Assembly: GCF_000974765.1 (NCBI RefSeq)
Contig: NZ_BBWU01000001.1
Coordinates: 62,001-126,000 of the forward strand
Length of the DNA: 64,000 nt
Direction of reading: 5' to 3'
From: Sphingomonas changbaiensis NBRC 104936
GTDB lineage: Bacteria > Pseudomonadota > Alphaproteobacteria > Sphingomonadales > Sphingomonadaceae
In this document: piece by piece, positions 1 through 64,000 of the stretch
Layout of the letters: every line of letters begins with the position of its first letter
How positions within the stretch are numbered: the first letter of the stretch is position 1
Notes under the pieces: generated by a model
Database searches by the model: none
What the model was told of the DNA's origin: nothing
The model's input: only the letters and a program-made list of their open reading frames with translations
Translations under genes and position numbers: made by a program

Positions 1-738
1 ACCGGCGCGATCGTCTGGAACCTGCTCACCTGGCTGCTCGGCATTCCGTCGAGCAGCAGCCATGCGCTGATCGGCGGACTGATCGGCGCCGGTCTGGCCA
101 AGACCGGGCTGAGCGCGATCGTCTGGTCGGGCGTGATCAAGACGGTGTCGGCGATCTTCATCTCGCCCGCCGTCGGCCTGATCCTCGCGCTGTTGCTCGT
201 GCTGACGGTCGCCTGGACCAGCATCCGGCTGACGCCGATGGCCGTCGATCGCCGCTACCGCAGGCTCCAGCTTTTCTCCGCGGCGCTCTATTCGCTGGGC
301 CATGGCGGCAACGATGCCCAGAAGACGATGGGGATCATCGCCGTGCTGCTCTATTCGCAGGGGCTGCTGGGCGGCGAGTTCAGCGTGCCGCTGTGGGTGG
401 TGCTCTCGTGCCAGGCGGCAATGGCGCTGGGCACCCTGCTCGGCGGCTGGCGCATCGTCCACACGATGGGTTCCAAGATCACCCGATTGACCCCGGCGCA
501 GGGCTTCTGCGCGGAAACCGGCGGCGCGATCACGCTGTTCCTCGCGACGATCGGCGGCATTCCCGTCTCGACCACGCACACCATCACCGGCGCGATCGTC
601 GGCGTCGGCGCGTCCCGGCGGCTGTCGGCCGTGCGGTGGAACGTCGCCGGCAACATCGTCATCGCATGGTTCGTGACCCTGCCGTGCGCCGGGCTGATCG
701 CGGCCGTGACCTATTGGCTGGTCCGGCTCGCGACATGA
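1..738 (+). CDS. Inorganic phosphate transporter, PiT family (5' end outside window)
   Basis: The reading frame is open from base 1, so the N-terminal part lies upstream of the window; 245 codons are visible. Two copies of the PiT signature can be read: GIPSSSSHALIGGL near the start and GIPVSTTHTITGAIVGVG near the C-terminus, which is the inverted duplication expected of PitA-like H+/phosphate (or metal-phosphate) symporters of the inner membrane. The central segment NDAQKTMGI is also a PiT hallmark. Several hydrophobic helices are evident. It gives low-affinity phosphate uptake, complementing the high-affinity pst operon 4 kb downstream. Family assignment is firm; substrate specificity (phosphate versus sulfate in some PiT members) is inferred. 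Confidence 0.93.
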   Translation, partial: TGAIVWNLLTWLLGIPSSSSHALIGGLIGAGLAKTGLSAIVWSGVIKTVSAIFISPAVGLILALLLVLTVAWTSIRLTPMAVDRRYRRLQLFSAALYSLGHGGNDAQKTMGIIAVLLYSQGLLGGEFSVPLWVVLSCQAAMALGTLLGGWRIVHTMGSKITRLTPAQGFCAETGGAITLFLATIGGIPVSTTHTITGAIVGVGASRRLSAVRWNVAGNIVIAWFVTLPCAGLIAAVTYWLVRLAT

Positions 739-813
739 ACAGAGGAACGCGTTTGTTCCCGCTGCGTTACGATTTCGGATGGGGGTTCGTTCAGCCTACA
801 TTCCGGTAAGTTA

Positions 814-2724
814 GTGCTTGACGCATGCCGCGGCTGCTTCAATGGGCTGGGCAGGAAAAGGGGAGCATTACCATTGGCTTGGCCCATTTTGGCCGGAATC
901 GGGCTGGTCGCGGCAGCGGCCGTCCCTGCAGAGCAGCTCCAAGATCTCTCGATCGAGGAACTGAGCAACATCAAGGTCACCTCGGCCGGCAAGCGCGAAG
1001 AGCCGCTGAGCCAGGCGCCGGCATCGCTGTTCGTGATCACGAACCAGGACATCGTGCGTCAGGGCGCGACGTCGCTGCCCGAGGTGCTGCGGCTCGCGCC
1101 GAACCTCGATGTGCAGCGCGTCGACGCGCGCCAATACGCGGTCACCGCGCGGGGCTTCCAGGGCTATGAAACCGCGAACAAGCTGCTGGTCCAGATCGAC
1201 GGGCGCAGCATCTATTCGACGCTGGCCGACAGCGTTTACTGGGACCTTTTCGACACCCCGCTGGAAGATATCGACCGCATCGAGGTGATCAGCGGCCCGG
1301 GCGGAACCCTCTATGGCGCCAATGCCGTCAACGGCGTGATCAACATCACGACCAAGGATGCGCGCGACACGATCGGCGTTCTGGCGCGCGGAACGGCGGG
1401 CAATCTCGAGCAGACGGGGCTGCTCCGCTATGGCGCGCCGATCGGCGCGGACGGCGCGATCCGCGTCTACGCCGAGGGCTGGAACCGGCAGGGCTTTCCG
1501 TCATCGGGCAAGCGCGTCATCGACGACGGCGGCACCGGCTGGCAGACCGGATTCCGCGGAGATTTCGGCAGCGGTGCCGATCAGTTCACGCTGCAGGGCG
1601 ACCTTTTCAAGCATTATTACGACAGCGGCGCTGATCAGGGCGACGACGGCCAGAACATCCTTGGCCGCTGGACACATACCCATAGCGACGGCGCGCAGAC
1701 CCAGGTCCAGGGCTATTACACGCGCTTCGCGCGGCAGTTCACTCTGGTGTTCGACCGGTTGGCAACGACCGACATTTCGGTCCAGCACAACCGTACCGAA
1801 GGCCGGCATTCGATCGTCGTCGGCGGCGGCGCGCGGATGACGCGCGACAAGTTCGTCAACAATCTGAATATCTTCCAGCTGGTCCCGCAGTCCAAGACCT
1901 TGTGGATCTACAATGCTTTTGCGCAGGACCGGATCGATCTGGGCGGCGGCGTCGCCGTTACCGGCGGGCTGAAGCTCGAAAAGACGACCTTCACCGGCGT
2001 CGAGTTGCTGCCGAGCGTGCGGCTCGCCTGGCAGCCAAGCCCCGATCACCTGCTTTACGCATCGGCCGCCCGTGCGGTGCGCGAGCCTTCGCGCATCGAT
2101 CGCGACCTGACCGCGGTCGGCATCCTCGATGGCAGCACGTTCTCGGCGGAAAGGCTGACCGCGCTGGAGATCGGCTATCGCGGGCAGCCGGCCCGCAATG
2201 TGTCGCTGTCCGTCGCCGCCTTTTACAACCTTTATGACGATCTGCGCTCGACAAAGCCGACGCCGGTGACGGTTGTCCCGTTCCGACTCGCCAATGGGAT
2301 CAAGGGCCACACCTTCGGGGTCGAAGCCTGGGGCAGCGCGCAAGTCACCGATTGGTGGCGGCTGAGCGCCGGCATCTCGACGCTCGACAAGAGCTTCCAT
2401 CTGAAGCCGGGCGAGATCGACGCGCAGAACTTCATCTCGCTGGGCAACGATCCGGACTATCACGTCCAGGTCGGCTCGCGGTTCGATTTCACGCCGACGC
2501 TGGGGCTCGACGTTCAGGTGCGCCATTATGCCAGCCGGCCCAACCCGAAGGTGCCGGCCTATACCGATGCCGACGCGCGGCTCGGCTGGCGTGTCGCGCC
2601 CGCGGTCGAGCTGTACGTCGCCGGCAACAATCTCTTCCACGACAAGCGGCCGGAGAGCGAGGACGTCAGTCGTGGCCAGCTCATTCCTCGCATCGTGTAT
2701 GTGGGGGCGCGGTTCGGCCTTTGA
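814..2724 (+). CDS. TonB-dependent receptor, partner of YfiR-like protein and histidine kinase
   Basis: Outer-membrane beta-barrel receptor of 636 residues (GTG start). After a short signal segment the N-terminus reads LSIEELSNIKVTSAGKR, then a plug domain (about residues 70-180, with IDRIEVISGPGGTLYGANAV), followed by the barrel and an aromatic-rich C-terminus ending in a hydrophobic residue (ARFGL). The IEEL-N-VTS opening is typical of a TonB receptor subfamily commonly encoded beside YfiR/DUF4154 proteins. An alternative TTG start at 874 has a strong SD (853-865) but leaves a signal peptide without positive charge; 814 keeps an RKR n-region. The stop overlaps the next gene by TTGA. Ligand is unknown. 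It may be the outer-membrane component of a sensory complex rather than a nutrient importer. Confidence 0.88.
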   Translation: MLDACRGCFNGLGRKRGALPLAWPILAGIGLVAAAAVPAEQLQDLSIEELSNIKVTSAGKREEPLSQAPASLFVITNQDIVRQGATSLPEVLRLAPNLDVQRVDARQYAVTARGFQGYETANKLLVQIDGRSIYSTLADSVYWDLFDTPLEDIDRIEVISGPGGTLYGANAVNGVINITTKDARDTIGVLARGTAGNLEQTGLLRYGAPIGADGAIRVYAEGWNRQGFPSSGKRVIDDGGTGWQTGFRGDFGSGADQFTLQGDLFKHYYDSGADQGDDGQNILGRWTHTHSDGAQTQVQGYYTRFARQFTLVFDRLATTDISVQHNRTEGRHSIVVGGGARMTRDKFVNNLNIFQLVPQSKTLWIYNAFAQDRIDLGGGVAVTGGLKLEKTTFTGVELLPSVRLAWQPSPDHLLYASAARAVREPSRIDRDLTAVGILDGSTFSAERLTALEIGYRGQPARNVSLSVAAFYNLYDDLRSTKPTPVTVVPFRLANGIKGHTFGVEAWGSAQVTDWWRLSAGISTLDKSFHLKPGEIDAQNFISLGNDPDYHVQVGSRFDFTPTLGLDVQVRHYASRPNPKVPAYTDADARLGWRVAPAVELYVAGNNLFHDKRPESEDVSRGQLIPRIVYVGARFGL

Positions 2725-3248
2725 GCCGGCGCTTCGCCTTGTGGCTGCTGCCGATCGCGCTGCTGGCGCCTGCGCTGGCGCGCGCCCAGGGCGCGAGCGA
2801 AACGGCGGTCGAGGCGGCCTTTCTGGCGAAGTTCGGGGCCTATGTGACCTGGCCGGGCGGCGGTGGTCCGATCGTCATCTGCGCGGTCGGCAGGGATGTG
2901 CTCGGCGACGCGCTCGACCGTGCCACGGCCGGCCAGCAGATCGACGGACGCGGCCTCGTCGTCCGCAAGCTGGATAGCGTCGACCGTAATTCCGGCTGCA
3001 CCATCGCCTATATCGCCGGCTCGCCGCGCCAATCGGTGTCGGCGGCGCTTGCGGCGCTTCGTTCCGCCCCCGTCTTGACTGTGACCGACAGCCGGTGGAG
3101 CAGTGCGCGGGGCATGATCCATTTCCAGATCGCGAACGACCGGGTTCGCTTCCACATCGATGACAAGGCAGCGGCTGAAAGCGGGCTCGGCATTTCGTCC
3201 AAGCTGCTCGCTTTGGCATTGTCGGTGCGGCCGAGGAGCGGGCGTTGA
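2721..3248 (+). CDS. YfiR-like periplasmic protein (DUF4154)
   Basis: A 175-residue protein with an N-terminal signal peptide (LWLLPIALLAPALARAQ) and a YfiR/DUF4154 body beginning TAVEAAFLAKFGAYVTWP, with the family's late block HFQIANDRVRFHIDDKAA. In Pseudomonas, YfiR is a periplasmic repressor of the CHASE8-containing cyclase YfiN and is itself controlled by an outer-membrane partner. Here it sits between a TonB receptor and a kinase whose periplasmic domain resembles CHASE8, so it probably relays a periplasmic signal to that kinase (inference). The TTG start at 2721 is chosen because it overlaps the receptor stop (TTGA) and places the signal peptide correctly. The stop overlaps the kinase start in the same way. 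Confidence 0.82.
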   Translation: MSRRFALWLLPIALLAPALARAQGASETAVEAAFLAKFGAYVTWPGGGGPIVICAVGRDVLGDALDRATAGQQIDGRGLVVRKLDSVDRNSGCTIAYIAGSPRQSVSAALAALRSAPVLTVTDSRWSSARGMIHFQIANDRVRFHIDDKAAAESGLGISSKLLALALSVRPRSGR

Positions 3249-4984
3249 TCGAGCGCTCGCAGCGCGTCCCGCAGTTCGCGGCGGCATTGATGGCGGTTTT
3301 CCTGCTGCTGCTCGGCGTGATCGTGGTGACGCAAGCCGATCGGGTCTACCGCAGCGAACAGGCGCAGCGCGCCGATATCCGCGCCCAGGTGCTCGCCGCG
3401 AGCGTGACCGCGGCGGTCGATTTCAGCGATCTCGAGGCTGCGCGCGAAGCGATCGCGCCGTTCCGGGTCGATCCCGCGACGCGCGTCATTGCGATCTACG
3501 ATCAGAGCGGACGGCTGCTGACCGGCTACGGCCTGCACGGCGAAAAGCTGTCGCCGCGGCTGCCGGGCACAGCCGTGCCCTCGACGATGTCGCGGGGCGT
3601 GGCACCGGTCGTAAGTGGCGGCAAGCGCATCGGCACCATCTACCTGCTGACCGACATCGAACCGTTGTCGAGGCGACTTTCGCGATACGCGCTGATCAGT
3701 GTCCTCGCGGTGATGGCGGCCCTGATCGTGTTGATCCTGGGCGTGGCCCAGGCGGCGTTGCGCCGTGCGAACGCCGAGCTGCAGGACACGAATGCCGAGC
3801 TGATCCAGCAGATGGCGCAGCGCGAGAAGGCGGAAAATGAGCTGCGCCAGGTCCAGAAGATGGAATCGATCGGCCAGCTGACCGGCGGCATCGCGCACGA
3901 TTTCAACAACATGCTCGCGATCGTCATCGGCAGCCTCGACATCGCCGAGCGCCGCTTCGCCAGCAACCCGGAGCGGGCGCGCACGGCGATCGCCCATGCG
4001 CTCGAAGGCGCCAACCGCGCCGCGAGCCTGACCAAGCGGCTGCTCGCCTTTGCCCGGCGTTCGCCGCTCCAGCCGCAGCCGATCGACCCGAACCAGATGG
4101 TCTCGAATATGTCCGAGCTGCTGCGCCGGACTTTGGGCGAAGGGATCAGCATCCAGACGGTGCTGGCGGGCGGGCTGTGGCGTACCCATGCCGATCCCGG
4201 CCAGCTCGAGAACGCCATCCTCAACCTTTGCGTCAACGCGCGCGACGCGATGGAGGGGAATGGGCGGCTGACGATCGAGACGCTGAACGCGCACCTGGAC
4301 GACGATTACGCCGCCCGCCACATCGGCGTCGCCGCCGGCCAATATTCGGCGATCGTGATCAGCGACAACGGCCCCGGCATGCCGGCGGACGTCATCGAAC
4401 GCGCGTTCGAGCCCTTTTTCACGACCAAGAGCGTCGGCAAGGGCACCGGTCTGGGCCTCGCCCAGGTCTATGGCTTTGTCCGCCAGTCGGGCGGCCACGT
4501 GCGCATCTATTCGGAAGTGGGCCAGGGCACCGCGGTCAAGATCTATCTGCCGCGCTATTTCGGCCCGGCCGAAGTGGCGGCGGCCGCCGAGGCGCCGGCG
4601 GAGCTGCCGCGCGGGCGTCCGGGCGAGCTGATCCTCGTCGTCGAGGACGAGGACCAGGTCCGCCGCATGTCGGTCGATGCGCTGCAGGAACTCGGCTACG
4701 ACGTGCTTGAGGCGCCGGGCGGCGAGGACGCGCTCGCGCTGGTGCAGACGCGGCCCGATATCCGGCTGCTGTTCACCGACGTGGTAATGCCCGACATCAA
4801 CGGCCGCCAGCTCGCCGACAAGGCGCGCACGCTGCGGCCGGAGTTGCCGGTGCTCTATACGACCGGCTACACGCGCAACGCGGTCGTGCATAACGGCGTT
4901 GTCGACAGCGACGTGTTCTTCATTCCCAAGCCGTTCACGGTCGAGCAGCTGGCCCGCAAGATGCGCGCGGTGCTCGACGCCTGA
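3245..4984 (+). CDS. Hybrid sensor histidine kinase with CHASE8-like periplasmic domain
   Basis: 579 residues. A transmembrane helix (about 10-29) is followed by a periplasmic segment (30-148) that resembles CHASE8 domains, then a second helix (149-172) and a coiled-coil linker. The HisKA domain carries the phospho-accepting His218 in GGIAHDFNN. Next come an HATPase domain (N-box [11 protein letters not shown]1 box SDNGPGMP, then [14 protein letters not shown]) and a C-terminal receiver domain (ILVVEDED, phospho-acceptor Asp512 in [13 protein letters not shown], Lys in PKPF). It phosphorylates its own receiver; no separate DNA-binding partner is adjacent, so the output is unknown. TTG start within TTGA, coupled to the YfiR-like gene. 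It replaces the diguanylate cyclase of the classical Yfi system. CHASE8 assignment by eye is moderate. Confidence 0.88.
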
Positions 4985-4986
4985 AA

Positions 4987-5015
4987 CTGTCACACCAGAG
5001 TCACATGATCGTCAT
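4987..5015 (+). promoter_or_regulatory. Pho box upstream of pstS (three direct repeats)
   Basis: Three heptamers with the PhoB half-site pattern, CTGTCAC (4987-4993), GAGTCAC (4998-5004) and TCGTCAT (5009-5015), are each separated by 4 bases, giving the 11-bp periodicity of Pho boxes. The array lies 35 bases before the pstS ATG, so PhoB activation under phosphate starvation is expected. The match is read directly; binding is inferred. Confidence 0.82.
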
Positions 5016-5050
5016 ACGGGCGGGCTTCCTCTTCTAACAGGGAAGCTTCG

Positions 5051-6106
5051 ATGATCAGGTTTTTGGGCCTTGCCGCGGCGACGGCGATGTTGGCGAGCTG
5101 TGGGGGCTCGGGCGGGACGAACGGCGGCGCGACCACGATTTCGGGCGCCGGCGCGACCTTTCCGGCCTCGATCTACCAGAAATGGTCGGAAGGCTATCGC
5201 CAGGCGACCAAGGTTGGCCTCAATTACCAGGCGATCGGTTCGGGCGGCGGCATCAAGCAGATCAAGGCCGGCACCGTCGATTTCGGCGCCAGCGACAAGC
5301 CGCTGAAGCCCGGCGAGCTGCAAAAGGCGGGGCTTTATCAGTTCCCGACCGTGATCGGCGGCGTGGTGCCCGTGCTGAATGTCGAGGGGCTGAAGCCGGG
5401 CCAGCTGAAGCTGACCGGCGCGCTGCTCGCCGACATCTATCTGGGTAAGGTCAAAAGCTGGAACGACCCGGCGATCGTCTCGATCAACCCGGGCGTGCCG
5501 CTGCCGGCCAAGCCCATCACCGTCGTCCATCGCTCGGACGGGTCGGGCACCACCTTCCTGTTCACGACCTATCTGTCGGGCCAGAGCCCGGAATGGGCGC
5601 AGAAGGCGGGCGCGAGCGACTCGATCGCCTGGCCGACGGGCCTTGCCGGCAAGGGCAATGACGGCGTCGCCGCCTTCGTGAAGCAGACGGCCGGGTCGAT
5701 CGGCTATGTCGAATACGCCTATGCCAAGCAGAACGGCGCGAGCTACGCCCAGATGCAGAACAAGGCGGGCAGCTTCGTTGCACCGGACGCGGCAAGCTTC
5801 GCCGCGGCGGCGGAAGGCGCGGATTGGGCGAAGGCGCCGGGCAATTACCTGCTGCTGCTCGACCAGCCGGGCGCGAATGCGTGGCCGATCACCGGCGCGA
5901 CCTTCATCCTGCTCCACAAGCAGCAGCAGGACCCGAAGACGGTGCAGGCTGTGCTGAAATTCTTCGACTGGGCCTATGCCAATGGCGACGCTGCGGCCGC
6001 CAAGCTCGACTATGTGCCGCTGCCCGCATCGGTAAAGGACCTAGTGCGCAAGCAATGGGCGAGCGAGATCACCGCAGGCCGCAAGCCGGTCTGGCCGGTG
6101 AAGTAG
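5051..6106 (+). CDS. pstS: Phosphate ABC transporter substrate-binding lipoprotein PstS
   Basis: 351 residues. The N-terminus ends in a lipobox (MLASC, Cys17), so the protein is probably a lipoprotein rather than a free periplasmic one. The mature part begins with the PstS hallmark ISGAGATFPASIYQKW; further PstS motifs are SGGGIKQIKAGTVDFGASD, LPAKPITVVHRSDGSGTTF and GSIGYVEYAYA. It binds phosphate and delivers it to PstCA. The ATG at 5051 has a good SD (AGGGAAG). The gene is preceded by a three-repeat Pho box and followed by a 234-bp gap with a palindromic repeat and a second Pho box before pstC, so pstS may be transcribed partly independently of pstCAB. Confidence 0.95.
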   Translation: MIRFLGLAAATAMLASCGGSGGTNGGATTISGAGATFPASIYQKWSEGYRQATKVGLNYQAIGSGGGIKQIKAGTVDFGASDKPLKPGELQKAGLYQFPTVIGGVVPVLNVEGLKPGQLKLTGALLADIYLGKVKSWNDPAIVSINPGVPLPAKPITVVHRSDGSGTTFLFTTYLSGQSPEWAQKAGASDSIAWPTGLAGKGNDGVAAFVKQTAGSIGYVEYAYAKQNGASYAQMQNKAGSFVAPDAASFAAAAEGADWAKAPGNYLLLLDQPGANAWPITGATFILLHKQQQDPKTVQAVLKFFDWAYANGDAAAAKLDYVPLPASVKDLVRKQWASEITAGRKPVWPVK

Positions 6107-6112
6107 GAGACC

Positions 6113-6251
6113 ACCTCTCCCATAGGGAGAGGTCGACTCGGGCGGCACGCCCGAGCGGGTGAGGGGATCGGCAGCTGGGCACCCGGCTCCGTGCCCCCTC
6201 ACCCCGCTCGCGCCGGAGGCGCGAGTCGCCCTCTCCCTTTGGGAGAGGGAC
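6113..6251. repeat. Palindromic repeat pair (CCTCTCCC/GGGAGAGG family) between pstS and pstC
   Basis: Two inverted copies of a small palindromic module face each other. The left copy has the core CCTCTCCCATAGGGAGAGG followed by a second GC hairpin (CTCGGGCGGCACGCCCGAG). The right copy reads CCCTCTCCCTTTGGGAGAGG on the opposite side. The same module occurs at 24909-25058 and 35582-35702. In a transcript this would fold into several strong hairpins and could lower pstCAB expression relative to pstS, as REP elements do elsewhere. Confidence 0.85.
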
Positions 6252-6254
6252 CGG

Positions 6255-6272
6255 GAGTCACACGACTGTCAC
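6255..6272 (+). promoter_or_regulatory. Second Pho box, upstream of pstC
   Basis: GAGTCAC (6255-6261), 4 bases, then CTGTCAC (6266-6272): the same two half-sites as in the box before pstS, with identical 11-bp spacing. It sits about 70 bases before the pstC start, suggesting a separate PhoB-dependent promoter for pstCAB. Confidence 0.72.
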
Positions 6273-6275
6273 AAT

Positions 6276-6292
6276 CCGGGCCTAGCGCCCGG
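6276..6292 (+). other. Short perfect hairpin after the second Pho box
   Basis: CCGGGC and GCCCGG flank a 5-base loop (CTAGC). There is no U-tract, so it is not an obvious terminator; it may lie in the 5' leader of the pstC transcript. Function unknown. Confidence 0.45.
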
Positions 6293-6340
6293 ATCATGTG
6301 CGGTTGTCTCGCGCGAACGCCTGCAAGAACGGGGATTTGA

Positions 6341-7288
6341 GTGGCCACACGTGCGGACAGCGCCGTGACGCGCCCCGCGGCGCGCTGGGACGAATATCTG
6401 TTCCGCGCCGCCTGCTTCAGCGCCGCAACGTTGCTGATGGCGGCGCTCGCCGGCGTCGTGGTCTCGCTCGCGATCGGCGGCTGGCCGGCGTTCAAGGCGT
6501 TCGGCTGGCGCTTCTTCATCACCGCCGAATGGAACCCGGTGACCGACCTGTACGGCGCCGCCGGGCCGATCGTCGGCACGCTCGTGACGGGATTCCTGGC
6601 GCTAGCGATGGCGCTGCCGCTGGCCCTCGGCGTCGCGATCTTCCTGACCGAATTCTGCCCGCGCCGGCTCGCCCAGCCGATCGCCGTGGCCGTCGAGCTG
6701 CTCGCCGGCATTCCATCGATCGTCTACGGCATGTGGGGCCTGTTCGTGTTCGCCCCCTGGTTCGCCGCGCACGTGCAGGCACCGCTCGCCGTGCACCTGA
6801 CCGAGGGTTCCTGGGCGGCGCGCTTCTTCGGCGGTGTGCCGAACGGTGCCAACATCTTCACCGCGTCGGTGATCCTGGCGGTGATGATCCTGCCCTATAT
6901 GGCCGCGGTGTTCCGGGAGCTGTTCCTGTCGGTCCCCGCACAGGTGCGCGAGGCCGCGTTCGGGCTTGGCAGCACGTCGTTCGAAGCGGTGTCGAAAGTG
7001 ATCGTCCCCTATGTCCGGCGCGGCGTCGTCGGCGTGGTGATGCTCGGTCTGGGCCGCGCGCTGGGCGAGACCATGGCGGTGACGTTCATCATCGGCAACG
7101 CGCACGGCCTGCCGCATTCGCTTTTCGACGCCGGCTCCACGATCGCGTCGACAATCGCGAACGAGTTCACCGAAGCGACCGGCGAGCTGCACACCGCCTC
7201 GCTGATCGCGTTGGGGCTGGTGCTGTTCATCATCACATTCGCGGTGCTGGCGATCGCGCGTGTGCTGCTAGCGAGCGAGCGGCACTGA
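6341..7288 (+). CDS. pstC: Phosphate ABC transporter permease PstC
   Basis: 315 residues, GTG start with SD-like AACGGGGA just upstream. Six transmembrane segments are visible. The ABC permease coupling loop is represented by REAAFGLGSTSFEAVSKVIV and the following GRALGETMAVTFIIGN, which is characteristic of PstC. It forms the inner-membrane channel with PstA. Its stop is one base before the pstA ATG. The normal PstC length is near 310-320, so it looks complete. Transcription is probably from the Pho box at 6255-6272 and by read-through from pstS. Confidence 0.93.
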   Translation: MATRADSAVTRPAARWDEYLFRAACFSAATLLMAALAGVVVSLAIGGWPAFKAFGWRFFITAEWNPVTDLYGAAGPIVGTLVTGFLALAMALPLALGVAIFLTEFCPRRLAQPIAVAVELLAGIPSIVYGMWGLFVFAPWFAAHVQAPLAVHLTEGSWAARFFGGVPNGANIFTASVILAVMILPYMAAVFRELFLSVPAQVREAAFGLGSTSFEAVSKVIVPYVRRGVVGVVMLGLGRALGETMAVTFIIGNAHGLPHSLFDAGSTIASTIANEFTEATGELHTASLIALGLVLFIITFAVLAIARVLLASERH

Positions 7289-7289
7289 C

Positions 7290-8132
7290 ATGAGCGCGCG
7301 CTCCGCCCGCCGCCGCATCACCAACGCCGTGTTCGTCGGCGCGACCGCGCTTGCGACGTTCGTCGCGCTGGCGGCCCTTCTGCTGATCCTCTGGTCGCTG
7401 GTCAGCAAGGGGGCGGGTGGCCTGTCGGGCACGATTTTCACCCAGGATCAGCCGGCGCCGGGCTCGCCAGGGGGTCTGCGCAACGCGATCGTCGGTTCGC
7501 TGATCATGTGCGGCCTGGGCATGGCGATCGCGCTGGTGGTCGGCATCCTCGCCGGCACCTGGCTCAGCGAATATGGCGGGCAGAGCCGCTACGCGCGGGC
7601 CGTCCGTTTCCTGAACGACGTGCTGTTGTCGGCGCCGTCGATCCTGATCGGCCTGTTCGTCTACGAGCTGATGGTGGCACCGTTCCACGGCTTTTCCGCC
7701 TATGCCGGCGCGGTGGCGCTTGCGTTCCTCGCGACTCCGGTGGTGGTGCGCACGACCGAGGACATCTTGACGTTGCAGCCCGGCGCGCTGCGAGAGGCCG
7801 GCATGGCGCTGGGTGCTTCCCGCGCGAAGGTGATCCGCACGATCATCTGGCGCGGCGCGCGCGCGGGGATCGTGACCGGCGGCCTGCTCGCCTTCGCGCG
7901 GATCAGCGGCGAGACGGCGCCGCTGCTCTTCACCTCGCTCGGCAACCAATATCTCAATCTCGATCTGTCGCAGCCGATGGCTGCGCTACCGACGACGATC
8001 TTCCAATTCGCGCTCAGCGCTTTCGACGATTGGCGGCAGCTGGCCTGGACCGGCGCGCTGCTGATCGCCGCTGCCGTGCTGATCATCAACATTGTCGGGC
8101 GGCTGCTCGCCCGGGAGGTTTCGCACAAATGA
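7290..8132 (+). CDS. pstA: Phosphate ABC transporter permease PstA
   Basis: 280 residues with about six hydrophobic helices. The coupling loop reads [20 protein letters not shown], followed by the PstA motif [17 protein letters not shown]. It pairs with PstC in the inner membrane and contacts PstB. The ATG follows the pstC stop by one base, and its own stop overlaps the pstB start as ATGA, so the three genes are translationally coupled. Length is typical for the family. Confidence 0.94.
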
Positions 8133-8941
8133 GCCTGGCCGATGCCGAACTGAACGAGGTGCCGCACCTCGAGCATCCGCCGCAGGACGCGCTGGCGCTG
8201 GAGACGCGCGGGCTCGATTTCTACTACGGCAAGACGCAGGCGCTGCACGGCGTCGATCTCGGCATCGCGCGCGGCAAGATCACCGCGCTGATCGGCCCGT
8301 CCGGCTGCGGCAAGTCGACGCTGCTGCGCGCGATGAACCGCATTTACGAGCTGTATCCGAACCAGCGCGCCGAGGGCGAAATCCTGCTGGACGGGGAGGA
8401 CATTCTCAGCGGTCAGGTGAACGCGGCGGATCTGCGGGCGCGCGTGGGCATGGTGTTCCAGAAGCCGACGCCATTCCCGATGTCGATCTACGACAATGTC
8501 GCGTTCGGGGTGCGGCTGCACGGCAGCACGTCGAAGGCGGAGCTGGATGCGATCGTTGAACGCTCGCTCAGGCGTGCGGCGTTATGGGACGAAGTGGAGC
8601 ACAAGCTAGGGAGTTCCGGGCTTGGCCTGTCCGGCGGGCAGCAGCAGCGGCTGTGCGTCGCGCGCGGCATTGCGGTCGAACCCGAAATCCTTCTCCTCGA
8701 CGAACCCGCCTCCGCGCTCGACCCGGTCTCGACCGCGAAGCTGGAAGACACGCTGCTCCAGCTGAAGAAGGATTTCACGATCGTGATCGTGACCCACAAT
8801 CTCCAGCAGGCCGCCCGCATCGCCGACTACACCGGCTTCATGTTCATGGGAAAACTGATCGAGTTCGCCCCGACCGCGTCGATCTTCTCGACGCCAAGGC
8901 TGGTGCGCACCCGCAACTATGTGACGGGGCGGTTCGGGTAA
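8129..8941 (+). CDS. pstB: Phosphate ABC transporter ATP-binding protein PstB
   Basis: 270 residues. Walker [10 protein letters not shown] (about 57-65), the PstB-specific stretch [13 protein letters not shown]-loop [15 protein letters not shown], signature [14 protein letters not shown], Walker [14 protein letters not shown] and the switch His in IVTHNLQQA are all present. It energises phosphate import. The N-terminus is about 20 residues longer than in E. coli. The next gene is on the opposite strand; phoU, which normally follows pstB, is not there, nor are phoB or phoR in this window. Confidence 0.95.
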
Positions 8942-8948
8942 GCGGCGG

Positions 8949-9287
8949 CTAGCTGGCGGGATCGTACATGAACTCGCGGAGTTCCTGCGAACAACGGCAG
9001 GCCACCGCGATCTTCCTCGCCCACTGCACGGCATCCTCCCGCGTCGGCAACTCCAGCACCGTGAACCCACCCCTGAGCCGGCTGCCTGGATAAATTTCGG
9101 CGGACACCGATCCGTCGCCGGAAACCAGCACGGGATCGACTCCCTCGTTAATTCCGCCGCCGAACACGTAGACGCCGGCCTGCTTGGCTTCCTCGATGAC
9201 CGCATGGGCATCGGCGGAAACGATCGGGAAATCTTCCTTGGTGAGCACCATGGCTTCGCTCGGGAAGGAGATGAGATATTTGGTCAC
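8949..9287 (-). CDS. YCII/DGPF-domain protein
   Basis: 112 residues from a GTG start giving MTKYLISFPSEAM. The body (SGDGSVSAEIYPGSRLRGGFTVLELPTREDAVQWARKIAVAC) matches YCII-related (DGPF) proteins, small alpha/beta ferredoxin-like dimers often encoded next to ECF sigma factors or in detoxification loci. No catalytic function is established for most members. It is 16 bases downstream of the DoxX-like gene on the same strand, so the two form an operon. A longer frame extends upstream, but it overlaps the DoxX-like gene and its sequence there is not family-like. Confidence 0.75.
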   Translation of the reverse strand: MTKYLISFPSEAMVLTKEDFPIVSADAHAVIEEAKQAGVYVFGGGINEGVDPVLVSGDGSVSAEIYPGSRLRGGFTVLELPTREDAVQWARKIAVACRCSQELREFMYDPAS

Positions 9288-9303
9288 CGGGGTGAGGTGT
9301 CCC

Positions 9304-9702
9304 TCAATCAATCGTCGAACGTCGGAACGGCAGTAGGGAACGAAGTTTGTCGTCGCGGAGCCAGAGGCCAGCCCACGCGGCCACACCGATCAGCAGATTC
9401 TCACCAACGTCCCAGAGACTCCCATTGACCCTGATGTGCACGAACGCTGCGCCCCCGAGAAATCCGGTAAGCAAGATGGCGCCGAGCACCGATGTCCGTG
9501 GAAGTGCATAGATAAGCGTGGAGAGAAGGCCGGCCATGCCGATCAGCAGGACGACGTTCGCTGGAATACCCAGTCCCGCGTTCGCCTTGACCGCCCAAGA
9601 CGCCTGCTGGAGGTCCGGGAAGAGGTCGCGAAGCATGAAAAGGCTCACGGCAATGGTGATTGCCCATCCCGCCACAACTGAGGATTTGAATCGACTTTCC
9701 AT
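9304..9702 (-). CDS. DoxX-like small membrane protein
   Basis: 132 residues from the ATG giving MESRFKSSVVAGW. Four hydrophobic segments can be seen: the N-terminal WAITIAVSLFML, PANVVLLIGMAGLLSTLIYA, VLGAILLTGFLGGAAFVHI, and LLIGVAAWAGLWLR. The ANVVLLIG and LTGFLGGAAFVH blocks resemble the DoxX-like (PF13564) family of four-helix inner-membrane proteins. Function is unknown; members often neighbour YCII/SRPBCC/sigma factor genes, and here the YCII gene follows directly. Confidence 0.72.
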   Translation of the reverse strand: MESRFKSSVVAGWAITIAVSLFMLRDLFPDLQQASWAVKANAGLGIPANVVLLIGMAGLLSTLIYALPRTSVLGAILLTGFLGGAAFVHIRVNGSLWDVGENLLIGVAAWAGLWLRDDKLRSLLPFRRSTID

Positions 9703-9766
9703 CGGCACACCCCATTCGCGAATACAGTAACCGTTGCGCCTCATGGCGATTTTCGGCCTGTCGATC

Positions 9767-10498
9767 TCAATAGCTCGGCAGCGGCAGTTCCTCGGTCGCT
9801 TTGGCGAGCTTGGTGTGCCACTGGTGCGAAAGCTCCAGGAAATAATCGTCGGACTCTTCGATCCGGATGTTGATGCGGGCCTCGCCGGCATTTGCGTCGG
9901 CAACCATCAGGTCGATCGGCAGCCCGACCGCGAGGTTGGCGCGCATCGTCGCGTCGAAGCTGATCAGGCCGATCTTCAGCGCGTGGTTCATCGGCGTGTC
10001 GTAGTTCAGGGCACGGTCGAGGATCGGCTTGCCGTATTTCAGCTCGCCGATCTGCAGATACGGCGTGTCGGCCGCGCACTCGATGATGTTGCCGGCCGAA
10101 TAGACGAGGAAAAGGCGCGACGGCTCGCCGTTGATCGAGCCGCCGACGATCAGGGTCGCATCGAAGTTGATCCCCGGCTGCGCCAGGTCCTGCATGCTGT
10201 CGCGCTCCGCCCGCAACGCGCGTCCGGCCGCATGGGCCGCGTCATAGATGGTGGTGAAGCTGTTCCAGGTCTCGAGCTTTTTCGTATCCGGGTTCAGCAC
10301 GCCTTTCAACACGCGCTGCACCGCGCCTTGCGTTGTCGACAGGCTGCCGGCGGAGGCGACCGCGATCAGCCGCTTGCCGTCGTTCCCGTACAGCCGGAGC
10401 TTGCGATAGGTGGAGATGTTGTCGACGCCCGCGTTGGTGCGCGTGTCCGCCATCAGGATCAGGCCTTCGCGGATCAGCATCCCGATACAATAGGTCAT
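9767..10498 (-). CDS. Anbu (ancestral beta subunit) proteasome-like peptidase
   Basis: 243 residues beginning MTYCIGMLIREGLILMADTR, the Anbu/HslV-type N-terminus in which the residue after Met (Thr2) would be the Ntn nucleophile after Met removal. The following NAGVDNISTYRKL and LIAVASAGSLSTTQ blocks are family-typical. Anbu is a bacterial relative of proteasome beta subunits and HslV; published structures show open-ring or helical assemblies, and its physiological substrate is not settled. It is the last gene of a four-gene minus-strand operon with transglutaminase, alpha-E and ATP-grasp proteins. Established comparative-genomic work predicts that this set makes and processes a peptide or isopeptide tag. 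Confidence 0.9.
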   Translation of the reverse strand: MTYCIGMLIREGLILMADTRTNAGVDNISTYRKLRLYGNDGKRLIAVASAGSLSTTQGAVQRVLKGVLNPDTKKLETWNSFTTIYDAAHAAGRALRAERDSMQDLAQPGINFDATLIVGGSINGEPSRLFLVYSAGNIIECAADTPYLQIGELKYGKPILDRALNYDTPMNHALKIGLISFDATMRANLAVGLPIDLMVADANAGEARINIRIEESDDYFLELSHQWHTKLAKATEELPLPSY

Positions 10499-10511
10499 CC
10501 CGCTTATCCCC

Positions 10512-11324
10512 TCAGTTCTGACCCTGCCGTGCCGCCTCGGCGGCCTGGACATGGACGTGCATCGTCTCCGTGCCGCCGCCCCGGCGGGCGCCGCGGACGG
10601 GCGCGGCGTCGAGATAATCGAGTCCGATGGCCACGCGCAAATAGGCATCGGTGGTGCAGATGCCGTTCGCCGGATCGAACGCGACCCAGCCGAGATCCGG
10701 CACCAGCGCCTCGGCCCAGGCGTGCGCGGCTTCCTGCGCCGGATCGCTGTCCCGCGCGAGGTGGCCGGAGACGTAGCGCGCGGGAATCTCGAGCGTCCGG
10801 GCGGCGGCGACGAAGATATGCGCGAAGTCCTGGCAGACGCCGCTCTTGCCGGCGAAAGCCTCGGCGGCGGGCGTGGCGGCGTCGGTTTCGGTCGTGTCGA
10901 AATCCATATGGTCGTGCACCGCGCGGTTGAGCGCGTGCAAGGTCGCGAGCACGTCCGCCGTGCGGCAGCCGCGCGCCATGTCGACGATCGCGGAGTCGGC
11001 GCGGCTGAGCTCGGTCGAGCGCAAATAGACCAGCGGCGGCAGGGTCTCGGGGCCGCGATAGACGCCGTCGGCCTCCGAAACATCCGCCTCACCGGACACA
11101 ATGACGGTCAGGTGGGTGAGCGGCGCGTCGGCATAGAACATCGTCACCCTGTTGCCGAACGCATCGATCCCTTCGCGCATCAGCCCGTTCACGTCGGTGT
11201 CGACCCGCCAGTTCCGGATATATTGCGCATCATGGTCGCGCGGGGTCAGCCGCAGCGCCTGGACGACGTTCGCGGCCGGCAGCGTGTACGAATAGGTCGT
11301 GCAGTGATCGACGAGGATGCGCAT
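10512..11324 (-). CDS. Transglutaminase-like protease/ligase of the Anbu operon
   Basis: 270 residues. An N-terminal beta-rich domain (about 1-130) starts MRILVDHCTTYSYTLPAANV, followed by a transglutaminase core with the full catalytic triad: Cys in KSGVCQDFAHIF, His in EAAHAWAEALVPD and Asp in WVAFDPANG. The fold can hydrolyse or form isopeptide bonds. The ATG shares its A with the TGA of the alpha-E gene (TGATG, 1-base overlap), showing tight coupling. The Anbu gene follows after 13 bases. The conserved operon partner role is established; its substrate is unknown. Confidence 0.9.
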   Translation of the reverse strand: MRILVDHCTTYSYTLPAANVVQALRLTPRDHDAQYIRNWRVDTDVNGLMREGIDAFGNRVTMFYADAPLTHLTVIVSGEADVSEADGVYRGPETLPPLVYLRSTELSRADSAIVDMARGCRTADVLATLHALNRAVHDHMDFDTTETDAATPAAEAFAGKSGVCQDFAHIFVAAARTLEIPARYVSGHLARDSDPAQEAAHAWAEALVPDLGWVAFDPANGICTTDAYLRVAIGLDYLDAAPVRGARRGGGTETMHVHVQAAEAARQGQN

Positions 11325-12265
11325 CAGAACAGATATTGCTCCTGGATTGCGAAGCCGACGGCGTTGTTCTCGGCAATGAACTCGCCGATGAATTCGTGCA
11401 GGCCGGAGGCGAAGATGGCGGTCATGTCGCCTTGGGCGAGCCGGGCGGAGAGGGCGACGGCCTGGCGGTGCGCTGGCCCGCGCTTGCCCGTCGAGCGGGC
11501 GAGATTGTCGAGATAGCGGACCAGGTCGCTCGCGCAGGCGGAGAGCGAGCGCGGCATGCGGCGGTTGAGGATCAGCAGGTCGGCGACCAGCCACGGCTTG
11601 ATGCTGTCCAGATAGACATGGCGATAGGCGGTCAGCGCCGAAACCGTCCGCAGGATCGTGGTCCACTGGAAATAGTCGAGGCTGCCGCCGACCGGCTCGT
11701 CGCGGGGCAGCAGCAGATGGTATTTGACGTCGAGCAGCCGCGCGGTGTTGTCGGCGCGTTCAAGCGCGGCGCCGAGGCGGAGGAACCAATAGGATTTCTC
11801 GCGCAGCATCGTGCGATGGGTGGCGCCGTCGAACAGCAGCGCGGAGCTCTTCACATGGTCGACAAGCCGGGTCAGGGCCGCCCGCGATTCCAGCGTCGTG
11901 CCGAAGCGCTGGATTTCGAGCCAGGCGGTGTTGATCGCTTCCCATACCTCGGAGGTCAGCGCAGTGCGCACGGCGCGGGCATTGTGGCGGGCGCGTTCGA
12001 TGCAGCAGCGCATGGACGAAGGGTTGTCGGGATCGAGCGCGAGGAACGCGGTCGCGCTGCGCTCGGTCAGCTCGGCATGGCGTTCGGTATAGAGCGGCTC
12101 GATGCCCGCCGCGGCGAGCGCGCTGGTCCATGCGCCGACCGCGCCGCCATAGCTGGAGGGGAGGGCTGCCAAGCGCAGGGTCGCGTCGACCAGGCGCGAG
12201 ATGAAGTCGGCGCGCTCCACATAGCGCCCGGTCCAGAACAAGTCGCCTGCGGTGCGGGAGAGCAT
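11324..12265 (-). CDS. Alpha-E domain protein (DUF403)
   Basis: 313 residues from the ATG that gives MLSRTAGDLFWTGRYVERAD, the standard start of alpha-E (DUF403) proteins; an in-frame extension to 12373 is Arg/Ala-rich and unlike the family. The protein is all-helical, with family blocks LREKSYWFLRLGAALERADN and TAYRHVYLDSIKPWLVADLL. Alpha-E proteins nearly always accompany circularly permuted ATP-grasp and transglutaminase genes; their biochemical role is not established. About 111 bases separate it from the upstream ATP-grasp gene, while it overlaps the transglutaminase gene by one base. Confidence 0.88.
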   Translation of the reverse strand: MLSRTAGDLFWTGRYVERADFISRLVDATLRLAALPSSYGGAVGAWTSALAAAGIEPLYTERHAELTERSATAFLALDPDNPSSMRCCIERARHNARAVRTALTSEVWEAINTAWLEIQRFGTTLESRAALTRLVDHVKSSALLFDGATHRTMLREKSYWFLRLGAALERADNTARLLDVKYHLLLPRDEPVGGSLDYFQWTTILRTVSALTAYRHVYLDSIKPWLVADLLILNRRMPRSLSACASDLVRYLDNLARSTGKRGPAHRQAVALSARLAQGDMTAIFASGLHEFIGEFIAENNAVGFAIQEQYLF

Positions 12266-12376
12266 TAGCCGCAGCCCGGCGAGGGCGCGCGCCCGCGCCC
12301 CGACCCGGGCAAGGCCGGCCGGCGGGCGCTGGCGCCCGACCGACGGCGCGGCTTCGCCGCGACGGCTACGCACCGC

Positions 12377-13789
12377 CTACCCATCCAGAACCCACGTATC
12401 CTTGGTGCCGCCGCCCTGGCTGGAATTCACCACCAGCGATCCTTCCTTGAGCGCGACCCGCGTCAGCCCGCCGGGCACGATCCGCACACCCTGAGCGCCG
12501 GTCAGCACGAACGGGCGGAGGTCGACATGGCGCGGCGCGATGCCTTGCTCGACCAGCGTCGGGCAGGTGGAGAGCGCCAGCGTCGGCTGGGCGACGAAGC
12601 CGTCCGGGTGCGCGCGGAGCTTGGCGGCGAACTCCGCGATCTGGCCTTTGCTCGCATGCGGCCCGATCAGCATGCCGTAGCCGCCCGAGCCGTCCACCTG
12701 CTTCACCACCAGCTCGGGCAGGTGCTCGAGCACATAGGCGAGCGCCTCGGGTTCGCGGCAGCGCCAGGTCGGCACATTCTCCAGGATCGCGTCCTCGCCC
12801 GAATAGAAGCGGACGATGTCCGGCATGTAGCTGTAGACGGCCTTGTCGTCGGCGATGCCGGTGCCGACCGCGTTGGCGATCGTCAGGTTGCCGGTCGCAA
12901 AGGCGCTCATCAGCGCCGGCACGCCCAGCGCCGAATCGGGGCGGAAGACGAGCGGGTCGAGGAAAGCGTCGTCGACGCGGCGATACAGCACGTCGATCCG
13001 CTGCGGCCCGTCGGTCGTGCGCATATAGAGCACGTCGCCTTGGACGAGCAGGTCGCTTCCCTCAACCAGCTCCACGCCCATTTTGTCGGCCAGGAAACTG
13101 TGTTCGTAATAGGCCGAGTTGTGAAAGCCGGGGGTCAGCACGGCCACGGTCGGCTCGCCGCGGCAGCGAGGCGGGGCGACCGATTGCAAGGTGCTGAGCA
13201 GCAGCTCGGGATAGGTCTCGACCGGGGCGATGCGGTGGCGATCGGTCAGTTCCGGCAGAAGCCGCAGCATGACCTCGCGATTCTCGAGCATGTAGGAAAC
13301 GCCCGAAGGCGTCCGCGCATTGTCTTCGAGAACGGAGAACTTATCGGGCCCGGTGCGGACGATGTCGATGCCGGCGACGTGTGTGTAGATGCCGTGCGGC
13401 GGCGTGCGGCCGATGGCGGGAAGGCAGAATTGCGGGTTCCGGAGCACCAGCTCTTCAGGGATGATCCCGGCCTTGATGATCTCTCGCGGCCCATAAACGT
13501 CCCGCAGGAAGGCATTCAGCGCGTTCACCCGCTGGACCAGCCCGCGCTCCAGCCCGGCCCATTCTTCGGCCGATAAAATGCGGGGGATGATATCGAACGG
13601 GATCAGCCGCTCGTCGGCCTGCGCATCGCCATAGACCGCGAACGTGATCCCGATCCGCCGGAAGAACAGCTCGGCCTGGGCGCGACGGGTCTGGAGATAG
13701 CTGTCCGGCGTTTCGTCGAGCCAGGCGCTGAGCGCGGCATAGGCCTGCCGCGGCTCCTTGCCCATTTCGTCGAACGCCTGGGCTCTCAC
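12377..13789 (-). CDS. Circularly permuted ATP-grasp peptide ligase (DUF404/407)
   Basis: 470 residues. Blocks such as RRIGITFAVYGDAQADERLIP, LRDVYGPREIIKAGIIP, HVAGIDIVRTGPDKFSVLED and ELVVKQVDGSGGYGMLIGP are those of type 2 circularly permuted ATP-grasp enzymes (COG2308). They are predicted amidoligases that add amino acids to a carboxylate using ATP. It is the promoter-proximal gene of the operon ATP-grasp, alpha-E, transglutaminase, Anbu. Length matches the family. The ATG at 13789 is preceded by about 114 bases separating it from the PEP-CTERM gene terminator. Confidence 0.9.
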   Translation of the reverse strand: MRAQAFDEMGKEPRQAYAALSAWLDETPDSYLQTRRAQAELFFRRIGITFAVYGDAQADERLIPFDIIPRILSAEEWAGLERGLVQRVNALNAFLRDVYGPREIIKAGIIPEELVLRNPQFCLPAIGRTPPHGIYTHVAGIDIVRTGPDKFSVLEDNARTPSGVSYMLENREVMLRLLPELTDRHRIAPVETYPELLLSTLQSVAPPRCRGEPTVAVLTPGFHNSAYYEHSFLADKMGVELVEGSDLLVQGDVLYMRTTDGPQRIDVLYRRVDDAFLDPLVFRPDSALGVPALMSAFATGNLTIANAVGTGIADDKAVYSYMPDIVRFYSGEDAILENVPTWRCREPEALAYVLEHLPELVVKQVDGSGGYGMLIGPHASKGQIAEFAAKLRAHPDGFVAQPTLALSTCPTLVEQGIAPRHVDLRPFVLTGAQGVRIVPGGLTRVALKEGSLVVNSSQGGGTKDTWVLDG

Positions 13790-13845
13790 CCCCCTCGTCC
13801 CCCTTCGGGCAGAGCTTGAGCGGCATCAGGTCGGATCGCAAGCGC

Positions 13846-13880
13846 AAAAGTAAACGCCGCCGCCCGGACAGGGCAGCGGC
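13846..13880 (-). terminator. Rho-independent terminator of the PEP-CTERM gene
   Basis: Read on the minus strand, a 10-bp stem GCCGCTGCCC/GGGCGGCGGC (one G-U pair) with the 5-base loop TGTCC is followed by GTTTACTTTT. It lies 24 bases after the stop of the PEP-CTERM gene and separates it from the Anbu operon. Confidence 0.75.
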
Positions 13881-13903
13881 GCAACCTCACCCCTTTCGGT
13901 GAA

Positions 13904-14521
13904 TCAGGCAGTCACCCGAAGGACGCGCTTGCGCCGGCGCATGGAGAGCCCCATCACGCCGAAGCCGCCGAGCATCATCGCCCAGGTTGCAGGCTCCGGA
14001 ACCGCCGCGGGGAACGGGACCGTGACCTGTCCGAGCGTGTAGACCGCGGTGTTGGAACCGCCGGGCACGCCATCCGGGTTGTTCTTGGTCGACCGGGTAA
14101 AGAATGCGTCCTGGCTCATTCCGCCATAAATGGAGCGTGCGCCCAGGCCGTCGAAGTCGAACGGCGAAAACGGACCGCCAGTATTGCGGAAATCCGGTCC
14201 CACATAAGTGAAGACCAGGTTTGTGAGCGTCGGATTGTCATCGAACCCCGGCGTCACAAGTCCCGACGGCGAAACCAATTCTGTCGTCGCAACAAGATCG
14301 GCGCTCGGCGTGAAGATCGATCCGGGGATATAGCCCAGGAAGTCGTAGATGATCAGCCGATCACCGCTCCGAACGCCTTCATCCGGCCCCAATGTGCCCT
14401 GATAGGTGAAAGTGAAATCGTGCGAGCCGTTCGTGGTAATGTTTTCCAGCGTCAGGACTGTCGCACTGGCCGGACCGGTCAACGATACGGCCGCTACTGC
14501 AGCCAAAAGCCACTTCTTCAT
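13904..14521 (-). CDS. PEP-CTERM (PEPxxWA type) secreted protein
   Basis: 205 residues. A signal peptide (MKKWLLAAVAAVSLTGPASA) starts the protein and a sorting signal ends it: VPEPATWAMMLGGFGVMG, a hydrophobic helix, then the basic tail RRRK. This tripartite C-terminus is recognised by exosortase, which would process and export the protein; no exosortase gene is in the window. The middle region is low in Cys and Lys and rich in Gly/Thr/Phe with no domain I recognise. It is a single-gene unit with its own terminator. Such proteins usually act at the cell surface or in the exopolysaccharide matrix. Confidence 0.88.
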   Translation of the reverse strand: MKKWLLAAVAAVSLTGPASATVLTLENITTNGSHDFTFTYQGTLGPDEGVRSGDRLIIYDFLGYIPGSIFTPSADLVATTELVSPSGLVTPGFDDNPTLTNLVFTYVGPDFRNTGGPFSPFDFDGLGARSIYGGMSQDAFFTRSTKNNPDGVPGGSNTAVYTLGQVTVPFPAAVPEPATWAMMLGGFGVMGLSMRRRKRVLRVTA

Positions 14522-14708
14522 ACGCGAGGCTCCCTTTCTTGCGGCCCTGTTAGCGGCATCCCTGTCGGACCTTCGCTACGCATACAGAACGGATCAGTAC
14601 CGTTCCGGTTCATTTCTCATTCACTGTTTTTTCACCAACTTATGATGAGATTTTTTGACGTGGTTGCAGACCGTTGACCCCGGCGCCGAAGCTCTCCAAG
14701 GCGCGAGC

Positions 14709-15710
14709 ATGCGGTTCTTTTCCGACAACGCCGCCGCGGCGCATCCCGCGGTGCTGGAGGCCCTCGGCGCCGCCAACACGCTCGACACCGCCTATGACGG
14801 CGATGTCTGGTCGAAGCGGCTGGACGGCGCCTTTTCCGAGCTGTTTGAGCGGGAGGTGCGGGCGCTCTGGATCGCGACCGGGACAGCGGCCAACTCGCTG
14901 GCGCTTGCGTCGCTGTGCCCGCCGTTCGGCGGCATCGTCTGCCACAGCGAGGCGCACATCAATGTCGACGAATGCGGCGCGCCGGAATTCTTCACCCACG
15001 GCGCCAAGCTGCTGCTGGCCGATGGCGAAGGCGCGAAGCTGTCGCCCGAGGCGGTCGAAGAGGTGTGCGCCGGAATCCGCAACGATGTGCATCAGGTTCA
15101 GCCCCGCGCGCTGTCGATCACCAACGCCACCGAATATGGCCGGGTCTACACGCCGGACGAGGTGGCAGCGCTGGGCGATGTCGCCAAGCGCCGCGGGCTC
15201 GGCTTCCACATGGACGGCGCACGCTTCGCCAACGCGGTCGCCCATCTCGATTGCTCGCCGGCCGATCTGACCTGGCGCGGCGGCGTCGACGCGCTGAGCT
15301 TCGGCTTCGTCAAGAATGGCGGCATGAGCGCCGAGGCGCTGGTCTTCTTCCGGCCGGAGCTGGTGGACGCGACGCTCTACCGCCGCAAGCGCGCGGGGCA
15401 GCTCTTTTCCAAGGGCCGTTTTCTCGCCGCGCAGATCCTCGCGATGCTCAAGAATGACTTGTGGCTCGACAATGCGCGCGCGGCCAATCGCGGCGCGGCG
15501 ATGCTGGGCCAGGCAGCGGGCTCGCGCCTGGTTCATCCGGTCGAGGCGAACGAGGTCTTTCTGCGCGTGACCGCGGACGAGGCGGCGAAGCTCCGCGGGC
15601 TGGGCTTCGATTTCTATGATTGGGGGCCGGGCGAAGCGCGGCTGGTGATCAGCTGGGATCAGGACGAAGCGGCGATCCGGCCGCTCGCCGACGCCATCGC
15701 CGCGCTGTGA
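14709..15710 (+). CDS. Threonine aldolase / beta-eliminating lyase family PLP enzyme
   Basis: 333 residues from the ATG giving MRFFSDNAAAAHPAVLEAL, the usual opening (FxSDN) of low-specificity L-threonine aldolases; the frame is open 18 codons further up but without family similarity. PLP-binding features are HMDGARFANAV (Asp for the pyridine nitrogen) and SFGFVKNGGMSAEAL, where the Lys should form the Schiff base. Expected reaction: retro-aldol cleavage of L-threonine or allo-threonine to glycine and acetaldehyde. The 3' neighbour, an EamA exporter 13 bases downstream, may export an amino acid or related product. Confidence 0.85.
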   Translation: MRFFSDNAAAAHPAVLEALGAANTLDTAYDGDVWSKRLDGAFSELFEREVRALWIATGTAANSLALASLCPPFGGIVCHSEAHINVDECGAPEFFTHGAKLLLADGEGAKLSPEAVEEVCAGIRNDVHQVQPRALSITNATEYGRVYTPDEVAALGDVAKRRGLGFHMDGARFANAVAHLDCSPADLTWRGGVDALSFGFVKNGGMSAEALVFFRPELVDATLYRRKRAGQLFSKGRFLAAQILAMLKNDLWLDNARAANRGAAMLGQAAGSRLVHPVEANEVFLRVTADEAAKLRGLGFDFYDWGPGEARLVISWDQDEAAIRPLADAIAAL

Positions 15711-15723
15711 GCAAAGCCGAGCG

Positions 15724-16641
15724 ATGAGCGAGGCTCCGCTGCCCGGGCGCGTGCGCGCGCACGTGCTGGTGCCGTTCATCATCATCACCATGATCTGGGG
15801 ATCGACGTGGCTGGTGATCCGCGACCAGCTGGGCGTCGTGCCGCCGAGCTGGTCGGTCACCTACCGCTTTCTGACCGCCTTCGCCGCAATGATCGTCTAT
15901 GCGCTCGTCACCCGCACGCCGCTGCGCATCGCACGAGGCGACTGGCCGCTGGTGCTGCTGGTCGGGGTGGCGCAGTTCGTGCTGAACTTCAACCTGGTCT
16001 ATCGTGCCGAAGGCTATATCGCGTCGGGGCTGGTCGCCGTCGTGTTTGCGCTGCTGTTGGTCCCCAATGCCGTGCTGGCCCGCATCTTCCTGAAGCAGGG
16101 TCTGTCGCGGCCGTTCCTGTACGGATCGCTGGTCGCCCTGTTCGGCATCGCCCTGCTGTTCGCGCACGAGCTGAAGCTCGACGGCGCCGATAATGGCGCG
16201 GTGTTCAGGGGCATCGGCCTGACATTGCTGGCGGTCATGTGCGCGTCGGTCGCCAATGTCGTGCAGGGAACGGAGCGGGCGCGCAGCCTGCCGGTCGCCA
16301 CCCTGGTCGCCTGGAGCATGGCGATCGGCGCTCTCGCCGATGGCGCGATAGCCTGGGTGACGACGGGGCCGCCGGTCTTCGATCCGCGGCCGGGCTACAT
16401 CGCCGGCGTGCTGTACCTTGGCCTTGCCGCCTCGGCGGTCTCGTTCCTGCTCTACTACCGCATCATTCGTGAAATCGGGGCGGCGCGCGCGGCCTATTCG
16501 AGCGTGCTGATCCCGATCCTGGCGATGGGCTTTTCGACCGCGTTCGAGGGCTATCGCTGGTCGGTGACGGCGGCGCTCGGCGGCGCGCTGACGCTTGCGG
16601 GGCTGGTCGTCGCGCTCAGCGCCCGCAAGCCTTCGCGATAG
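15724..16641 (+). CDS. EamA/DMT family transporter
   Basis: 305 residues with ten hydrophobic segments in two similar halves, typical of the drug/metabolite transporter superfamily. TM1 carries the EamA-like IIITMIWGSTWLVIRDQLG and the second repeat contains GIGLTLLAVMCASVANVVQG. It is probably an inner-membrane exporter of a small metabolite or amino acid; the substrate cannot be read. It sits 13 bases after the threonine aldolase-like gene and is likely co-transcribed. Its last 91 bases overlap, in antisense, the 3' end of the epimerase gene on the minus strand. Confidence 0.85.
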   Translation: MSEAPLPGRVRAHVLVPFIIITMIWGSTWLVIRDQLGVVPPSWSVTYRFLTAFAAMIVYALVTRTPLRIARGDWPLVLLVGVAQFVLNFNLVYRAEGYIASGLVAVVFALLLVPNAVLARIFLKQGLSRPFLYGSLVALFGIALLFAHELKLDGADNGAVFRGIGLTLLAVMCASVANVVQGTERARSLPVATLVAWSMAIGALADGAIAWVTTGPPVFDPRPGYIAGVLYLGLAASAVSFLLYYRIIREIGAARAAYSSVLIPILAMGFSTAFEGYRWSVTAALGGALTLAGLVVALSARKPSR

Positions 16642-17372
16642 GACGGATAGAGCGGCCGCCAGCCGAGCAGCCGCTTCGCGCGACCATTCGCGATACGCCG
16701 GTTCTCGGCATAGAAGCCGCGCGCGGCCGGGGGCAGGCTGTCCAGCGGCACGACCGGCGGCAGCGGTGCGCCGAGCAGCCGCGCGGCATAGGCGGTGACT
16801 TCATCCTGGGGCGCCGGCTCGTCATCGGCGATGTTGTAGGCGCCGGGCGGCGCGTCGAAAGCGGCGATCACCGCCGCCACGATATCGTCGACATGAATGC
16901 GGCTGAACACCTGGCCGGGACGGTCGACACGGTACGCGGCTCCACTCGCGACGCGGTTGAGCGGCGACCGGCCGGGACCGTAAATGCCGGGCAGGCGGAA
17001 CACATGCGCGCCGAGGCTGAGCCAGTCGCGATCGGCCGCCGCTCGGGCGCTGCGCCGGCCGAGCCCGACAGGCGCACTCTCGTCCACCCACGCGCCGCCG
17101 GTATCGCCATACACGCCGGTCGACGACAGATGGCCGATCCAGCGCGGTGCGCGGACGAGGGCCGGACGACAACGGCGGAGTACAGGGTCGCCGGCGTCCT
17201 CGTCGGGCGGCACAGTCGAAAGAATGTGCGTCGCCCGCACAGCCTCCTCGAAAAGAGGGACAGTCCCTATTTTTTCGCGGCCGATCCGCGCCACTGTCCA
17301 GCCGCGCGCTTCGACCGCGGCCGCCAGTCGCTCGCCGGTATAGCCGGGGCCGAAGAGGAGCAGCCGGCTCAA
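16551..17372 (-). CDS. NAD(P)-dependent epimerase/dehydratase-like SDR
   Basis: 273 residues starting LSRLLLFGPGYTGERLAAA (TTG), a Rossmann GxGxxG variant (GPGYTG). It continues as an extended/atypical SDR: STGVYGD, the substrate-site region RLPGIYGPGRSPLNRV, SRIHVDDIV and GAYNIADDEPAP. It resembles YeeZ-like SDRs; substrate unknown. The TTG overlaps the M48 protease stop as TTGA, so translation is coupled. Residues 33-41 (KIGTVPLFE) are encoded by a palindromic repeat (17251-17275), an apparent in-frame acquisition. The C-terminal about 30 codons overlap the EamA gene in antisense, and this tail (Ser/Ala-rich) is not obviously part of the fold. Confidence 0.8.
   Translation of the reverse strand: MSRLLLFGPGYTGERLAAAVEARGWTVARIGREKIGTVPLFEEAVRATHILSTVPPDEDAGDPVLRRCRPALVRAPRWIGHLSSTGVYGDTGGAWVDESAPVGLGRRSARAAADRDWLSLGAHVFRLPGIYGPGRSPLNRVASGAAYRVDRPGQVFSRIHVDDIVAAVIAAFDAPPGAYNIADDEPAPQDEVTAYAARLLGAPLPPVVPLDSLPPAARGFYAENRRIANGRAKRLLGWRPLYPSYREGLRALSATTSPASVSAPPSAAVTDQR
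17251..17275. repeat. AGGGACAGTCCCT palindrome inside the epimerase gene
   Basis: The core AGGGACAGTCCCT, flanked by A- and T-runs, matches each arm of the larger inverted repeat at 28137-28186. Here it is translated on the minus strand as KIGTVPLF without breaking the frame. Confidence 0.72.
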
Positions 17373-18577
17373 CGCGTCTCGTTCAGCTGTCTCGCCTTCC
17401 ACTCCATCGCCCGCCGCACCCGGTTCTCGCCCGAGGGGTGGTCGAAGAAGATGAATTCCTCGACCGGGCCGGGCGAGATCTTGCGGTATTCGCTGAGCTT
17501 CATCGATACCGCCGCGAAGCCGTCCGGCTCGCGCGCGGCATTCAGGCCGAAGGCGTCGGCTTCCGCTTCGTCGGTGCGCACGATTGTGTTCAGCACCGGC
17601 GTCATCAGCAGGAACAGCACCGACGCAATCGCCATCAGCAACGGCAGCGATGCCGGATCGGCGACCTCCCTCACGCCCCAGCGCGAACCATAGCGCGCAA
17701 GCAGGCGCGGCGCGCTCCACCAGAGCAGCAGGAACAGGACCAGGAACACGGCCGTGAATGCGATCAGATTGCGCCAGACATGGCCGAGCACATAATGGCC
17801 CATCTCGTGCCCCATCACCGCCTTCACCTCGGCCGGCGAAGTGCGGTTCAGCAGGTTGTCATTGAGGCTGATGCGGATCGTCGGCCCCAGGCCCGAAACG
17901 TTCGCGGAAATGCGCTTGGTCTGCTTCGACGCGTCGAAGACGTAGACGTTGTCGGCGGGGATATGATTGGCATGGGCCATGCCCAGGATCTGGTCCCTGA
18001 GCGGTCCCGCCGCCATTGGCTTATAGGTGTTGAACAGCGGCGCGATGAACACCGGCGCGATCACCGCGCCGACCATGATGAAAGCCGAGACGATCAAGGT
18101 CGCCCATAGCCACCACCGCCGCGGACTGCGCCGGATCACCGCGAAGATCGCCATCAGCACCAGCGGAAAGACGATCAGCTGGATCAGCAATCCTTTCAGC
18201 TGATCGCCGCCCCATTGCGCGAGATTCTGGTTCGACAGCCCGTATTGATGCTCGCGAATGAAATCGGTGTAGATCGACCAGGGCAGCGTCAGCAACGCCG
18301 TGACCAGCACGAACGGGAGTGCGTAGAGCGCCGGCCGCAGCCAGCGCCGCTGCGTCACGCGCCCGGCCCAACCGCTCCACTTCGCCGACCAGCCGAAGCG
18401 CAACTCGGCCCAAGAGATCAGCACCGTCACGACGGCGCCCCAGAGCAGCAGCCAGTAACCGCCTTCGAAATAGGCGTCCGACTTGGCGCGCGCCGCGCCG
18501 TTCAGCGTGGCGAGATAGGCGCGGGTCGCCGCCTCCGGATCGAACGTCGCGGCGGCCGCGAGAGCAGTCAGGATCAT
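17369..18577 (-). CDS. M48 family metalloprotease (Ste24/CAAX protease-like)
   Basis: 402 residues from the ATG giving MILTALAAAATF. The zinc site is HEMGHYVLGH (HExxH), with the downstream glutamate in RTDEAEADAFGLN. Several transmembrane helices precede and follow the active site, and the N-terminal helices plus FEGGYWLLLWG match the Ste24-like (CAAX prenyl protease 1) architecture rather than short HtpX. It would act in the inner membrane on misfolded or prenyl-like substrates; the bacterial substrate is unknown. The stop overlaps the start of the epimerase gene. The much longer open frame to 19495 antisense to the desaturase is not part of this gene. Confidence 0.88.
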   Translation of the reverse strand: MILTALAAAATFDPEAATRAYLATLNGAARAKSDAYFEGGYWLLLWGAVVTVLISWAELRFGWSAKWSGWAGRVTQRRWLRPALYALPFVLVTALLTLPWSIYTDFIREHQYGLSNQNLAQWGGDQLKGLLIQLIVFPLVLMAIFAVIRRSPRRWWLWATLIVSAFIMVGAVIAPVFIAPLFNTYKPMAAGPLRDQILGMAHANHIPADNVYVFDASKQTKRISANVSGLGPTIRISLNDNLLNRTSPAEVKAVMGHEMGHYVLGHVWRNLIAFTAVFLVLFLLLWWSAPRLLARYGSRWGVREVADPASLPLLMAIASVLFLLMTPVLNTIVRTDEAEADAFGLNAAREPDGFAAVSMKLSEYRKISPGPVEEFIFFDHPSGENRVRRAMEWKARQLNETR

Positions 18578-18705
18578 GTTAATGCCCCCTGCCGGGGAAG
18601 CTGGCCCGGATTCAATCCGTTGTCGAGCAAAGATCATATCCGATGTTACCGAATCGGAGGGGTTTTGCGGGTTGCCGCAACGCTTCGTTAACCAGCAAGG
18701 GTTAG

Positions 18706-18721
18706 TCCCCCCGCCGGGGGA
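18706..18721 (+). promoter_or_regulatory. Hairpin sequestering the desaturase ribosome binding site
   Basis: TCCCCC (18706-18711) can pair fully with GGGGGA (18716-18721) across a 4-base loop (CGCC). The GGGGGA strand is the only SD-like sequence before the desaturase ATG at 18728, so the ribosome binding site is inside the stem. This would make translation depend on melting the hairpin. Directly visible; regulatory effect is inferred. Confidence 0.5.
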
Positions 18722-18727
18722 ACGGCG

Positions 18728-19585
18728 ATGCTGTTGAATGCAGTCGAAGGTGAAACGGCGCGCGCTTTGTCGCCCGCGATCGCCTGGCCGACCCTGCTGA
18801 TGCTGACGATATTGGCGCCGCTGCATGGGGCGATGCTGTGGCTGGGGCTGTCGGGGATGGTCTCGCCCTGGCTGCTGACCCTGCCGCTCGGCGTCTCCGC
18901 CTATCTTCACTACACGCCGGCGCACGAGGCGATTCATCGCAACATCGTGCGCTCGCGCCGCTTCGATCCGGTCAACCGGCTGATCGGCTGGTGGGCGGGG
19001 CTGCTGAGCGGCATGACCTGGCCGCTGCTGCTTCGCACCCATCTCGCCCATCATGCGCACACCAACAGCGAGCGCGATCCGGACGCGTTCGTGCATGGTT
19101 CGCTCGGGCGGTTGTTCGTGATGGCTGCGCTGTCCGTCTGGACCAATCTCGTGCCCGTGCCGCTCTGGAGGCTGGTCTATGGCCGGGACACGCCGAATCT
19201 CGGCTATCTCGACGCGTGGAAAGTAATGCGCGCGCGTGAATGGCGGACCCATCAGGCGGCGCACGGCCTGATGTGCATCGGCGTGTGGGCCGCGGTCGCG
19301 CTCGGCTATGGCGTGCAGGTTTTCGTGCTCTATGTCGTCCCGGCCACGATCGGACGCCTGCTGATGGGCATTTTCCTCAGCTGGCTGCCGCACCGGCCCT
19401 TCGTGGCCGGTGACCGTTATCGCTCGACAGCGCTCCGCCGCAGCCGCTGGCTGGCGGTCGCAAGCATCGGCCACAGCATGCACCTGGTCCACCATTTGTG
19501 GCCGCGGGTGCCCTTCTACCGCTATCGCACGCTCTACCGCGAGCTGGCGCCGGTGCTGTACGACCGGGGCGTGCGGGCGCGCTAA
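18728..19585 (+). CDS. Fatty acid desaturase / carotenoid hydroxylase-like di-iron membrane enzyme
   Basis: 285 residues. Three histidine clusters typical of membrane di-iron desaturases and hydroxylases are visible: HEAIHRN, HLAHHAHTN and HSMHLVHHLWP, plus hydrophobic segments that would span the inner membrane four times. It would insert a double bond or hydroxyl group using O2 and a reductant (lipid desaturation or beta-carotene hydroxylation are both possible; no carotenoid genes are adjacent). The start codon follows a hairpin that covers the SD (18706-18721). The 3' end overlaps the convergent PPOX gene by 4 bases. Confidence 0.85.
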   Translation: MLLNAVEGETARALSPAIAWPTLLMLTILAPLHGAMLWLGLSGMVSPWLLTLPLGVSAYLHYTPAHEAIHRNIVRSRRFDPVNRLIGWWAGLLSGMTWPLLLRTHLAHHAHTNSERDPDAFVHGSLGRLFVMAALSVWTNLVPVPLWRLVYGRDTPNLGYLDAWKVMRAREWRTHQAAHGLMCIGVWAAVALGYGVQVFVLYVVPATIGRLLMGIFLSWLPHRPFVAGDRYRSTALRRSRWLAVASIGHSMHLVHHLWPRVPFYRYRTLYRELAPVLYDRGVRAR

Positions 19586-20067
19586 AGCGCGACTTCGGCG
19601 ACCTTGTCTCTGTAATCCTTCTTCGGATCGGCGCCGAGCAGGGTCTTGATGCCCGCGAACATGCTGTTCTCGTTCAGCCAGATCTGCGCGAAGGTCGGAT
19701 CGAACCGGATCAGCTGGAGGTTCGGATCATCCTTGCCGCCCTCATACCAGGCCGCGGCGAAGGGGCTCCAGAGCTGGTCGAGGATGTCGCGATCGTTGTC
19801 CTCTTCCAGCCGCCCGTCCACGGTGGCGAATAGGTCGTGGCCTTTCGACGCGAACGTCATGATCCCGCGATCGCTGTGCTGACGCATCGCTTGGACCAGA
19901 TTGTTGTCCCTGGTCGTGAAGAACCAGAGATAGCTTTTTCCGTGCAGCATCTGAGCCGTCATCGGCTGGCTCCGGCCATGCTCGACGCCTTCGATCCCGA
20001 GCATGACGGTCATGTCGGACTTGATGCCCTTCCAGAACTTCTCGGTAATTTCGGCTTCGCTGGGCAT
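19582..20067 (-). CDS. Pyridoxamine 5'-phosphate oxidase-family protein (general stress type)
   Basis: 161 residues with the split-barrel flavin-binding pattern of general stress protein 26-type PPOX proteins: EKFWKGIKSDMTVMLGI, SYLWFFTTRDNNLVQAM, GHDLFATVDGRLEEDNDRD and DPTFAQIWLNENSMF. Members bind FMN or FAD, and some act in stress protection; true PNPOx activity is unlikely at this length. It is a single gene between the thiolase (same strand, 60 bases apart) and the convergent desaturase. Confidence 0.85.
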   Translation of the reverse strand: MPSEAEITEKFWKGIKSDMTVMLGIEGVEHGRSQPMTAQMLHGKSYLWFFTTRDNNLVQAMRQHSDRGIMTFASKGHDLFATVDGRLEEDNDRDILDQLWSPFAAAWYEGGKDDPNLQLIRFDPTFAQIWLNENSMFAGIKTLLGADPKKDYRDKVAEVAL

Positions 20068-20127
20068 GGGCTGCTTCCTCGAACGGTCCGGACTCGAACC
20101 GACGAGGGAGCAGCCCTGTTCCCGTTT

Positions 20128-21306
20128 TCAGAGTACCTCGAACAGCCCGGCCGCACCCATGCCGCCGCCAACGCACATCGTCACGACGACATATTTCGCG
20201 CCGCGCCGCTTGCCCTCGATCAGCGCATGGCCGGTCATGCGGGCGCCCGACATACCATAGGGATGGCCGATCGAGATCGCGCCGCCGTCGACGTTCAGCA
20301 GCTCGTTGGGAATGCCGAGCTTGTCGCGGCAGTAGAGGACCTGGACGGCAAAGGCCTCGTTCAGCTCCCACAGGCCGATATCGTCCATCTTCAGGCCGAA
20401 CCGGTCGAGCAGCTTCGGGATCGCGAACACGGGGCCGATGCCCATTTCGTCGGGCTCGGTGCCGGCGACGGCCATGCCGACATAGCGGCCGAGCGGATTG
20501 AGCCCGCGCTTTTCCGCGAGCTTCGCTTCCATCAATACCGAGGCCGAGGAGCCGTCCGACAGCTGGGAGGCGTTGCCGGCCGTGATGTTGAGGTCCGGCC
20601 CCAGCACCGGCTGCAGCGACTTCAGGCCTTCGAGCGTCGTTTCCGGGCGGTTGCCCTCGTCTTTCGCCAGCGTCACTTCCTTGTAGGAGACTTCCTTGGT
20701 CTCCTTGTTGACCACGGCCATCGTGGCCGTGACGGGCACGATCTCGTCGTCGAACCGGCCGGCGGCCTGGGCGGCGGCGGTGCGCTGCTGCGATTGAAGC
20801 GCATATTCGTCCTGCGCGTCGCGGCTGATGCCATAGCGCTTGGCGACGACCTCGGCCGTCTGCAGCATCGGCATGTGAATGTCCTTGTGCATCGCGACCA
20901 GTTCGGGATCGGGCGCGACGCGCATCTGCGGCGTCTGGACCAGGCTGATGCTCTCGACCCCGCCGCCGATCGCCACGTCCATCCGGTCGACGGTGATTTC
21001 CTTGGCGGCGGTCGCGATCGCCATCAGGCCGGACGCGCACTGGCGGTCCACCGACATGCCGGAGACGGTGACGGGAAGCCCGGCGCGAAGCAGTGCCTGG
21101 CGAGCGATGTTGCCGGCCTGGTGCCCCTGCTGCAGCGCCGCGCCGAACACCACGTCCTGCACTTCGGCGGGATCGATGCCGGCGCGCTCGACCGCGGCAC
21201 GGATCGAATGGGCGGCCAGGCTCTGGCTCGGCAGGTTGTTGAACGCCCCGCGATAGGCGCGGCCGATCGGCGTGCGGGCAGTGGAAACAATGACAGCGTC
21301 GCGCAT
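20128..21306 (-). CDS. Acetyl-CoA acetyltransferase (thiolase)
   Basis: 392 residues from the ATG giving [20 protein letters not shown]. Thiolase catalytic residues are visible: acyl-accepting Cys in [11 protein letters not shown], His in [17 protein letters not shown] and the second Cys in [15 protein letters not shown]. It either condenses two acetyl-CoA or cleaves 3-ketoacyl-CoA in beta-oxidation. The MaoC hydratase gene lies 13 bases upstream in the same direction, so the two probably work in one acyl-CoA pathway. Specificity (biosynthetic or degradative) cannot be settled from sequence alone. Confidence 0.93.
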
Positions 21307-21319
21307 GGATTTCACTCCG

Positions 21320-21778
21320 TTAAATGAAGAATTGGCCGATCCACTCACAGATCAGGGCAGGCTTGTCCTCGCCCTCGATCTCGACGGTGACTTCGCTGGT
21401 CTGCTGGCACTGGCCCGGGCGCTTTTCCTCGAACTCCAGCAGCTTGAAATGGCCGCGCACGCGCTTGCCGGCGCGGACGGGGGCAAGGAAGCGCAGGCGG
21501 TTGCTGCCGTAATTCACGCCCATCTTGATGCCGCCGACCCGCGGCATGTCGGTCTTTTGATTGAGCAACGGCAGCAGCGAGAGCGTCAGGAAGCCGTGCG
21601 CGATGGTGCCGCCGAAGGGCGTCAGCTTCGCCTTTTCCTGGTCGACATGGATGAACTGGTGATCGCCGGTCGCGTCCGCGAATTTGTCGATCATCGCCTG
21701 GTCGACCGTCACCCAATCGGACGTGCCGAGCTGCTGGCCGACAAGGCCGCGATATTCGTCGATGGTGACTGTCGCCAT
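21320..21778 (-). CDS. MaoC-like (R)-enoyl-CoA hydratase
   Basis: 152 residues. The hydratase-2 motif reads [19 protein letters not shown] followed by [17 protein letters not shown], with the catalytic Asp and His in ATGDHQFIH. This is a hot-dog fold protein that hydrates enoyl-CoA to (R)-3-hydroxyacyl-CoA. It forms a minus-strand operon with the thiolase, first gene of the pair. Length and motif match NodN/MaoC single-domain members. Confidence 0.9.
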
Positions 21779-21862
21779 GCTCTTCCTTCACCCCGCAATC
21801 TAGCGCATAGGCGCCGCTCATTCCCTGAAATCAAGCGCCCGGCAAGGGCGGTATCGAGAGCC

Positions 21863-24800
21863 ATGGATTCCGCAACGTCATCCTTTGATGCTGAACTCAA
21901 GCGGCTGCATCGCGCGCCGGAACCCGAAGTCCTGAAGCCGCTGCTCGCACGTGCGCGACTCACGCCGGCCGAGCGCGAAGGCGCGGTGCAGGTCGCGCTC
22001 GGCCTGCTCGCCGACCTGCGCGCGGCGCAGTCGAGCGGCTGGGTCAACCAGTTCCTGCAGCAATACCGGCTGAACTCGTCCGAAGGCGTCGCGCTGCTGT
22101 CGCTTGCCGAGGCGTTCCTGCGCGTGCCCGATCCGGAAACGGCGGACCAGCTGATCGCCGACAAATTCGGCGACGCCGACTGGAGCGCGCACAAGGGCAA
22201 GAGTTCGTCGAAGCTGGTCAATACCGCGACTTGGGGCCTGATCGTCGGCAAGGCGCTGGTCAGCGATAGCGGGCAGGGCGGCGTGCTGCGCCGGCTGATC
22301 GCGCGCGCGGGCGAACCGTTCGTGCGCCAGGCGGTCGGCGCGGCGATGAAGATGATGGGCGAAGTCTTCGTGATGGGCCGCACCATCGACGAAGCAATGC
22401 GCCGGATGAAGAAGCCGGAGAACAGGGGTTTCACCGCCAGCTTCGACATGCTGGGCGAGGCGGCGCGGACCTTCCCCGACGGGCAACGCTATTTCGATGC
22501 CTATGCGAACGCGATCGATGCAGTCGGCACTGATCCGGCGGCCGGGCATTCGATCTCCGTCAAACTCTCTGCGCTGCACCCGCGTTATGAGGTGCCGCAA
22601 TGGGATCGCTGCGTGCCGGCGCTGACCGAAATGCTGGAGGCTCTGTGCATCCGGGCGGCGCAGAAGGGCATCGCGCTGACCGTCGATGCCGAGGAATCGG
22701 AACGGCTGGAGATGAGCCTCGACATCATCTCGACCGTCGCGCGATTGCCCGCGCTGAACGGCTGGGACGGCTATGGCATGGCGGTGCAGGCGTACGGCAA
22801 GCGCTGCCGCGCCGTGATCGGCTGGGCCGACGCGCTGGGGCAGGAGACCGGGCGGCGGATGAACGTCCGCCTGGTCAAGGGCGCCTATTGGGACAGCGAG
22901 ATCAAGCGCACGCAGGAAGCGGGACTTTCGGACTATCCGCTGTTCACGCGCAAGGCGGCGACCGACGTGTCCTATCTCGCGTGCGCGAAGGACATGCTGG
23001 CGGCCAAGGGCATCGCGCCGGCCTTTGCCAGCCACAATGCGCTGACCGTCGCGACGATCGTCGAATGGGCGGGCAAAAGCCGCGACTTCGAATTCCAGCG
23101 GCTGCACGGCATGGGCGAGGGGCTGTATGAGCGGCTGGTTCGCGAGGAAGGCTATCACTGCCGCATTTACGCGCCGGTCGGCGGACATCGCGACCTGCTC
23201 GCCTATCTGGTCCGGCGCTTGCTGGAGAATGGCGCCAATTCGAGCTTCGTGCATCAGCTGGCCGACGAGCGGCTGACCGACGAGGAATTGCTCGCCGATC
23301 CGGTCGAGAAGATCGCGAAGGTCGGCGGAGAACGGCACCCGAGCATCCCGCTGCCCAAGGACCTGTTCGCGCCGGAACGGCGGAACAGCGAGGGCGTGGA
23401 CCTGCAGGACAAGGACACCCTGGCCGGGGTGGCGAGTGCGATTGCATCTTCTCCCCTCCCGCTTGCGGGAGGGGCCGGGGGAGGGCAGGTGCCTAACCCC
23501 AGCGCAAATGGGAAGGCTGTTCCCTCCCCTAACCCCTCCCGCAAGCGGGAGGGGGAGATGGTGGCCCGCGCCCAGGCCGCCTACCCCGCCTGGACCGCGC
23601 GCCCTGTGCACGAGCGCGCCGCCTGTCTCGAACGCTTGGCCGACCTGCTGGAGCAGCATCGCACCGAGCTGATGGCGGTCTGCGTGCACGAGGCGCGCAA
23701 GACGATCCCCGATGCGCTTGCCGAGGTGCGCGAGGCAGTCGATTTCTGCCGTTACTACGCCGAGCAGGCGCGCGGCTATCTCGTGCCGATCGAGCTGCCC
23801 GGGCCGACCGGCGAGCGCAACGTGCTGCGGCATGAAGGCCGCGGCGTGTGGGCGACGATCGCGCCGTGGAACTTCCCGCTGGCGATCTTCCTGGGCCAGA
23901 CCGTCGCGGCACTGGTGGCCGGCAACGCCGTGATCGCCAAGCCCGCGCCGCAGACTCCGCGCATCGCCGCGCGCGCGGTCGAACTGGCGCACCAGGCCGG
24001 CATTCCGGAGGACGTGCTGATCCTGGCGCCCGGCGGCCCGGACGTGGGCGCGGCGCTGGTCGCCGATCCGCGCGTGGCCGGTGTCGCCTTCACCGGATCG
24101 ACCGCGACCGCGCGCAAGATCGCGCGGGAGCTGCTGGCGAACGAGAACCGGCCGCTGGTGCCGCTGATCGCGGAGACCGGCGGCGTCAACGCGATGATCG
24201 TCGATTCGACCGCGCTCGCCGAACAGGTCGTGCAGGACGTGGTCACCTCCAGCTTCCGCTCGGCCGGCCAGCGCTGCTCGGCGCTCCGGCTGCTGCTGCT
24301 GCAGGAGGAGATCGCCGAGTCGACGCTGGAGATGCTGTCGGGCGCGATGGACACGCTGATCATCGGCGATCCCGCGGATCCGGCGACCGACGTCGGTCCC
24401 GTGATCGACCGCCAAGCCTATGACAATCTGATGGGCCGGCGCGAGGCGATGCGGAACAGCTGGATCAAGACCATCGATGTGCCGGCGGAAGGCAATTTCG
24501 TGCCGCCGACCACGATCCGGCTGCGGAGCATGGACGATCTCGACCGCGAATGGTTCGGGCCGCTGCTGCACGTCGCGACCTGGCGCGCCGGCGATCTGGA
24601 GCGCACGATTAGCCACGTGAACGGCAAGGGCTTCGGCCTGACGATGGGCCTGCACAGCCGCATCGCGCGCTCGGCGGAGACCGTGGAGGCGCTGGCGCGG
24701 GTCGGCAACCTCTACGTTAACCGATCGATGATCGGCGCGATCGTGGGCAGCCAGCCGTTCGGCGGCGAAGGCTTCAGCGGCACCGGGCCGAAGGCCGGCG

Positions 24801-24907
24801 GCCCGCACTATCTGCCCCGCTTTTGCGCCGAGCGGGTGACGAGCACGGACACGACCAGCTCCGGCGGCAACGCAACGCTGCTAAGCCTGGACGATATCGG
24901 CTTCTAA
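21863..24907 (+). CDS. putA: Bifunctional proline dehydrogenase / P5C dehydrogenase PutA
   Basis: 1014 residues from the ATG giving MDSATSSFDAELKRLHRAPE. There is no ribbon-helix-helix region, so unlike E. coli PutA it is not a DNA-binding self-repressor. The proline dehydrogenase barrel covers about residues 100-480 (SIKLSALHPRYE-like segment, RMNVRLVKGAYWDSEIK, FASHNALTVA). The aldehyde dehydrogenase domain covers about 570-1000 (IAPWNFPLAIFLGQ, ETGGVNAMIVD with the general base, GQRCSALRLL with the catalytic Cys). It oxidises proline to glutamate, feeding electrons to FAD/quinone and NAD. Residues about 530-565, joining the two domains, are encoded by an in-frame palindromic repeat. Confidence 0.94.
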   Translation: MDSATSSFDAELKRLHRAPEPEVLKPLLARARLTPAEREGAVQVALGLLADLRAAQSSGWVNQFLQQYRLNSSEGVALLSLAEAFLRVPDPETADQLIADKFGDADWSAHKGKSSSKLVNTATWGLIVGKALVSDSGQGGVLRRLIARAGEPFVRQAVGAAMKMMGEVFVMGRTIDEAMRRMKKPENRGFTASFDMLGEAARTFPDGQRYFDAYANAIDAVGTDPAAGHSISVKLSALHPRYEVPQWDRCVPALTEMLEALCIRAAQKGIALTVDAEESERLEMSLDIISTVARLPALNGWDGYGMAVQAYGKRCRAVIGWADALGQETGRRMNVRLVKGAYWDSEIKRTQEAGLSDYPLFTRKAATDVSYLACAKDMLAAKGIAPAFASHNALTVATIVEWAGKSRDFEFQRLHGMGEGLYERLVREEGYHCRIYAPVGGHRDLLAYLVRRLLENGANSSFVHQLADERLTDEELLADPVEKIAKVGGERHPSIPLPKDLFAPERRNSEGVDLQDKDTLAGVASAIASSPLPLAGGAGGGQVPNPSANGKAVPSPNPSRKREGEMVARAQAAYPAWTARPVHERAACLERLADLLEQHRTELMAVCVHEARKTIPDALAEVREAVDFCRYYAEQARGYLVPIELPGPTGERNVLRHEGRGVWATIAPWNFPLAIFLGQTVAALVAGNAVIAKPAPQTPRIAARAVELAHQAGIPEDVLILAPGGPDVGAALVADPRVAGVAFTGSTATARKIARELLANENRPLVPLIAETGGVNAMIVDSTALAEQVVQDVVTSSFRSAGQRCSALRLLLLQEEIAESTLEMLSGAMDTLIIGDPADPATDVGPVIDRQAYDNLMGRREAMRNSWIKTIDVPAEGNFVPPTTIRLRSMDDLDREWFGPLLHVATWRAGDLERTISHVNGKGFGLTMGLHSRIARSAETVEALARVGNLYVNRSMIGAIVGSQPFGGEGFSGTGPKAGGPHYLPRFCAERVTSTDTTSSGGNATLLSLDDIGF
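23451..23557. repeat. In-frame palindromic repeat in the putA inter-domain linker
   Basis: The left arm CTCCCCTCCCGCTTGCGGGA and the right arm CTCCCGCAAGCGGGAGGGGG are inverted copies around a spacer of about 50 bases. The same arms flank the repeat at 28783-28880. The element is translated as a Pro/Ser/Gly-rich linker between the PRODH and P5CDH domains. Confidence 0.85.
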
Positions 24908-24908
24908 A

Positions 24909-25058
24909 CACCCTCTCCCTGCAGGGGAGAGGGCGACTCGGCCCTGCGGGGCCGAGCGGGGAGAGGGTATTGGGCGCCGAGCCAACCACCCTCTCCTAGC
25001 TGCGCTAGGCAGCAAGCTGCCAAGCTCCGCTGTTCCTCTCCCCTCCAGGGAGAGGAAA
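24909..25058. repeat. Palindromic repeat cluster between putA and the extensin-like gene
   Basis: The segment starts with ACCCTCTCCCTGCAGGGGAG and a GC hairpin (CTCGGCCCTGCGGGGCCGAG), and ends with an inverted copy, CTCTCCCCTCCAGGGAGAGG. It fills the gap between two convergent genes and could terminate both transcripts. Same family as 6113-6251 and 35582-35702. Confidence 0.82.
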
Positions 25059-25060
25059 GT

Positions 25061-25792
25061 TCACCGACACGCCCGCCACCCAAACTCCCCCCGCATCGCC
25101 TGATCCAAATGCAAATGGTCGTGGTGCGCAGCATTATAGTCGGGGCTCAGCACCGTCGCGAACAGCTTGCAGGCGCCGTCGCGAACCGCCCGCAGGAATT
25201 GCTGCTGCTTGAGCGTGCCGCCGTTCCAGTCCCGCGCGACCGTGATCCGGCGACCGTCGCTCAGGCGGAAGCCGGCGACGTCGATCGCGTTGGCCCGCGC
25301 ATGCTCGCTCCAGTCGCCGGTCGAGCGGCCGTACATGCGGCGGCACGAATAGCTGCCGAAATGGTCGATGCCGGTGACGCGCGCGCCGAGGAGATGCTCG
25401 GCGGCGGGCTGGACGATCTGCTGTTCCCAGACCGCAAGTCCGGCCGCGACCGGGCAGGAGACATCGACCCGCTCCGGCCGAAAGCCGGCTGTGAGCGCGC
25501 CGCCTTTGGTCAGCCGTACCGCATCGTCATAGGCGCACTGGCCGGTGCCCGCAGCCGGCAGCGCGCGGTAGCGGACGCCGGCGCGGAACAGCAGAGTTTC
25601 GCATTTCGGCGTGTCGTCCCCCAGCGCGGCGATCTTGCGGCCGGTGAACAGGCCGATCGGCCGGGTGAGGTCGAGCTCGGTGAAGGGCGAGTCGGCAGGG
25701 TGGTCGTGGGTCCAGACCAGGTACCAGCAGATCAGCGCAATCAGGACGATTGCGATGATCAGCGCGCGGGCGAGGCGGCGCGCTGTGCGCAT
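25061..25792 (-). CDS. Extensin-like C-terminal domain protein (putative zinc peptidase fold)
   Basis: 243 residues. One N-terminal transmembrane helix (ALIIAIVLIALICWYLVW) anchors a periplasmic domain with paired cysteines. The extensin_C pattern is visible: QQIVQPAAEHLLGARVTGI, GSYSCRRMYGR, SEHARANAIDVAGF and HHDHLHLDQ. The His/Asp/HxH arrangement resembles LAS-type D-Ala-D-Ala metallopeptidases, so a role in peptidoglycan turnover is plausible but unproven. It is followed after one base by the convergent repeat on the 3' side and preceded by NUDIX and LysR genes in the same direction. Confidence 0.82.
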   Translation of the reverse strand: MRTARRLARALIIAIVLIALICWYLVWTHDHPADSPFTELDLTRPIGLFTGRKIAALGDDTPKCETLLFRAGVRYRALPAAGTGQCAYDDAVRLTKGGALTAGFRPERVDVSCPVAAGLAVWEQQIVQPAAEHLLGARVTGIDHFGSYSCRRMYGRSTGDWSEHARANAIDVAGFRLSDGRRITVARDWNGGTLKQQQFLRAVRDGACKLFATVLSPDYNAAHHDHLHLDQAMRGEFGWRACR

Positions 25793-25793
25793 C

Positions 25794-26447
25794 TCAGCCC
25801 CGCATCACGCTCGTCCATCTCTCCGCCGTCACCGGGTAGCCAAGCCCGTCCGGAATGCAGAGCCACGCGCCGTCCTCGCGCTCTTCATGAAAGGGCGTGA
25901 TCGGCACGATCGGGTGCGCGAGGGCATGGCTCACCGCCGCGTCGAAGCTGTCGAATTGGGCGAGGCGTTCGAGGTTGCGGCGGGTCGGGAAGATGATGTC
26001 CGCCTCGCCGCGGTCGCACATGGCGAGCACGTCGGCGGCGCTGGCCCAGAAGGCGCGGACGGTTTCGCCGCCATCGGCTTTTGGTTCGGGCGCGTCGGCC
26101 GAGACCCGCGCGATGTAGAAGCGCGTATCGAAATTGCGCGCCTGTCGGTGCTTGGGCAGCCAGCGAGCGAACGGAACCAGGTCGTGAATGCCAAGGCCGA
26201 AGCCGAAGCCGACTTCCTCGACCGTTTCGCGGATCGCGGCGATCCGCGCGGCAGCGTCGTCCTCCGAAAGCTCGGGATGCTGCACGGCATGGACGCGATC
26301 CGCAGGGTCGATCCGGCCGCCGGGGAAGACCAGGGCGCCGCCAGCGAACACCATTCCGGCCGCGCGCTGCGTGATCAGCAGCTCAGGCGGCTCACCGGCG
26401 CGATCGCGGAAAAGGACGAGCGTGGCGGCGGGAATCGCTTCGATCAT
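25794..26447 (-). CDS. NUDIX hydrolase
   Basis: 217 residues. The N-terminus AATLVLFRDRAGEPPELLITQR leads into a NUDIX box that begins at GGALVFPGGRIDPADR and, after an insertion, ends AAIRETVEEVGFGFG (RExxEExG). The Nudix Glu ligands for Mg2+ are therefore present. It probably hydrolyses a nucleoside-diphosphate-linked substrate or CoA derivative; specificity is unknown. The ATG overlaps the LysR stop (ATGA), so it is the second gene of a LysR-NUDIX-extensin-like operon. Confidence 0.87.
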   Translation of the reverse strand: MIEAIPAATLVLFRDRAGEPPELLITQRAAGMVFAGGALVFPGGRIDPADRVHAVQHPELSEDDAAARIAAIRETVEEVGFGFGLGIHDLVPFARWLPKHRQARNFDTRFYIARVSADAPEPKADGGETVRAFWASAADVLAMCDRGEADIIFPTRRNLERLAQFDSFDAAVSHALAHPIVPITPFHEEREDGAWLCIPDGLGYPVTAERWTSVMRG

Positions 26448-27340
26448 TGCCCGGACTTGCCGGAGAAATGCGCAACAAGAAAGCGGATCAGCGCCTCGAC
26501 ACGCGCCGGCCGGAGCGGGTTGGGCGGCGTGACGAGATGCAGTGCGATCGGAGGCGCCTGCCAGTCGTTCAGCACTTCCTCGAGCGTTCCTTCGGCCAGG
26601 TCCGGGCCGACGATGAAGTCGGGCAGCACCGTGATGCCGAGCCCCGCGCGGAGGGCGGGGAGCATCGCCTCGCCGCTGCTCGAGCGAAGCGGCCCCTCCG
26701 GCTTGATCGAGACCTGTTCGCCGCCGGGCCCGGTAAAGCGCCAGGTTTCATTGTTCGCGTACAGGATGCAGCGATGCTCGGCGAGCTCGGCCGGATGGGC
26801 GGGCCGGCCGTGCGCGTCGAAATAGGCGGCGCTTGCCACCACATGCGCCCGGATCGGCATCAGCCGACGCGCGCGCAGCGAACTGTCGGGAAGCTGCGCG
26901 ATGCGGAGCGCGACGTCGACGCCCTGCTCGACAAGGTCGATCTTGCGGTCGTCCAGGCAGAGGTCGATCGTGATACCGGGGCTATCGGCAAGGAATTGGG
27001 CGATTGCTGGGGCGACCCGCTGCAGGCCGAACGTCATCGGCGCCGCGAGCCGAACCAGCCCCTTCGGCGCACTGGCGGCGTCGCTCGCCTCTTCTTCGGC
27101 GCAGATCGCTTCATCCATGATCCGGCGCGCGCGCGGAGCGAGGGCGCTGCCGGTCTCGGTCAAAGTCAGCTTGCGCGACGTGCGATGGAACAGACTGGCG
27201 CCCAGATGCGCTTCGAGCCGGGTGACGGCTTTCGACACCGTGGCTTTAGACAGCCCGAGCGCACGCGCGGCGGCGCTGAACGAGCGGTGCTCGACCACGG
27301 CGGCGAAAATCGCCCAGGCTTCGAAGTCGGGTAGGCGCAT
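26444..27340 (-). CDS. LysR family transcriptional regulator, divergent from pirin
   Basis: 298 residues from the ATG giving MRLPDFEAWAIFAAVVEHRS. The winged HTH (about 4-65) reads SFSAAARALGLSKATVSKAV and is followed by the linker helix and a LysR effector-binding domain. It resembles the LysR subgroup that controls pirin and quinone reductase genes, which are divergently encoded 86 bases away. The palindrome GAAAC-N5-GTTTC (27346-27360) directly in front of its start is a candidate binding site for autorepression and divergent control. Its stop overlaps the NUDIX start. Confidence 0.9.
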   Translation of the reverse strand: MRLPDFEAWAIFAAVVEHRSFSAAARALGLSKATVSKAVTRLEAHLGASLFHRTSRKLTLTETGSALAPRARRIMDEAICAEEEASDAASAPKGLVRLAAPMTFGLQRVAPAIAQFLADSPGITIDLCLDDRKIDLVEQGVDVALRIAQLPDSSLRARRLMPIRAHVVASAAYFDAHGRPAHPAELAEHRCILYANNETWRFTGPGGEQVSIKPEGPLRSSSGEAMLPALRAGLGITVLPDFIVGPDLAEGTLEEVLNDWQAPPIALHLVTPPNPLRPARVEALIRFLVAHFSGKSGQ

Positions 27341-27345
27341 ATATC

Positions 27346-27360
27346 GAAACGATGCGTTTC
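27346..27360. promoter_or_regulatory. Candidate LysR operator (GAAAC-N5-GTTTC)
   Basis: A perfect 5-bp inverted repeat with 5-base spacer lies 5 bases before the lysR start and about 66 bases before pirin. The position and dyad fit a LysR-type regulatory site, although LysR boxes more often follow T-N11-A. Confidence 0.45.
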
Positions 27361-27426
27361 CGAGGTTTCTCTTTCTGATCCGATCCTGCGCCCTATCTTG
27401 GTCGCAAGCAAGTCGGGAGACTGACA

Positions 27427-28131
27427 ATGATTGAGAAACGTTCGTTTGAAAGCCTGGGGCATGCCGATCACGGTTGGCTGAACGCCCGGCACCATTTTTC
27501 TTTCGCCAATTACTATGACCCGAGCCGGATGGGCTGGGGCGCGCTGCGCGTCTGGAACGACGACGAGATTGGCGCGAACAGCGGCTTTCCGCCGCACCCG
27601 CACCGCGACATGGAGATCATCACCTATGTCCGGAAAGGCGCGATCACGCACCAGGACTCGATGGGCAACACCGGCCGCACGGAGGCAGGCGATGTCCAGG
27701 TGATGAGCGCGGGCACCGGCGTGCGTCATGCCGAGTACAACCTCGAACCCGAGACGACCACGCTGTTCCAGATCTGGATCGAGCCGAAGCGGACCGGCGG
27801 GAGCCCGAGCTGGGGTGCCAAGCCGTTCCCGAAGGGCGATCGGTCGGGCAGGTTCGTGACGCTCGCCAGCGGCTTTGCCGACGAGATCGAGGCAGGGGCG
27901 CTGCCGATCCGCGCCGATGCCCGCGTCCTCGGCGCGACGCTGAAGGCGGGCGAGAGCATCGATTATCCGCTCGGGCCCGGCCGGCACGCCTATCTGGTGC
28001 CCGCGACGGGGGCCGTCGATGTCGACGGAACCGCGCTCGACGCTCGCGACGGCGCCGCGCTGACCGGCGGCGAGACCGTGCGCATTACCGCCCGCGAGGA
28101 CGCCGAGCTGGTGATGGTCGATAGCGAATAA
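27427..28131 (+). CDS. Pirin family protein (YhhW/quercetinase-like)
   Basis: 234 residues in the double-cupin pirin fold. The N-terminal cupin has the metal-binding block SGFPPHPHRDMEIITYV (HxH) with the later GTGVRHAEYN. YhhW-type pirins show quercetin 2,3-dioxygenase activity; others regulate redox or transcription. It is the first gene of a pirin-wrbA unit divergent from a LysR gene. The 50-base palindrome directly after its stop may attenuate expression of wrbA. Confidence 0.93.
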   Translation: MIEKRSFESLGHADHGWLNARHHFSFANYYDPSRMGWGALRVWNDDEIGANSGFPPHPHRDMEIITYVRKGAITHQDSMGNTGRTEAGDVQVMSAGTGVRHAEYNLEPETTTLFQIWIEPKRTGGSPSWGAKPFPKGDRSGRFVTLASGFADEIEAGALPIRADARVLGATLKAGESIDYPLGPGRHAYLVPATGAVDVDGTALDARDGAALTGGETVRITAREDAELVMVDSE

Positions 28132-28136
28132 ACCGC

Positions 28137-28186
28137 AAAACAGGGACAGTCCCTATTTATCGAAAATAGGGACTGTCCCCATTTTT
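28137..28186. repeat. Long inverted repeat AGGGACAGTCCCTATTT, terminator-like
   Basis: GGGACAGTCCCTATTT pairs perfectly over 16 bp with AAATAGGGACTGTCCC around a 4-5 base loop, preceded by AAAAC and followed by CATTTTT. It lies 6 bases after the pirin stop and 14 before the wrbA ATG and could work as a terminator in either direction. A single-arm copy is inside the epimerase gene (17251-17275). Confidence 0.82.
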
Positions 28187-28199
28187 GGGAGACTGCGAA

Positions 28200-28778
28200 A
28201 TGACGAAGGTTCTGGTCCTTTATTACTCCACCTACGGTCACATCGCGCAGATGGCGGATGCCATCGCCGAAGGCGCGCGTGAGGCCGGTGCCGACGTCGA
28301 TGTGCGCCGCGTTCCCGACCTTCCGGGCATCCAGGTCGCCCGGCCCGATGCGCCGGTCGCGACGATCGACGAGCTTGCGAATTACGACGCGATCGTGGTC
28401 GGCACCGGCACCCGCTTCGGCCGGATGAGCGGGCCGATGGCGATGTTCCTCGACCAGGCCGGCGGCCTCTGGGCGTCCGGCGCGCTGAACGGCAAGGTCG
28501 GGGCCGCGTTCACCTCCTCGGCGAGCCAGCATGGTGGGAACGAGACCACCTTGTTCTCGATCATCACCAACCTGCTGCATTTCGGGTTGACGGTGGTGGG
28601 GCTCGATTACGGCTATTCCGGTCAGATGGGCCATGAGGAAGTGGTCGGCGGCGCTCCCTATGGTGCGACGACCATTGCCGGGGGCCGGGGAGAGCGCCAG
28701 CCGACCGACGCGGATCTGGGCGGCGCGCGCTACCTTGGCCGGCGCGTGGCCGAGACGGCGAAGAAGCTGTTCGGCTGA
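28200..28778 (+). CDS. wrbA: NAD(P)H:quinone oxidoreductase WrbA
   Basis: 192 residues beginning [20 protein letters not shown], the WrbA flavodoxin-like FMN site. Other family blocks are [35 protein letters not shown] and [19 protein letters not shown]. It reduces quinones by two electrons with NAD(P)H and forms tetramers in the cytoplasm. The ATG at 28200 is preceded by an SD-like GGGAGA and gives the canonical start. Linked to pirin and LysR, suggesting quinone or electrophile stress control. Confidence 0.95.
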
Positions 28779-28782
28779 ACTT

Positions 28783-28880
28783 CTCCCCTCCCGCTTGCGG
28801 GAGGGGGCGGGGGTGGGCATGTCAGCTTGGTGCAAGACCAGCCGATCCCACCCCCAGCCCCTCCCGCAAGCGGGAGGGGA
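28783..28880. repeat. Palindromic repeat overlapping the start of the RluA-type gene
   Basis: Arms CTCCCCTCCCGCTTGCGGGA and CCTCCCGCAAGCGGGAGGGG flank a spacer of about 50 bases, as in the putA repeat. The last bases supply a strong purine SD-like sequence and the spacer supplies the only in-frame start codons of the following gene. Confidence 0.85.
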
Positions 28881-29519
28881 GCGATTCCCATCCTCTACAT
28901 CGACGCCGAAGCGCTGGTGATCGACAAGCCGGCCGGGCTGCCGGTCGACCGACCCAAGGACGGCACGCCCGCGCTGGCCGACATGGTCGACGATCTGCGC
29001 TTCGGGTTCGCGCGGCCGCCGGGGCTCGTGCATCGGCTCGACCGCGACACCAGCGGCTGCCTGCTGCTCGCACGAAATCACGGCGCCCATCGGCGCTTCT
29101 CGGCCGCCTTCGCGAATGGTGAGGTGCAGAAGACCTATTTCGCCGTGCTCGAAGGCGTGCCGGACACGGAGGAGGGGGTGATCGAGCTGGCCCTGTCGAA
29201 GGTCAGCACCGCGGCGCAGGGCTGGCGCATCATTCCGGCGAAGAAGGGTAAGCCTGCCGTGACGCGCTGGACCGCCATCGACGTAAAGGACGGCCGCGCG
29301 CTGGTCCGGTTCGAACCACAGACCGGGCGGACGCACCAGTTGCGCGTTCATGCGGCGAGCGGGCTCGGGCTGCCGATCGTCGGCGATCCGACCTACGGCA
29401 AGGGCGGTCCGGCGATGCTGCTTCACGCGAGCCGGATCGTCGTGCCGCGGCACAACAAGCCGGCGATCGACGTCGAGGCGCCGCTCCCCGAGCGGTTCGG
29501 GGCCTTCGCGCATGGCTAA
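28827..29519 (+). CDS. RluA-family pseudouridine synthase
   Basis: 230 residues as called from TTG 28827 (GTG follows at 28830). The pseudouridine synthase core is clear: LVIDKPAGLPVD, catalytic HRLDRDTSGCLLLAR, QKTYFAVLEG and QTGRTHQLRVHAA. It isomerises uridines in rRNA or tRNA; the target is unknown. The first about 19 residues come from a palindromic repeat and are not family-like. No ATG, GTG or TTG lies between the repeat and the first conserved residues (ILYIDAEALVIDKP) except the GTG inside that block. The true start is therefore uncertain: repeat-derived TTG/GTG, or a non-standard ATT near 28884. The stop overlaps arfB by 8 bases. Confidence 0.87.
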   Translation: MVQDQPIPPPAPPASGRGAIPILYIDAEALVIDKPAGLPVDRPKDGTPALADMVDDLRFGFARPPGLVHRLDRDTSGCLLLARNHGAHRRFSAAFANGEVQKTYFAVLEGVPDTEEGVIELALSKVSTAAQGWRIIPAKKGKPAVTRWTAIDVKDGRALVRFEPQTGRTHQLRVHAASGLGLPIVGDPTYGKGGPAMLLHASRIVVPRHNKPAIDVEAPLPERFGAFAHG

Positions 29520-29925
29520 GGTCGAATGGCCGCCGCTGCCCGAAGATGCGCTCGAGGAACGCTTCCTCGCCGCGACGGGCCCCGGCGGACAGAATGTCAA
29601 CAAGGTGGCGAGCGCGGTCCAGCTGCGGCTCGACGTGTTCGCGCTCCGGCTGCACCCCGACGTCTATGCGCGGCTGAAGGGGCTCGCCGGCAGCCGCTGG
29701 ACCAAGGAAGGCGAGGTCGTCGTCACGGCGCGCGCCCACCGCACCCAGGACGCGAACCGCGCCGAGGCCCGCGAGCGCTTGGCGGAGCTGGTCGGCAAGG
29801 CGCATCTGTCGCCGCGCAAGCGCAAGGCGACGAAGCCGAGCAAGGCGGCCAAGGCAAAGCGGGTGGATGCGAAGAAAGAACGGAGCGCGGTGAAGGCGGG
29901 GCGGGGCAAGGTGCGGCTGGACTAA
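29512..29925 (+). CDS. arfB: Alternative ribosome-rescue factor ArfB (YaeJ-like)
   Basis: 137 residues. The catalytic loop GPGGQNVNKVASAVQLR holds the GGQ motif that hydrolyses peptidyl-tRNA. The C-terminal 40 residues are Lys/Arg-rich (RKRKATKPSKAAKAKR), the tail that enters the empty mRNA channel of stalled ribosomes. The absence of a codon-recognition domain separates it from RF1/RF2. Start overlaps the pseudouridine synthase stop by 8 bases, so the two are co-transcribed. Length equals the family norm. Confidence 0.93.
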   Translation: MAKVEWPPLPEDALEERFLAATGPGGQNVNKVASAVQLRLDVFALRLHPDVYARLKGLAGSRWTKEGEVVVTARAHRTQDANRAEARERLAELVGKAHLSPRKRKATKPSKAAKAKRVDAKKERSAVKAGRGKVRLD

Positions 29926-29948
29926 CTGCTCGTCACCGAGTTCCTTAT

Positions 29949-30036
29949 GGTTTGGGCTGAGCTTGTCGAAGCCCTCCCTTTCCTTGCTGAGCCACCGTAA
30001 GAGGAAGGGAGGGCTTCGACAGGCTCAGCCCAAACC
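29949..30036. repeat. Inverted repeat with GGGCTTCGACAGGCTCAGCCC arms
   Basis: GGTTTGGGCTGAGCTTGTCG at the left pairs with the right arm ending CGACAGGCTCAGCCCAAACC, about 35 bp each side. It separates arfB from msrC; a half copy occurs at 56022-56056. Confidence 0.85.
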
Positions 30037-30046
30037 GGAGTTTCAT

Positions 30047-30532
30047 GTGTATCACTTCCAAGTCAGTAGCGGTTCCAAGACCGAGCTCTACGACGACCTG
30101 CTGTCCGCGCTCGATGCGCTGACGGCGGACGAGCCGGACCCGATCGCCAACATGGCGAACGCGGCGGCTTTGCTGTTCGAATATCTGCCCGATCTGAACT
30201 GGGCGGGTTTCTACCGCCTTGTCGGCGATGAGCTGGTGCTCGGGCCCTTCCAGGGCAAGACCGCGTGCATCCGGATCGCGATGGGCAAAGGCGTATGCGG
30301 GACGGCTGCGGCGACGAGGGAAACGCAGCTCGTTCATGACGTAAACGCGTTCGCCGGGCACATCGCCTGCGATGCCGCTTCGGCCTCCGAATTGGTCGTG
30401 CCGATCGTCGAGCAAGGCCGGCTGATTGGCGTGCTCGACCTCGACAGTCCGAACGCGGGCCGGTTCGACGCCGGCGATGCGGCGGGATGCGAGATGCTGG
30501 TGAAGCTGCTGGCGCCGCGGATCGCGGGCTAA
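30047..30532 (+). CDS. msrC: Free methionine-(R)-sulfoxide reductase (fRMsr, GAF domain)
   Basis: 161 residues from GTG 30047, which has the SD GGAG 6 bases upstream; the open frame further up runs through a repeat and is not family-like. The single GAF domain shows fRMsr blocks NWAGFYRLVGDELVLGPFQ, CIRIAMGKGVCGTAA and HIACDAASASELVVPIV, containing the three cysteines used for catalysis and resolution. It reduces free Met-R-SO in the cytoplasm with thioredoxin. The last bases are shared with the convergent USP stop. Confidence 0.92.
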   Translation: MYHFQVSSGSKTELYDDLLSALDALTADEPDPIANMANAAALLFEYLPDLNWAGFYRLVGDELVLGPFQGKTACIRIAMGKGVCGTAAATRETQLVHDVNAFAGHIACDAASASELVVPIVEQGRLIGVLDLDSPNAGRFDAGDAAGCEMLVKLLAPRIAG

Positions 30533-30984
30533 GAGAGTCGATCCACCGCTTCCGGGGTCAGCGAACCCGGAATGATCATCACCGGGCACGGCATCTTGCC
30601 GACATCGGCACCCGCGAAGTGGGAGACGAGCGGCCCGGGTGCGCCGGTGGCGCTGGCGCCCAGCACCAGCGCGGCGACGTTGTCGTTCTCAGACAGCAAT
30701 TCCCTGACGACCTGGACCGGATCGCCCTGACGGACCAGGATCGCGGGCCGGATGCCGGCTTCCTCGAACAGGCTGCCCGAAACGCTCGCGACCAGGCCCT
30801 CGGCGCGCTGACGCGCTTCGTCTTCCATCGTCGCCTGCACGCCGCCCCAGGCGACGAACTCGGCCGGCTCGATCAGGGCCAGCACCAGCACGGTGCCGCC
30901 GGTCTTTGCCGCGCGCCGGGCCGCGAAGCGCAGCGCGATCGCGGCTTCCTCGGTATCGTCGATCACTGCCAGATAGGTGCGCAT
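30529..30984 (-). CDS. Universal stress protein (UspA family)
   Basis: 151 residues from the ATG giving [20 protein letters not shown], a typical UspA start with the acidic D at the ATP/AMP site. Near the C-terminus [19 protein letters not shown] matches the G-x2-G-x9-G(S/T) nucleotide loop in shortened form, followed by [10 protein letters not shown]. Cytoplasmic, probably nucleotide-binding, exact role unknown. It is divergent from pdhC with about 125 bases between starts, and convergent with msrC. Confidence 0.88.
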
Positions 30985-31109
30985 CCGCGTGCCCCGTGCC
31001 CCCGTTTGCCCGACAGGTGGCGCATGCGGCGGGGAAGCGCAATATCTTGACCGGTCCCAAGCCTTGGTCGAAGGGGGCTCCAACGATCCAGAATAGCAAA
31101 GGGACCTCC

Positions 31110-32441
31110 ATGCCGATCGAGCTCAAGATGCCGGCTCTCTCGCCGACGATGGAGGAAGGCACGCTGGCCAAATGGCTGGTGAAGGAAGGCGATACGGTCA
31201 AATCCGGCGACATCATGGCCGAGATCGAGACCGACAAGGCGACGATGGAATTCGAGGCGGTCGACGAAGGCACAATTGCGAAGATCGTCGTGCCGGAAGG
31301 CACCGACGGCGTGAAGGTCGGTGCCGTGATCGCCCTGATCGCGGGCGAGGGGGAAGACGCGTCCGCCGCTGCTTCCGCGCCGGCGCCCAGTCCCTCTCCC
31401 GCGAAGGCGGGAGAGGGACAGGCCGGCAAAGCCGGCCAGGGTGAGGGCAGCGCCGCGCCAAGTCCCTCACCCTCCCAATCGGCTGGCGCCGATCGGGCCC
31501 CTCCCTCTCCCGCAAAAGCGGGAGAGGGGCTAGAAGGCCGGGTAAAGGCATCGCCGCTCGCGCGACGCATGGCGGAGGCGAAGGGCATCGACCTGGGCGC
31601 GCTGCAGGGCTCCGGCCCCGGCGGGCGGATCGTGAAGGCGGATATCGAGGGCGCGCAGCCAGGCGCCGCGCCGAAGGTGGCTGCCGCGCCGGCCGCTGCG
31701 CCCGCACCTGCTCCGGCCCCGGCCGCACCCGCCGCGCCTTTCGAGACCGAGATCCCGCACGAGGCGGTCAAGCTTTCCAACATGCGCAAGACGATCGCGC
31801 GCCGCCTGACCGAAGCGAAGTCGACGATCCCGCACATCTACCTGACGGTCGATATCCGCCTCGACGCGCTGCTCAAGCTCAGGGGAGAACTGAACGGCGC
31901 GTTGGCTGCGCGCAACGTCAAGCTGTCGGTCAACGACCTGCTGATCAAGGCACTCGCGGTTGCGCTGAAGCAAGTGCCGGAGTGCAACGTCAGCTTCACG
32001 CCGGACCAGTTGATCAAATACAGCCGCGCCGATATCTCGGTCGCGGTGTCGATCCCGGGCGGGCTGATCACGCCGATCGTCACGAATGCCGACGGTAAGG
32101 GCGTGGCTGCGATCTCGTCCGAAATGCACGAGCTCGCGAGCCGTGCGAAGGACGGCAAGCTCCAGCCGCACGAGTATCAGGGCGGCACCGCGAGCCTGTC
32201 CAACATGGGCATGTTCGGGATCAAGCAGTTCGAAGCGGTCATCAACCCGCCCCAGGGCATGATCATGGCGATCGGCGCCGGGGAGAAGCGGCCGTACGTG
32301 GTCGACGATGCGCTCCAGATCGCGACGGTGATGAGCGCGACGGGCAGCTTCGACCACCGCGCGATCGACGGCGCGGACGGCGCGCGGCTGATGAAGGTGT
32401 TCAAGGAATTGGTGGAAGCGCCGCTGGGGATGGTGGCGTAG
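31110..32441 (+). CDS. pdhC: Pyruvate dehydrogenase E2, dihydrolipoamide acetyltransferase
   Basis: 443 residues. One lipoyl domain (1-80) with the lipoylated Lys in [11 protein letters not shown], a peripheral subunit-binding domain (about 150-185, [15 protein letters not shown]), an Ala/Pro linker, and the catalytic domain with the active-site [35 protein letters not shown] is typical of pyruvate, not 2-oxoglutarate, E2. It passes acetyl groups from E1 to CoA. E1 genes are not adjacent. Residues about 94-140 are an in-frame palindromic repeat between the lipoyl and E3-binding domains. The lpdA gene follows, separated by an inserted DUF559 gene. Confidence 0.94.
31390..31530. repeat. In-frame palindromic repeat in the pdhC linker
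   Basis: Left core CCCTCTCCCGCGAAGGCGGG and right core CCCTCTCCCGCAAAAGCGGG are separated by inner hairpins (GCCGGCAAAGCCGGC). Translated as a Ser/Pro/Gly/Ala-rich linker without frame change. Related to the CCCTCTCCC family and to the ends of the neighbouring DUF559 unit. Confidence 0.85.
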
Positions 32442-32939
32442 ATGCAGCACGCGCCGGACCCCAGCCCCTCTCCCCTTGCGGGAGAGGGAGGGGCCCGCCG
32501 CGAAGCGGTGGGAGGGAGAGGGGATGCCGAACTCCTCGCCCGCGCGAAATGGATGCGCGCACACCCGACTGAAGCGGAAAAGCGGCTCTGGTCGATGCTC
32601 CGCGTGAAACGGCTGGCAGCGTTCAAGTTCAAGCGTCAGGTGATCCTTCGGCCGTATATCGTCGATTTCATCTGTTTCGAGCGGCGGCTGATCATAGAAG
32701 CCGACGGCTCCCAGCACGCGGACAACAAGTATGACGAACGCCGGGATGCTTTTCTGCAAGGCCAAGGTTTCGAGATTCTGCGGTTCTGGAACAATCAAGT
32801 TCTAGGCGAGAGCCTAGAGGTTGCCGAAGCGATCTACGCCCGACTGATATCCCCCTCTCCCTCCCACGCCTGCGGCGTGGGCCCCTCCCTCTCCCGCAAG
32901 GGGAGAGGGGCTGCCAATGGAGCCTCCGAACGTGCCTGA
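32442..32939 (+). CDS. DUF559 (Vsr-like) endonuclease-domain protein inserted in the pdh operon
   Basis: 165 residues starting directly after the pdhC stop. The DUF559 core (about residues 32-130) shows AKWMRAHPTEAEKRLWSMLR, FKRQVILRPYIVDFICF and LIIEADGSQHADNKYDE, with the D and ExDGxQH residues of the Vsr-like PD-(D/E)XK nuclease fold. The first about 28 and last about 28 residues are translated from two near-identical inverted repeats (32465-32524, 32850-32910). Its last 23 bases overlap the lpdA start. The gene has no obvious place in pyruvate dehydrogenase and looks like cargo of a repeat-bounded insertion. Nuclease activity is inferred from the family fold. Confidence 0.83.
   Translation: MQHAPDPSPSPLAGEGGARREAVGGRGDAELLARAKWMRAHPTEAEKRLWSMLRVKRLAAFKFKRQVILRPYIVDFICFERRLIIEADGSQHADNKYDERRDAFLQGQGFEILRFWNNQVLGESLEVAEAIYARLISPSPSHACGVGPSLSRKGRGAANGASERA
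32465..32524. repeat. Left terminal inverted repeat of the DUF559 unit
   Basis: 60 bp beginning CCCCTCTCCCCTTGCGGGAG and ending GGGAGGGAGAGGGGA. It is nearly the reverse complement of 32850-32910; only the inner hairpin tip differs (GCCGCGAAGCGG versus a GC-rich CACGCC.. tip). Both arms contain nested palindromes. Confidence 0.88.
32850..32910. repeat. Right terminal inverted repeat of the DUF559 unit
   Basis: 61 bp beginning TCCCCCTCTCCCTCCCACGC and ending CTCCCGCAAGGGGAGAGGGG, the mirror of the left end. It stops 6 bases before the lpdA ATG and supplies a purine-rich stretch in front of it. Confidence 0.88.
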
Positions 32940-34326
32940 CACCTACGACCTCATCGTCCTCGGCTCCGGGCCCGGCGGTTATGTCGCCGCGATCCGCGCG
33001 GCGCAGCTGGGCCTCAAGACCGCGATCGTCGAGCGGGAGCTCTTGGGCGGCATCTGTCTCAACTGGGGGTGCATCCCGACCAAGGCGCTGCTGCGGTCGG
33101 CCGAGGTGTTCCATTACATGCAGCACGCCAAGGATTACGGGCTGGTCGCGAACCAGATCAGCGCCGATCTGGAAGCGGTGGTGAAGCGCTCGCGGGGGGT
33201 GGCGAAGCAGCTGAATCAGGGCGTCACGCACCTGATGAAGAAGAACAAGATCGACGTCCACATGGGCGACGGCAAGCTTACGGGCAAGGGCAAGCTCAGC
33301 GTCACCAAGGATGGCAAGACCACCGAGCTGACGGCCAGGAACATCATCGTGGCGACCGGCGCCCGCGCGCGGGACCTTCCGTTCGCGAAGGCCGACGGTA
33401 AACGCATCTGGACCTATCGCCACGCGATGACGCCGCCCGAAATGCCGACCAAGCTGCTGGTCGTGGGCTCCGGCGCGATCGGGATCGAGTTTGCGAGCTT
33501 CTACCGGGACATGGGCGCGGACGTGACGGTGGTCGAAATGCTCGACCGGCTGGTGCCCGTCGAGGATGCCGACGTGTCTGCCTTCCTGGAAAAGGCGGTC
33601 AAGAAGCAGGGCATGACGACGATGACCGGCGCGGGCGTCGAGAAGCTCGAGGTCTCCCCGGACGGCGTCAAGGCGTCGATCAAGGGCAAGGACGGCAAGA
33701 CCGTCGCGCAAGAGTTCAGCCATGTGATCGTCGCGATCGGGATCGTGCCGAACACCGAGAACATCGGCCTAGAGGCGCTCGGCGTGAAGACCGATCGCGG
33801 GCACATCGTTACCGACGGCATGTGCCGCACCAACGTGGAGGGCATCTACGCGATCGGTGACGTGACCGCGCCGCCCTGGCTGGCCCACAAGGCGAGCCAC
33901 GAAGGCGTGATCGCGGCCGAGGCGATCGCGGGCAAGCACCCGCACGCGATGGACCCGAAAAACATCCCCGGCTGCACCTATTGCCGGCCGCAGATCGCCA
34001 GCGTCGGCCTGACCGAAGCGAAGGCGAAGGAAGCGGGCTACGAAGTAAGGGTCGGCAACTTCCCGTTCATCGGCAACGGCAAGGCGATCGCGCTCGGCGA
34101 GCCGGAAGGCTTTGTGAAGACGGTGTTCGACGCGAAAACCGGCGAGCTGCTGGGTGCCCACATGATCGGCGCCGAAGTTACCGAGCTGATCCAGGGCTAT
34201 ACGGTGGGCAAGACCGGCGAGCTGACCGAAGCCGAGCTGATGGAAACGGTGTTCCCGCACCCGACCTTGAGCGAGATGATGCACGAAAGCGTGCTCGCCG
34301 CCTACGGGCGGGCGCTGCATATTTGA
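32917..34326 (+). CDS. lpdA: Dihydrolipoamide dehydrogenase (E3)
   Basis: 469 residues. FAD-binding GSGPGGYVAAIRAAQLGLK (about 13-31), redox-active disulfide GGICLNWGCIPTKALL, NAD-binding VVGSGAIGIEFASFYRDMG, central IYAIGDVTAPPWLAHKASH, and the dimer-interface His/Glu in ETVFPHPTLSEMMHE. It reoxidises the lipoyl groups of E2. The ATG at 32917 is just beyond the right repeat of the DUF559 unit; GTG 32932 (giving MPDTYDLIVLG) is an equally good start that may be the ancestral one. It overlaps the DUF559 gene by 23 bases. Confidence 0.95.
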   Translation: MEPPNVPDTYDLIVLGSGPGGYVAAIRAAQLGLKTAIVERELLGGICLNWGCIPTKALLRSAEVFHYMQHAKDYGLVANQISADLEAVVKRSRGVAKQLNQGVTHLMKKNKIDVHMGDGKLTGKGKLSVTKDGKTTELTARNIIVATGARARDLPFAKADGKRIWTYRHAMTPPEMPTKLLVVGSGAIGIEFASFYRDMGADVTVVEMLDRLVPVEDADVSAFLEKAVKKQGMTTMTGAGVEKLEVSPDGVKASIKGKDGKTVAQEFSHVIVAIGIVPNTENIGLEALGVKTDRGHIVTDGMCRTNVEGIYAIGDVTAPPWLAHKASHEGVIAAEAIAGKHPHAMDPKNIPGCTYCRPQIASVGLTEAKAKEAGYEVRVGNFPFIGNGKAIALGEPEGFVKTVFDAKTGELLGAHMIGAEVTELIQGYTVGKTGELTEAELMETVFPHPTLSEMMHESVLAAYGRALHI

Positions 34327-34344
34327 CGGTCCGACAGGACCGTC
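34325..34344 (+). other. Perfect hairpin at the lpdA stop codon
   Basis: GACGGTCC and GGACCGTC form an 8-bp stem with a 4-base loop (GACA), starting inside the lpdA TGA. There is no T-run, so intrinsic termination is doubtful; it may protect the 3' end. Confidence 0.45.
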
Positions 34345-34428
34345 ACCCCGGACTTGATCCGGGGTCCACCTTTCTTCCTGCCGTAGCCGTCAAGGCAGGT
34401 GGATGCCGGATCAAGTCCGGCATGACGG
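34341..34428. repeat. Inverted repeat of the CGTCACCCCGGACTTGATCC family
   Basis: Left arm CGTCACCCCGGACTTGATCC, right arm GGATCAAGTCCGGCATGACG, with inner matches (CCACCT / AGGTGG). It occupies most of the lpdA-cupin gap. Confidence 0.85.
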
Positions 34429-34485
34429 GTTGGGGGAACACGCGCGCGGCTTTCCCGTTACTCCGCCGAACCGAACGGAGGGCAC

Positions 34486-34890
34486 ATGAAACAGGGTTAT
34501 GTCGATGACATCCAGCGGGCGACGCTGGACAACGAAACCTTCCGGACCGTGCTCTACACGGGCGAGCATCTGCAGCTCGTCGTGATGACGCTGAAGCCGG
34601 GCGAAGAGATCGGCGAGGAAGTGCATGAAGACCGCGACCAGTTCTTCCGCTTCGAGCAGGGCTCGGGCGAAGTGCTGATCGACGGCAAGGCCAACCCGGT
34701 CGAGGACGATTTCGGCGTGATCGTGCCCGCCGGCGCTCGGCACAATGTCCGCAACACCGGGGCTGCACCGCTCAGATTCTACACGCTCTATGGTCCGCCC
34801 GAACACAAGGACAAGGTCGTCCACCGGACCAAGGCACAGGCCGAAGCCGATCACGACAACGATCATTGGGACGGTCGAACGACTGAGTAG
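34486..34890 (+). CDS. Small cupin-domain protein
   Basis: 134 residues. Cupin motif 1 is visible as GEEIGEEVHEDRDQFFRFEQG and motif 2 as IVPAGARHNVRNTG, which together provide metal ligands (His/Glu, His). The protein resembles single-domain mannose-6-phosphate isomerase-like cupins found across Proteobacteria; its reaction is unknown. The ATG follows GGAGGGCAC, a good SD. The C-terminal 20 residues are charged (HTKAQAE-like) and probably flexible. It lies alone between two repeat-containing gaps. Confidence 0.85.
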   Translation: MKQGYVDDIQRATLDNETFRTVLYTGEHLQLVVMTLKPGEEIGEEVHEDRDQFFRFEQGSGEVLIDGKANPVEDDFGVIVPAGARHNVRNTGAAPLRFYTLYGPPEHKDKVVHRTKAQAEADHDNDHWDGRTTE

Positions 34891-34965
34891 GCAGCGCTCG
34901 TTTCACCGCGATTCCGGGAACATCGGCACAGGCGCGGCGTTCGGCGGCTCTGGAGGAGAGAGCCC

Positions 34966-35577
34966 ATGAAGAAGTTCGTCGCCCTTTCAACGGTCGCTGC
35001 CCTGGCGATGGCTTTGGCCGCCTGCGGATCGAAGAACGACACCGCCAACGAAACCAATATGTCCGACAATCTGGCGACCGCGAACGAGACCGGCGCCATC
35101 GACAACAACATGATGGCCGCGAACGACATGAACGCAACTGCGGCGATGCCGATGACGGCGCAGGCGTTCGTCGACGCGGCTTCGGGCACCGATGCCTATG
35201 AGATCGCCGCCGCCAAGCTGGCGCAGAACAAGTCGAGCGATGCCAAGGTGAAAAGCTTCGCGGCCGACATGATCAAGGATCACACCAAGTCGACAGCCGA
35301 CCTGAAGGCCGCCGCTGCCAAGGCTGATGGTCACCCGATGCCGTCCGGCATGATGACGGCCGAGCAGCAGGCGAACATGACCAAGCTGCAGGGCCTGAGC
35401 GGCACCGACTTCGACAAGGAATATGCGAGGCAGCAGGTCGATGCGCACCAGAAGGCGCTCGCCGCGCTTAAGGGCTATGCAAGTGGCGGTGATTCCCCGC
35501 CGCTGAAGGACTTCGCGAGCAAGACCGCGACGGTGGTCGAGCACCATCTCGACATGGCGCAGAAGCTGCCAATGTAG
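34966..35577 (+). CDS. DUF4142 lipoprotein
   Basis: 203 residues. The N-terminus MKKFVALSTVAALAMALAAC ends in a lipobox (LAAC, Cys20), followed by an Asn/Thr/Met-rich spacer to about residue 65. The DUF4142 domain then reads AQAFVDAASGTDAYEIAAAK, DAKVKSFAADMIKDHTKSTA and ending with HHLDMAQKLPM. DUF4142 is a helical, ferritin-like fold of unknown function in the periplasm or outer membrane. A second, non-lipidated DUF4142 gene is at 59356-59901. Confidence 0.88.
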   Translation: MKKFVALSTVAALAMALAACGSKNDTANETNMSDNLATANETGAIDNNMMAANDMNATAAMPMTAQAFVDAASGTDAYEIAAAKLAQNKSSDAKVKSFAADMIKDHTKSTADLKAAAAKADGHPMPSGMMTAEQQANMTKLQGLSGTDFDKEYARQQVDAHQKALAALKGYASGGDSPPLKDFASKTATVVEHHLDMAQKLPM

Positions 35578-35581
35578 CCAT

Positions 35582-35702
35582 CACCCTCTCCCGTCGGGAG
35601 AGGGTCGACTCGGCGAAGCCGAGCGGGGTGAGGGCGACTGGCCTTGTTGCCCTCATCCTTCCGCCGCTCCGCGGCTCCCTCCCTCTCCCGTCGGGAGAGG
35701 GA
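35582..35702. repeat. Palindromic repeat pair (CCCTCTCCCGTCGGGAGAGGG)
   Basis: CCCTCTCCCGTCGGGAGAGG occurs at both ends of the segment, with an additional hairpin (CTCGGCGAAGCCGAG) inside. Same family as 6113-6251; it fills the DUF4142-amidohydrolase gap and may terminate the upstream transcript. Confidence 0.83.
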
Positions 35703-35755
35703 CTTGTTTGGTGATCCTCGCCCTTCTAACCCTCCCGCATCACACGGGAGGGACC

Positions 35756-37018
35756 ATGATCCGCACTCTGCTTCTCGGCGCGGCGCTGCTTGCCGCGCCG
35801 GCTTCTGCCGAAACCGTCGTCGTCACCGCGGCCAAGATGGTCGACGTGCTGGCTGGAAAGACAGTCGACAATCCGGTGGTCGTCATCACCGACGGGCGGA
35901 TCGCGTCGGTCTCCAGCGGCGGCGCGGTGCCGGCGGGCGCGAAGCATATCGATCTGGGTAGCAAGACCATCCTCCCCGGCCTGATCGACATGCACGTGCA
36001 CCTGACCAGCCTGGCGGAAATCGGCGGCTATCGCGGGCTGCGCTATACGGACAGCTTCTGGCAGGCGGTGGGCACCGCCAATGCGAAGAAGACGCTGGAG
36101 GCGGGCTTCACGACGGTCCGCAACGTCGGCTCGGCCGATTTCGACGATGTCGGGCTGATGCAGGCGATCGACGGCGGCTGGATTCCGGGTCCGCGCATCG
36201 TGCCCGCCACCTACGCGATCGGCGCGACCGGCGGCCATTGCGACGAAAATGCGCTGCCGCCTTCCTATGACAAGAAGCAGGCGTCGGTCATCAACTCGCC
36301 CGAGGAAGCGCGGGCAAAGGTGCGGTGGCTGCACAAATATGGTGCGAAGGTGATCAAGATCTGCGCGACCGGCGGCGTGTTTTCGATGGGCGACGCGGTC
36401 GGTGCGCAGCAGCTCACCTATGACGAGATGAAGGCGATCGCGGACGAAGCGCACATGCTGGGCCTGAAGGTCGCCGCGCACGCCCACGGCGCCGACGGCA
36501 TCCGCGCCGCGATCCAGGCCGGCATCGACACGATCGAGCATGCCAGCCTGGCCGACGACGAGGACATCAAGCTGGCCGCGGCGAAGAAGACCTGGTTCGA
36601 CATGGATATCTATAATGACGACTATATTCTGGCGACGGGCACTGCGAACGGCACCGAGCAGGAAAGCCTCGACAAGGAAAAGATGATCGGGCGGCTGCAG
36701 CGCGAGACGTTCCGGAAGGCGTTCCGCGCCGGCGTGCCGATGCTGTTCGGGACCGATGCCGGCGTCTATCCGCATGGCCAGAATGCGCGCCAGTTCGCCA
36801 AGGAAGTCGAATGGGGCATGACGCCGATGCAGGCGATCCAGTCGGCGACCAAGAGCGCGGCCGAAGCGCTGGGCCAGACCGGCGACGTCGGCGCGATCGC
36901 GGTCGGTCGCTACGGTGACATCATCGCGGTGGATGGCGATCCCACCCAGGACGTTCGCACCCTCGAGCACGTAGCGGTGGTGATCAAGGGCGGCGAGGTG
37001 GTGAAGTCGGTCCCGTGA
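35756..37018 (+). CDS. Secreted amidohydrolase-family metallohydrolase
   Basis: 420 residues from the ATG giving MIRTLLLGAALLAAPASAET, a Sec signal peptide. Metal and catalytic motifs of the imidazolonepropionase/Xaa-Pro dipeptidase branch of amidohydrolases are visible: LIDMHVHLTSL (HxH), KVIKICATGGVFSMG (bridging Lys), VAAHAHGADGIRAAIQAG, TIEHASLAD and MLFGTDAGVYPHGQN (Asp). It should hydrolyse an amide or cyclic dipeptide in the periplasm; the substrate is unknown. Its stop overlaps the next start (GTGA), linking it to the PAP2 gene. Confidence 0.9.
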   Translation: MIRTLLLGAALLAAPASAETVVVTAAKMVDVLAGKTVDNPVVVITDGRIASVSSGGAVPAGAKHIDLGSKTILPGLIDMHVHLTSLAEIGGYRGLRYTDSFWQAVGTANAKKTLEAGFTTVRNVGSADFDDVGLMQAIDGGWIPGPRIVPATYAIGATGGHCDENALPPSYDKKQASVINSPEEARAKVRWLHKYGAKVIKICATGGVFSMGDAVGAQQLTYDEMKAIADEAHMLGLKVAAHAHGADGIRAAIQAGIDTIEHASLADDEDIKLAAAKKTWFDMDIYNDDYILATGTANGTEQESLDKEKMIGRLQRETFRKAFRAGVPMLFGTDAGVYPHGQNARQFAKEVEWGMTPMQAIQSATKSAAEALGQTGDVGAIAVGRYGDIIAVDGDPTQDVRTLEHVAVVIKGGEVVKSVP

Positions 37019-37605
37019 CGGGCAAGCTTCGTGCCGCGCTCATCCTGTTCGCGGCCGTGCTGGCGCTCGGGATCGGGCTGGAGGTCGGCGGCACGCCCGC
37101 GGTCGATTTCTGGCTTTCCCGTCTGGCTGCCGCCGGGCGGACCCAGAGCGGTGTCTGGCTGGCCCTGTCGACGATCGGCGCGGGCGAGATCCGTGCTGCC
37201 GTCGGGCTGCTCGCCGCCGCCTTTCTGTGGTTCAGGAGCCGCGGCCGCGACGCCGTGCTTCTGCTGGTTGTGGCGCTTGTCCAATCGGGCACTAACAGCG
37301 CGCTGAAGGCGCTGTTCGCGCGCGTGCGGCCGGAGCTGTACACCCACCTCGATCGCACGTTCGACCTCAGCTACCCGAGCGGCCATGCGGCCCAGAATGC
37401 GGCGCTATACCTGCTGATCGCCTTGCTGATCGATCGCAGATTGCTGTGGATCGCGGTTCCGCTCGCGATCCTGATCGGCTGCTCGCGGGTGGTGCTGGGC
37501 GTCCATTGGCCGACCGACGTGCTCGGCGGCTGGATGGAAGGCGTGGGTTTCGCGCTGCTTGGCGCTCATCTCTCGCAGCGGCTTGCCAGACGGTCTCTTT
37601 CGTGA
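37015..37605 (+). CDS. PAP2-family membrane phosphatase
   Basis: 196 residues, GTG start overlapping the amidohydrolase stop. Phosphatidic acid phosphatase motifs: KALFARVRPE (motif 1), SYPSGHAAQNAALYL (motif 2 with the catalytic His) and SRVVLGVHWPTDVLGG (motif 3). Four to five transmembrane segments flank the motifs. Likely substrates are lipid phosphates such as undecaprenyl pyrophosphate or phosphatidate at the inner-membrane periplasmic face. Confidence 0.9.
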   Translation: MTGKLRAALILFAAVLALGIGLEVGGTPAVDFWLSRLAAAGRTQSGVWLALSTIGAGEIRAAVGLLAAAFLWFRSRGRDAVLLLVVALVQSGTNSALKALFARVRPELYTHLDRTFDLSYPSGHAAQNAALYLLIALLIDRRLLWIAVPLAILIGCSRVVLGVHWPTDVLGGWMEGVGFALLGAHLSQRLARRSLS

Positions 37606-37721
37606 TGATTTGATCGCGTTCACGTCGCCGCGAGAGCATCGGGGCCGCAGGTGACGACGCGGGCCAGTCGCGTAAGGCTCGGCGGGCAAAGGGCCTGCCG
37701 GAGAGAACGGGGAACCTGATC

Positions 37722-38171
37722 ATGAGAAAGCTGATGCTTGCCGCGGCGCTTGCCGCGTTGCCGCTGTCGTTCACCTGTGCCGCGCCCGCCTTTGCCCAGG
37801 CGAGCAGCTACACGCCCGGCTCGTTCTGGGATGTGACGGGGATCAAGTTCAAGGAAGGTGGCGCCGAAAAGTATCTCGATTGGGTCGCGACCGAGTGGAA
37901 GAAGCAGCAGGAATTCGCCAAGTCGAAGGGCTGGATCGAGGATTATCAGGTCCTCGCCAACACCTATCCGCGCAACGGCGAGCCGGACATCTATCTGATG
38001 ACCAAATACAGATCGGTGCCCGATGCGGCCGAGCAGGCGCGGCGGGCGGCGGCCTTCGAAGCCTTCGTCAAGATGGACCCGCACCAGGCGGACGCGCAGA
38101 TGGCTGAGACGCGCACGCCGCTTCGCACGATCATGTCGACGACGCAGCTCCAGGAAGTGAAGCTGAAATGA
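37722..38171 (+). CDS. Secreted protein of unknown function
   Basis: 149 residues with a clear signal peptide (MRKLMLAAALAALPLSFTCA, cleavage likely after AFAQA). The mature part is a compact, Lys/Tyr/Trp-containing domain: TPGSFWDVTGIKFKEGGAEK, YLDWVATEWKKQQEFAKSKG and YLMTKYRSVPDAAEQARRA. The alternation of beta-like and helical stretches could fit a dimeric alpha-beta barrel, but I do not recognise the family. It is flanked by a PAP2 phosphatase and a symporter with no clear operon link. Confidence 0.75.
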   Translation: MRKLMLAAALAALPLSFTCAAPAFAQASSYTPGSFWDVTGIKFKEGGAEKYLDWVATEWKKQQEFAKSKGWIEDYQVLANTYPRNGEPDIYLMTKYRSVPDAAEQARRAAAFEAFVKMDPHQADAQMAETRTPLRTIMSTTQLQEVKLK

Positions 38172-38246
38172 GGGTTCAGCCGCGCTGTTGCGGCTGACAG
38201 AAAAGCTTGGTTGGAGCCCGAAGGCGGCGGCGCCAGATCGGCAGCC

Positions 38247-39524
38247 ATGGTACGTGCTTCCTTCGGGCTCCAGATCGGGGCGGCAATGCTGCTCGGGCTT
38301 GCCGCCGGCTTTGTCGCGCGCGCATTGCCCGATGCGAGGGGATTGACCACCGCACTCGACCTGATCGGATCGAGCTTCGTCCAGCTGCTGAAGGTGCTGG
38401 TGCCGCCGCTTGTCTTTGCGTCGATCGTGTCCAGCATCTCGAACCTGCGCGCGCTGTCGAACGCGAGCCGGCTGGTGACGCAGACGCTGCTGTGGTTTGG
38501 GATCACCGCGCTGATCGCGGTGTCGATCGGCATCGCCCTGGCGCTCGTCATTCAGCCGGGCGTGGGTGCAGGCGCCGACGCGGCGGCTGCGGCGGCGCCG
38601 CGGACCGTCGGCACCTGGCTCGATTTCCTGAAAGGACTGGTCCCCGCCAATGTGCTCGGCCTCGGCGCCTCGACCAAGCTGGTCGACGGTGCGCCGAGCA
38701 CCAACCTCGGTTTCAACGTGCTGCAGATCGTCGTGATTTCGGTCCTCGCCGGCATCGCGGCGCTGAAGGTGGGAGAGGCAGGCGAGCCGTTCCTTGCCTT
38801 TGCGCGCTCGTTGCTGGCGGTCGTTCGCAAGCTGCTCGCGTGGCTGATCGCGCTGAGCCCGATCGGCGCGTTCGGCCTGTTCGGCCATGCGGTCGCGACC
38901 TATGGCTGGGACTCACTCGCGCGGCTCGGCTGGTTTGCCGGCGCCGTCTATCTCGGGCTCGGCCTCGTGCTGCTGGGCGTGTACCCGGCGCTGCTGGTGC
39001 TGCATGGGCTCAGCCCGGCACGGTTCTTCCGTGCGGCGCTGCCGGCCATCCAGCTCGGTTTCGTGACGCGCTCGTCGATCGGCACCTTGCCCGCCACCGA
39101 AGCGGTCGCCGAACGCCTGGGGGTCGACCGCAGCTATGCAAGCTTCGCGGTCCCGGTCGCGTCCACGACCAAGATGGACGGGTGCGCCGCCATCTATCCG
39201 GCGATCGCCGCGATCTTCGTCGCCCAATTCTATGGCCTGCCGCTGGGGCTGACCGACTATGCGTCGCTGGTGCTGGTCTCGGTGATCGGATCGGCGGCGA
39301 CGGCGGGCCTCACCGGCGCGCTGGTGATGCTGACGCTGGCGCTGTCGACCCTCGGCCTGCCGCTGGAAGGCGCCGGCCTGCTGCTTGCGATCGATCCGAT
39401 CCTCGACATGGGCCGCACCGCGGTGAACGTCGCGGGCCAAGCGCTCGTCACCTACATCGTCGCGCATCGCGAAGGGTTGGTGACGGGGGATGCTCTCGAT
39501 CCCGCTTTGGTTCCTGCCGAATAA
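38247..39524 (+). CDS. Dicarboxylate/amino acid:cation symporter (DAACS family)
   Basis: 425 residues from the ATG giving [20 protein letters not shown] (a TTG 12 codons upstream is possible). DAACS landmarks are [37 protein letters not shown] (HP1-type serine-rich region), [20 protein letters not shown] in place of the common NMDG motif, and [12 protein letters not shown] near the C-terminus (the DxxRT-type substrate site). It imports a dicarboxylate or acidic amino acid with Na+ or H+. The TKMDG variant leaves cation preference open. Confidence 0.9.
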
Positions 39525-39526
39525 CA

Positions 39527-39599
39527 CCGTTCGCTTCGAGCGAAGTGGAGAAGCGCAGGCTCGGAGCCATCGCTTCTCCACTTCGCTCGAAACGAACGG
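39527..39599. repeat. Inverted repeat CCGTTCGCTTCGAGCGAAGTGG family
   Basis: Left arm begins CCGTTCGCTTCGAGCGAAGT and the right arm ends TTCGCTCGAAACGAACGG, about 29 bp per arm with a 15-base centre. Intergenic between the symporter and queC. Confidence 0.85.
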
Positions 39600-39622
39600 A
39601 ATTTGGCGGTAGGGGCGCACGC

Positions 39623-40330
39623 ATGACCCTGCAATCCGAACCCGCGCTTGTGCTGTTTTCCGGCGGGCAGGACTCGGCGACCTGTCTCGCCTGGGCGCTG
39701 GACCGGTTCGCGCGCGTGGAGACGGTCGGGTTCGACTATGGCCAGCGGCATCGGGTGGAGCTCGATTGCCGCGCTTCGCTGCGCGACGGCATGGGCAAAG
39801 TCTGGCCGGGAAAGCTTGGCGAGGACCATCTGCTCGACCTGTCGCTGCTCGGCCAGATCAGCGACACGGCGCTGACCCGCGACGCCGAGATCGCATTTGA
39901 TGCGGACGGACTGCCGAGCACGTTCGTGCCCGGGCGCAACCTGATCTTTTTCAACCTGGCCGCGGCGATCGGCTACCGGCGCGGCATCCGCCACCTGGTC
40001 GGCGGCATGTGCGAGACCGATTATTCGGGCTACCCCGACTGCCGGGACGATACGCTGAAGGCGCTACAGGTGGCGCTTGGTCTCGGACTCGACCGGCGGA
40101 TCGTCATCCACGCGCCGCTGATGTGGCGCGACAAGGCCGCGACCTGGGCGCTCACGGCCGAGCTGGGCGGCGACGCGTTGGTCGAGCTGATCCGCACCGA
40201 GAGCCACAGCTGCTATCTGGGCGACCGCGGCACGCTCCACGACTGGGGCTATGGCTGCGGCACCTGTCCGGCGTGTGAGCTTCGGATGCGGGGGTGGCGA
40301 GACTATCGCCGGAGCAGATCCTCCCCTTAG
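39623..40330 (+). CDS. queC: 7-cyano-7-deazaguanine synthase QueC
   Basis: 235 residues. The PP-loop ATPase motif is [18 protein letters not shown]; other QueC blocks are [36 protein letters not shown] and the C-terminal zinc site [20 protein letters not shown] continuing PAC. It converts 7-carboxy-7-deazaguanine to preQ0 with ammonia and ATP in queuosine biosynthesis. No queD/E/F genes are nearby. The last few codons and the TAG stop lie inside a palindromic repeat (40318-40452), so the C-terminus has been reset by the repeat. Confidence 0.95.
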
Positions 40331-40452
40331 AGGGGAGGGGGACCGCTCGCCGAAGGCGAGTGGTGGAGGGGTGTCGACCTTCGAGTTTTATCCTCGGCCT
40401 CTGACACCCCTCCGTCGCGCTGCGCGCGCCACCTCCCCTCTAAGGGGAGGAT
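40318..40452. repeat. Inverted repeat containing the queC stop codon
   Basis: ATCCTCCCCTTAGAGGGGAG at the left mirrors CTCCCCTCTAAGGGGAGGAT at the right, with further inner inverted matches (GGTGGAGGGGTGTC versus GACACCCCTCC). It spans 135 bp and precedes the sRNA candidate. Confidence 0.87.
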
Positions 40453-40529
40453 TTTCCCGTTCGCGACAATTTGCGACACTTTCCTGTGACGGCCGACATA
40501 GGTTTGCGACCTTTGACGGCGATATACTG

Positions 40530-40655
40530 ATCCCAGACAGCGCGGCACCCCTCCCCGCTGTCTGAACCAAGACAGGGTCACCCCTCCCTGTCTCCTAGGA
40601 CGACCCCAGTCCGGGCCTCGCTCCCCACCCCAGGAGCGGGGCCCTTCTGGTTTCA
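40530..40655 (+). ncRNA. Candidate small RNA: two C-rich-loop hairpins plus terminator
   Basis: Hairpin 1 (40534-40564) has a 9-bp stem CAGACAGCG/CGCTGTCTG with loop CGGCACCCCTCCC. Hairpin 2 (40571-40592) has a 7-bp stem GACAGGG/CCCTGTC with loop TCACCCCT. An intrinsic terminator follows (40613-40644). Both loops expose CACCCCTCC, complementary to Shine-Dalgarno sequences. This layout resembles alphaproteobacterial trans-acting sRNAs with anti-SD loops. A TATACT box at 40523-40528 could be the -10, but I find no matching -35 at proper spacing. No ORF here is protein-like. The exact 5' end is not determined. Confidence 0.6.
40613..40644 (+). terminator. Strong intrinsic terminator of the sRNA candidate
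   Basis: A 12-bp stem, GGGCCTCGCTCC with GGAGCGGGGCCC (one G-U), encloses the loop CCACCCCA and is followed by TTCTGGTTT. It ends 9 bases before the stop of the minus-strand TPR gene. Confidence 0.7.
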
Positions 40656-41594
40656 GGCGCCTGGAACCCCAAGCGTGCGCGCCGCCTGGACGAGGTCTGC
40701 GCGCGAGTCGGGATTGGCGGCGATCGCCTGTTGAAGCGCCTGGGCGGCTTCGCGGCCCTGGCCCAGCATCATGCGACTGCGGATCAGCATCATCCAGCGG
40801 TCCGGCTGCTTCGGATCGGCCTGGAGCTTGGCGGCAAGCCCGTCGACCATGCCGCGGACCATCGCCTCCTGCTGGCCGGACGGAAGCTGCGACGCCGCGG
40901 CCATCTGCTCGCGGCTTGGGCCGGGGATGCCGTTGAGCGCCGCGGCAGGGCCGGCGGGAGCCGCGGGCGCGAGCGGCTTCAGCGCGGCCAGCCTGTCCTT
41001 GACGTCGATCTTCTCCTTCGCGGCGACCTGCTCGATCGTCTTGCGAACATCGGCTTCCCAGGGTGCACCCGATGGCGAGTCTTTCAGCAAGGCGAACCAG
41101 GTGTCGATCGCTTCCTTGTGCCGGCCCGCCATGTCCTGCTCGACGCCGATGAAATAGCGGGAGCGCGGGTCCTTCGGGTCGATCGCCAGCGCCTTCTTGA
41201 ACGCGGCGGACGCATCGGCCGGAATCTTCTCACCCGATCCGGCGAGCACCAGCGCCTCGCCCAGCGAAGACCAATATTCGGCGTTCTTCGGCGCAAGTTG
41301 GGTCGCCTTCTGATAGGCCATCGCGGCTTCGGCGAATTTGCCCGTCTCGAAGAACGACCATCCGAGCATCCGCCACCCTTCGGCGTCGTTCGGATTGGCC
41401 TTCAATTTGGCTTCCAGAGACGAGATCATCGTGTCCACGTCCGCCTGGGGGCTGGCCGAAGCCTGGGCGACGGGCGCGGGGGGTGGAGCGGCTCGGTTCC
41501 GCGATGCGGCGACGCCCACCGCGACGATTGCGATCGCAGCCGCCCCGAACAGCGCGAGGCGGGAAGCAGGGATAGTCCTCTCAGTCATTGCCAT
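40653..41594 (-). CDS. CcmI/CycH-like TPR protein (cytochrome c biogenesis)
   Basis: 313 residues. One N-terminal helix (RLALFGAAAIAIVAVGVAAS) precedes at least three TPR units (DAEGWRMLGWSFFETGKFAE, AEYWSSLGEALVLAGSGEKI, PRSRYFIGVEQDMAGRHKEA) and a C-terminal block with WMMLIRSRMMLGQGREAAQA. This matches the periplasmic TPR part of CcmI, which presents apocytochrome c to the heme lyase. It lacks the usual two-helix CcmI N-terminus, and no ccm operon is adjacent. Divergent from a redox cluster encoding a decaheme cytochrome, with a CRP-like site between, so a dedicated maturation role is plausible. Confidence 0.72.
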   Translation of the reverse strand: MAMTERTIPASRLALFGAAAIAIVAVGVAASRNRAAPPPAPVAQASASPQADVDTMISSLEAKLKANPNDAEGWRMLGWSFFETGKFAEAAMAYQKATQLAPKNAEYWSSLGEALVLAGSGEKIPADASAAFKKALAIDPKDPRSRYFIGVEQDMAGRHKEAIDTWFALLKDSPSGAPWEADVRKTIEQVAAKEKIDVKDRLAALKPLAPAAPAGPAAALNGIPGPSREQMAAASQLPSGQQEAMVRGMVDGLAAKLQADPKQPDRWMMLIRSRMMLGQGREAAQALQQAIAANPDSRADLVQAARTLGVPGA

Positions 41595-41606
41595 TCCGTC
41601 GTTTTT

Positions 41607-41622
41607 TGTGGCCTCAGTCACT
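41607..41622. promoter_or_regulatory. CRP/FNR-family-like palindrome in the divergent promoter region
   Basis: TGTGG-CCTCAG-TCACT matches 8 of the 10 specific positions of the CRP consensus TGTGA-N6-TCACA. It lies 13 bases before the TPR gene start and 105 before the cNMP/FAD gene. A further TGTGA half-site is at 41704-41708. A cyclic-nucleotide-dependent regulator would fit the cluster content; the regulator itself is not in the window. Confidence 0.5.
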
Positions 41623-41727
41623 AGCGAACCGATCGGACTTTGGTAAGAAGGGGTGGGGCCGCACCATTGTCCGATACCGGCGAGAACCGGACGGGCAGGT
41701 CAGTGTGATTTTCTGGGGGGAAGAGGC

Positions 41728-44235
41728 GTGTCGGACGCTTTCCGCATCGCAATCGTGGGATCGGGACCTGCGGGCCTCAGTGCGGCCGGCCGGGCCGCAG
41801 AGCTGGGCCTGAGCCATGTGCTGCTCGAAAAGACGGACCATCTGTCCGACACCATCTACAAATACCAGAAGGGCAAGCACGTCATGGCGACGCCGGTGCA
41901 GCTTGCCCTGCGTTCGCCGCTCGATTTCGATGCTGGCAAGCGCGAGAAGGTGCTCGGCACCTGGGACGAGCAGACCGCCAAGCATGGCGTGAACGTCATG
42001 CATCACGCCGACGTGAAGGCGATCACCGGCGCCAAGGGCGACTTCACGCTGAAGCTGACCGACGGCCGCGAAGTGAAGGCGGAAACGGTGATCCTGGCGA
42101 TTGGTACCCAAGGCAATCCGAACCTGATGCGCTGCCCGATCGAGGACGGCGCGGTGGTCCAATACACGCTCGACGATCCAGCAGAATATAATGACGAGCA
42201 CATCACCGTCGTCGGCGGCGGCGATGCGGGCATCGAAAATGCGCTGGGTCTCGCCGCCGAGGTCGCCCAGGGAAACGTCGTCAGCCTGTGCAACCGGTCG
42301 GCGGAATTCTCGACCGCGAAAGGGCCGAACGTTGCCGCCCTGCTCGGCGCGCGCGACGCCGGGCGGATGCAGGTGCTGACCGAAAGCACGCCGGCAAAGG
42401 TCGAAAAGGGCTGGATCACGTTCGACACGCGCGACGGCGAACTGAAGATCCGCTGCGACCGCGTGATCGCCCGCATGGGCTCGGCGCCGCCCCGCGCGTT
42501 CGTCGAGGCGTGCTGCGCCGAGTTCGAGGAGAAAGAGGACCCGCGCAATCCGGGCAAGATGATGCGCGGCGTGAAGGCGGGCACCGGCGTGCAGTTCACC
42601 AGCAACGATCGGCTTGCCTATCCGGTGCTGTCGCCGACGTTTGAATCGACCGTGCCCGGCATCTTCGTGATCGGTGCGCTCGCGGGATACCCGCTGATCA
42701 AGCATTGCATGAATCAGGGCTATGACGTCGTCGAGTTCATCAACGGCAATACCGCGCTGAAGCCCGCCGACGAGCCGATCCTCGAAAAGAAATTCGCGGG
42801 CCTGCCGAAAGGCCGCGACGTCGCCGAATGGTTGGAGCTGCTGCGCACCAATATCGGCATTCTCCAGGGTCTTTCGCCGCTGCAGATGCGCGAGTTCATG
42901 CTCGATTCCGACGTGCGCATGTATCGGCCGGGCGAAGTGATCTTCGTTCGCGGCGCGCGCGAGGATTCGCTGTTCGCGATCGCCGAAGGGTCGGTGCTGG
43001 TCGAAATCAATCCGCAGGACCCGTCGATCACCGTGCCGATCGGCACCGGCGAAATATTCGGCGAGGTCGGACTGATCTCCGGTCGCACGCGCGGCGCCAC
43101 GATCCGCGCGGCCGAGAAGAGCATCATCGTCGAGATTTCGCGCCTCGCCGCGCTGCGCCTGCAGCGCCAGGTGCCGTCCGCACAGAAGGAAATCACCCGC
43201 ATCTCGATCGAGCGGCAGCTGCTGCAGCTGTTCAAGGCCGGGTTGACCAAGGAGGACGTCGCCGAAGTCGTCGCCGGCGCCGAGGTCAGGACCGTCAAGG
43301 CCGGCGAAGCGGTGATTACCGAGGGCGAGCAAGGCAGCGACGTGTTCGTGATCCGCTCAGGCTCGATGATCGTCGAGAAGACGGTCGGCGGCAAACCCGT
43401 GTTCCTGAGCTATGTCCCGGCCGGCTCGTTCGTCGGCGAGATGGCGCTGATCGACGGCGGCCTGCGCACGGCAACGGTCAAGGCCGCGATCAAGGCCGAC
43501 GTGATCCGCCTACCCGGCGAAGCCTTTGCCCGGCTGATGGCGAGCAAGCCCGCGCTGGAGCAGCGCGTCCGCCAGGACATGGAAGCGCGGCGCATCGTCA
43601 ATTCGTTCGTCGAGGAGCGCAAGCACAGCTTCTCGGGCGCGGTCGACCTGTATTCGCAGACGGCGAAGTTCCTGATCGACGAGGGCATCGGCGAAGCGAC
43701 CGACGTTCTCCTGATCGACGAAAATCTCTGTGTCGGTTGCGACAATTGCGAAAAGGCCTGCGCCGACAGCCATGACGGGCTTAGCCGGCTCGATCGCGAG
43801 GCGGGCAAGACCTACGCCCACCTGCACGTGCCGACCTCGTGCCGGCATTGCGAGCATCCGCACTGCATGGCCGATTGCCCGCCCAACGCGATCCATCGCG
43901 GGCCGGACGGCGAGGTGTTCATCGACGATACCTGCATCGGCTGCGGCAATTGCCAGCGCAATTGCCCCTATGGCGTGATCCGGATGGACAAGGTTCCGCC
44001 CAAGAAGCCGTCGTTGCTCAGCTGGTTGTTCCTCGGCCTCGGACCGGGACCAGGCGAGCCGAGCCACGAATGGTCGGTCGAGAATTCGAAGGGCGAGAAG
44101 CCGAAAAAAGCGATCAAGTGCGACATGTGCTCGGGGATCGAGGGCGGCCCGGCTTGCGTCCGCGCTTGCCCGACCGGCGCCGCGATCCGTGTTTCGCCGG
44201 ACGAATTCCTGACGGTGGCGCGACTGGAGGCGTGA
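41728..44235 (+). CDS. Fusion: FAD/NAD(P) reductase, two cNMP-binding domains, four [4Fe-4S] clusters
   Basis: 835 residues, GTG start with SD GGGGGAAGAG. Residues 1-370 form a YpdA/thioredoxin-reductase-like flavoprotein with FAD site GSGPAG (11-16) and a second Rossmann GGGDAG (163-168), but no CxxC disulfide. Two cyclic-nucleotide-binding domains follow: about 384-500 (GEVGLISGRTRGATIRA) and 501-620 (GEMALIDGGLRTATVKA), both keeping the Glu and Arg ligands of cNMP. The C-terminus (668-815) has CVGCDNCEKAC, CRHCEHPHCMADC, CIGCGNCQRNC and CDMC...CVRAC, a DmsB/HybA-type four-cluster ferredoxin. It is probably an NAD(P)H-dependent electron donor gated by cAMP/cGMP (inference). No membrane segment or signal peptide is apparent, so it is probably cytoplasmic. 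Two bases separate its stop from the cytochrome b-like gene. Confidence 0.87.
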   Translation: MSDAFRIAIVGSGPAGLSAAGRAAELGLSHVLLEKTDHLSDTIYKYQKGKHVMATPVQLALRSPLDFDAGKREKVLGTWDEQTAKHGVNVMHHADVKAITGAKGDFTLKLTDGREVKAETVILAIGTQGNPNLMRCPIEDGAVVQYTLDDPAEYNDEHITVVGGGDAGIENALGLAAEVAQGNVVSLCNRSAEFSTAKGPNVAALLGARDAGRMQVLTESTPAKVEKGWITFDTRDGELKIRCDRVIARMGSAPPRAFVEACCAEFEEKEDPRNPGKMMRGVKAGTGVQFTSNDRLAYPVLSPTFESTVPGIFVIGALAGYPLIKHCMNQGYDVVEFINGNTALKPADEPILEKKFAGLPKGRDVAEWLELLRTNIGILQGLSPLQMREFMLDSDVRMYRPGEVIFVRGAREDSLFAIAEGSVLVEINPQDPSITVPIGTGEIFGEVGLISGRTRGATIRAAEKSIIVEISRLAALRLQRQVPSAQKEITRISIERQLLQLFKAGLTKEDVAEVVAGAEVRTVKAGEAVITEGEQGSDVFVIRSGSMIVEKTVGGKPVFLSYVPAGSFVGEMALIDGGLRTATVKAAIKADVIRLPGEAFARLMASKPALEQRVRQDMEARRIVNSFVEERKHSFSGAVDLYSQTAKFLIDEGIGEATDVLLIDENLCVGCDNCEKACADSHDGLSRLDREAGKTYAHLHVPTSCRHCEHPHCMADCPPNAIHRGPDGEVFIDDTCIGCGNCQRNCPYGVIRMDKVPPKKPSLLSWLFLGLGPGPGEPSHEWSVENSKGEKPKKAIKCDMCSGIEGGPACVRACPTGAAIRVSPDEFLTVARLEA

Positions 44236-44236
44236 C

Positions 44237-45118
44237 ATGCTGATGGTCAAGAACCCGCCCAGTGCGAGCCGGCGCGAGCGGACGAGCTCGCATGACGGAT
44301 TCCTGCGCTATCGGAATTTCCGCTGGGCGAAGATCGCCGCCGTGATCTGCGGAATCTCAATTGCTGCTTATCTGATGATCGACGTGCAGCCGCACCCCAA
44401 TGGCGGCAGCGCCGAAGGCTATGTGCTCGGCACGATCGGGGCGCTGCTGATCCTCTGGCTGACCCTGCTGGGCGTGCGCAAGCGGGCGATGACGCGCGGG
44501 CGCTGGTCGTTGAAGGCCTGGACGTCGGCGCACGTCTATCTCGGCCTGTCGCTGATCGTGATCGCGACGCTCCACACCGGCTTCCAGTTCGGCTGGAACG
44601 TGCACACGCTGGCCTATGCGCTGATGATGCTCGTCATCCTGTCGGGCATCTGGGGCATCAGCATGTACGGCGCGCTGCCGAAGGCGCTCAGCGACAATCG
44701 CGAAATGATGACCGAGACGCAGATGCTGGAAGCGCTGCGCTCGATCGACCGGCAGCTGCACGAGGCCGCCCAGCCGCTCGATCAGGAGAATGCGGACCTG
44801 GTCCAGTCCTCGTTGGAGCAGGACCCGTTCGGCGGCGGTCTCTGGGCGCGACTGACCGGCCGCTATTCCAATTGTTCGACCCGCGCTGCCCAGGCCGAGC
44901 TTCGCCGCGGCGCCGCGTTCCGTCCGAAGCTTGCCGACGATCCGCTGGATCGGATCGACAGCCTGCTGGAGCGCAAGGGCTCGATCCTGCTGCGGGTCCG
45001 TCGCCATCTGCGGCTGAAGGCGCTGCTGGAAATCTGGTTGTACGTGCACGTGCCGATCACCTTCGCGCTGATCGCGGCGCTGTCGGCGCACATCGTCTCG
45101 GTCTTCTTCTACTGGTGA
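44237..45118 (+). CDS. Five-helix cytochrome b-like membrane protein of the redox cluster
   Basis: 293 residues. Hydrophobic segments at about 33-50, 62-82, 95-115, 122-142 and 265-292 would span the membrane. Histidines in or near these helices (SAHVYLGLSL, ATLHTGFQFGWNVH, YVHVPITF, SAHIVSVFF) are candidate heme b ligands. A cytoplasmic loop of about 110 residues lies between helices 4 and 5. I do not recognise a named family; the position between an Fe-S donor and a periplasmic cytochrome suggests it relays electrons across the membrane to or from quinone. Spaced by one base from the upstream stop and 19 from the next gene. Confidence 0.75.
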   Translation: MLMVKNPPSASRRERTSSHDGFLRYRNFRWAKIAAVICGISIAAYLMIDVQPHPNGGSAEGYVLGTIGALLILWLTLLGVRKRAMTRGRWSLKAWTSAHVYLGLSLIVIATLHTGFQFGWNVHTLAYALMMLVILSGIWGISMYGALPKALSDNREMMTETQMLEALRSIDRQLHEAAQPLDQENADLVQSSLEQDPFGGGLWARLTGRYSNCSTRAAQAELRRGAAFRPKLADDPLDRIDSLLERKGSILLRVRRHLRLKALLEIWLYVHVPITFALIAALSAHIVSVFFYW

Positions 45119-45137
45119 TCGGGCGGACGGGGGCAAA

Positions 45138-47132
45138 ATGGGCTTCAAGATCATCACGATCGCGCGGACGTCCGAAGGCCGTGAAATTCCGCGCGAAAAG
45201 CTGGTGCCGGGCGACCAGATCAGCGTCGGGCGCCTGAGCGAGAACGACGTCCATCTCGCCGATCTTGCGGTCGAGCCGCGCCATGCCGTGATCAAGGAAA
45301 CCTCGCCGGGCCGGGTCACCGTCGACTCCATTTCCGGGCTCGGCTTCGGCTTCGACGGCCGCACCGTGATGCATGCGGAGATCGAGCCTGCCTCGACCGG
45401 CGCGGAGCTCCGCTTCGGCAATCACCGGCTGAAGCTCGGCAGCGACGACGGCACGATCGCGATCACCGTGGAGCGTGTCGAGGCGCTGTCCGATTCCGCT
45501 GAGGAAAAGGATCAGCAGACCGTCTTCACGATCCGCGGCCTGCTGCCGGGAAAGCGGGTCAGCGCCTACACGTTCGTCGCGCTGATCCTGGCCGCGTTCC
45601 TGGCCTGGCCGATCTACACCTATGCCAGTGCCCATGGCGAGAAGATCCGGCCGGCCGGTTTCCACGGCGACAAGACATGGGAAACCGGGGCGCTCAGCAA
45701 GGCGCATGCGGACCTTGAGAATGACTGCCAGGCCTGCCATGTCGACGCCTTCGTCGCCGTCCGCGACGATGCCTGCGAGGCCTGCCACACTGACGCGCAC
45801 GGCCGCGCCGCGACCGGCTTGCAGCGTGTGGCGATGACCGGGCCCGGCCGGCCGGGGCCTGCCGCCTACGACCATGCGCCGGAAAAGCTGCTGGCCGTGG
45901 CGCGGGGAGGGCCGGACAATCTGGGCGGTCGTATCAAGGCGTTTTTCAAGCACAGCTTCAACAAGCCCGAAGGGCGCTGCGTCGATTGCCATACAGAGCA
46001 TGAAGGCGCGGGCCCGATGCCGGCGACGCAGCAGGCCTTTTGCGCCGATTGCCACAACGGGCTGCAAGGCCGCCTCCAATCGGCAGGGTTCAAGAGCGCG
46101 ATCGGCAGCGCGACCGATTTCGGCCTGCAGCATCCGCCGTTCAAGCCGCTGATCCTGGCCGGCTATGACACCGCCCATCCGGTGCCGTTCGCCAAGCGCG
46201 ACGCGCGATCGGGCGGCAATCCGCTGCTCGGCTGGCAGATGCAACGTGCGGTGATGAGCGGCCCGATCAAGATGCCGGACGGGCTGAAATTCACCCACGC
46301 CCAGCATCTGTCGACATCGAACGGGATCGCGGAAATGTGGCGCAACGTGTCGCCCGGCCAGGGGCCCGGGATGGACTGCGAGGACTGCCACAAGACCGAT
46401 CCGAGCGGCACGCGCTACCAACCGGTCCGGATGGAGACTGCGTGCCAGAGCTGCCACAGTCTCGGCCTGCAGACGATCGGCGGCACGGTCCGCCAGTTGC
46501 CGCACGGCCAGCCGGCGCAGGTGATCGCCGATATCCGTGCTTTCTACGGATCGGGCGGCAGCTTCCGGCCGACCGGCCTGCCGATCGCGCGCTACACCCG
46601 TGCGCGGCCGGGCGAGGTCAATGCCGAGCGGCGTTCGGCGGACCTGGCGCGCGCGGCGGCGCTGCTGCCGGGCAAGGGCGATGCGCTGATCCGCGCAACC
46701 TTTGCTCCGGGCGGCGTCTGCGGCGAATGCCACACGGTCGGCATGGGCGGGCCGGACGGCGTGCGAATCGCGCCGGTCGCGCAGCCGACTCGCTATTTGC
46801 GGAATGGCTGGTTCGATCACCGCGCCCACATCAATCTTGATGTGCGCGGCGCGGACGGATCGCGCCGCTGGGGCTGCCGCGATTGCCATGCTGCCGAAAA
46901 GTCGAACACGGCCAGTGATTTGCTTCTGCCGACACTGACCACCTGCCAGGCCTGCCACACCGGCCAGAACGGCGCGCACACGGCGCAGCTTGTGCGTTCC
47001 GGCACAGCTTCGTCATGCGCGATGTGCCACGATTACCACGCCGACGAGGGAGCGCCCTGGGTGCTCAAGCGTAAGGGCAGGAAGACGGAGCCGGCGAACC
47101 AGGTGGCGATGCTGCAGGTCCGCTGGCGCTGA
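45138..47132 (+). CDS. FHA domain - TM - decaheme cytochrome c fusion
   Basis: 664 residues. An N-terminal FHA domain (about 20-100: ISVGRLSENDVHLADLAVEP then RHAVI) is followed by one transmembrane helix (about 140-158, AYTFVALILAAFLAWPIY). The rest (about 190-660) carries ten CxxCH heme motifs: CQACH, CEACH, CVDCH, CADCH, CEDCH, CQSCH, CGECH, CRDCH, CQACH and CAMCH, from residue 197 to 631. Topology would put FHA in the cytoplasm and hemes in the periplasm. FHA domains bind phosphothreonine peptides, so phosphorylation could control docking of the electron donor. The combination is unusual. It ends the three-gene redox unit, with the phosphodiesterase 91 bases on. Confidence 0.87.
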   Translation: MGFKIITIARTSEGREIPREKLVPGDQISVGRLSENDVHLADLAVEPRHAVIKETSPGRVTVDSISGLGFGFDGRTVMHAEIEPASTGAELRFGNHRLKLGSDDGTIAITVERVEALSDSAEEKDQQTVFTIRGLLPGKRVSAYTFVALILAAFLAWPIYTYASAHGEKIRPAGFHGDKTWETGALSKAHADLENDCQACHVDAFVAVRDDACEACHTDAHGRAATGLQRVAMTGPGRPGPAAYDHAPEKLLAVARGGPDNLGGRIKAFFKHSFNKPEGRCVDCHTEHEGAGPMPATQQAFCADCHNGLQGRLQSAGFKSAIGSATDFGLQHPPFKPLILAGYDTAHPVPFAKRDARSGGNPLLGWQMQRAVMSGPIKMPDGLKFTHAQHLSTSNGIAEMWRNVSPGQGPGMDCEDCHKTDPSGTRYQPVRMETACQSCHSLGLQTIGGTVRQLPHGQPAQVIADIRAFYGSGGSFRPTGLPIARYTRARPGEVNAERRSADLARAAALLPGKGDALIRATFAPGGVCGECHTVGMGGPDGVRIAPVAQPTRYLRNGWFDHRAHINLDVRGADGSRRWGCRDCHAAEKSNTASDLLLPTLTTCQACHTGQNGAHTAQLVRSGTASSCAMCHDYHADEGAPWVLKRKGRKTEPANQVAMLQVRWR

Positions 47133-47223
47133 GGGGAACGCTTAACCACTCGTTGGCCCGGATTGCGTATAGGGGCGCGACCAGGCTGAAGGGGGAGTGG
47201 CTTGGGCATGCTAGGCGGGTGAC

Positions 47224-48114
47224 ATGCTGATCGCGCAGATCACGGACATTCATTTGGGGTTCGATCCAGACAATCCGGCCGAGTTCAATCGGAAGCGGCT
47301 GGATCAGGTACTGCGACTATTGACCGGCATGAACCCCATGCCGGACCTGCTGCTTGCGACCGGCGACCTGGTCGATCGCGGCGATGGCGAAAGCTATCGC
47401 CGCTTGAGGAATGCGCTTAGCATCTGCCCCTTTCCGGTCTGGCCTTGCGTCGGCAATCACGATCAGCGCGAAACCTTTGCCGAGCATTTCCCCGAAATCC
47501 CGATGCCGGACGGGTTCGTGCAATATGAGGTCGACGCCGGCAAGCTCCGCTTCCTGGTGATCGACACGCTGGAGGAGGGGCGGCACGGCGGCGCCTTCTG
47601 CGAAGCGCGGGCGCGCTGGCTTCGCGAGCGGCTGGCGGAACAACCGGACCGGGACACGGTGATCGTGATGCATCACCCGCCCGTCGACGTCGGCATCGAA
47701 TGGATGACGACCGATCCCGAAGAGCCCTGGGTGACGCTGTTCGCCGACACGATCGCCGGGCACGCCCAGGTCAAGGGCATCATCTGCGGCCATCTGCATC
47801 GCCCGATCAGCGCCGCCTGGCGCGGCACCACGGTGTCGATCTGCCCGTCGACCGCGCCGCAGGTTGCGCTGGACCTTGCCCCGATCGATCCCGACCAGCC
47901 CGACAACCGCCCGATGATCATCGCCGATCCCCCGGCCTTCGCGCTTCACAAATGGAACGGGCGCGAGCTTGTCAGCCATTTCGACACCGCCGACGAACAC
48001 ACGATGCTCGCTAAGTTCGACGCCAAGATGCAGCCGCTGGTGCGCGCGCTGATGGCGGAGCGGCCGGGCCGGCAGGCGGCCGAAGAGGAAACGCCGATCC
48101 GCCAGGCCTGCTGA
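47224..48114 (+). CDS. Class III cyclic-nucleotide phosphodiesterase (CpdA/Icc-like)
   Basis: 296 residues. Calcineurin-like metallophosphoesterase motifs in order: QITDIHLGFD (DxH), LLATGDLVDRGDGE (GD), PCVGNHDQRETF (GNHD), VIVMHHPPVD and GIICGHLHRPISAAW (GHLH). The set and spacing match CpdA/Icc enzymes that hydrolyse cAMP. It lies 91 bases after the FHA-cytochrome gene in the same direction. Its neighbour's two cNMP-binding domains make cyclic nucleotide turnover the likely role here. A metallophosphoesterase of other specificity cannot be excluded from sequence. Confidence 0.85.
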   Translation: MLIAQITDIHLGFDPDNPAEFNRKRLDQVLRLLTGMNPMPDLLLATGDLVDRGDGESYRRLRNALSICPFPVWPCVGNHDQRETFAEHFPEIPMPDGFVQYEVDAGKLRFLVIDTLEEGRHGGAFCEARARWLRERLAEQPDRDTVIVMHHPPVDVGIEWMTTDPEEPWVTLFADTIAGHAQVKGIICGHLHRPISAAWRGTTVSICPSTAPQVALDLAPIDPDQPDNRPMIIADPPAFALHKWNGRELVSHFDTADEHTMLAKFDAKMQPLVRALMAERPGRQAAEEETPIRQAC

Positions 48115-48117
48115 TCG

Positions 48118-49104
48118 CTAGCCCTGATCGTGCGCCGCAAGCCACGGACGCAGGATCGCCAGATAGGCTTCCGGATTGTCGTTCATCGCCGTGTGCCCGG
48201 CATCCGGCACCTCGCGGAATGCTGCGCCCGCCTCCTCGGCGAAGGCGGCGATCGTCGACGGGATGGCCTCGTCATGCTCGCCCGCGACGAAAAGCGTGCG
48301 CTTGCCGTCCAGGTGCTTCAGCAGCGCGCGGCCGTCATAATCCTTCAGCGTGCCGGAGGCGGTGAATTCCGCGCGGCCCCACATATGATTGTAGATATCG
48401 GGGCTGAAGCTCCGCGGCAGCGCGTCCTTATAGGCCTGGACGGCAGCCGGCGGATCGAAACGGCGGACGTGGCGCGCGTAAAAGGCGTCGGTTGCCGCCT
48501 CGCATTCCGCCTGCGACGCCGCGCCGGGCGTGTCGCAGAGATAGAGCAGGCGCCGCGTTTCGGGCGGCATCGCGTCCTTCAGCCGGTTGGCGTCGCGAAT
48601 CCAGATATCGGTCGAGACAAGCGGCGACTGGATGATGACGCTGGCAAGCTCGGCCGGGCGCCGCGCCGCATATTCGAGCGCGAGCGTGCCGCCCCAGCTG
48701 GCGCCCAGCATGTGCCAGCGCGTGATGCCCAGCGCGTGCGCGATCGTCGGCAGCTCGCTCACGAACCGCGCCACCGTCCAATTGGCCGGATCGCCGGGGT
48801 GATCGGACCGGCCGCTGTCCAGCTGATCGTAGAGGATCACGGCGCGTTCGTCGGCGAGCGCGGTCGCATTCAGCCAATACCAATGCGAGCTGCCGGGGCC
48901 GCCGTGCGCGAAGACGATCGGCGGTCGCGGCCCCGTCAGGTCGCCGTTGATGCGGACATAGACCCGGCCGCCTTCGACCGGGATCATCTCCTCGCGATCG
49001 GGCGCGATGCGGGCGCCTGGCGCCAGGGGCGCGATGGCGGCGTCGGCGGGAAAGCTCAACATCGCGGCGCTCGCGGCGAGGAAGGTTCTGCGGTCGAGAT
49101 GCAT
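48118..49104 (-). CDS. Exported alpha/beta hydrolase, proline iminopeptidase-like (S33)
   Basis: 328 residues. The N-terminus has a twin-arginine-like signal (LDRRTFLAASAAML). The hydrolase fold shows the oxyanion region FAHGGPGSSHWYWL, nucleophile Ser in LGASWGGTLALEYA, acid Asp in VAGEHDEAIPST-type segment and catalytic His in PDAGHTAMND. HGGPG is characteristic of prolyl aminopeptidases and related epoxide hydrolases. It probably acts in the periplasm on peptides. Convergent with the phosphodiesterase gene, 3 bases between stops. Confidence 0.88.
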   Translation of the reverse strand: MHLDRRTFLAASAAMLSFPADAAIAPLAPGARIAPDREEMIPVEGGRVYVRINGDLTGPRPPIVFAHGGPGSSHWYWLNATALADERAVILYDQLDSGRSDHPGDPANWTVARFVSELPTIAHALGITRWHMLGASWGGTLALEYAARRPAELASVIIQSPLVSTDIWIRDANRLKDAMPPETRRLLYLCDTPGAASQAECEAATDAFYARHVRRFDPPAAVQAYKDALPRSFSPDIYNHMWGRAEFTASGTLKDYDGRALLKHLDGKRTLFVAGEHDEAIPSTIAAFAEEAGAAFREVPDAGHTAMNDNPEAYLAILRPWLAAHDQG

Positions 49105-49157
49105 CGCATTCTGCTCCCTCTGGTGCGATTATGGCGGCGCGTGAAGAGGAGGGATGG

Positions 49158-49481
49158 ATGGCACGCCTGTCGTACGTCATCAAATTCGTCGCCGACATGG
49201 ATCGGGCAGTCGCGTTCTACAGCGAGACCTTCGGTTTCGCGGTCAAGATGACGTCGCCGTTCTGGAGCGAGGTCGACACCGGCGAGACGGTGCTGGCGCT
49301 GCACCCCGCGAGCGCGGAGAATCCGGCCGGATCGTGCCAGCTCGGCTTCAATCTGGACGACCTGCGCGGGTTTTACGAGGCGGGCAAGGTGACGTTCACC
49401 GCTCCGCCGAAGGAGCAGCACGGGACATTGCTGGCGCGCATGCTCGATTGCGAAGGGGCGCAGGTCAGCCTGAGCGGCTAG
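49158..49481 (+). CDS. VOC (glyoxalase/bleomycin resistance) family protein
   Basis: 107 residues from the ATG giving MARLSYVIKFVADMDRAVAF, preceded by the strong SD AGAGGAGGG. The beta-alpha-beta VOC pattern (FVADMDRAVAFYSETFGF, TVLALHPAS, CQLGFNLDDL, LARMLDCEGAQVSLSG) is complete for one half-fold; metal ligands cannot be assigned with confidence. Substrate unknown. Its TAG stop shares the bases CTAG with the stop of the convergent PilZ gene. Confidence 0.85.
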   Translation: MARLSYVIKFVADMDRAVAFYSETFGFAVKMTSPFWSEVDTGETVLALHPASAENPAGSCQLGFNLDDLRGFYEAGKVTFTAPPKEQHGTLLARMLDCEGAQVSLSG

Positions 49482-49771
49482 GAATCGAACTCGACGCCCG
49501 CACGGCCGCTGGCGAGCCAGGCGACGCGGCCGTGACGGCGGAGCTTGCCGCAGACCAGGTGGACGCGCTCGCCCAGCTTGGCGGAGCCGGGAAGGTCGAT
49601 GCAGGCGCCCCCGGCCGACCAGTTATACAGGCGCACGATGTGGTTGCGGCCGCGGATCGTCAGGCCGGCGAACACGTCGTCGGCTTCGTTGCGCGGAAAC
49701 CGGCGCAGATCGGCCCAGCGATGGGACCGGGCCCACAGCCCCAGGGTTTCGAGAGAGCTCAACCGCTTCAT
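49478..49771 (-). CDS. PilZ domain protein
   Basis: 97 residues from the ATG giving MKRLSSLETLGLWARSHRWA. RRFPRNEADDVFAGLTIRGR is a degenerate RxxxR-type opening and YNWSAGGACIDLPG corresponds to the (D/N)xSxxG motif of PilZ domains; both are needed for cyclic-di-GMP binding. The first Arg motif (RRFPR) is plausible but displaced. It may be a c-di-GMP effector or a degenerate PilZ. It is a single gene convergent with the VOC gene. Confidence 0.75.
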   Translation of the reverse strand: MKRLSSLETLGLWARSHRWADLRRFPRNEADDVFAGLTIRGRNHIVRLYNWSAGGACIDLPGSAKLGERVHLVCGKLRRHGRVAWLASGRAGVEFDS

Positions 49772-49852
49772 CGCCAAGCCCTTCTGCCGCAAAGCTCTTT
49801 CCAAATCCTTGCCGCTTGCCTGGGGCTGGCCGCATGGCCATAGCGCCTGCCG

Positions 49853-50755
49853 ATGGCCGACCTCGCGATCCTCTACGAACACCCCCTCTGGTTCCGGCCG
49901 CTGTTCGCGGCGCTCGACGCGCGCGGCGTCGATTATGTCGCGATTCAGGCCGACGATCACCGCTTCGTGCCGGGCGCGAGCCCGCCGCCTGCGCCGCTGA
50001 TCCTGAACCGGCTGGCCCAGTCGAGCTTCCTGCGTTCGGCCGAGCATCCGCTGTTCTATGCCGCTGCGCTGTTCGACGAGTGGGAGCGGCAGGGCGCGGC
50101 GATCATCAATGGCGGACGGGCGTTCGCGATCGATTCATCCAAGGCGCGGCAGCTGTCGCTGATCGCCTCGCTTGGCCTCGATATTCCCGCGACTCGCGTC
50201 GTGCACCGCGCGGCCGACGTCGTTGCTGCCGCCGACGGGCTGCGCTTCCCGATCGTGGTCAAGGCGAACATCGGCGGCTCGGGCGCGGGCATCGTGCGTT
50301 ACGACAACCTGTCGGAGCTGAAGGTCGTCGCGGCCGAGAACGGCTTTCCGGCCAGCATCGACTCGGTGCTGCTGGTCCAGGAATATGTGCCGACACGCGG
50401 CGGCCGGATCACCCGGCTGGAGACGCTCGACCGCAAATTCCTGTACGCGATCGACGTGGAGGGCGGCGGCGCGTTCGACCTGTGCCCGGCCGATGCCTGC
50501 GTTGCCGACAGCAACATCAAGCTGACCCGCGCCGATCCCGATCCGCAGCTGATCGCCGCTGCCGAGCGCATCGCGGAAGCGATGGCGCTGGACGTGGGCG
50601 GGATCGAGGTGATGATCGACGACCGCGACGGCGCGCCCCGCTTCTACGACATCAACGCGCTGTCCAACTTCGTGGCCGACCCGTTGACGGTGCTCGGCTG
50701 GGACCCGCATGAAAACCTGGTCGACTATCTCCAGCAAAGGATCGCGCGCGCATGA
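49853..50755 (+). CDS. RimK/glutathione synthase-like ATP-grasp ligase
   Basis: 300 residues. The ATP-grasp lobe shows LRFPIVVKANIGGSGAGIVR, LLVQEYVPTRGGRITRLETL, and the Mg2+ site VGGIEVMIDDRDGAPRFYDI followed by NALSNF. Such proteins ligate an amino or carboxyl group using ATP (RimK, glutathione or peptide ligases). The N-terminal domain starts MADLAILYEHPLWFRPLFAA. Its stop overlaps the following flavin-dependent oxidoreductase as ATGA, so the two work together. I cannot name the substrate; not linked to the Anbu ATP-grasp gene. Confidence 0.85.
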   Translation: MADLAILYEHPLWFRPLFAALDARGVDYVAIQADDHRFVPGASPPPAPLILNRLAQSSFLRSAEHPLFYAAALFDEWERQGAAIINGGRAFAIDSSKARQLSLIASLGLDIPATRVVHRAADVVAAADGLRFPIVVKANIGGSGAGIVRYDNLSELKVVAAENGFPASIDSVLLVQEYVPTRGGRITRLETLDRKFLYAIDVEGGGAFDLCPADACVADSNIKLTRADPDPQLIAAAERIAEAMALDVGGIEVMIDDRDGAPRFYDINALSNFVADPLTVLGWDPHENLVDYLQQRIARA

Positions 50756-51768
50756 GGTACGGCTTCTGGATGCCGGTGTTCGGCGGCTGGCTGCGCAACG
50801 TGCCCGACGAGGGGATGGACGCAAGCTGGGATTATGTGAAGCGCCTCACCCAGCGCGCCGAGCAGATCGGCTATGACCTGACGCTGATCGCCGAACTCAA
50901 CCTCAACGACATCAAGGGCGTCGAACAGCCGGCGCTCGATGCCTGGTCGACCGCCGCGGCGCTGGCGGCGGTGACTGAGAAGCTGGAGCTGATGGTCGCG
51001 GTCCGGCCGAACTTCCACCAGCCGGCGCTGTTCGCGAAGGCGGCGGCGAACATCGACCGCATTTCGGGCGGGCGGCTCGCGCTCAACGTCGTCTCATCCT
51101 GGTGGGCGGACGAGGCGAAGCAGTACGGGCTGCAATTCGATCAGCATGACGACCGCTATGCGCGCACGACCGAATGGCTTCAGGTCGTCGACGGGCTGTG
51201 GACGCAGGACCGGTTCGATTTCGACGGCCGCTATTATCGGACCGACAACGCGATCTGCGCGCCGAAGCCGGCGGGCAAGCCGACCATCTATGCCGGCGGC
51301 GAGAGCGAATCGGCGAAAACGATGATCGCGAGCCTTTGCGATGCCTATGTGATGCACGGCGACCCGCCCGCCGCGATCGCGCCCAAGATCGCCGACATGA
51401 ACGCGCGGCGGGAAAAGGCCGGCGGCAAGCCGATGGCCTTCGGCATGGCTGCCTATGCGATCGTCCGCGACAGCGAGGCGGAGGCGAAGCGGGAGCTGGA
51501 GCGGATCACGACCGTCCGCGAGCTGCCGGCGGGCTATGCGAATTTCGACCAATGGCTTTCCGGCACGCAGCTGGAACGCGAGCTCAAGATCCAGGAATAT
51601 GCCGTTTCCAACCGCGGCCTGCGCCCCAACCTGGTCGGCACGCCCGAACAACTTAAGGAACGCATCGCCGAATACGAAGCCGCCGGCCTCGACCTGCTCC
51701 TCCTCCAGATGAGCCCGCAGGCCGAGGAAATGGAGCGGTTCGCAGCCCAGGTGATCGGGACGGCGTAA
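50752..51768 (+). CDS. LLM-class flavin-dependent oxidoreductase
   Basis: 338 residues. The luciferase-like TIM barrel is recognisable from MRYGFWMPVFGGWLRNVPDE, TEKLELMVAVRPNFHQPALF, FAKAAANIDRISGGRLALNV and NAICAPKPAGKPTIYAGGES. It resembles SfnG/SsuD-type FMNH2-dependent monooxygenases. Expected reaction: O2-dependent oxidation or C-S cleavage of a small substrate, with FMNH2 supplied by a reductase that is not adjacent. The ATG lies inside the ATP-grasp stop. Confidence 0.88.
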   Translation: MRYGFWMPVFGGWLRNVPDEGMDASWDYVKRLTQRAEQIGYDLTLIAELNLNDIKGVEQPALDAWSTAAALAAVTEKLELMVAVRPNFHQPALFAKAAANIDRISGGRLALNVVSSWWADEAKQYGLQFDQHDDRYARTTEWLQVVDGLWTQDRFDFDGRYYRTDNAICAPKPAGKPTIYAGGESESAKTMIASLCDAYVMHGDPPAAIAPKIADMNARREKAGGKPMAFGMAAYAIVRDSEAEAKRELERITTVRELPAGYANFDQWLSGTQLERELKIQEYAVSNRGLRPNLVGTPEQLKERIAEYEAAGLDLLLLQMSPQAEEMERFAAQVIGTA

Positions 51769-51806
51769 GAATCAGTTCGCCTTCCCAGTCGCGCGTTCGC
51801 CGCGGC

Positions 51807-52037
51807 TCAAGCGGGTATCACCTGTCTGCGCGTGTCAGACAGCAACGCGATGGAGCGACGAATGGCATCGCGTGATGATTGGAGCTGAGGATCGCGACGC
51901 ACTCGGTCCACCAACTCTTCATAATGAGCAGCAAGTTCCAGGTGTGTTGCGCGAATGCCAGGGTCGGTTGCCGCCAACGCTCGTTCCCGCTGCTCACGCG
52001 CGGACTGATACCAATGTCGAAGGTCTTCGGAGGGCAT
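51807..52037 (-). CDS. Small helical protein of unknown function
   Basis: 76 residues from the ATG giving MPSEDLRHWYQSAREQRERA. It is rich in Arg, Ala and Glu and predicted helical (THLELAAHYEELVDRVRRDP), resembling short alphaproteobacterial proteins with an ATDP.IRATHLELAAHYE core. No function is known. The longer frame to 52196 continues through non-conserved Arg/Ser-rich sequence, so the internal ATG is preferred, although the SD is weak. Confidence 0.55.
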   Translation of the reverse strand: MPSEDLRHWYQSAREQRERALAATDPGIRATHLELAAHYEELVDRVRRDPQLQSSRDAIRRSIALLSDTRRQVIPA

Positions 52038-52475
52038 TTGACTGCTCCAGGCTGATAAGCGGGAGCACGACGAATGTCTCTCGGCCGGGCGAATGCTTCG
52101 GTAAGGCGCCCGATACGCGATCATATCACGACAGCGCCATATCGCCAAACCTAGTCGCCATATCCGCATTTCACCCTCACGGGCGGCTCGGATCATTCGC
52201 GCTGTCCTACAGGGCTTCTGCCCAGCTAACCTCTACCCGCCGAGTCGGGACTCGGCGCGGCTCTTTGACCCTGTTCAGATTGGCAAAGCCGGACTTCTCG
52301 GAAGCGGGGAATTTTCCTGATTCCATGTAAAAGTCGTCCATGTTGTCCGGAACCGGGGCGTCTGTCCCTCTCGCTTGCAGCAGATTTGTCATAAATTCCG
52401 CGGCTGTCTTTAAACTGCAATCTGCGTGTCATAATCGGCCGTCGCGCCGCGGTGGGCGGCGGGAGATTCAGTACG
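52038..52475. other. Gene-poor gap of about 440 bases
   Basis: No convincing gene is visible. Short frames on both strands have no family-like sequence. The segment is less GC-rich than its surroundings in places (for example around 52380-52440) and ends with the promoter candidate for the DUF2490 gene. It may hold an undetected small RNA or a decayed gene. Confidence 0.5.
52386..52414 (+). promoter_or_regulatory. Candidate sigma-70-type promoter of the DUF2490 gene
   Basis: TTGTCA (52386-52391) and TTTAAA (52409-52414) are separated by exactly 17 bases, each close to the -35 and -10 consensus. Transcription would start about 55 bases before the ATG at 52476. Confidence 0.45.
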
Positions 52476-53156
52476 ATGCGCGTATATCTTGCGATGCTGG
52501 CTGCCGGTGCCGGCCTGTTCATTCCCGGCGCGGCCCAGGCGCGCGATGATGCGCAGCTTTGGACGGGCATGACTGCCACGGTGAAGCTCGGCGGCAATTT
52601 CAAGCTGTCGCAGGACCTGACCGCGCGGTTCAGCGATAATCGCAACGGCCTGTACGAGATCGAGAGCAATACGCTGCTCGGCTACAGCGTCAGCAAGAAG
52701 GTGACGCTCTGGGCGGGCTACACCCACGATCCCAATTACAGCGCCGGCGACTTCACCGTGATGGAGCACCGTGCGCGCGAGCAGGTGACGTTCGACAATG
52801 TCGTCAAGATCGGCGGCGGCACCTTGAGCGGCCGGCTGCGGCTGGAGCAGCGCTGGCGCGAGGGGATCGACGGCACCGCCTGGCGCTTTCGGCCTTACGT
52901 CAAATACAGCCTGCCGTTCCGGCCCGGCCACAAGACCGCGCTGGTGCTCAGCCACGAAAGCTTCATCGACCTGAACAGCACCAGCTTCCAGCGCGTCGAG
53001 GGCGAGGAAAGGATGCGCAACGCCATCGCCGTCACCACGCCGCTGGCGAAGCATGTCAACCTGGAGGTCGGCTATCTCAACCAGTACAGCTTCGTGCCGA
53101 ACGGCCCCGACAATGACGACCACGCCGCGACGGTGACGCTGGGCCTTTCGTTCTGA
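52476..53156 (+). CDS. DUF2490 outer-membrane beta-barrel-like protein
   Basis: 226 residues from the ATG giving MRVYLAMLAAGAGLFIPGAA, a signal peptide. The mature part alternates strands with aromatic residues (LWTGMTATVKLGGNFKLSQD, KVTLWAGYTHDPNYS, TLSGRLRLEQRWREG) and ends AATVTLGLSF, as in outer-membrane beta barrels; the DUF2490 family is recognised from these repeats. Function unknown; presumably an outer-membrane porin-like protein. Ends 16 bases before the convergent mreB stop. Confidence 0.83.
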   Translation: MRVYLAMLAAGAGLFIPGAAQARDDAQLWTGMTATVKLGGNFKLSQDLTARFSDNRNGLYEIESNTLLGYSVSKKVTLWAGYTHDPNYSAGDFTVMEHRAREQVTFDNVVKIGGGTLSGRLRLEQRWREGIDGTAWRFRPYVKYSLPFRPGHKTALVLSHESFIDLNSTSFQRVEGEERMRNAIAVTTPLAKHVNLEVGYLNQYSFVPNGPDNDDHAATVTLGLSF

Positions 53157-53172
53157 CCGGCGCCTCTCGCGA

Positions 53173-54516
<1,344 letters not shown>

Positions 54517-54777
54517 ATGAAAAAGATTCTGTTCATTGCGGCCGTTTCGATGCTCGGCACGGCCCTTTACGCGCAAGACACCCAGCCCGCGCCGGCGCCC
54601 ACCGCCGACGCCGCTGCCGCCCCGGCCGACACGATGGCTGCCACCCCGCCGGCGGATGCGACGGCGACCGATCCGGCCCAGCCCGCCGCGACGGAGGCGA
54701 CGCCCCCGGCCGACAATTCCGCTGCCGCCACGGACACGGCCAAGACCGGCAAGCACAAGCACCGGCCGAAGCGCTGA
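54517..54777 (+). CDS. Small Ala/Pro/Thr-rich secreted protein
   Basis: 86 residues. A signal peptide (MKKILFIAAVSMLGTALYAQ) is followed by a low-complexity tract of Ala, Pro, Thr and Asp (APTADAAAAPADTMAATPPA) and a basic tail GKHKHRPKR. SD GGGGAAAT precedes the ATG. It looks like a periplasmic or secreted unstructured protein; no family is recognised and function is unknown. Confidence 0.65.
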   Translation: MKKILFIAAVSMLGTALYAQDTQPAPAPTADAAAAPADTMAATPPADATATDPAQPAATEATPPADNSAAATDTAKTGKHKHRPKR

Positions 54778-54850
54778 GCAGGCAGATCGCTGCCTTATTT
54801 GCTTTGAGCACGTCCGTCCGGCGCCGAAGGACGCCGGGCGGACGCACCCT

Positions 54851-56005
54851 TCAGCGCAACGCCTTCAGCGCTGCTTCCATCCGCTCCACGGCGGCATCCA
54901 GCGTCTCGTCGCGCTTGGCGAAGCAGAGGCGGACGATGTGGGTCACCGGGTCCTCGGCATAGAAGGCGGAGACCGGGATGGCCGCGACGCCGAACTCTGC
55001 GACGAGGCGGTCGCAGAAGGTGACGTCGTCGAGCGCAAGGCCCGACGCGGCAAGGTCGACCGACAGGAAATAGGTGCCCTGGCTTGGCAGGACGGCCCAG
55101 CCCGCCTCGCGCAGGCCGGCCGTCAATCGGTCGCGCGAGCGTGCGAACGCGGCGCGCATCCCCTCGAAATAGCTGTCGTCTTTGGCGAGTCCGTAGGCGG
55201 CGGCGGCTTGCAGATTGGGTGGCGTGGTGAAGGTCAGGAATTGGTGGGCGCGCGACGGCGGCGCGGCGAGGTTTGGCGCGGCGCACATCCAGCCGACCTT
55301 CCAGCCGGTCAGCGAGAAGATCTTGCCTGCCGAGCCGATCTTCACCGTCCGCTCCCGCATGCCGGGCAAGGTCATCGGCGAGACGTGCTTCAGGCCATCG
55401 AACACGAGATGCTCCCACACCTCGTCGCTGATCAGAACCGCGTTTGAAGCGATCACGCGCTCGGCGATCAGCGCGAGCTCGTCGCGGCCGATGATCGTCG
55501 CCGCCGGATTGAGCGGGGTGTTGAGGATGGCGACGCGGGTCCGTTCGCTGAACGCGGCGTCCAGTGCTTCCGCGGTCACGCGCCAATCGGGCGGGGCGAG
55601 GCGGACGAACTTCGGCACGCCGCCCGCGCGGCGGACCAGCGGCAGATAGGCATCGTAGAGCGGCTGGAACAGCACGACTTCGTCGCCGGGCGTGACCAGC
55701 GCCAGGATCGCGGCGGCAATCGCCTCGGTCGCACCGGACGTGACGATCACCTCGGCGGGCGAGAGATCGAGCTGCTGGTGACGCTGGTAGTGCGCCGCGA
55801 CGGCTTCGCGCAATTCGGGGATGCCGGCCATCGGCGGGTATTGGTTCGATCGCTCGGTCAGCGCGCGCGCGGCCGCATCGACGACATCCGCTGGGCCATT
55901 CGAATCGGGAAAGCCCTGCCCCAGATTGATCGCCCCCGTCTCCCGCGCCCGTGCGGACATATGCTCGAAGATCGTGGTCGGCATCTGGGCGTAGAGGGGG
56001 TTCAT
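54851..56005 (-). CDS. PLP aminotransferase, likely KMTB/methionine aminotransferase
   Basis: 384 residues beginning MNPLYAQMPTTIFEHMSARA, with class I/II aminotransferase blocks: INLGQGFPDSNGPADVVDAA, YPPMAGIPELREAVAAHY, VTSGATEAIAAAILALV, ISDEVWEHLVFDG and the Schiff-base Lys in KIGSAGKIFSLTGWKVGWMC. The sequence resembles YbdL/kynurenine-type methionine aminotransferases. Divergent by 58 bases from an operon of mtnB, mtnD, mtnC and mtnA, so it most likely performs the last salvage step, 2-oxo-4-methylthiobutyrate to methionine. That role is inferred from context. Confidence 0.85.
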   Translation of the reverse strand: MNPLYAQMPTTIFEHMSARARETGAINLGQGFPDSNGPADVVDAAARALTERSNQYPPMAGIPELREAVAAHYQRHQQLDLSPAEVIVTSGATEAIAAAILALVTPGDEVVLFQPLYDAYLPLVRRAGGVPKFVRLAPPDWRVTAEALDAAFSERTRVAILNTPLNPAATIIGRDELALIAERVIASNAVLISDEVWEHLVFDGLKHVSPMTLPGMRERTVKIGSAGKIFSLTGWKVGWMCAAPNLAAPPSRAHQFLTFTTPPNLQAAAAYGLAKDDSYFEGMRAAFARSRDRLTAGLREAGWAVLPSQGTYFLSVDLAASGLALDDVTFCDRLVAEFGVAAIPVSAFYAEDPVTHIVRLCFAKRDETLDAAVERMEAALKALR

Positions 56006-56063
56006 GATCGCCTTAGAAAAGAAAGGGAGGGCTTCGACAAGCTCGGCCCGAACGGTTAGTTAA

Positions 56064-56654
56064 ATGCTGGTGAGATTCCTCGTCTTCTACGGCTCCTATC
56101 GGCGCGATCGGCTCGGCATCCGGCTCGCGCGCTATTGCGTGGCGGAGCTGGGCAGGCGCGGCCATGATGTCGAGCTGATCGACGCGCAAGCGGTCGGGCT
56201 GCCGATGCTCGACCGACGGCTGAAGGAGTTTCCGCCCGGAGAGGCGCCCGCCAACATGGCCGAGCTGGGCGACAAAATCCGCGCCGCCGACGGATTCCTG
56301 TTCGTGACCGGCGAATATAATTGGGGCGTTCAGCCGGGGCTGAAGAACCTGACCGACCATTATCTGGAGGAGTGGTTCTGGCGGCCGGCGGCGATCGTCA
56401 GCTATTCGCTTGGCCGGATCGGCGGAGCACGGTCGAACCTCACCTGGCACGGCACGCTGTCGGAGATGGGCATGGTCGTGATTTCGAGCACGATCACGGT
56501 TGGCCAGATACCCTCTGCGCTCGACGGGGACGGCGCGCCGACCGGCGAGGGAGGCGCGGCGCTGGCGCGCGCCTTCCCGCGCTTCGCGGCCGACTTCGAA
56601 TGGTGGGCGGAGGCAGGGCAGGCGCAGCGCGCCCGGCGCCAGCCGCCCTACTGA
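56064..56654 (+). CDS. NAD(P)H-dependent FMN reductase in the methionine salvage operon
   Basis: 196 residues. The flavodoxin-like NADPH-dependent FMN reductase pattern is visible: FLVFYGSYRRDRLGIRLARY, FVTGEYNWGVQPGLKNLTDH and VSYSLGRIGGARSNLTWHGT. It can reduce FMN with NAD(P)H or act as a quinone/azo reductase. It is the first gene of the plus-strand unit; mtnB starts 4 bases after its stop. A link to the iron-dependent dioxygenase MtnD (reducing equivalents or redox protection) is possible but speculative. Confidence 0.87.
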   Translation: MLVRFLVFYGSYRRDRLGIRLARYCVAELGRRGHDVELIDAQAVGLPMLDRRLKEFPPGEAPANMAELGDKIRAADGFLFVTGEYNWGVQPGLKNLTDHYLEEWFWRPAAIVSYSLGRIGGARSNLTWHGTLSEMGMVVISSTITVGQIPSALDGDGAPTGEGGAALARAFPRFAADFEWWAEAGQAQRARRQPPY

Positions 56655-56658
56655 ACCG

Positions 56659-57243
56659 ATGACGTTCGAAGAGGCAGCCGACGCGCTGGTGGCGGTCGGG
56701 CAGGCGTTCCACGCACGCGGCTGGGCCCCTGCGACATCGGGCAATTACTCGGCCCGGATTGATGACGGGCGGATCGCGATCACGGTGTCGGGTGCGCACA
56801 AGGGAAGGATGACGCGGGGCGACATCATGCTGCTCGACGCGGGCGATCCGCGCCGCCCTTCGGCGGAGACGGCGCTGCATCTGGCCGTGTATCGCGCCTT
56901 TCCTGAAGTCCGTTCCGTGCTCCACAGCCACGCCGCGATCTCTGTCGGGCTCGGGCGCGCAAGCGGTGACGACTGGACGATTGCCGGGCACGAACTGCTG
57001 AAGGCGCTGCCGGGCATCGACACGCACGACACCAGCGTCGCAATCCCGATCGTCGAAAACAGCCAGGACATAGCCGCGATCGAAAGGGCCGTAATGCCGC
57101 GCCTCGGCAACAGCCCGGCCTTTATGATTCGGGGCCATGGGATGTATGGTTGGGGCCGCAGCATCGCCGAGGCGGAGCGCGTGATCGAGGCGCTGGAATG
57201 GCTGGCGGAGGCGGAGCTGGCGGAGCGGAGGTTCAGGGCATGA
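56659..57243 (+). CDS. mtnB: Methylthioribulose-1-phosphate dehydratase MtnB
   Basis: 194 residues, class II aldolase/RhaD fold. GNYSARIDDGRIAITVSGAH, ETALHLAVYRAFPEVRSVLH continuing SHAA (zinc HxH pair), and MIRGHGMYGWGRSIAEAERV (third His) match MtnB. It dehydrates 5-methylthioribulose-1-phosphate. The ATG at 56659 begins MTFEEAADALVAVGQAFHAR, which is the family start. Its stop overlaps mtnD as ATGA. Confidence 0.93.
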   Translation: MTFEEAADALVAVGQAFHARGWAPATSGNYSARIDDGRIAITVSGAHKGRMTRGDIMLLDAGDPRRPSAETALHLAVYRAFPEVRSVLHSHAAISVGLGRASGDDWTIAGHELLKALPGIDTHDTSVAIPIVENSQDIAAIERAVMPRLGNSPAFMIRGHGMYGWGRSIAEAERVIEALEWLAEAELAERRFRA

Positions 57244-57737
57244 CGCGGCTGACCATCTTCGACGAAGGGGGCGCCAAGCTCGGCGCAACCCAGGACGCCG
57301 ACGCGATCGCGACGACGCTGGGCGGCATCGGGGTCCGTTTCGAACGCTGGCCGGCGGCGGACCTGGATGCGCAGGTCGCGCTGTTGCGGGCGCAGGGTTA
57401 TACGACGGTCGACACCGTCTCGGTCTCCCCCGATCACCCCGACCGCGCCGCGATGCGGGCAAAGTTCCTGTCCGAGCATCGCCATGCCGAGGACGAGGTG
57501 CGCTACTTCGTCGCGGGCGCCGGCCTGTTCACGCTGCGCGAGGGCGGACGCGTCTATGCGGTGCTGTGCGAAAGCGGTGACCTGATCTCCGTGCCCGCCG
57601 GCATGCGCCACTGGTTTGATATGGGGCCGCGGCCGCATTTCACGGCGGTCCGCTTCTTCCGCACGCCCGAGGGCTGGGTCGGCGATTTCACCGGCGACGC
57701 GATTGCGGAGCGCTTCCCGCGGCTGGAACCGGCATGA
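57240..57737 (+). CDS. mtnD: Acireductone dioxygenase MtnD
   Basis: 165 residues, cupin fold. Metal ligands H, H and E are in SEHRHAEDEVRYFVAG and the fourth His in PAGMRHWFDMG. With Fe2+ the enzyme yields formate and 2-oxo-4-methylthiobutyrate, the methionine precursor. Start overlaps mtnB (ATGA) and the stop overlaps mtnC in the same way. Length and motif spacing are normal. Confidence 0.94.
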   Translation: MTRLTIFDEGGAKLGATQDADAIATTLGGIGVRFERWPAADLDAQVALLRAQGYTTVDTVSVSPDHPDRAAMRAKFLSEHRHAEDEVRYFVAGAGLFTLREGGRVYAVLCESGDLISVPAGMRHWFDMGPRPHFTAVRFFRTPEGWVGDFTGDAIAERFPRLEPA

Positions 57738-58324
57738 TCCGGGCGATCCTCACCGACATCGAGGGCACGACGTGCAGCATCGCGTTCGTGGCCGAAACGC
57801 TGTTTCCCTATGCCCGCGCGCGGCTGCGGGACTATCTGGCGGAGCATCCGGACGAGAGCGAAGGCGTGCCGGTCGAGACGCTGGAGCGCTGGATCGACGA
57901 GGATCGCAAGGAACCGGTTCTGAAGCGCATCCAGGGACGGATCTGGCGCGACGGCTATGCGCGCGGCGAGCTGAAGGGCCATATCTACCCCGATGCCGCC
58001 ATGGCCTTGCGGCATTGGCGCGAACAGGGGCTGCGGCTGTTCGTCTATTCGTCCGGATCGGTCGAGGCGCAGCAATTGCTGTTCGGCAATTGCGAGGCCG
58101 GCGATCTGAGGCCGCTCTTCGAGGGGTTCTTCGACCTTTCGGTCGGGTCGAAGCTCGAGCCCGAATCCTACCGCCGCATCGCGGAACGGATCGGCGTTGC
58201 GCCCGCCGATATCCTGTTCCTGTCCGACAGCGATCGGGAAGTTCACGCAGCCCGGGCCGCCGGGCTCCGCGCGCAGCTGATCGACCGGGTGCGCGGCGAT
58301 ACGTTCGAGAGCATCCGGCATTGA
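57734..58324 (+). CDS. mtnC: Enolase-phosphatase E1 (MtnC)
   Basis: 196 residues, HAD phosphatase. MIRAILTDIEGTTCSIAFVA carries the DxE nucleophile variant typical of MtnC, then RLFVYSSGSVEAQQLLFGN (motif II), KLEPESYRRIAERIGV (motif III Lys) and ILFLSDSDREVHAARAAG (motif IV). It converts 2,3-diketo-5-methylthiopentyl-1-phosphate to acireductone through enolisation and dephosphorylation. Overlaps mtnD at its start and mtnA at its end (TTGA). Confidence 0.95.
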   Translation: MIRAILTDIEGTTCSIAFVAETLFPYARARLRDYLAEHPDESEGVPVETLERWIDEDRKEPVLKRIQGRIWRDGYARGELKGHIYPDAAMALRHWREQGLRLFVYSSGSVEAQQLLFGNCEAGDLRPLFEGFFDLSVGSKLEPESYRRIAERIGVAPADILFLSDSDREVHAARAAGLRAQLIDRVRGDTFESIRH

Positions 58325-59355
58325 ACCTGAACGGTTCGTGGGTCCGCTCGATCGCGCGGACGGAACGGGGCGTGCGCATCCTCGATCAGCGCCGGCTTCC
58401 CTGGGATATCGAATGGGTCGAGCTGGCCTCGGCAGAGATGGCGGCCCGGGCTATCCGGGAGATGTGGACGCGCGGGGCGCCGCTGATCGGGGCAGTGGCG
58501 GCATACGGCCTGGCCATGGCGCTGCGCAACGATCCGCTGGCGCTCGACCCGGCCTATGCGCAGCTGCTGGACGCCCGGCCTACGGCGGTCAATCTGCGCT
58601 GGGCGCTCGACCAGGTGCGCGATCATGTCCGCAATCTGCCGCTCGACGCGCGTGCCGCAGCGGCGTTCGCGCGGGCCGATGCGATCTGCGACGAGGATGT
58701 CGCGCTCAACCGCGCGATCGGGGAGCACGGGCTGACGCTGCTGGAACAGCTGCACGCCCGCAATCCCGATCGGCCGCTCAACATTCTGACGCACTGCAAC
58801 CCCGGCTGGCTCGCGACCGTCGATTACGGCACCGCGACCGCGCCGATCTATCTCGCGCATGATCGGGGGGTGCCGCTCCACGTCTGGGTCGACGAGACGC
58901 GGCCGCGCAACCAGGGCGCGTTGCTGACCGCGTTCGAGCTGGCCGGGCACGGCGTCCCGCACACGGTCGTCGCGGACAATGCCGGCGGCTTGTTGATGCA
59001 GCAGGGCGAGGTCGATCTGGTGATTGTCGGCACCGATCGCGTCACCGCCAACGGCGATGTCTGCAACAAGATCGGCACCTATCTGAAGGCGCTCGCCGCG
59101 CGCGATAACGGCGTGCCCTTCTATGTGGCGCTTCCGTACACGACGATCGACCGCAGCCTCGCGTCAGGCAGCGAGGTTCCGATCGAGGCCCGGAGCGGTG
59201 ATGAGCTGGCGTGGATCACCGGGCCCATGCAGACTGGCGAGCTGGCGACCGTGAAAGTCACCGGCTCGGCGGTCCACAATCCCGCGTTCGACATCACGCC
59301 CGCGCGGCTGGTGACGGGTTACATCACCGAGCGCGGCGTGACGGCGACGATCTGA
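58321..59355 (+). CDS. mtnA: Methylthioribose-1-phosphate isomerase MtnA
   Basis: 344 residues, TTG start within the mtnC stop. It resembles eIF2B subunits, as expected: TRGAPLIGAVAAYGLAMAL, ILTHCNPGWLATVDYGTATA with the catalytic Cys, WVDETRPRNQGALLTAFELA and GTDRVTANGDVCNKIGTYLK with the catalytic Asp. It isomerises MTR-1-P to MTRu-1-P, the entry step of the shared pathway. Convergent with the DUF4142 gene whose stop is adjacent. Confidence 0.95.
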   Translation: MNLNGSWVRSIARTERGVRILDQRRLPWDIEWVELASAEMAARAIREMWTRGAPLIGAVAAYGLAMALRNDPLALDPAYAQLLDARPTAVNLRWALDQVRDHVRNLPLDARAAAAFARADAICDEDVALNRAIGEHGLTLLEQLHARNPDRPLNILTHCNPGWLATVDYGTATAPIYLAHDRGVPLHVWVDETRPRNQGALLTAFELAGHGVPHTVVADNAGGLLMQQGEVDLVIVGTDRVTANGDVCNKIGTYLKALAARDNGVPFYVALPYTTIDRSLASGSEVPIEARSGDELAWITGPMQTGELATVKVTGSAVHNPAFDITPARLVTGYITERGVTATI

Positions 59356-59901
59356 TCATGGCTGCATCGGACCGCCCATCGCGGTCTGGATGCGGCGAAT
59401 CTCGTCGAGATGGCCTTGGATGATCGGCACGGCCTCTGCCGCGACCGCCTTCAGGCCCGGATTGTCGCCATGTTCGGCATAGCCTTGGTGCAGCGCCAGC
59501 GCCTTTTCGTGCGCCATCACCTGCTGGTCGACATAAAGGCGTTCAGCCTTGCTCTTGTCGATCGAGCGCAGGTTCTTCAGCATCGCCGCCTCAGGCGGCA
59601 GCAGGTTGGTGGAGTTGCCGAGGCTCGCCTGCTTGGCAGCGGCCATCAGCGCGGCACTGGTCTTGGTATGATCGTCGATCATCATCTGGGCAAAGCGGCG
59701 CACGTCGGGATTCGCGGCCATCGCCAGCATCATCTTGCTCGACTGGATTTCATAATTGTCGCCGGACATCGCCTTGGACACATAGGTTGCAGCACTGTTC
59801 TGGGCGTAATAGCCGGGATCTGGAGCCGCTGGTTGCGCGAGGGCCGGAACTCCCGCGCCGGCCATGCCGAGCAATGCAATCGCGATCATGCTTCTCATCA
59901 T
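59356..59901 (-). CDS. DUF4142 periplasmic protein
   Basis: 181 residues from the ATG giving MMRSMIAIALLGMAGAGVPA, a signal peptide cut after ALAQ, without lipobox. The DUF4142 helical bundle reads AATYVSKAMSGDNYEIQSSK, RRFAQMMIDDHTKTSAALMA and HQGYAEHGDNPGLKAVAAEA, closely parallel to 34966-35577. The two genes are diverged paralogs: one lipoprotein, one soluble. Stress-related function is often assumed for this family, not proven. Confidence 0.87.
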   Translation of the reverse strand: MMRSMIAIALLGMAGAGVPALAQPAAPDPGYYAQNSAATYVSKAMSGDNYEIQSSKMMLAMAANPDVRRFAQMMIDDHTKTSAALMAAAKQASLGNSTNLLPPEAAMLKNLRSIDKSKAERLYVDQQVMAHEKALALHQGYAEHGDNPGLKAVAAEAVPIIQGHLDEIRRIQTAMGGPMQP

Positions 59902-60018
59902 CGTTCTCCTGCAGTCTGCGCCGGTTAACCCATTGCCGGTGGCGGGGTTCCGATCACGGAACGTGCGCTTCCTCCAGGGGTTTTGATGCCAGGCGCTCAA
60001 TCCATGAGGAGATGATCA

Positions 60019-60633
60019 ATGGCGACCGAAGCTGCGGCCAAATCGACGCGTTCCCGTTCCGGATCGAACAACCGTGACAATGGCAAGTCCGGCAGCTCGA
60101 CGGGCGCGCTGATCGGCGCCGCCGCGGCGGGTGTTGCCGTCGGACTGATGGCCAATCTCGGCCGCAAGGCGGCGGTGCAGGCGCCGACATTGATGGCCGG
60201 CGACTGGGACGAGGCGCTGGCCGCCGAACATGCCGCCACGCTGAAGCTGTTCGACGCGATCCAGGCCACGACCGACAAGAATACCACCAAGCGCTCGATG
60301 CTGCTGATGCAGCTGAAGCATGCGCTCGCCAAGCATGCGCTGGAGGAAGAGAATGCCGTTTATCCGTGCCTGCGCGATTCCGGCCAGACGGAAGAGGCCG
60401 ATCACCTCAACCACGATCACGGCTATGTGAAGCAGTTCCTCTACGATCTCGACAATATGCCCAAGGATTCGCCGGCGTTCATGGCGAAGGTGGGCGAGTT
60501 CCGCCGCGCCGTCGAAGAGCATGTGCGCGAGGAAGAGGACCAGATTTTCCCGAAGCTGAAGGCCAAGCTGAGCCCGGAAAAGAACAAGGCGCTGACGATG
60601 GCCATGAACAAGGAAGGGTTCAAGCTGGCATGA
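60019..60633 (+). CDS. Hemerythrin HHE-domain protein
   Basis: 204 residues. A basic, Ser-rich leader and a hydrophobic stretch (STGALIGAAAAGVAVGLM) precede the HHE cation-binding domain: EHAATLKLFDAI, LKHALAKHALEEENAVYPCL, ADHLNHDHGYVKQFLYDLDN and EEHVREEEDQIFPKLKAKL. The His/Glu set can bind a di-iron centre. It may sense or store O2, NO or iron. The ATG has the SD GAGGAG. Its stop overlaps the next gene (ATGA). Confidence 0.9.
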   Translation: MATEAAAKSTRSRSGSNNRDNGKSGSSTGALIGAAAAGVAVGLMANLGRKAAVQAPTLMAGDWDEALAAEHAATLKLFDAIQATTDKNTTKRSMLLMQLKHALAKHALEEENAVYPCLRDSGQTEEADHLNHDHGYVKQFLYDLDNMPKDSPAFMAKVGEFRRAVEEHVREEEDQIFPKLKAKLSPEKNKALTMAMNKEGFKLA

Positions 60634-60974
60634 CCGACAAGCGCACCCTCTCGACCGAGCACCAGCGGCCCGGCGACGCCGCCCGGCCGGACGACACGAT
60701 GGACAAGAACCAGGCCCGCACGCCCGAGGACGAGCAGAGCGACCGCGGCAATCCCGCGTTCATTGCCCGAAACGGCGAAGTCCGCGGCTCCGGCGCCGGA
60801 GCGGGCGGCGGCAACATGCGCGAGGATTATGACGACGATGCTGTCGCCGGCGGCGGCGACCTCGCGGATGCGCCGAACGCCAGCGTGGGTGAAGAGGACC
60901 AGATTCACCAGGCGGTGAAGAACCAGTCGACGGTGACGCCGGACGACTATCCGGAGAAGGACCGGGCGCGGTAG
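60630..60974 (+). CDS. Hydrophilic, acidic protein coupled to hemerythrin gene
   Basis: 114 residues, rich in Asp, Glu, Gly, Asn and Arg, with no hydrophobic segment and no cysteine; it looks intrinsically disordered (SDRGNPAFIARNGEVRGSGA, MREDYDDDAVAGGGD). It overlaps the hemerythrin stop as ATGA, so it is translated with it. No family is recognised; possibly a stress-associated disordered protein. Confidence 0.72.
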   Translation: MTDKRTLSTEHQRPGDAARPDDTMDKNQARTPEDEQSDRGNPAFIARNGEVRGSGAGAGGGNMREDYDDDAVAGGGDLADAPNASVGEEDQIHQAVKNQSTVTPDDYPEKDRAR

Positions 60975-60982
60975 CTTTACCT

Positions 60983-61080
60983 CGTCATTCCCGCGAAAGC
61001 GGGAATCCCGCTTCTTCTGCCTTCTTCCCTCGGCCGACGAAAAAAGAAGAAGCGGGACCCCCGCTTTCGCGGGGGTGACG
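60983..61080. repeat. Inverted repeat CGTCATTCCCGCGAAAGCGGGAAT family
   Basis: Left arm CGTCATTCCCGCGAAAGCGG and right arm CCCGCTTTCGCGGGGGTGACG, with inner matches GCTTCTTCT / AGAAGAAGC. Lies between the convergent hydrophilic-protein and radC genes and may terminate both. Confidence 0.85.
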
Positions 61081-61091
61081 GGAGTGTTCTT

Positions 61092-61769
61092 CTAGAGCAA
61101 CCCCGCCGCGCGCATGCTGCTGTGCCCCTGCGCGCCGATGATCACATGGTCGTGCACCTGGATGCCGAGGCGCTTGCCGGCTTCGACGATGTCGCGCGTG
61201 ACGGCGATGTCCTGGCGCGAAGGGGAGGGGTCGCCGCTCGGATGGTTGTGGACCAGGATCAGGCTTGATGCGTGCAGGTCGATCGCGCGGCGGATCACTT
61301 CGCGCGCATACATGGCCGCTTCGCTGGTCGAACCTTCGCTCATCAACTCGTCGCGGATCAGCATGTTCTTCGCGTTGAGATAAAGCACCCGCACCCGTTC
61401 GACGCCGAGATGGGCGAGGTCGGCCCGGAGATAGTCCAGCAGCGCGTTCCAGCTGTTGAGGACTGGACGCGTCTTGATCTCTGCGGCCAAAAGCCGGAGA
61501 GCGGCGGCGTTGACGATTTTCAAGGATGCCACCGCCGTTTCGCTGAAGCCGGCCCGTTCGATCGCCTCGGCATCCGCGGCGAACAATCCGCCGATGCCAC
61601 CGAATTCGTTCAGCAAGCGTTTCGCAAGCGATTTGGTATCGCGGCGCGGGATGAAGACAGCGAGTAGATATTCGACGATTTCGTGGTCGAGCAGCGCGTC
61701 TGGACCGCCGCGCAGCAGCCGCTCGCGCAGGCGCGCGCGGTGGCCTGCCCCTTCGTCTTCCCCCGTCAT
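61092..61769 (-). CDS. radC: RadC/JAB-domain DNA repair protein
   Basis: 225 residues. An N-terminal HhH-like region (GPDALLDHEIVEYLLAVFIP) leads to the MPN+/JAB domain with the metal motif LILVHNHPSGDPSPSRQD. RadC proteins are named for DNA repair, but their activity is not well established; the JAB motif suggests a metalloprotease or nuclease. Length is normal and the start codon agrees with the family N-terminus MTGEDEGAGHRARLRERLL. Confidence 0.9.
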   Translation of the reverse strand: MTGEDEGAGHRARLRERLLRGGPDALLDHEIVEYLLAVFIPRRDTKSLAKRLLNEFGGIGGLFAADAEAIERAGFSETAVASLKIVNAAALRLLAAEIKTRPVLNSWNALLDYLRADLAHLGVERVRVLYLNAKNMLIRDELMSEGSTSEAAMYAREVIRRAIDLHASSLILVHNHPSGDPSPSRQDIAVTRDIVEAGKRLGIQVHDHVIIGAQGHSSMRAAGLL

Positions 61770-61816
61770 GGCCGCCAGGCTTAAGCGGCGGATCGCAACG
61801 GAGCAAATGCCGCGTG

Positions 61817-64000
61817 ATGGCTGAGGCCAATCCGGACGAGCCGGTCACGGCGGTGCGGCGGCGGCGTGGGCGCACGCTGCTGATCGTCGTGCTCGCGGTG
61901 GTGGCTTTGGCGCTCCTCGCACTGTGGCTCGAACGCAAGCCGATCGCGACCGACCTGATCGACCGCGAACTTGCGCGGCGCGGCGTCCCGGCACGGTACG
62001 AGGTGAAACGGATCGGGTTTCGCACCCAGCGGCTGGAAGGCGTCAGCATCGGCGATCCGCAATCTCCCGATCTGACGGCCGATTGGGTCGAGGTCGATCT
62101 GACGCCGACCTTCGGCACGCCTCAGGTCCGGGAAATCCGGGCCGGCGGCGTGCGGCTTCGCGGCCGGCTGGTGAATGGGCGCCTGCGGCTGGGCGCGGTC
62201 GACAAATTGCTGCCTGCCCCCACCGCGGCGCCGTTCCGATTGCCCGATCTTGCGGTCGCGCTCAGCGACGCGCGGCTGGCGCTGGACACGCCGGCAGGCC
62301 GGGTCGATCTTCGCGTCGACGGACGCGGCAATCTCGCCAACGCCTTTGTCGGGCATTACACCGCGGCGGCGCCCGTTCTTGCGCTGGGCGGCTGCACGCT
62401 GACGGCCCTGAGCCTGGAGGGAAGCGTGACCACCCGCGCGGCCCAGCCGAATTTCAGCGGCCCTGCCAAGGCGCAACGACTGGCGTGCGGCAATGTGCAG
62501 GTGGCGGCGATCTCCAGCAATTTCGACGCGACGCTCCAGCCGGGGCTTGATGGGTGGCGCGGTCAGGCCAAGCTTGCCTCCGAAGGCGTGAAAGTCGCGG
62601 ACTGGTCGGCCGACGGCGCGCGCGGTCAGGTCGATTTTGCCGGCGATCCGACGCGGACATCCGGATCGCTGCGGCTCGTCGGATTGGGTGTCGCCGGCCC
62701 GCCGGCCCGCACGCCGCACGCGGAGCTGGGGGGCAGCTATGTCATCGAGGCCGCGCGCCCCGAGCGGCTCGATCAGGGCCCGGCGACTACGGCCACCAGC
62801 ATCCGCTTCGATGGCGGGCTGACGGCGCAGAACGTGGCGCTCGCGAGCGCGCCGCGGCTCGGCGGCTTGGCCGACAGCGTCGCGGGCACGCCGCTTGAGC
62901 CGCTCGCCCGCGCTCTGACGCGCGTCGCGACCGCAGCCGGACGTTCGTCGGACATGCATGCGAGCCTCACTCTCGCGACCCGCGGAGGTGCCGGATCGGT
63001 GCGGATCGCCTCGGCCGAGCTGACCGGCGCCGGCGCGCAGCTTCGCTTTTCGGGCGGTGAGGGCGTGCGGCTAATCTGGCCCGCGGCCGGCACGGTGCAG
63101 GTCGATGGGCAGATCGCGATGACCGGCGAGGGAGTGCCGCGCATCCTGGCCGAGCTGCACCAGAGCGCGCCCGGCGCGCCGATCTCCGGCCTTGTGCAGA
63201 TGGCGCCGTTCGAGGCGGCCGACGCGCGGGTGGCGATCGCGCCGGTGCGGTTCGACAATGGCCGCTTCAGCACCGTGCTGACCGCAAGCGGTCCGCTGGC
63301 CGGCGGTCGGATCGAAGGCGCGACGCTACCGCTCGAAGGGCGACTGGGACCGGCTGGCCTGGTGCTCAATCCGCGCTGTGTTCCGGTCGGGTTCGAGAGC
63401 CTGGCCGTTTCCGGTCTCAAGCTGGAACCGGCGCAGCTGCGGCTGTGCCCGGTCGGCCCCGCGCTGGTCGCGAACGGGCGCGTCACCGGTGCGGTGGAGG
63501 CGCCGCGTCTGCGCGGGACGCTCGGCTCGAGCCCGATTACGCTCGCGGCCGACCGGGTGAGGTTCGGCGGCGCTGGCTTCAATGTCGCCAACCTGGCCGC
63601 GCGGCTGGGCTCGGCCGAACGGGTCAGCCGCCTTGAGGTGACCGAGCTGAGCAGCACGCCCGGGCAGGGGATCGGCGGCCGCTTCGCCGGCGCGACCGGC
63701 CAGATCGGCAATGTGCCGCTGATCGTCAGCGACGCAGCCGGGCGCTGGCGTTTCGCGGACGGCGGGCTGGCTGTCTCGGGCGGCCTGACACTGTCGGATG
63801 CGCTCAAACCCGCGCGCTTCAACCCGCTCGTCTCGCATGATGTCGCGCTCCGTATTCGCGGCCAGGCGCTGACCGCGACCGGCACGCTGATCGAGCCGCA
63901 AAGCGGCGCGCGCGTCGCCGCAGTCGATCTGCGCCATGATCTGGGAAGCGGGATCGGCAGCGCCGATATCGGCGTCGACCGCCTCACATTCGGGCCGGGC
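61817..64000 (+). CDS. YdbH/AsmA-like inner-membrane-anchored periplasmic protein (3' end outside window)
   Basis: 728 codons are visible and the frame is open at the window end. The ATG at 61817 is preceded by an adjacent GTG (61814). A basic N-terminus (VRRRRGRT) precedes a transmembrane helix (LLIVVLAVVALALLALW), followed by a long repetitive beta-rich region with alternating segments such as RYEVKRIGFRTQRLEGVSIG and DLTADWVEVDLTPTFG. This resembles YdbH and AsmA-like/translocation-type proteins that bridge the periplasm and help carry phospholipids to the outer membrane. The family assignment is by pattern and the C-terminus is missing. Confidence 0.75.
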   Translation, partial: MAEANPDEPVTAVRRRRGRTLLIVVLAVVALALLALWLERKPIATDLIDRELARRGVPARYEVKRIGFRTQRLEGVSIGDPQSPDLTADWVEVDLTPTFGTPQVREIRAGGVRLRGRLVNGRLRLGAVDKLLPAPTAAPFRLPDLAVALSDARLALDTPAGRVDLRVDGRGNLANAFVGHYTAAAPVLALGGCTLTALSLEGSVTTRAAQPNFSGPAKAQRLACGNVQVAAISSNFDATLQPGLDGWRGQAKLASEGVKVADWSADGARGQVDFAGDPTRTSGSLRLVGLGVAGPPARTPHAELGGSYVIEAARPERLDQGPATTATSIRFDGGLTAQNVALASAPRLGGLADSVAGTPLEPLARALTRVATAAGRSSDMHASLTLATRGGAGSVRIASAELTGAGAQLRFSGGEGVRLIWPAAGTVQVDGQIAMTGEGVPRILAELHQSAPGAPISGLVQMAPFEAADARVAIAPVRFDNGRFSTVLTASGPLAGGRIEGATLPLEGRLGPAGLVLNPRCVPVGFESLAVSGLKLEPAQLRLCPVGPALVANGRVTGAVEAPRLRGTLGSSPITLAADRVRFGGAGFNVANLAARLGSAERVSRLEVTELSSTPGQGIGGRFAGATGQIGNVPLIVSDAAGRWRFADGGLAVSGGLTLSDALKPARFNPLVSHDVALRIRGQALTATGTLIEPQSGARVAAVDLRHDLGSGIGSADIGVDRLTFGPG

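Follow-up and report, generated by a model that had tools for sequence, protein, structure and literature searches.

The window analyzed here is a stretch of 64,000 nucleotides from a contig of Sphingomonas changbaiensis NBRC 104936. One of its genes encodes a forkhead-associated (FHA) domain joined to a ten-heme cytochrome c, a protein that we refer to as FHA-c10. The gene, the parts of its product, and the neighboring genes are as follows.

45138-47132, plus strand: FHA-decaheme cytochrome c (FHA-c10), 664 amino acids, ATG start
45138-45476, plus strand: FHA domain, residues 1 to 113, predicted cytoplasmic
45552-45632, plus strand: single transmembrane (TM) helix, residues 139 to 165, with an invariant Arg140 at its cytoplasmic end
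45666-47039, plus strand: predicted periplasmic ten-heme region, residues 177 to 634, with ten CxxCH motifs and ten conserved non-CxxCH histidines
41653-44235, plus strand: predicted cytoplasmic oxidoreductase with Pyr_redox (FAD/NAD(P)), two cyclic-nucleotide-binding (CNB) domains, and a 16-Cys ferredoxin part including PF13247
44237-45118, plus strand: 293-amino-acid inner-membrane protein (IMP), five TM helices, SGxxG and two WX3HX13H motifs
47224-48114, plus strand: SpdA/CpdA-like metallophosphoesterase, downstream neighbor in 76 of 102 loci
40653-41621, minus strand: TPR protein of the CcmH/CycH type (cytochrome c maturation), divergent neighbor in 68 of 102 loci

A sequence-only reading had described one 664-residue protein with an FHA domain, one TM helix, and ten CxxCH motifs, and the open reading frame, the motif count, and the AlphaFold model all agree with this description. 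The CxxCH count is exactly ten; residue-shuffled versions of the protein contained 0.03 such motifs on average and 2 at most (2,000 trials). AlphaFold models residues 1 to 113 as a beta sandwich (pLDDT of about 95) and residues 139 to 165 as a helix; the positive-inside rule, with Arg140 invariant, places the N terminus inside the cell. The conserved histidines outside the CxxCH motifs are found at positions 190, 246, 288, 332, 387, 390, 456, 561, 564, and 634. These ten extra residues would allow ten bis-His hemes, an arrangement that fits an electron wire and not a catalytic site, suggesting that the periplasmic region is a wire. The heme region of the window's clade (664 amino acids) carries two inserts (window positions 45801-45869 and 46182-46235), both of which are missing from most relatives (about 600 amino acids). 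Scanning for promoters and terminators gave no signal exceeding that of shuffled sequences.

The Pfam FHA match, at residues 28 to 94, was barely above threshold (21.1 bits, cut-off 20.7). A chance match was nonetheless ruled out by profile and fold: a profile of 46 orthologous N termini matched the FHA structures of GarA and OdhI with E values of 7.5e-12 to 1e-10, all Foldseek matches with E below 0.001 were FHA entries, with OdhI and GarA at the top, and in VIA residues 1 to 106 matched FHA chains only (Z of about 10). The possibility that the N-terminal segment does not fold as FHA, which the sequence-only reading had raised against itself, thus did not materialize, and its central description, a genuine cytoplasmic FHA fold and a periplasmic ten-heme wire joined by one TM helix, was upheld.

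The phosphothreonine site of this domain is only partly kept. In canonical FHA domains, the Arg of the Gly-Arg pair contacts the phosphate, and the corresponding Gly31-Arg32, in the beta3-beta4 loop, is invariant in all 46 sequences. The phosphothreonine-contacting Ser of the S-x-x-H element is Glu46 in FHA-c10 and is Ser in only 4 of the 46, and the Asn of the N-G-T loop, which contacts the peptide, is deleted in the family consensus relative to GarA and OdhI. The invariant Arg32 aligns with Arg72 of OdhI, which, in the cryo-EM complex where the OdhI FHA domain binds the enzyme OdhA, forms a hydrogen bond to OdhA (PMC10415282). OdhI is thus a precedent for retention of this Arg without a phosphate. 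OdhI and GarA are the closest FHA structures, and the likeness may extend to the binding of a metabolic enzyme through the conserved Arg; they differ, however, in being soluble regulators that are turned off by their own phosphorylation, in keeping the Ser and Asn of the site, and in having no heme.

The 71 relatives returned by a scan of public genomes came exclusively from Sphingomonadales or from unplaced metagenome-assembled genomes of that neighborhood, and the full-length ones all had ten CxxCH motifs and the N-terminal domain. When whole genomes were searched by profile, this architecture also turned up in additional families of the class and elsewhere in the phylum. Nearly all full-length profile matches start within the FHA part, showing that the domain order is fixed. 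Of 55 aligned sequences, with identity down to 24%, 54 have ten CxxCH motifs; the number of additional histidines conserved in at least 54 of the 55 is likewise exactly ten. The sequence-only reading had allowed that the domain order might be common and already characterized; it is indeed common, with 102 loci examined here, but the literature lists it once, in a table (PMC10734462), and does not characterize it. This entry, cluster 403 in Table 1 of a study of Gallionellaceae, is a "Forkhead-associated protein" with 10 CXXCH motifs occurring in 27 of 87 iron-oxidizing genomes. Annotation and heme count are identical to those of FHA-c10, and the cluster very probably has the same architecture, although it was filed under "Other" and given no analysis, partners, or function (PMC10734462). 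Our literature searches on FHA domains with multiheme cytochromes, or LVIVD repeats with cytochromes, returned this table only. FHA-c10 resembles MtrA, MtoA, and DmsE in having ten c hemes and in being, as predicted here, a periplasmic wire of a porin system, but it differs from them in having a helix of its own as inner-membrane anchor. Because it scored far below the threshold of the MtrA/DmsE family (TIGR03508; 24.7 bits, cut-off 192.2), membership was rejected.

FHA-c10 is the third gene of an operon-like trio. In the window, both partners lie upstream, with a gap of 1 base between the oxidoreductase and IMP genes and of 19 bases between IMP and FHA-c10; the oxidoreductase likely starts at a GTG near 41728. 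Each partner was found in 99 of the 102 FHA-c10 loci. The exceptions are contigs ending at or near the core (L058, L069, and L070) and L138, in which the membrane protein was not detected. The ferredoxin part of the oxidoreductase has 16 near-invariant cysteines, equivalent to four [4Fe-4S] sites, and matches PF13247 with 43.6 bits (cut-off 26.2). Among the IMP orthologues, all 101 have the two WX3HX13H motifs, and 100 of the 101 have SGxxG. As the IMPs of PCC3 and PCC4 are described as having five TM helices, SGxxG, and two WX3HX13H motifs (He et al. 2017, PMC5566968), the window's protein is probably, judging from these motifs, a di-heme b protein of the PCC3/PCC4 type. The metallophosphoesterase resembles SpdA/CpdA, far under both NCBIfam cut-offs, and is possibly a cyclic-nucleotide phosphodiesterase; it adjoins FHA-c10 essentially in Sphingomonadales only, where the CcmH-type gene is the divergent neighbor.

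Many relatives carry a second operon beside the core, encoding a tetraheme cytochrome, an HbpS-like protein, a protein of 650 amino acids, and an LVIVD-repeat protein of about 1300 amino acids with ten CxxCH motifs. The 650-amino-acid protein belongs to no Pfam family, and Tyr or Phe is the last residue in every untruncated relative listed. It was modeled as a beta barrel matching AlgE (Foldseek E of 5e-15) and other porins, and we refer to it as the predicted porin. In the window's genome, the complete outer-membrane operon is encoded on a separate contig (G000:C39, about 62083-71553), with the porin gene at the following position.

G000:C39:66099-67877: predicted porin

Of the 102 loci, 31 have the porin gene in the vicinity of FHA-c10; in about two thirds of the loci, mostly from Sphingomonadales, no porin gene was found within the roughly 10 kb fetched. 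Among 289 genomes of the class, FHA-c10 occurs in 29 and the porin in 23, in all 23 alongside FHA-c10; the associated P value of about 8e-29 assumes independent genomes and is inflated by relatedness, 13 families being involved. Five of the six FHA-c10 genomes without the porin have a tetraheme or tetraheme/pentaheme type at the core. Three loci (L130, L146, and L150) carry 4-, 5-, and 10-heme cytochrome genes together with an open reading frame of 526 to 550 amino acids ending in Phe, a candidate porin.

Several further genes were noted around these operons. In two loci (L127 and L129), a tetraheme cytochrome adjoins the FHA-c10 core with no recognizable porin nearby, possibly a third variant. 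The HbpS-like protein, of the haem-degrading family, has 664 amino acids and lies between the tetraheme cytochrome and the porin (L159:14015-16009, minus strand); 28 of the 102 loci have its gene close to FHA-c10. A membrane protein with a CNB domain (L159:17580-18269, plus strand; G000:C39 about 71580-72269) is encoded divergently to the tetraheme gene of the operon; it was not counted among the parts of the system, as no relative was found near FHA-c10 in the other loci. About 40 kb from the outer-membrane operon lies a gene for a pentaheme c7-type cytochrome of 225 amino acids (L160:5558-6232, minus strand; G000:C39 about 110557-111231).

These components were compared with the published description of PCC4, which comprises a porin, 4-, 5-, and 10-heme cytochromes, the IMP, and a PF13247 Fe-S protein encoded upstream of the IMP, the last arrangement defining subgroup II (PMC5566968). 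The window's genome likewise has an IMP with five TM helices, SGxxG, and two WX3HX13H motifs, a PF13247 match in the oxidoreductase encoded upstream of it, a predicted porin (on C39), and 4-heme and two 10-heme proteins. A linked 5-heme partner was found only in L130, L146, and L150, which fit the 4-, 5-, and 10-heme recipe of PCC4. In contrast to PCC4, whose description in the main text has neither FHA nor cyclic-nucleotide domains (PMC5566968), these domains are present here, the genes are split over two contigs in the window's genome instead of forming one cluster, LVIVD repeats occur in the decaheme of the porin operon, and this operon also includes an HbpS-like gene. PCC3 shares the IMP signature, but membership was rejected, as the fetched loci contained no periplasmic cytochrome with 20 or more hemes. 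FHA-c10 is a member of an uncharacterized family matching PCC4, as published, in most tested features. Since the genes are unclustered here and PCC4 was compared by description only, we did not file it as PCC4. On balance, we favor the view that FHA-c10 functions as the wire at the inner-membrane end of a porin-cytochrome conduit, forming the inner-membrane half of a PCC4-like system.

From the parts, their gene order, conservation and co-occurrence, and the predicted folds, we infer a path for electrons together with its direction, the docking of its inlet, and its gating by cyclic nucleotides. At the inlet, electrons would be exchanged between NAD(P)H, the FAD, and the four [4Fe-4S] clusters of the cytoplasmic oxidoreductase, and between these clusters and the two b hemes predicted in the five-helix membrane protein. 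They would then pass between the b hemes and FHA-c10, whose ten c hemes would form a periplasmic wire held at the inner membrane, and, through the tetraheme cytochrome, between FHA-c10 and the porin with its LVIVD-repeat decaheme at the outer membrane (the C39 operon). The FHA domain, probably acting independently of phosphate as in OdhI and GarA, would hold the soluble oxidoreductase at the inlet of the wire; alternatively, its target may be the cytoplasmic loop of the membrane protein. Control would be exerted not by a kinase but by a cyclic nucleotide bound to the two CNB domains of the oxidoreductase. FHA-c10 would thus be the conserved inner-membrane hub of a widespread system that probably carries electrons between the cytoplasm and the exterior of the cell. 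Taken as a whole, with a PCC4-like wire, a docking FHA domain, and control through the CNB domains, this explanation seems to us somewhat more probable than otherwise.

Outward flow is slightly favored over inward flow, because electron transfer from NAD(P)H is downhill when bis-His hemes are the acceptors. The converse reading, which we regard as rather unlikely, is quinone-linked uptake, in which Fe(II), Mn(II), or a cathode outside the cell would donate electrons to the porin complex, from which they would reach FHA-c10 and the membrane protein, and finally quinone or NAD(P)+. It matches the proposal of He et al. for PCC3 and PCC4, in which quinone is the inner partner of the IMP (PMC5566968), and it gains from the IMP signature, from the resemblance of L130, L146, and L150 to PCC4, and from the ten-heme "Forkhead-associated protein" of the iron-oxidizing Gallionellaceae. 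However, the constant presence of an NAD(P)-type flavoprotein with a ferredoxin part suggests a nucleotide pool inside the cell, not only quinone, and sequence cannot reveal the direction of flow.

The sequence-only reading had suggested that a cytoplasmic kinase could control the wire, while observing that the window holds no such kinase gene. The absence was confirmed and extends to the whole genome, where, in an assembly rated 100% complete, no match to the Hanks kinase family (PF00069) was found; the FHA domain of FHA-c10 is also the only one encoded there. A Hanks kinase above the cut-off was found in 14 of the 33 genomes carrying FHA-c10 and was absent from 19. With the Ser and Asn of the phosphothreonine site lost as well, these findings speak against kinase control. 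The certain FHA fold, the invariant Gly-Arg pair, which could still serve a phosphoprotein, and Thr159 in the cytoplasmic loop of the membrane protein, a Thr in about 91% of 102 sequences, argue weakly for it. It is therefore unlikely that a cytoplasmic Ser/Thr kinase switches the wire by providing a phosphothreonine protein for the FHA domain to bind.

Cyclic nucleotides are a better candidate. The phosphate cassettes of both CNB domains are conserved, with Glu and Arg at positions 471 and 480 and at 596 and 605 kept in 92 of 92 orthologues, the window's genome encodes three class III cyclase domains, and in Sphingomonadales the trio is followed by the phosphodiesterase-like gene. Control is thus more likely to depend on a cyclic nucleotide bound by the neighboring oxidoreductase than on a kinase, and the reading that best fits these sequence features is that of the FHA domain as a phosphate-independent dock and of the cyclic nucleotide as the gate. 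A more specific version, which we put forward tentatively, is a second-messenger-gated conduit spanning the entire envelope, in which a cyclic nucleotide on the tandem CNB domains of the FHA-docked oxidoreductase would directly open or close the flow between NAD(P)H and the exterior. Such ligand gating at the protein level is not known to us from any extracellular electron transfer system described so far. That the decaheme is instead a sensor, passing on redox conditions in the periplasm by way of the FHA domain and the CNB oxidoreductase, for signaling and not for respiration, would fit the signaling-type domains (FHA and two CNB) on both cytoplasmic partners and the phosphodiesterase-like neighbor in Sphingomonadales, but is improbable, as four [4Fe-4S] sites, di-heme b motifs, and a linked porin and cytochromes exceed the needs of a sensor.

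The earlier record of the FHA-decaheme architecture is the one unexplained table entry from Gallionellaceae (PMC10734462), and our literature search found no experimental work on members of exactly such a cluster. For a class of predicted porin-cytochrome conduits, the present analysis identifies the half lying in the cytoplasm and inner membrane, which is conserved in Sphingomonadales and in many other Alphaproteobacteria. In place of the kinase idea, it offers a testable one, namely, that a cyclic nucleotide gates an NAD(P)H-linked wire through the envelope. Cultivable Sphingomonas strains would allow direct functional tests of this PCC4-like system.
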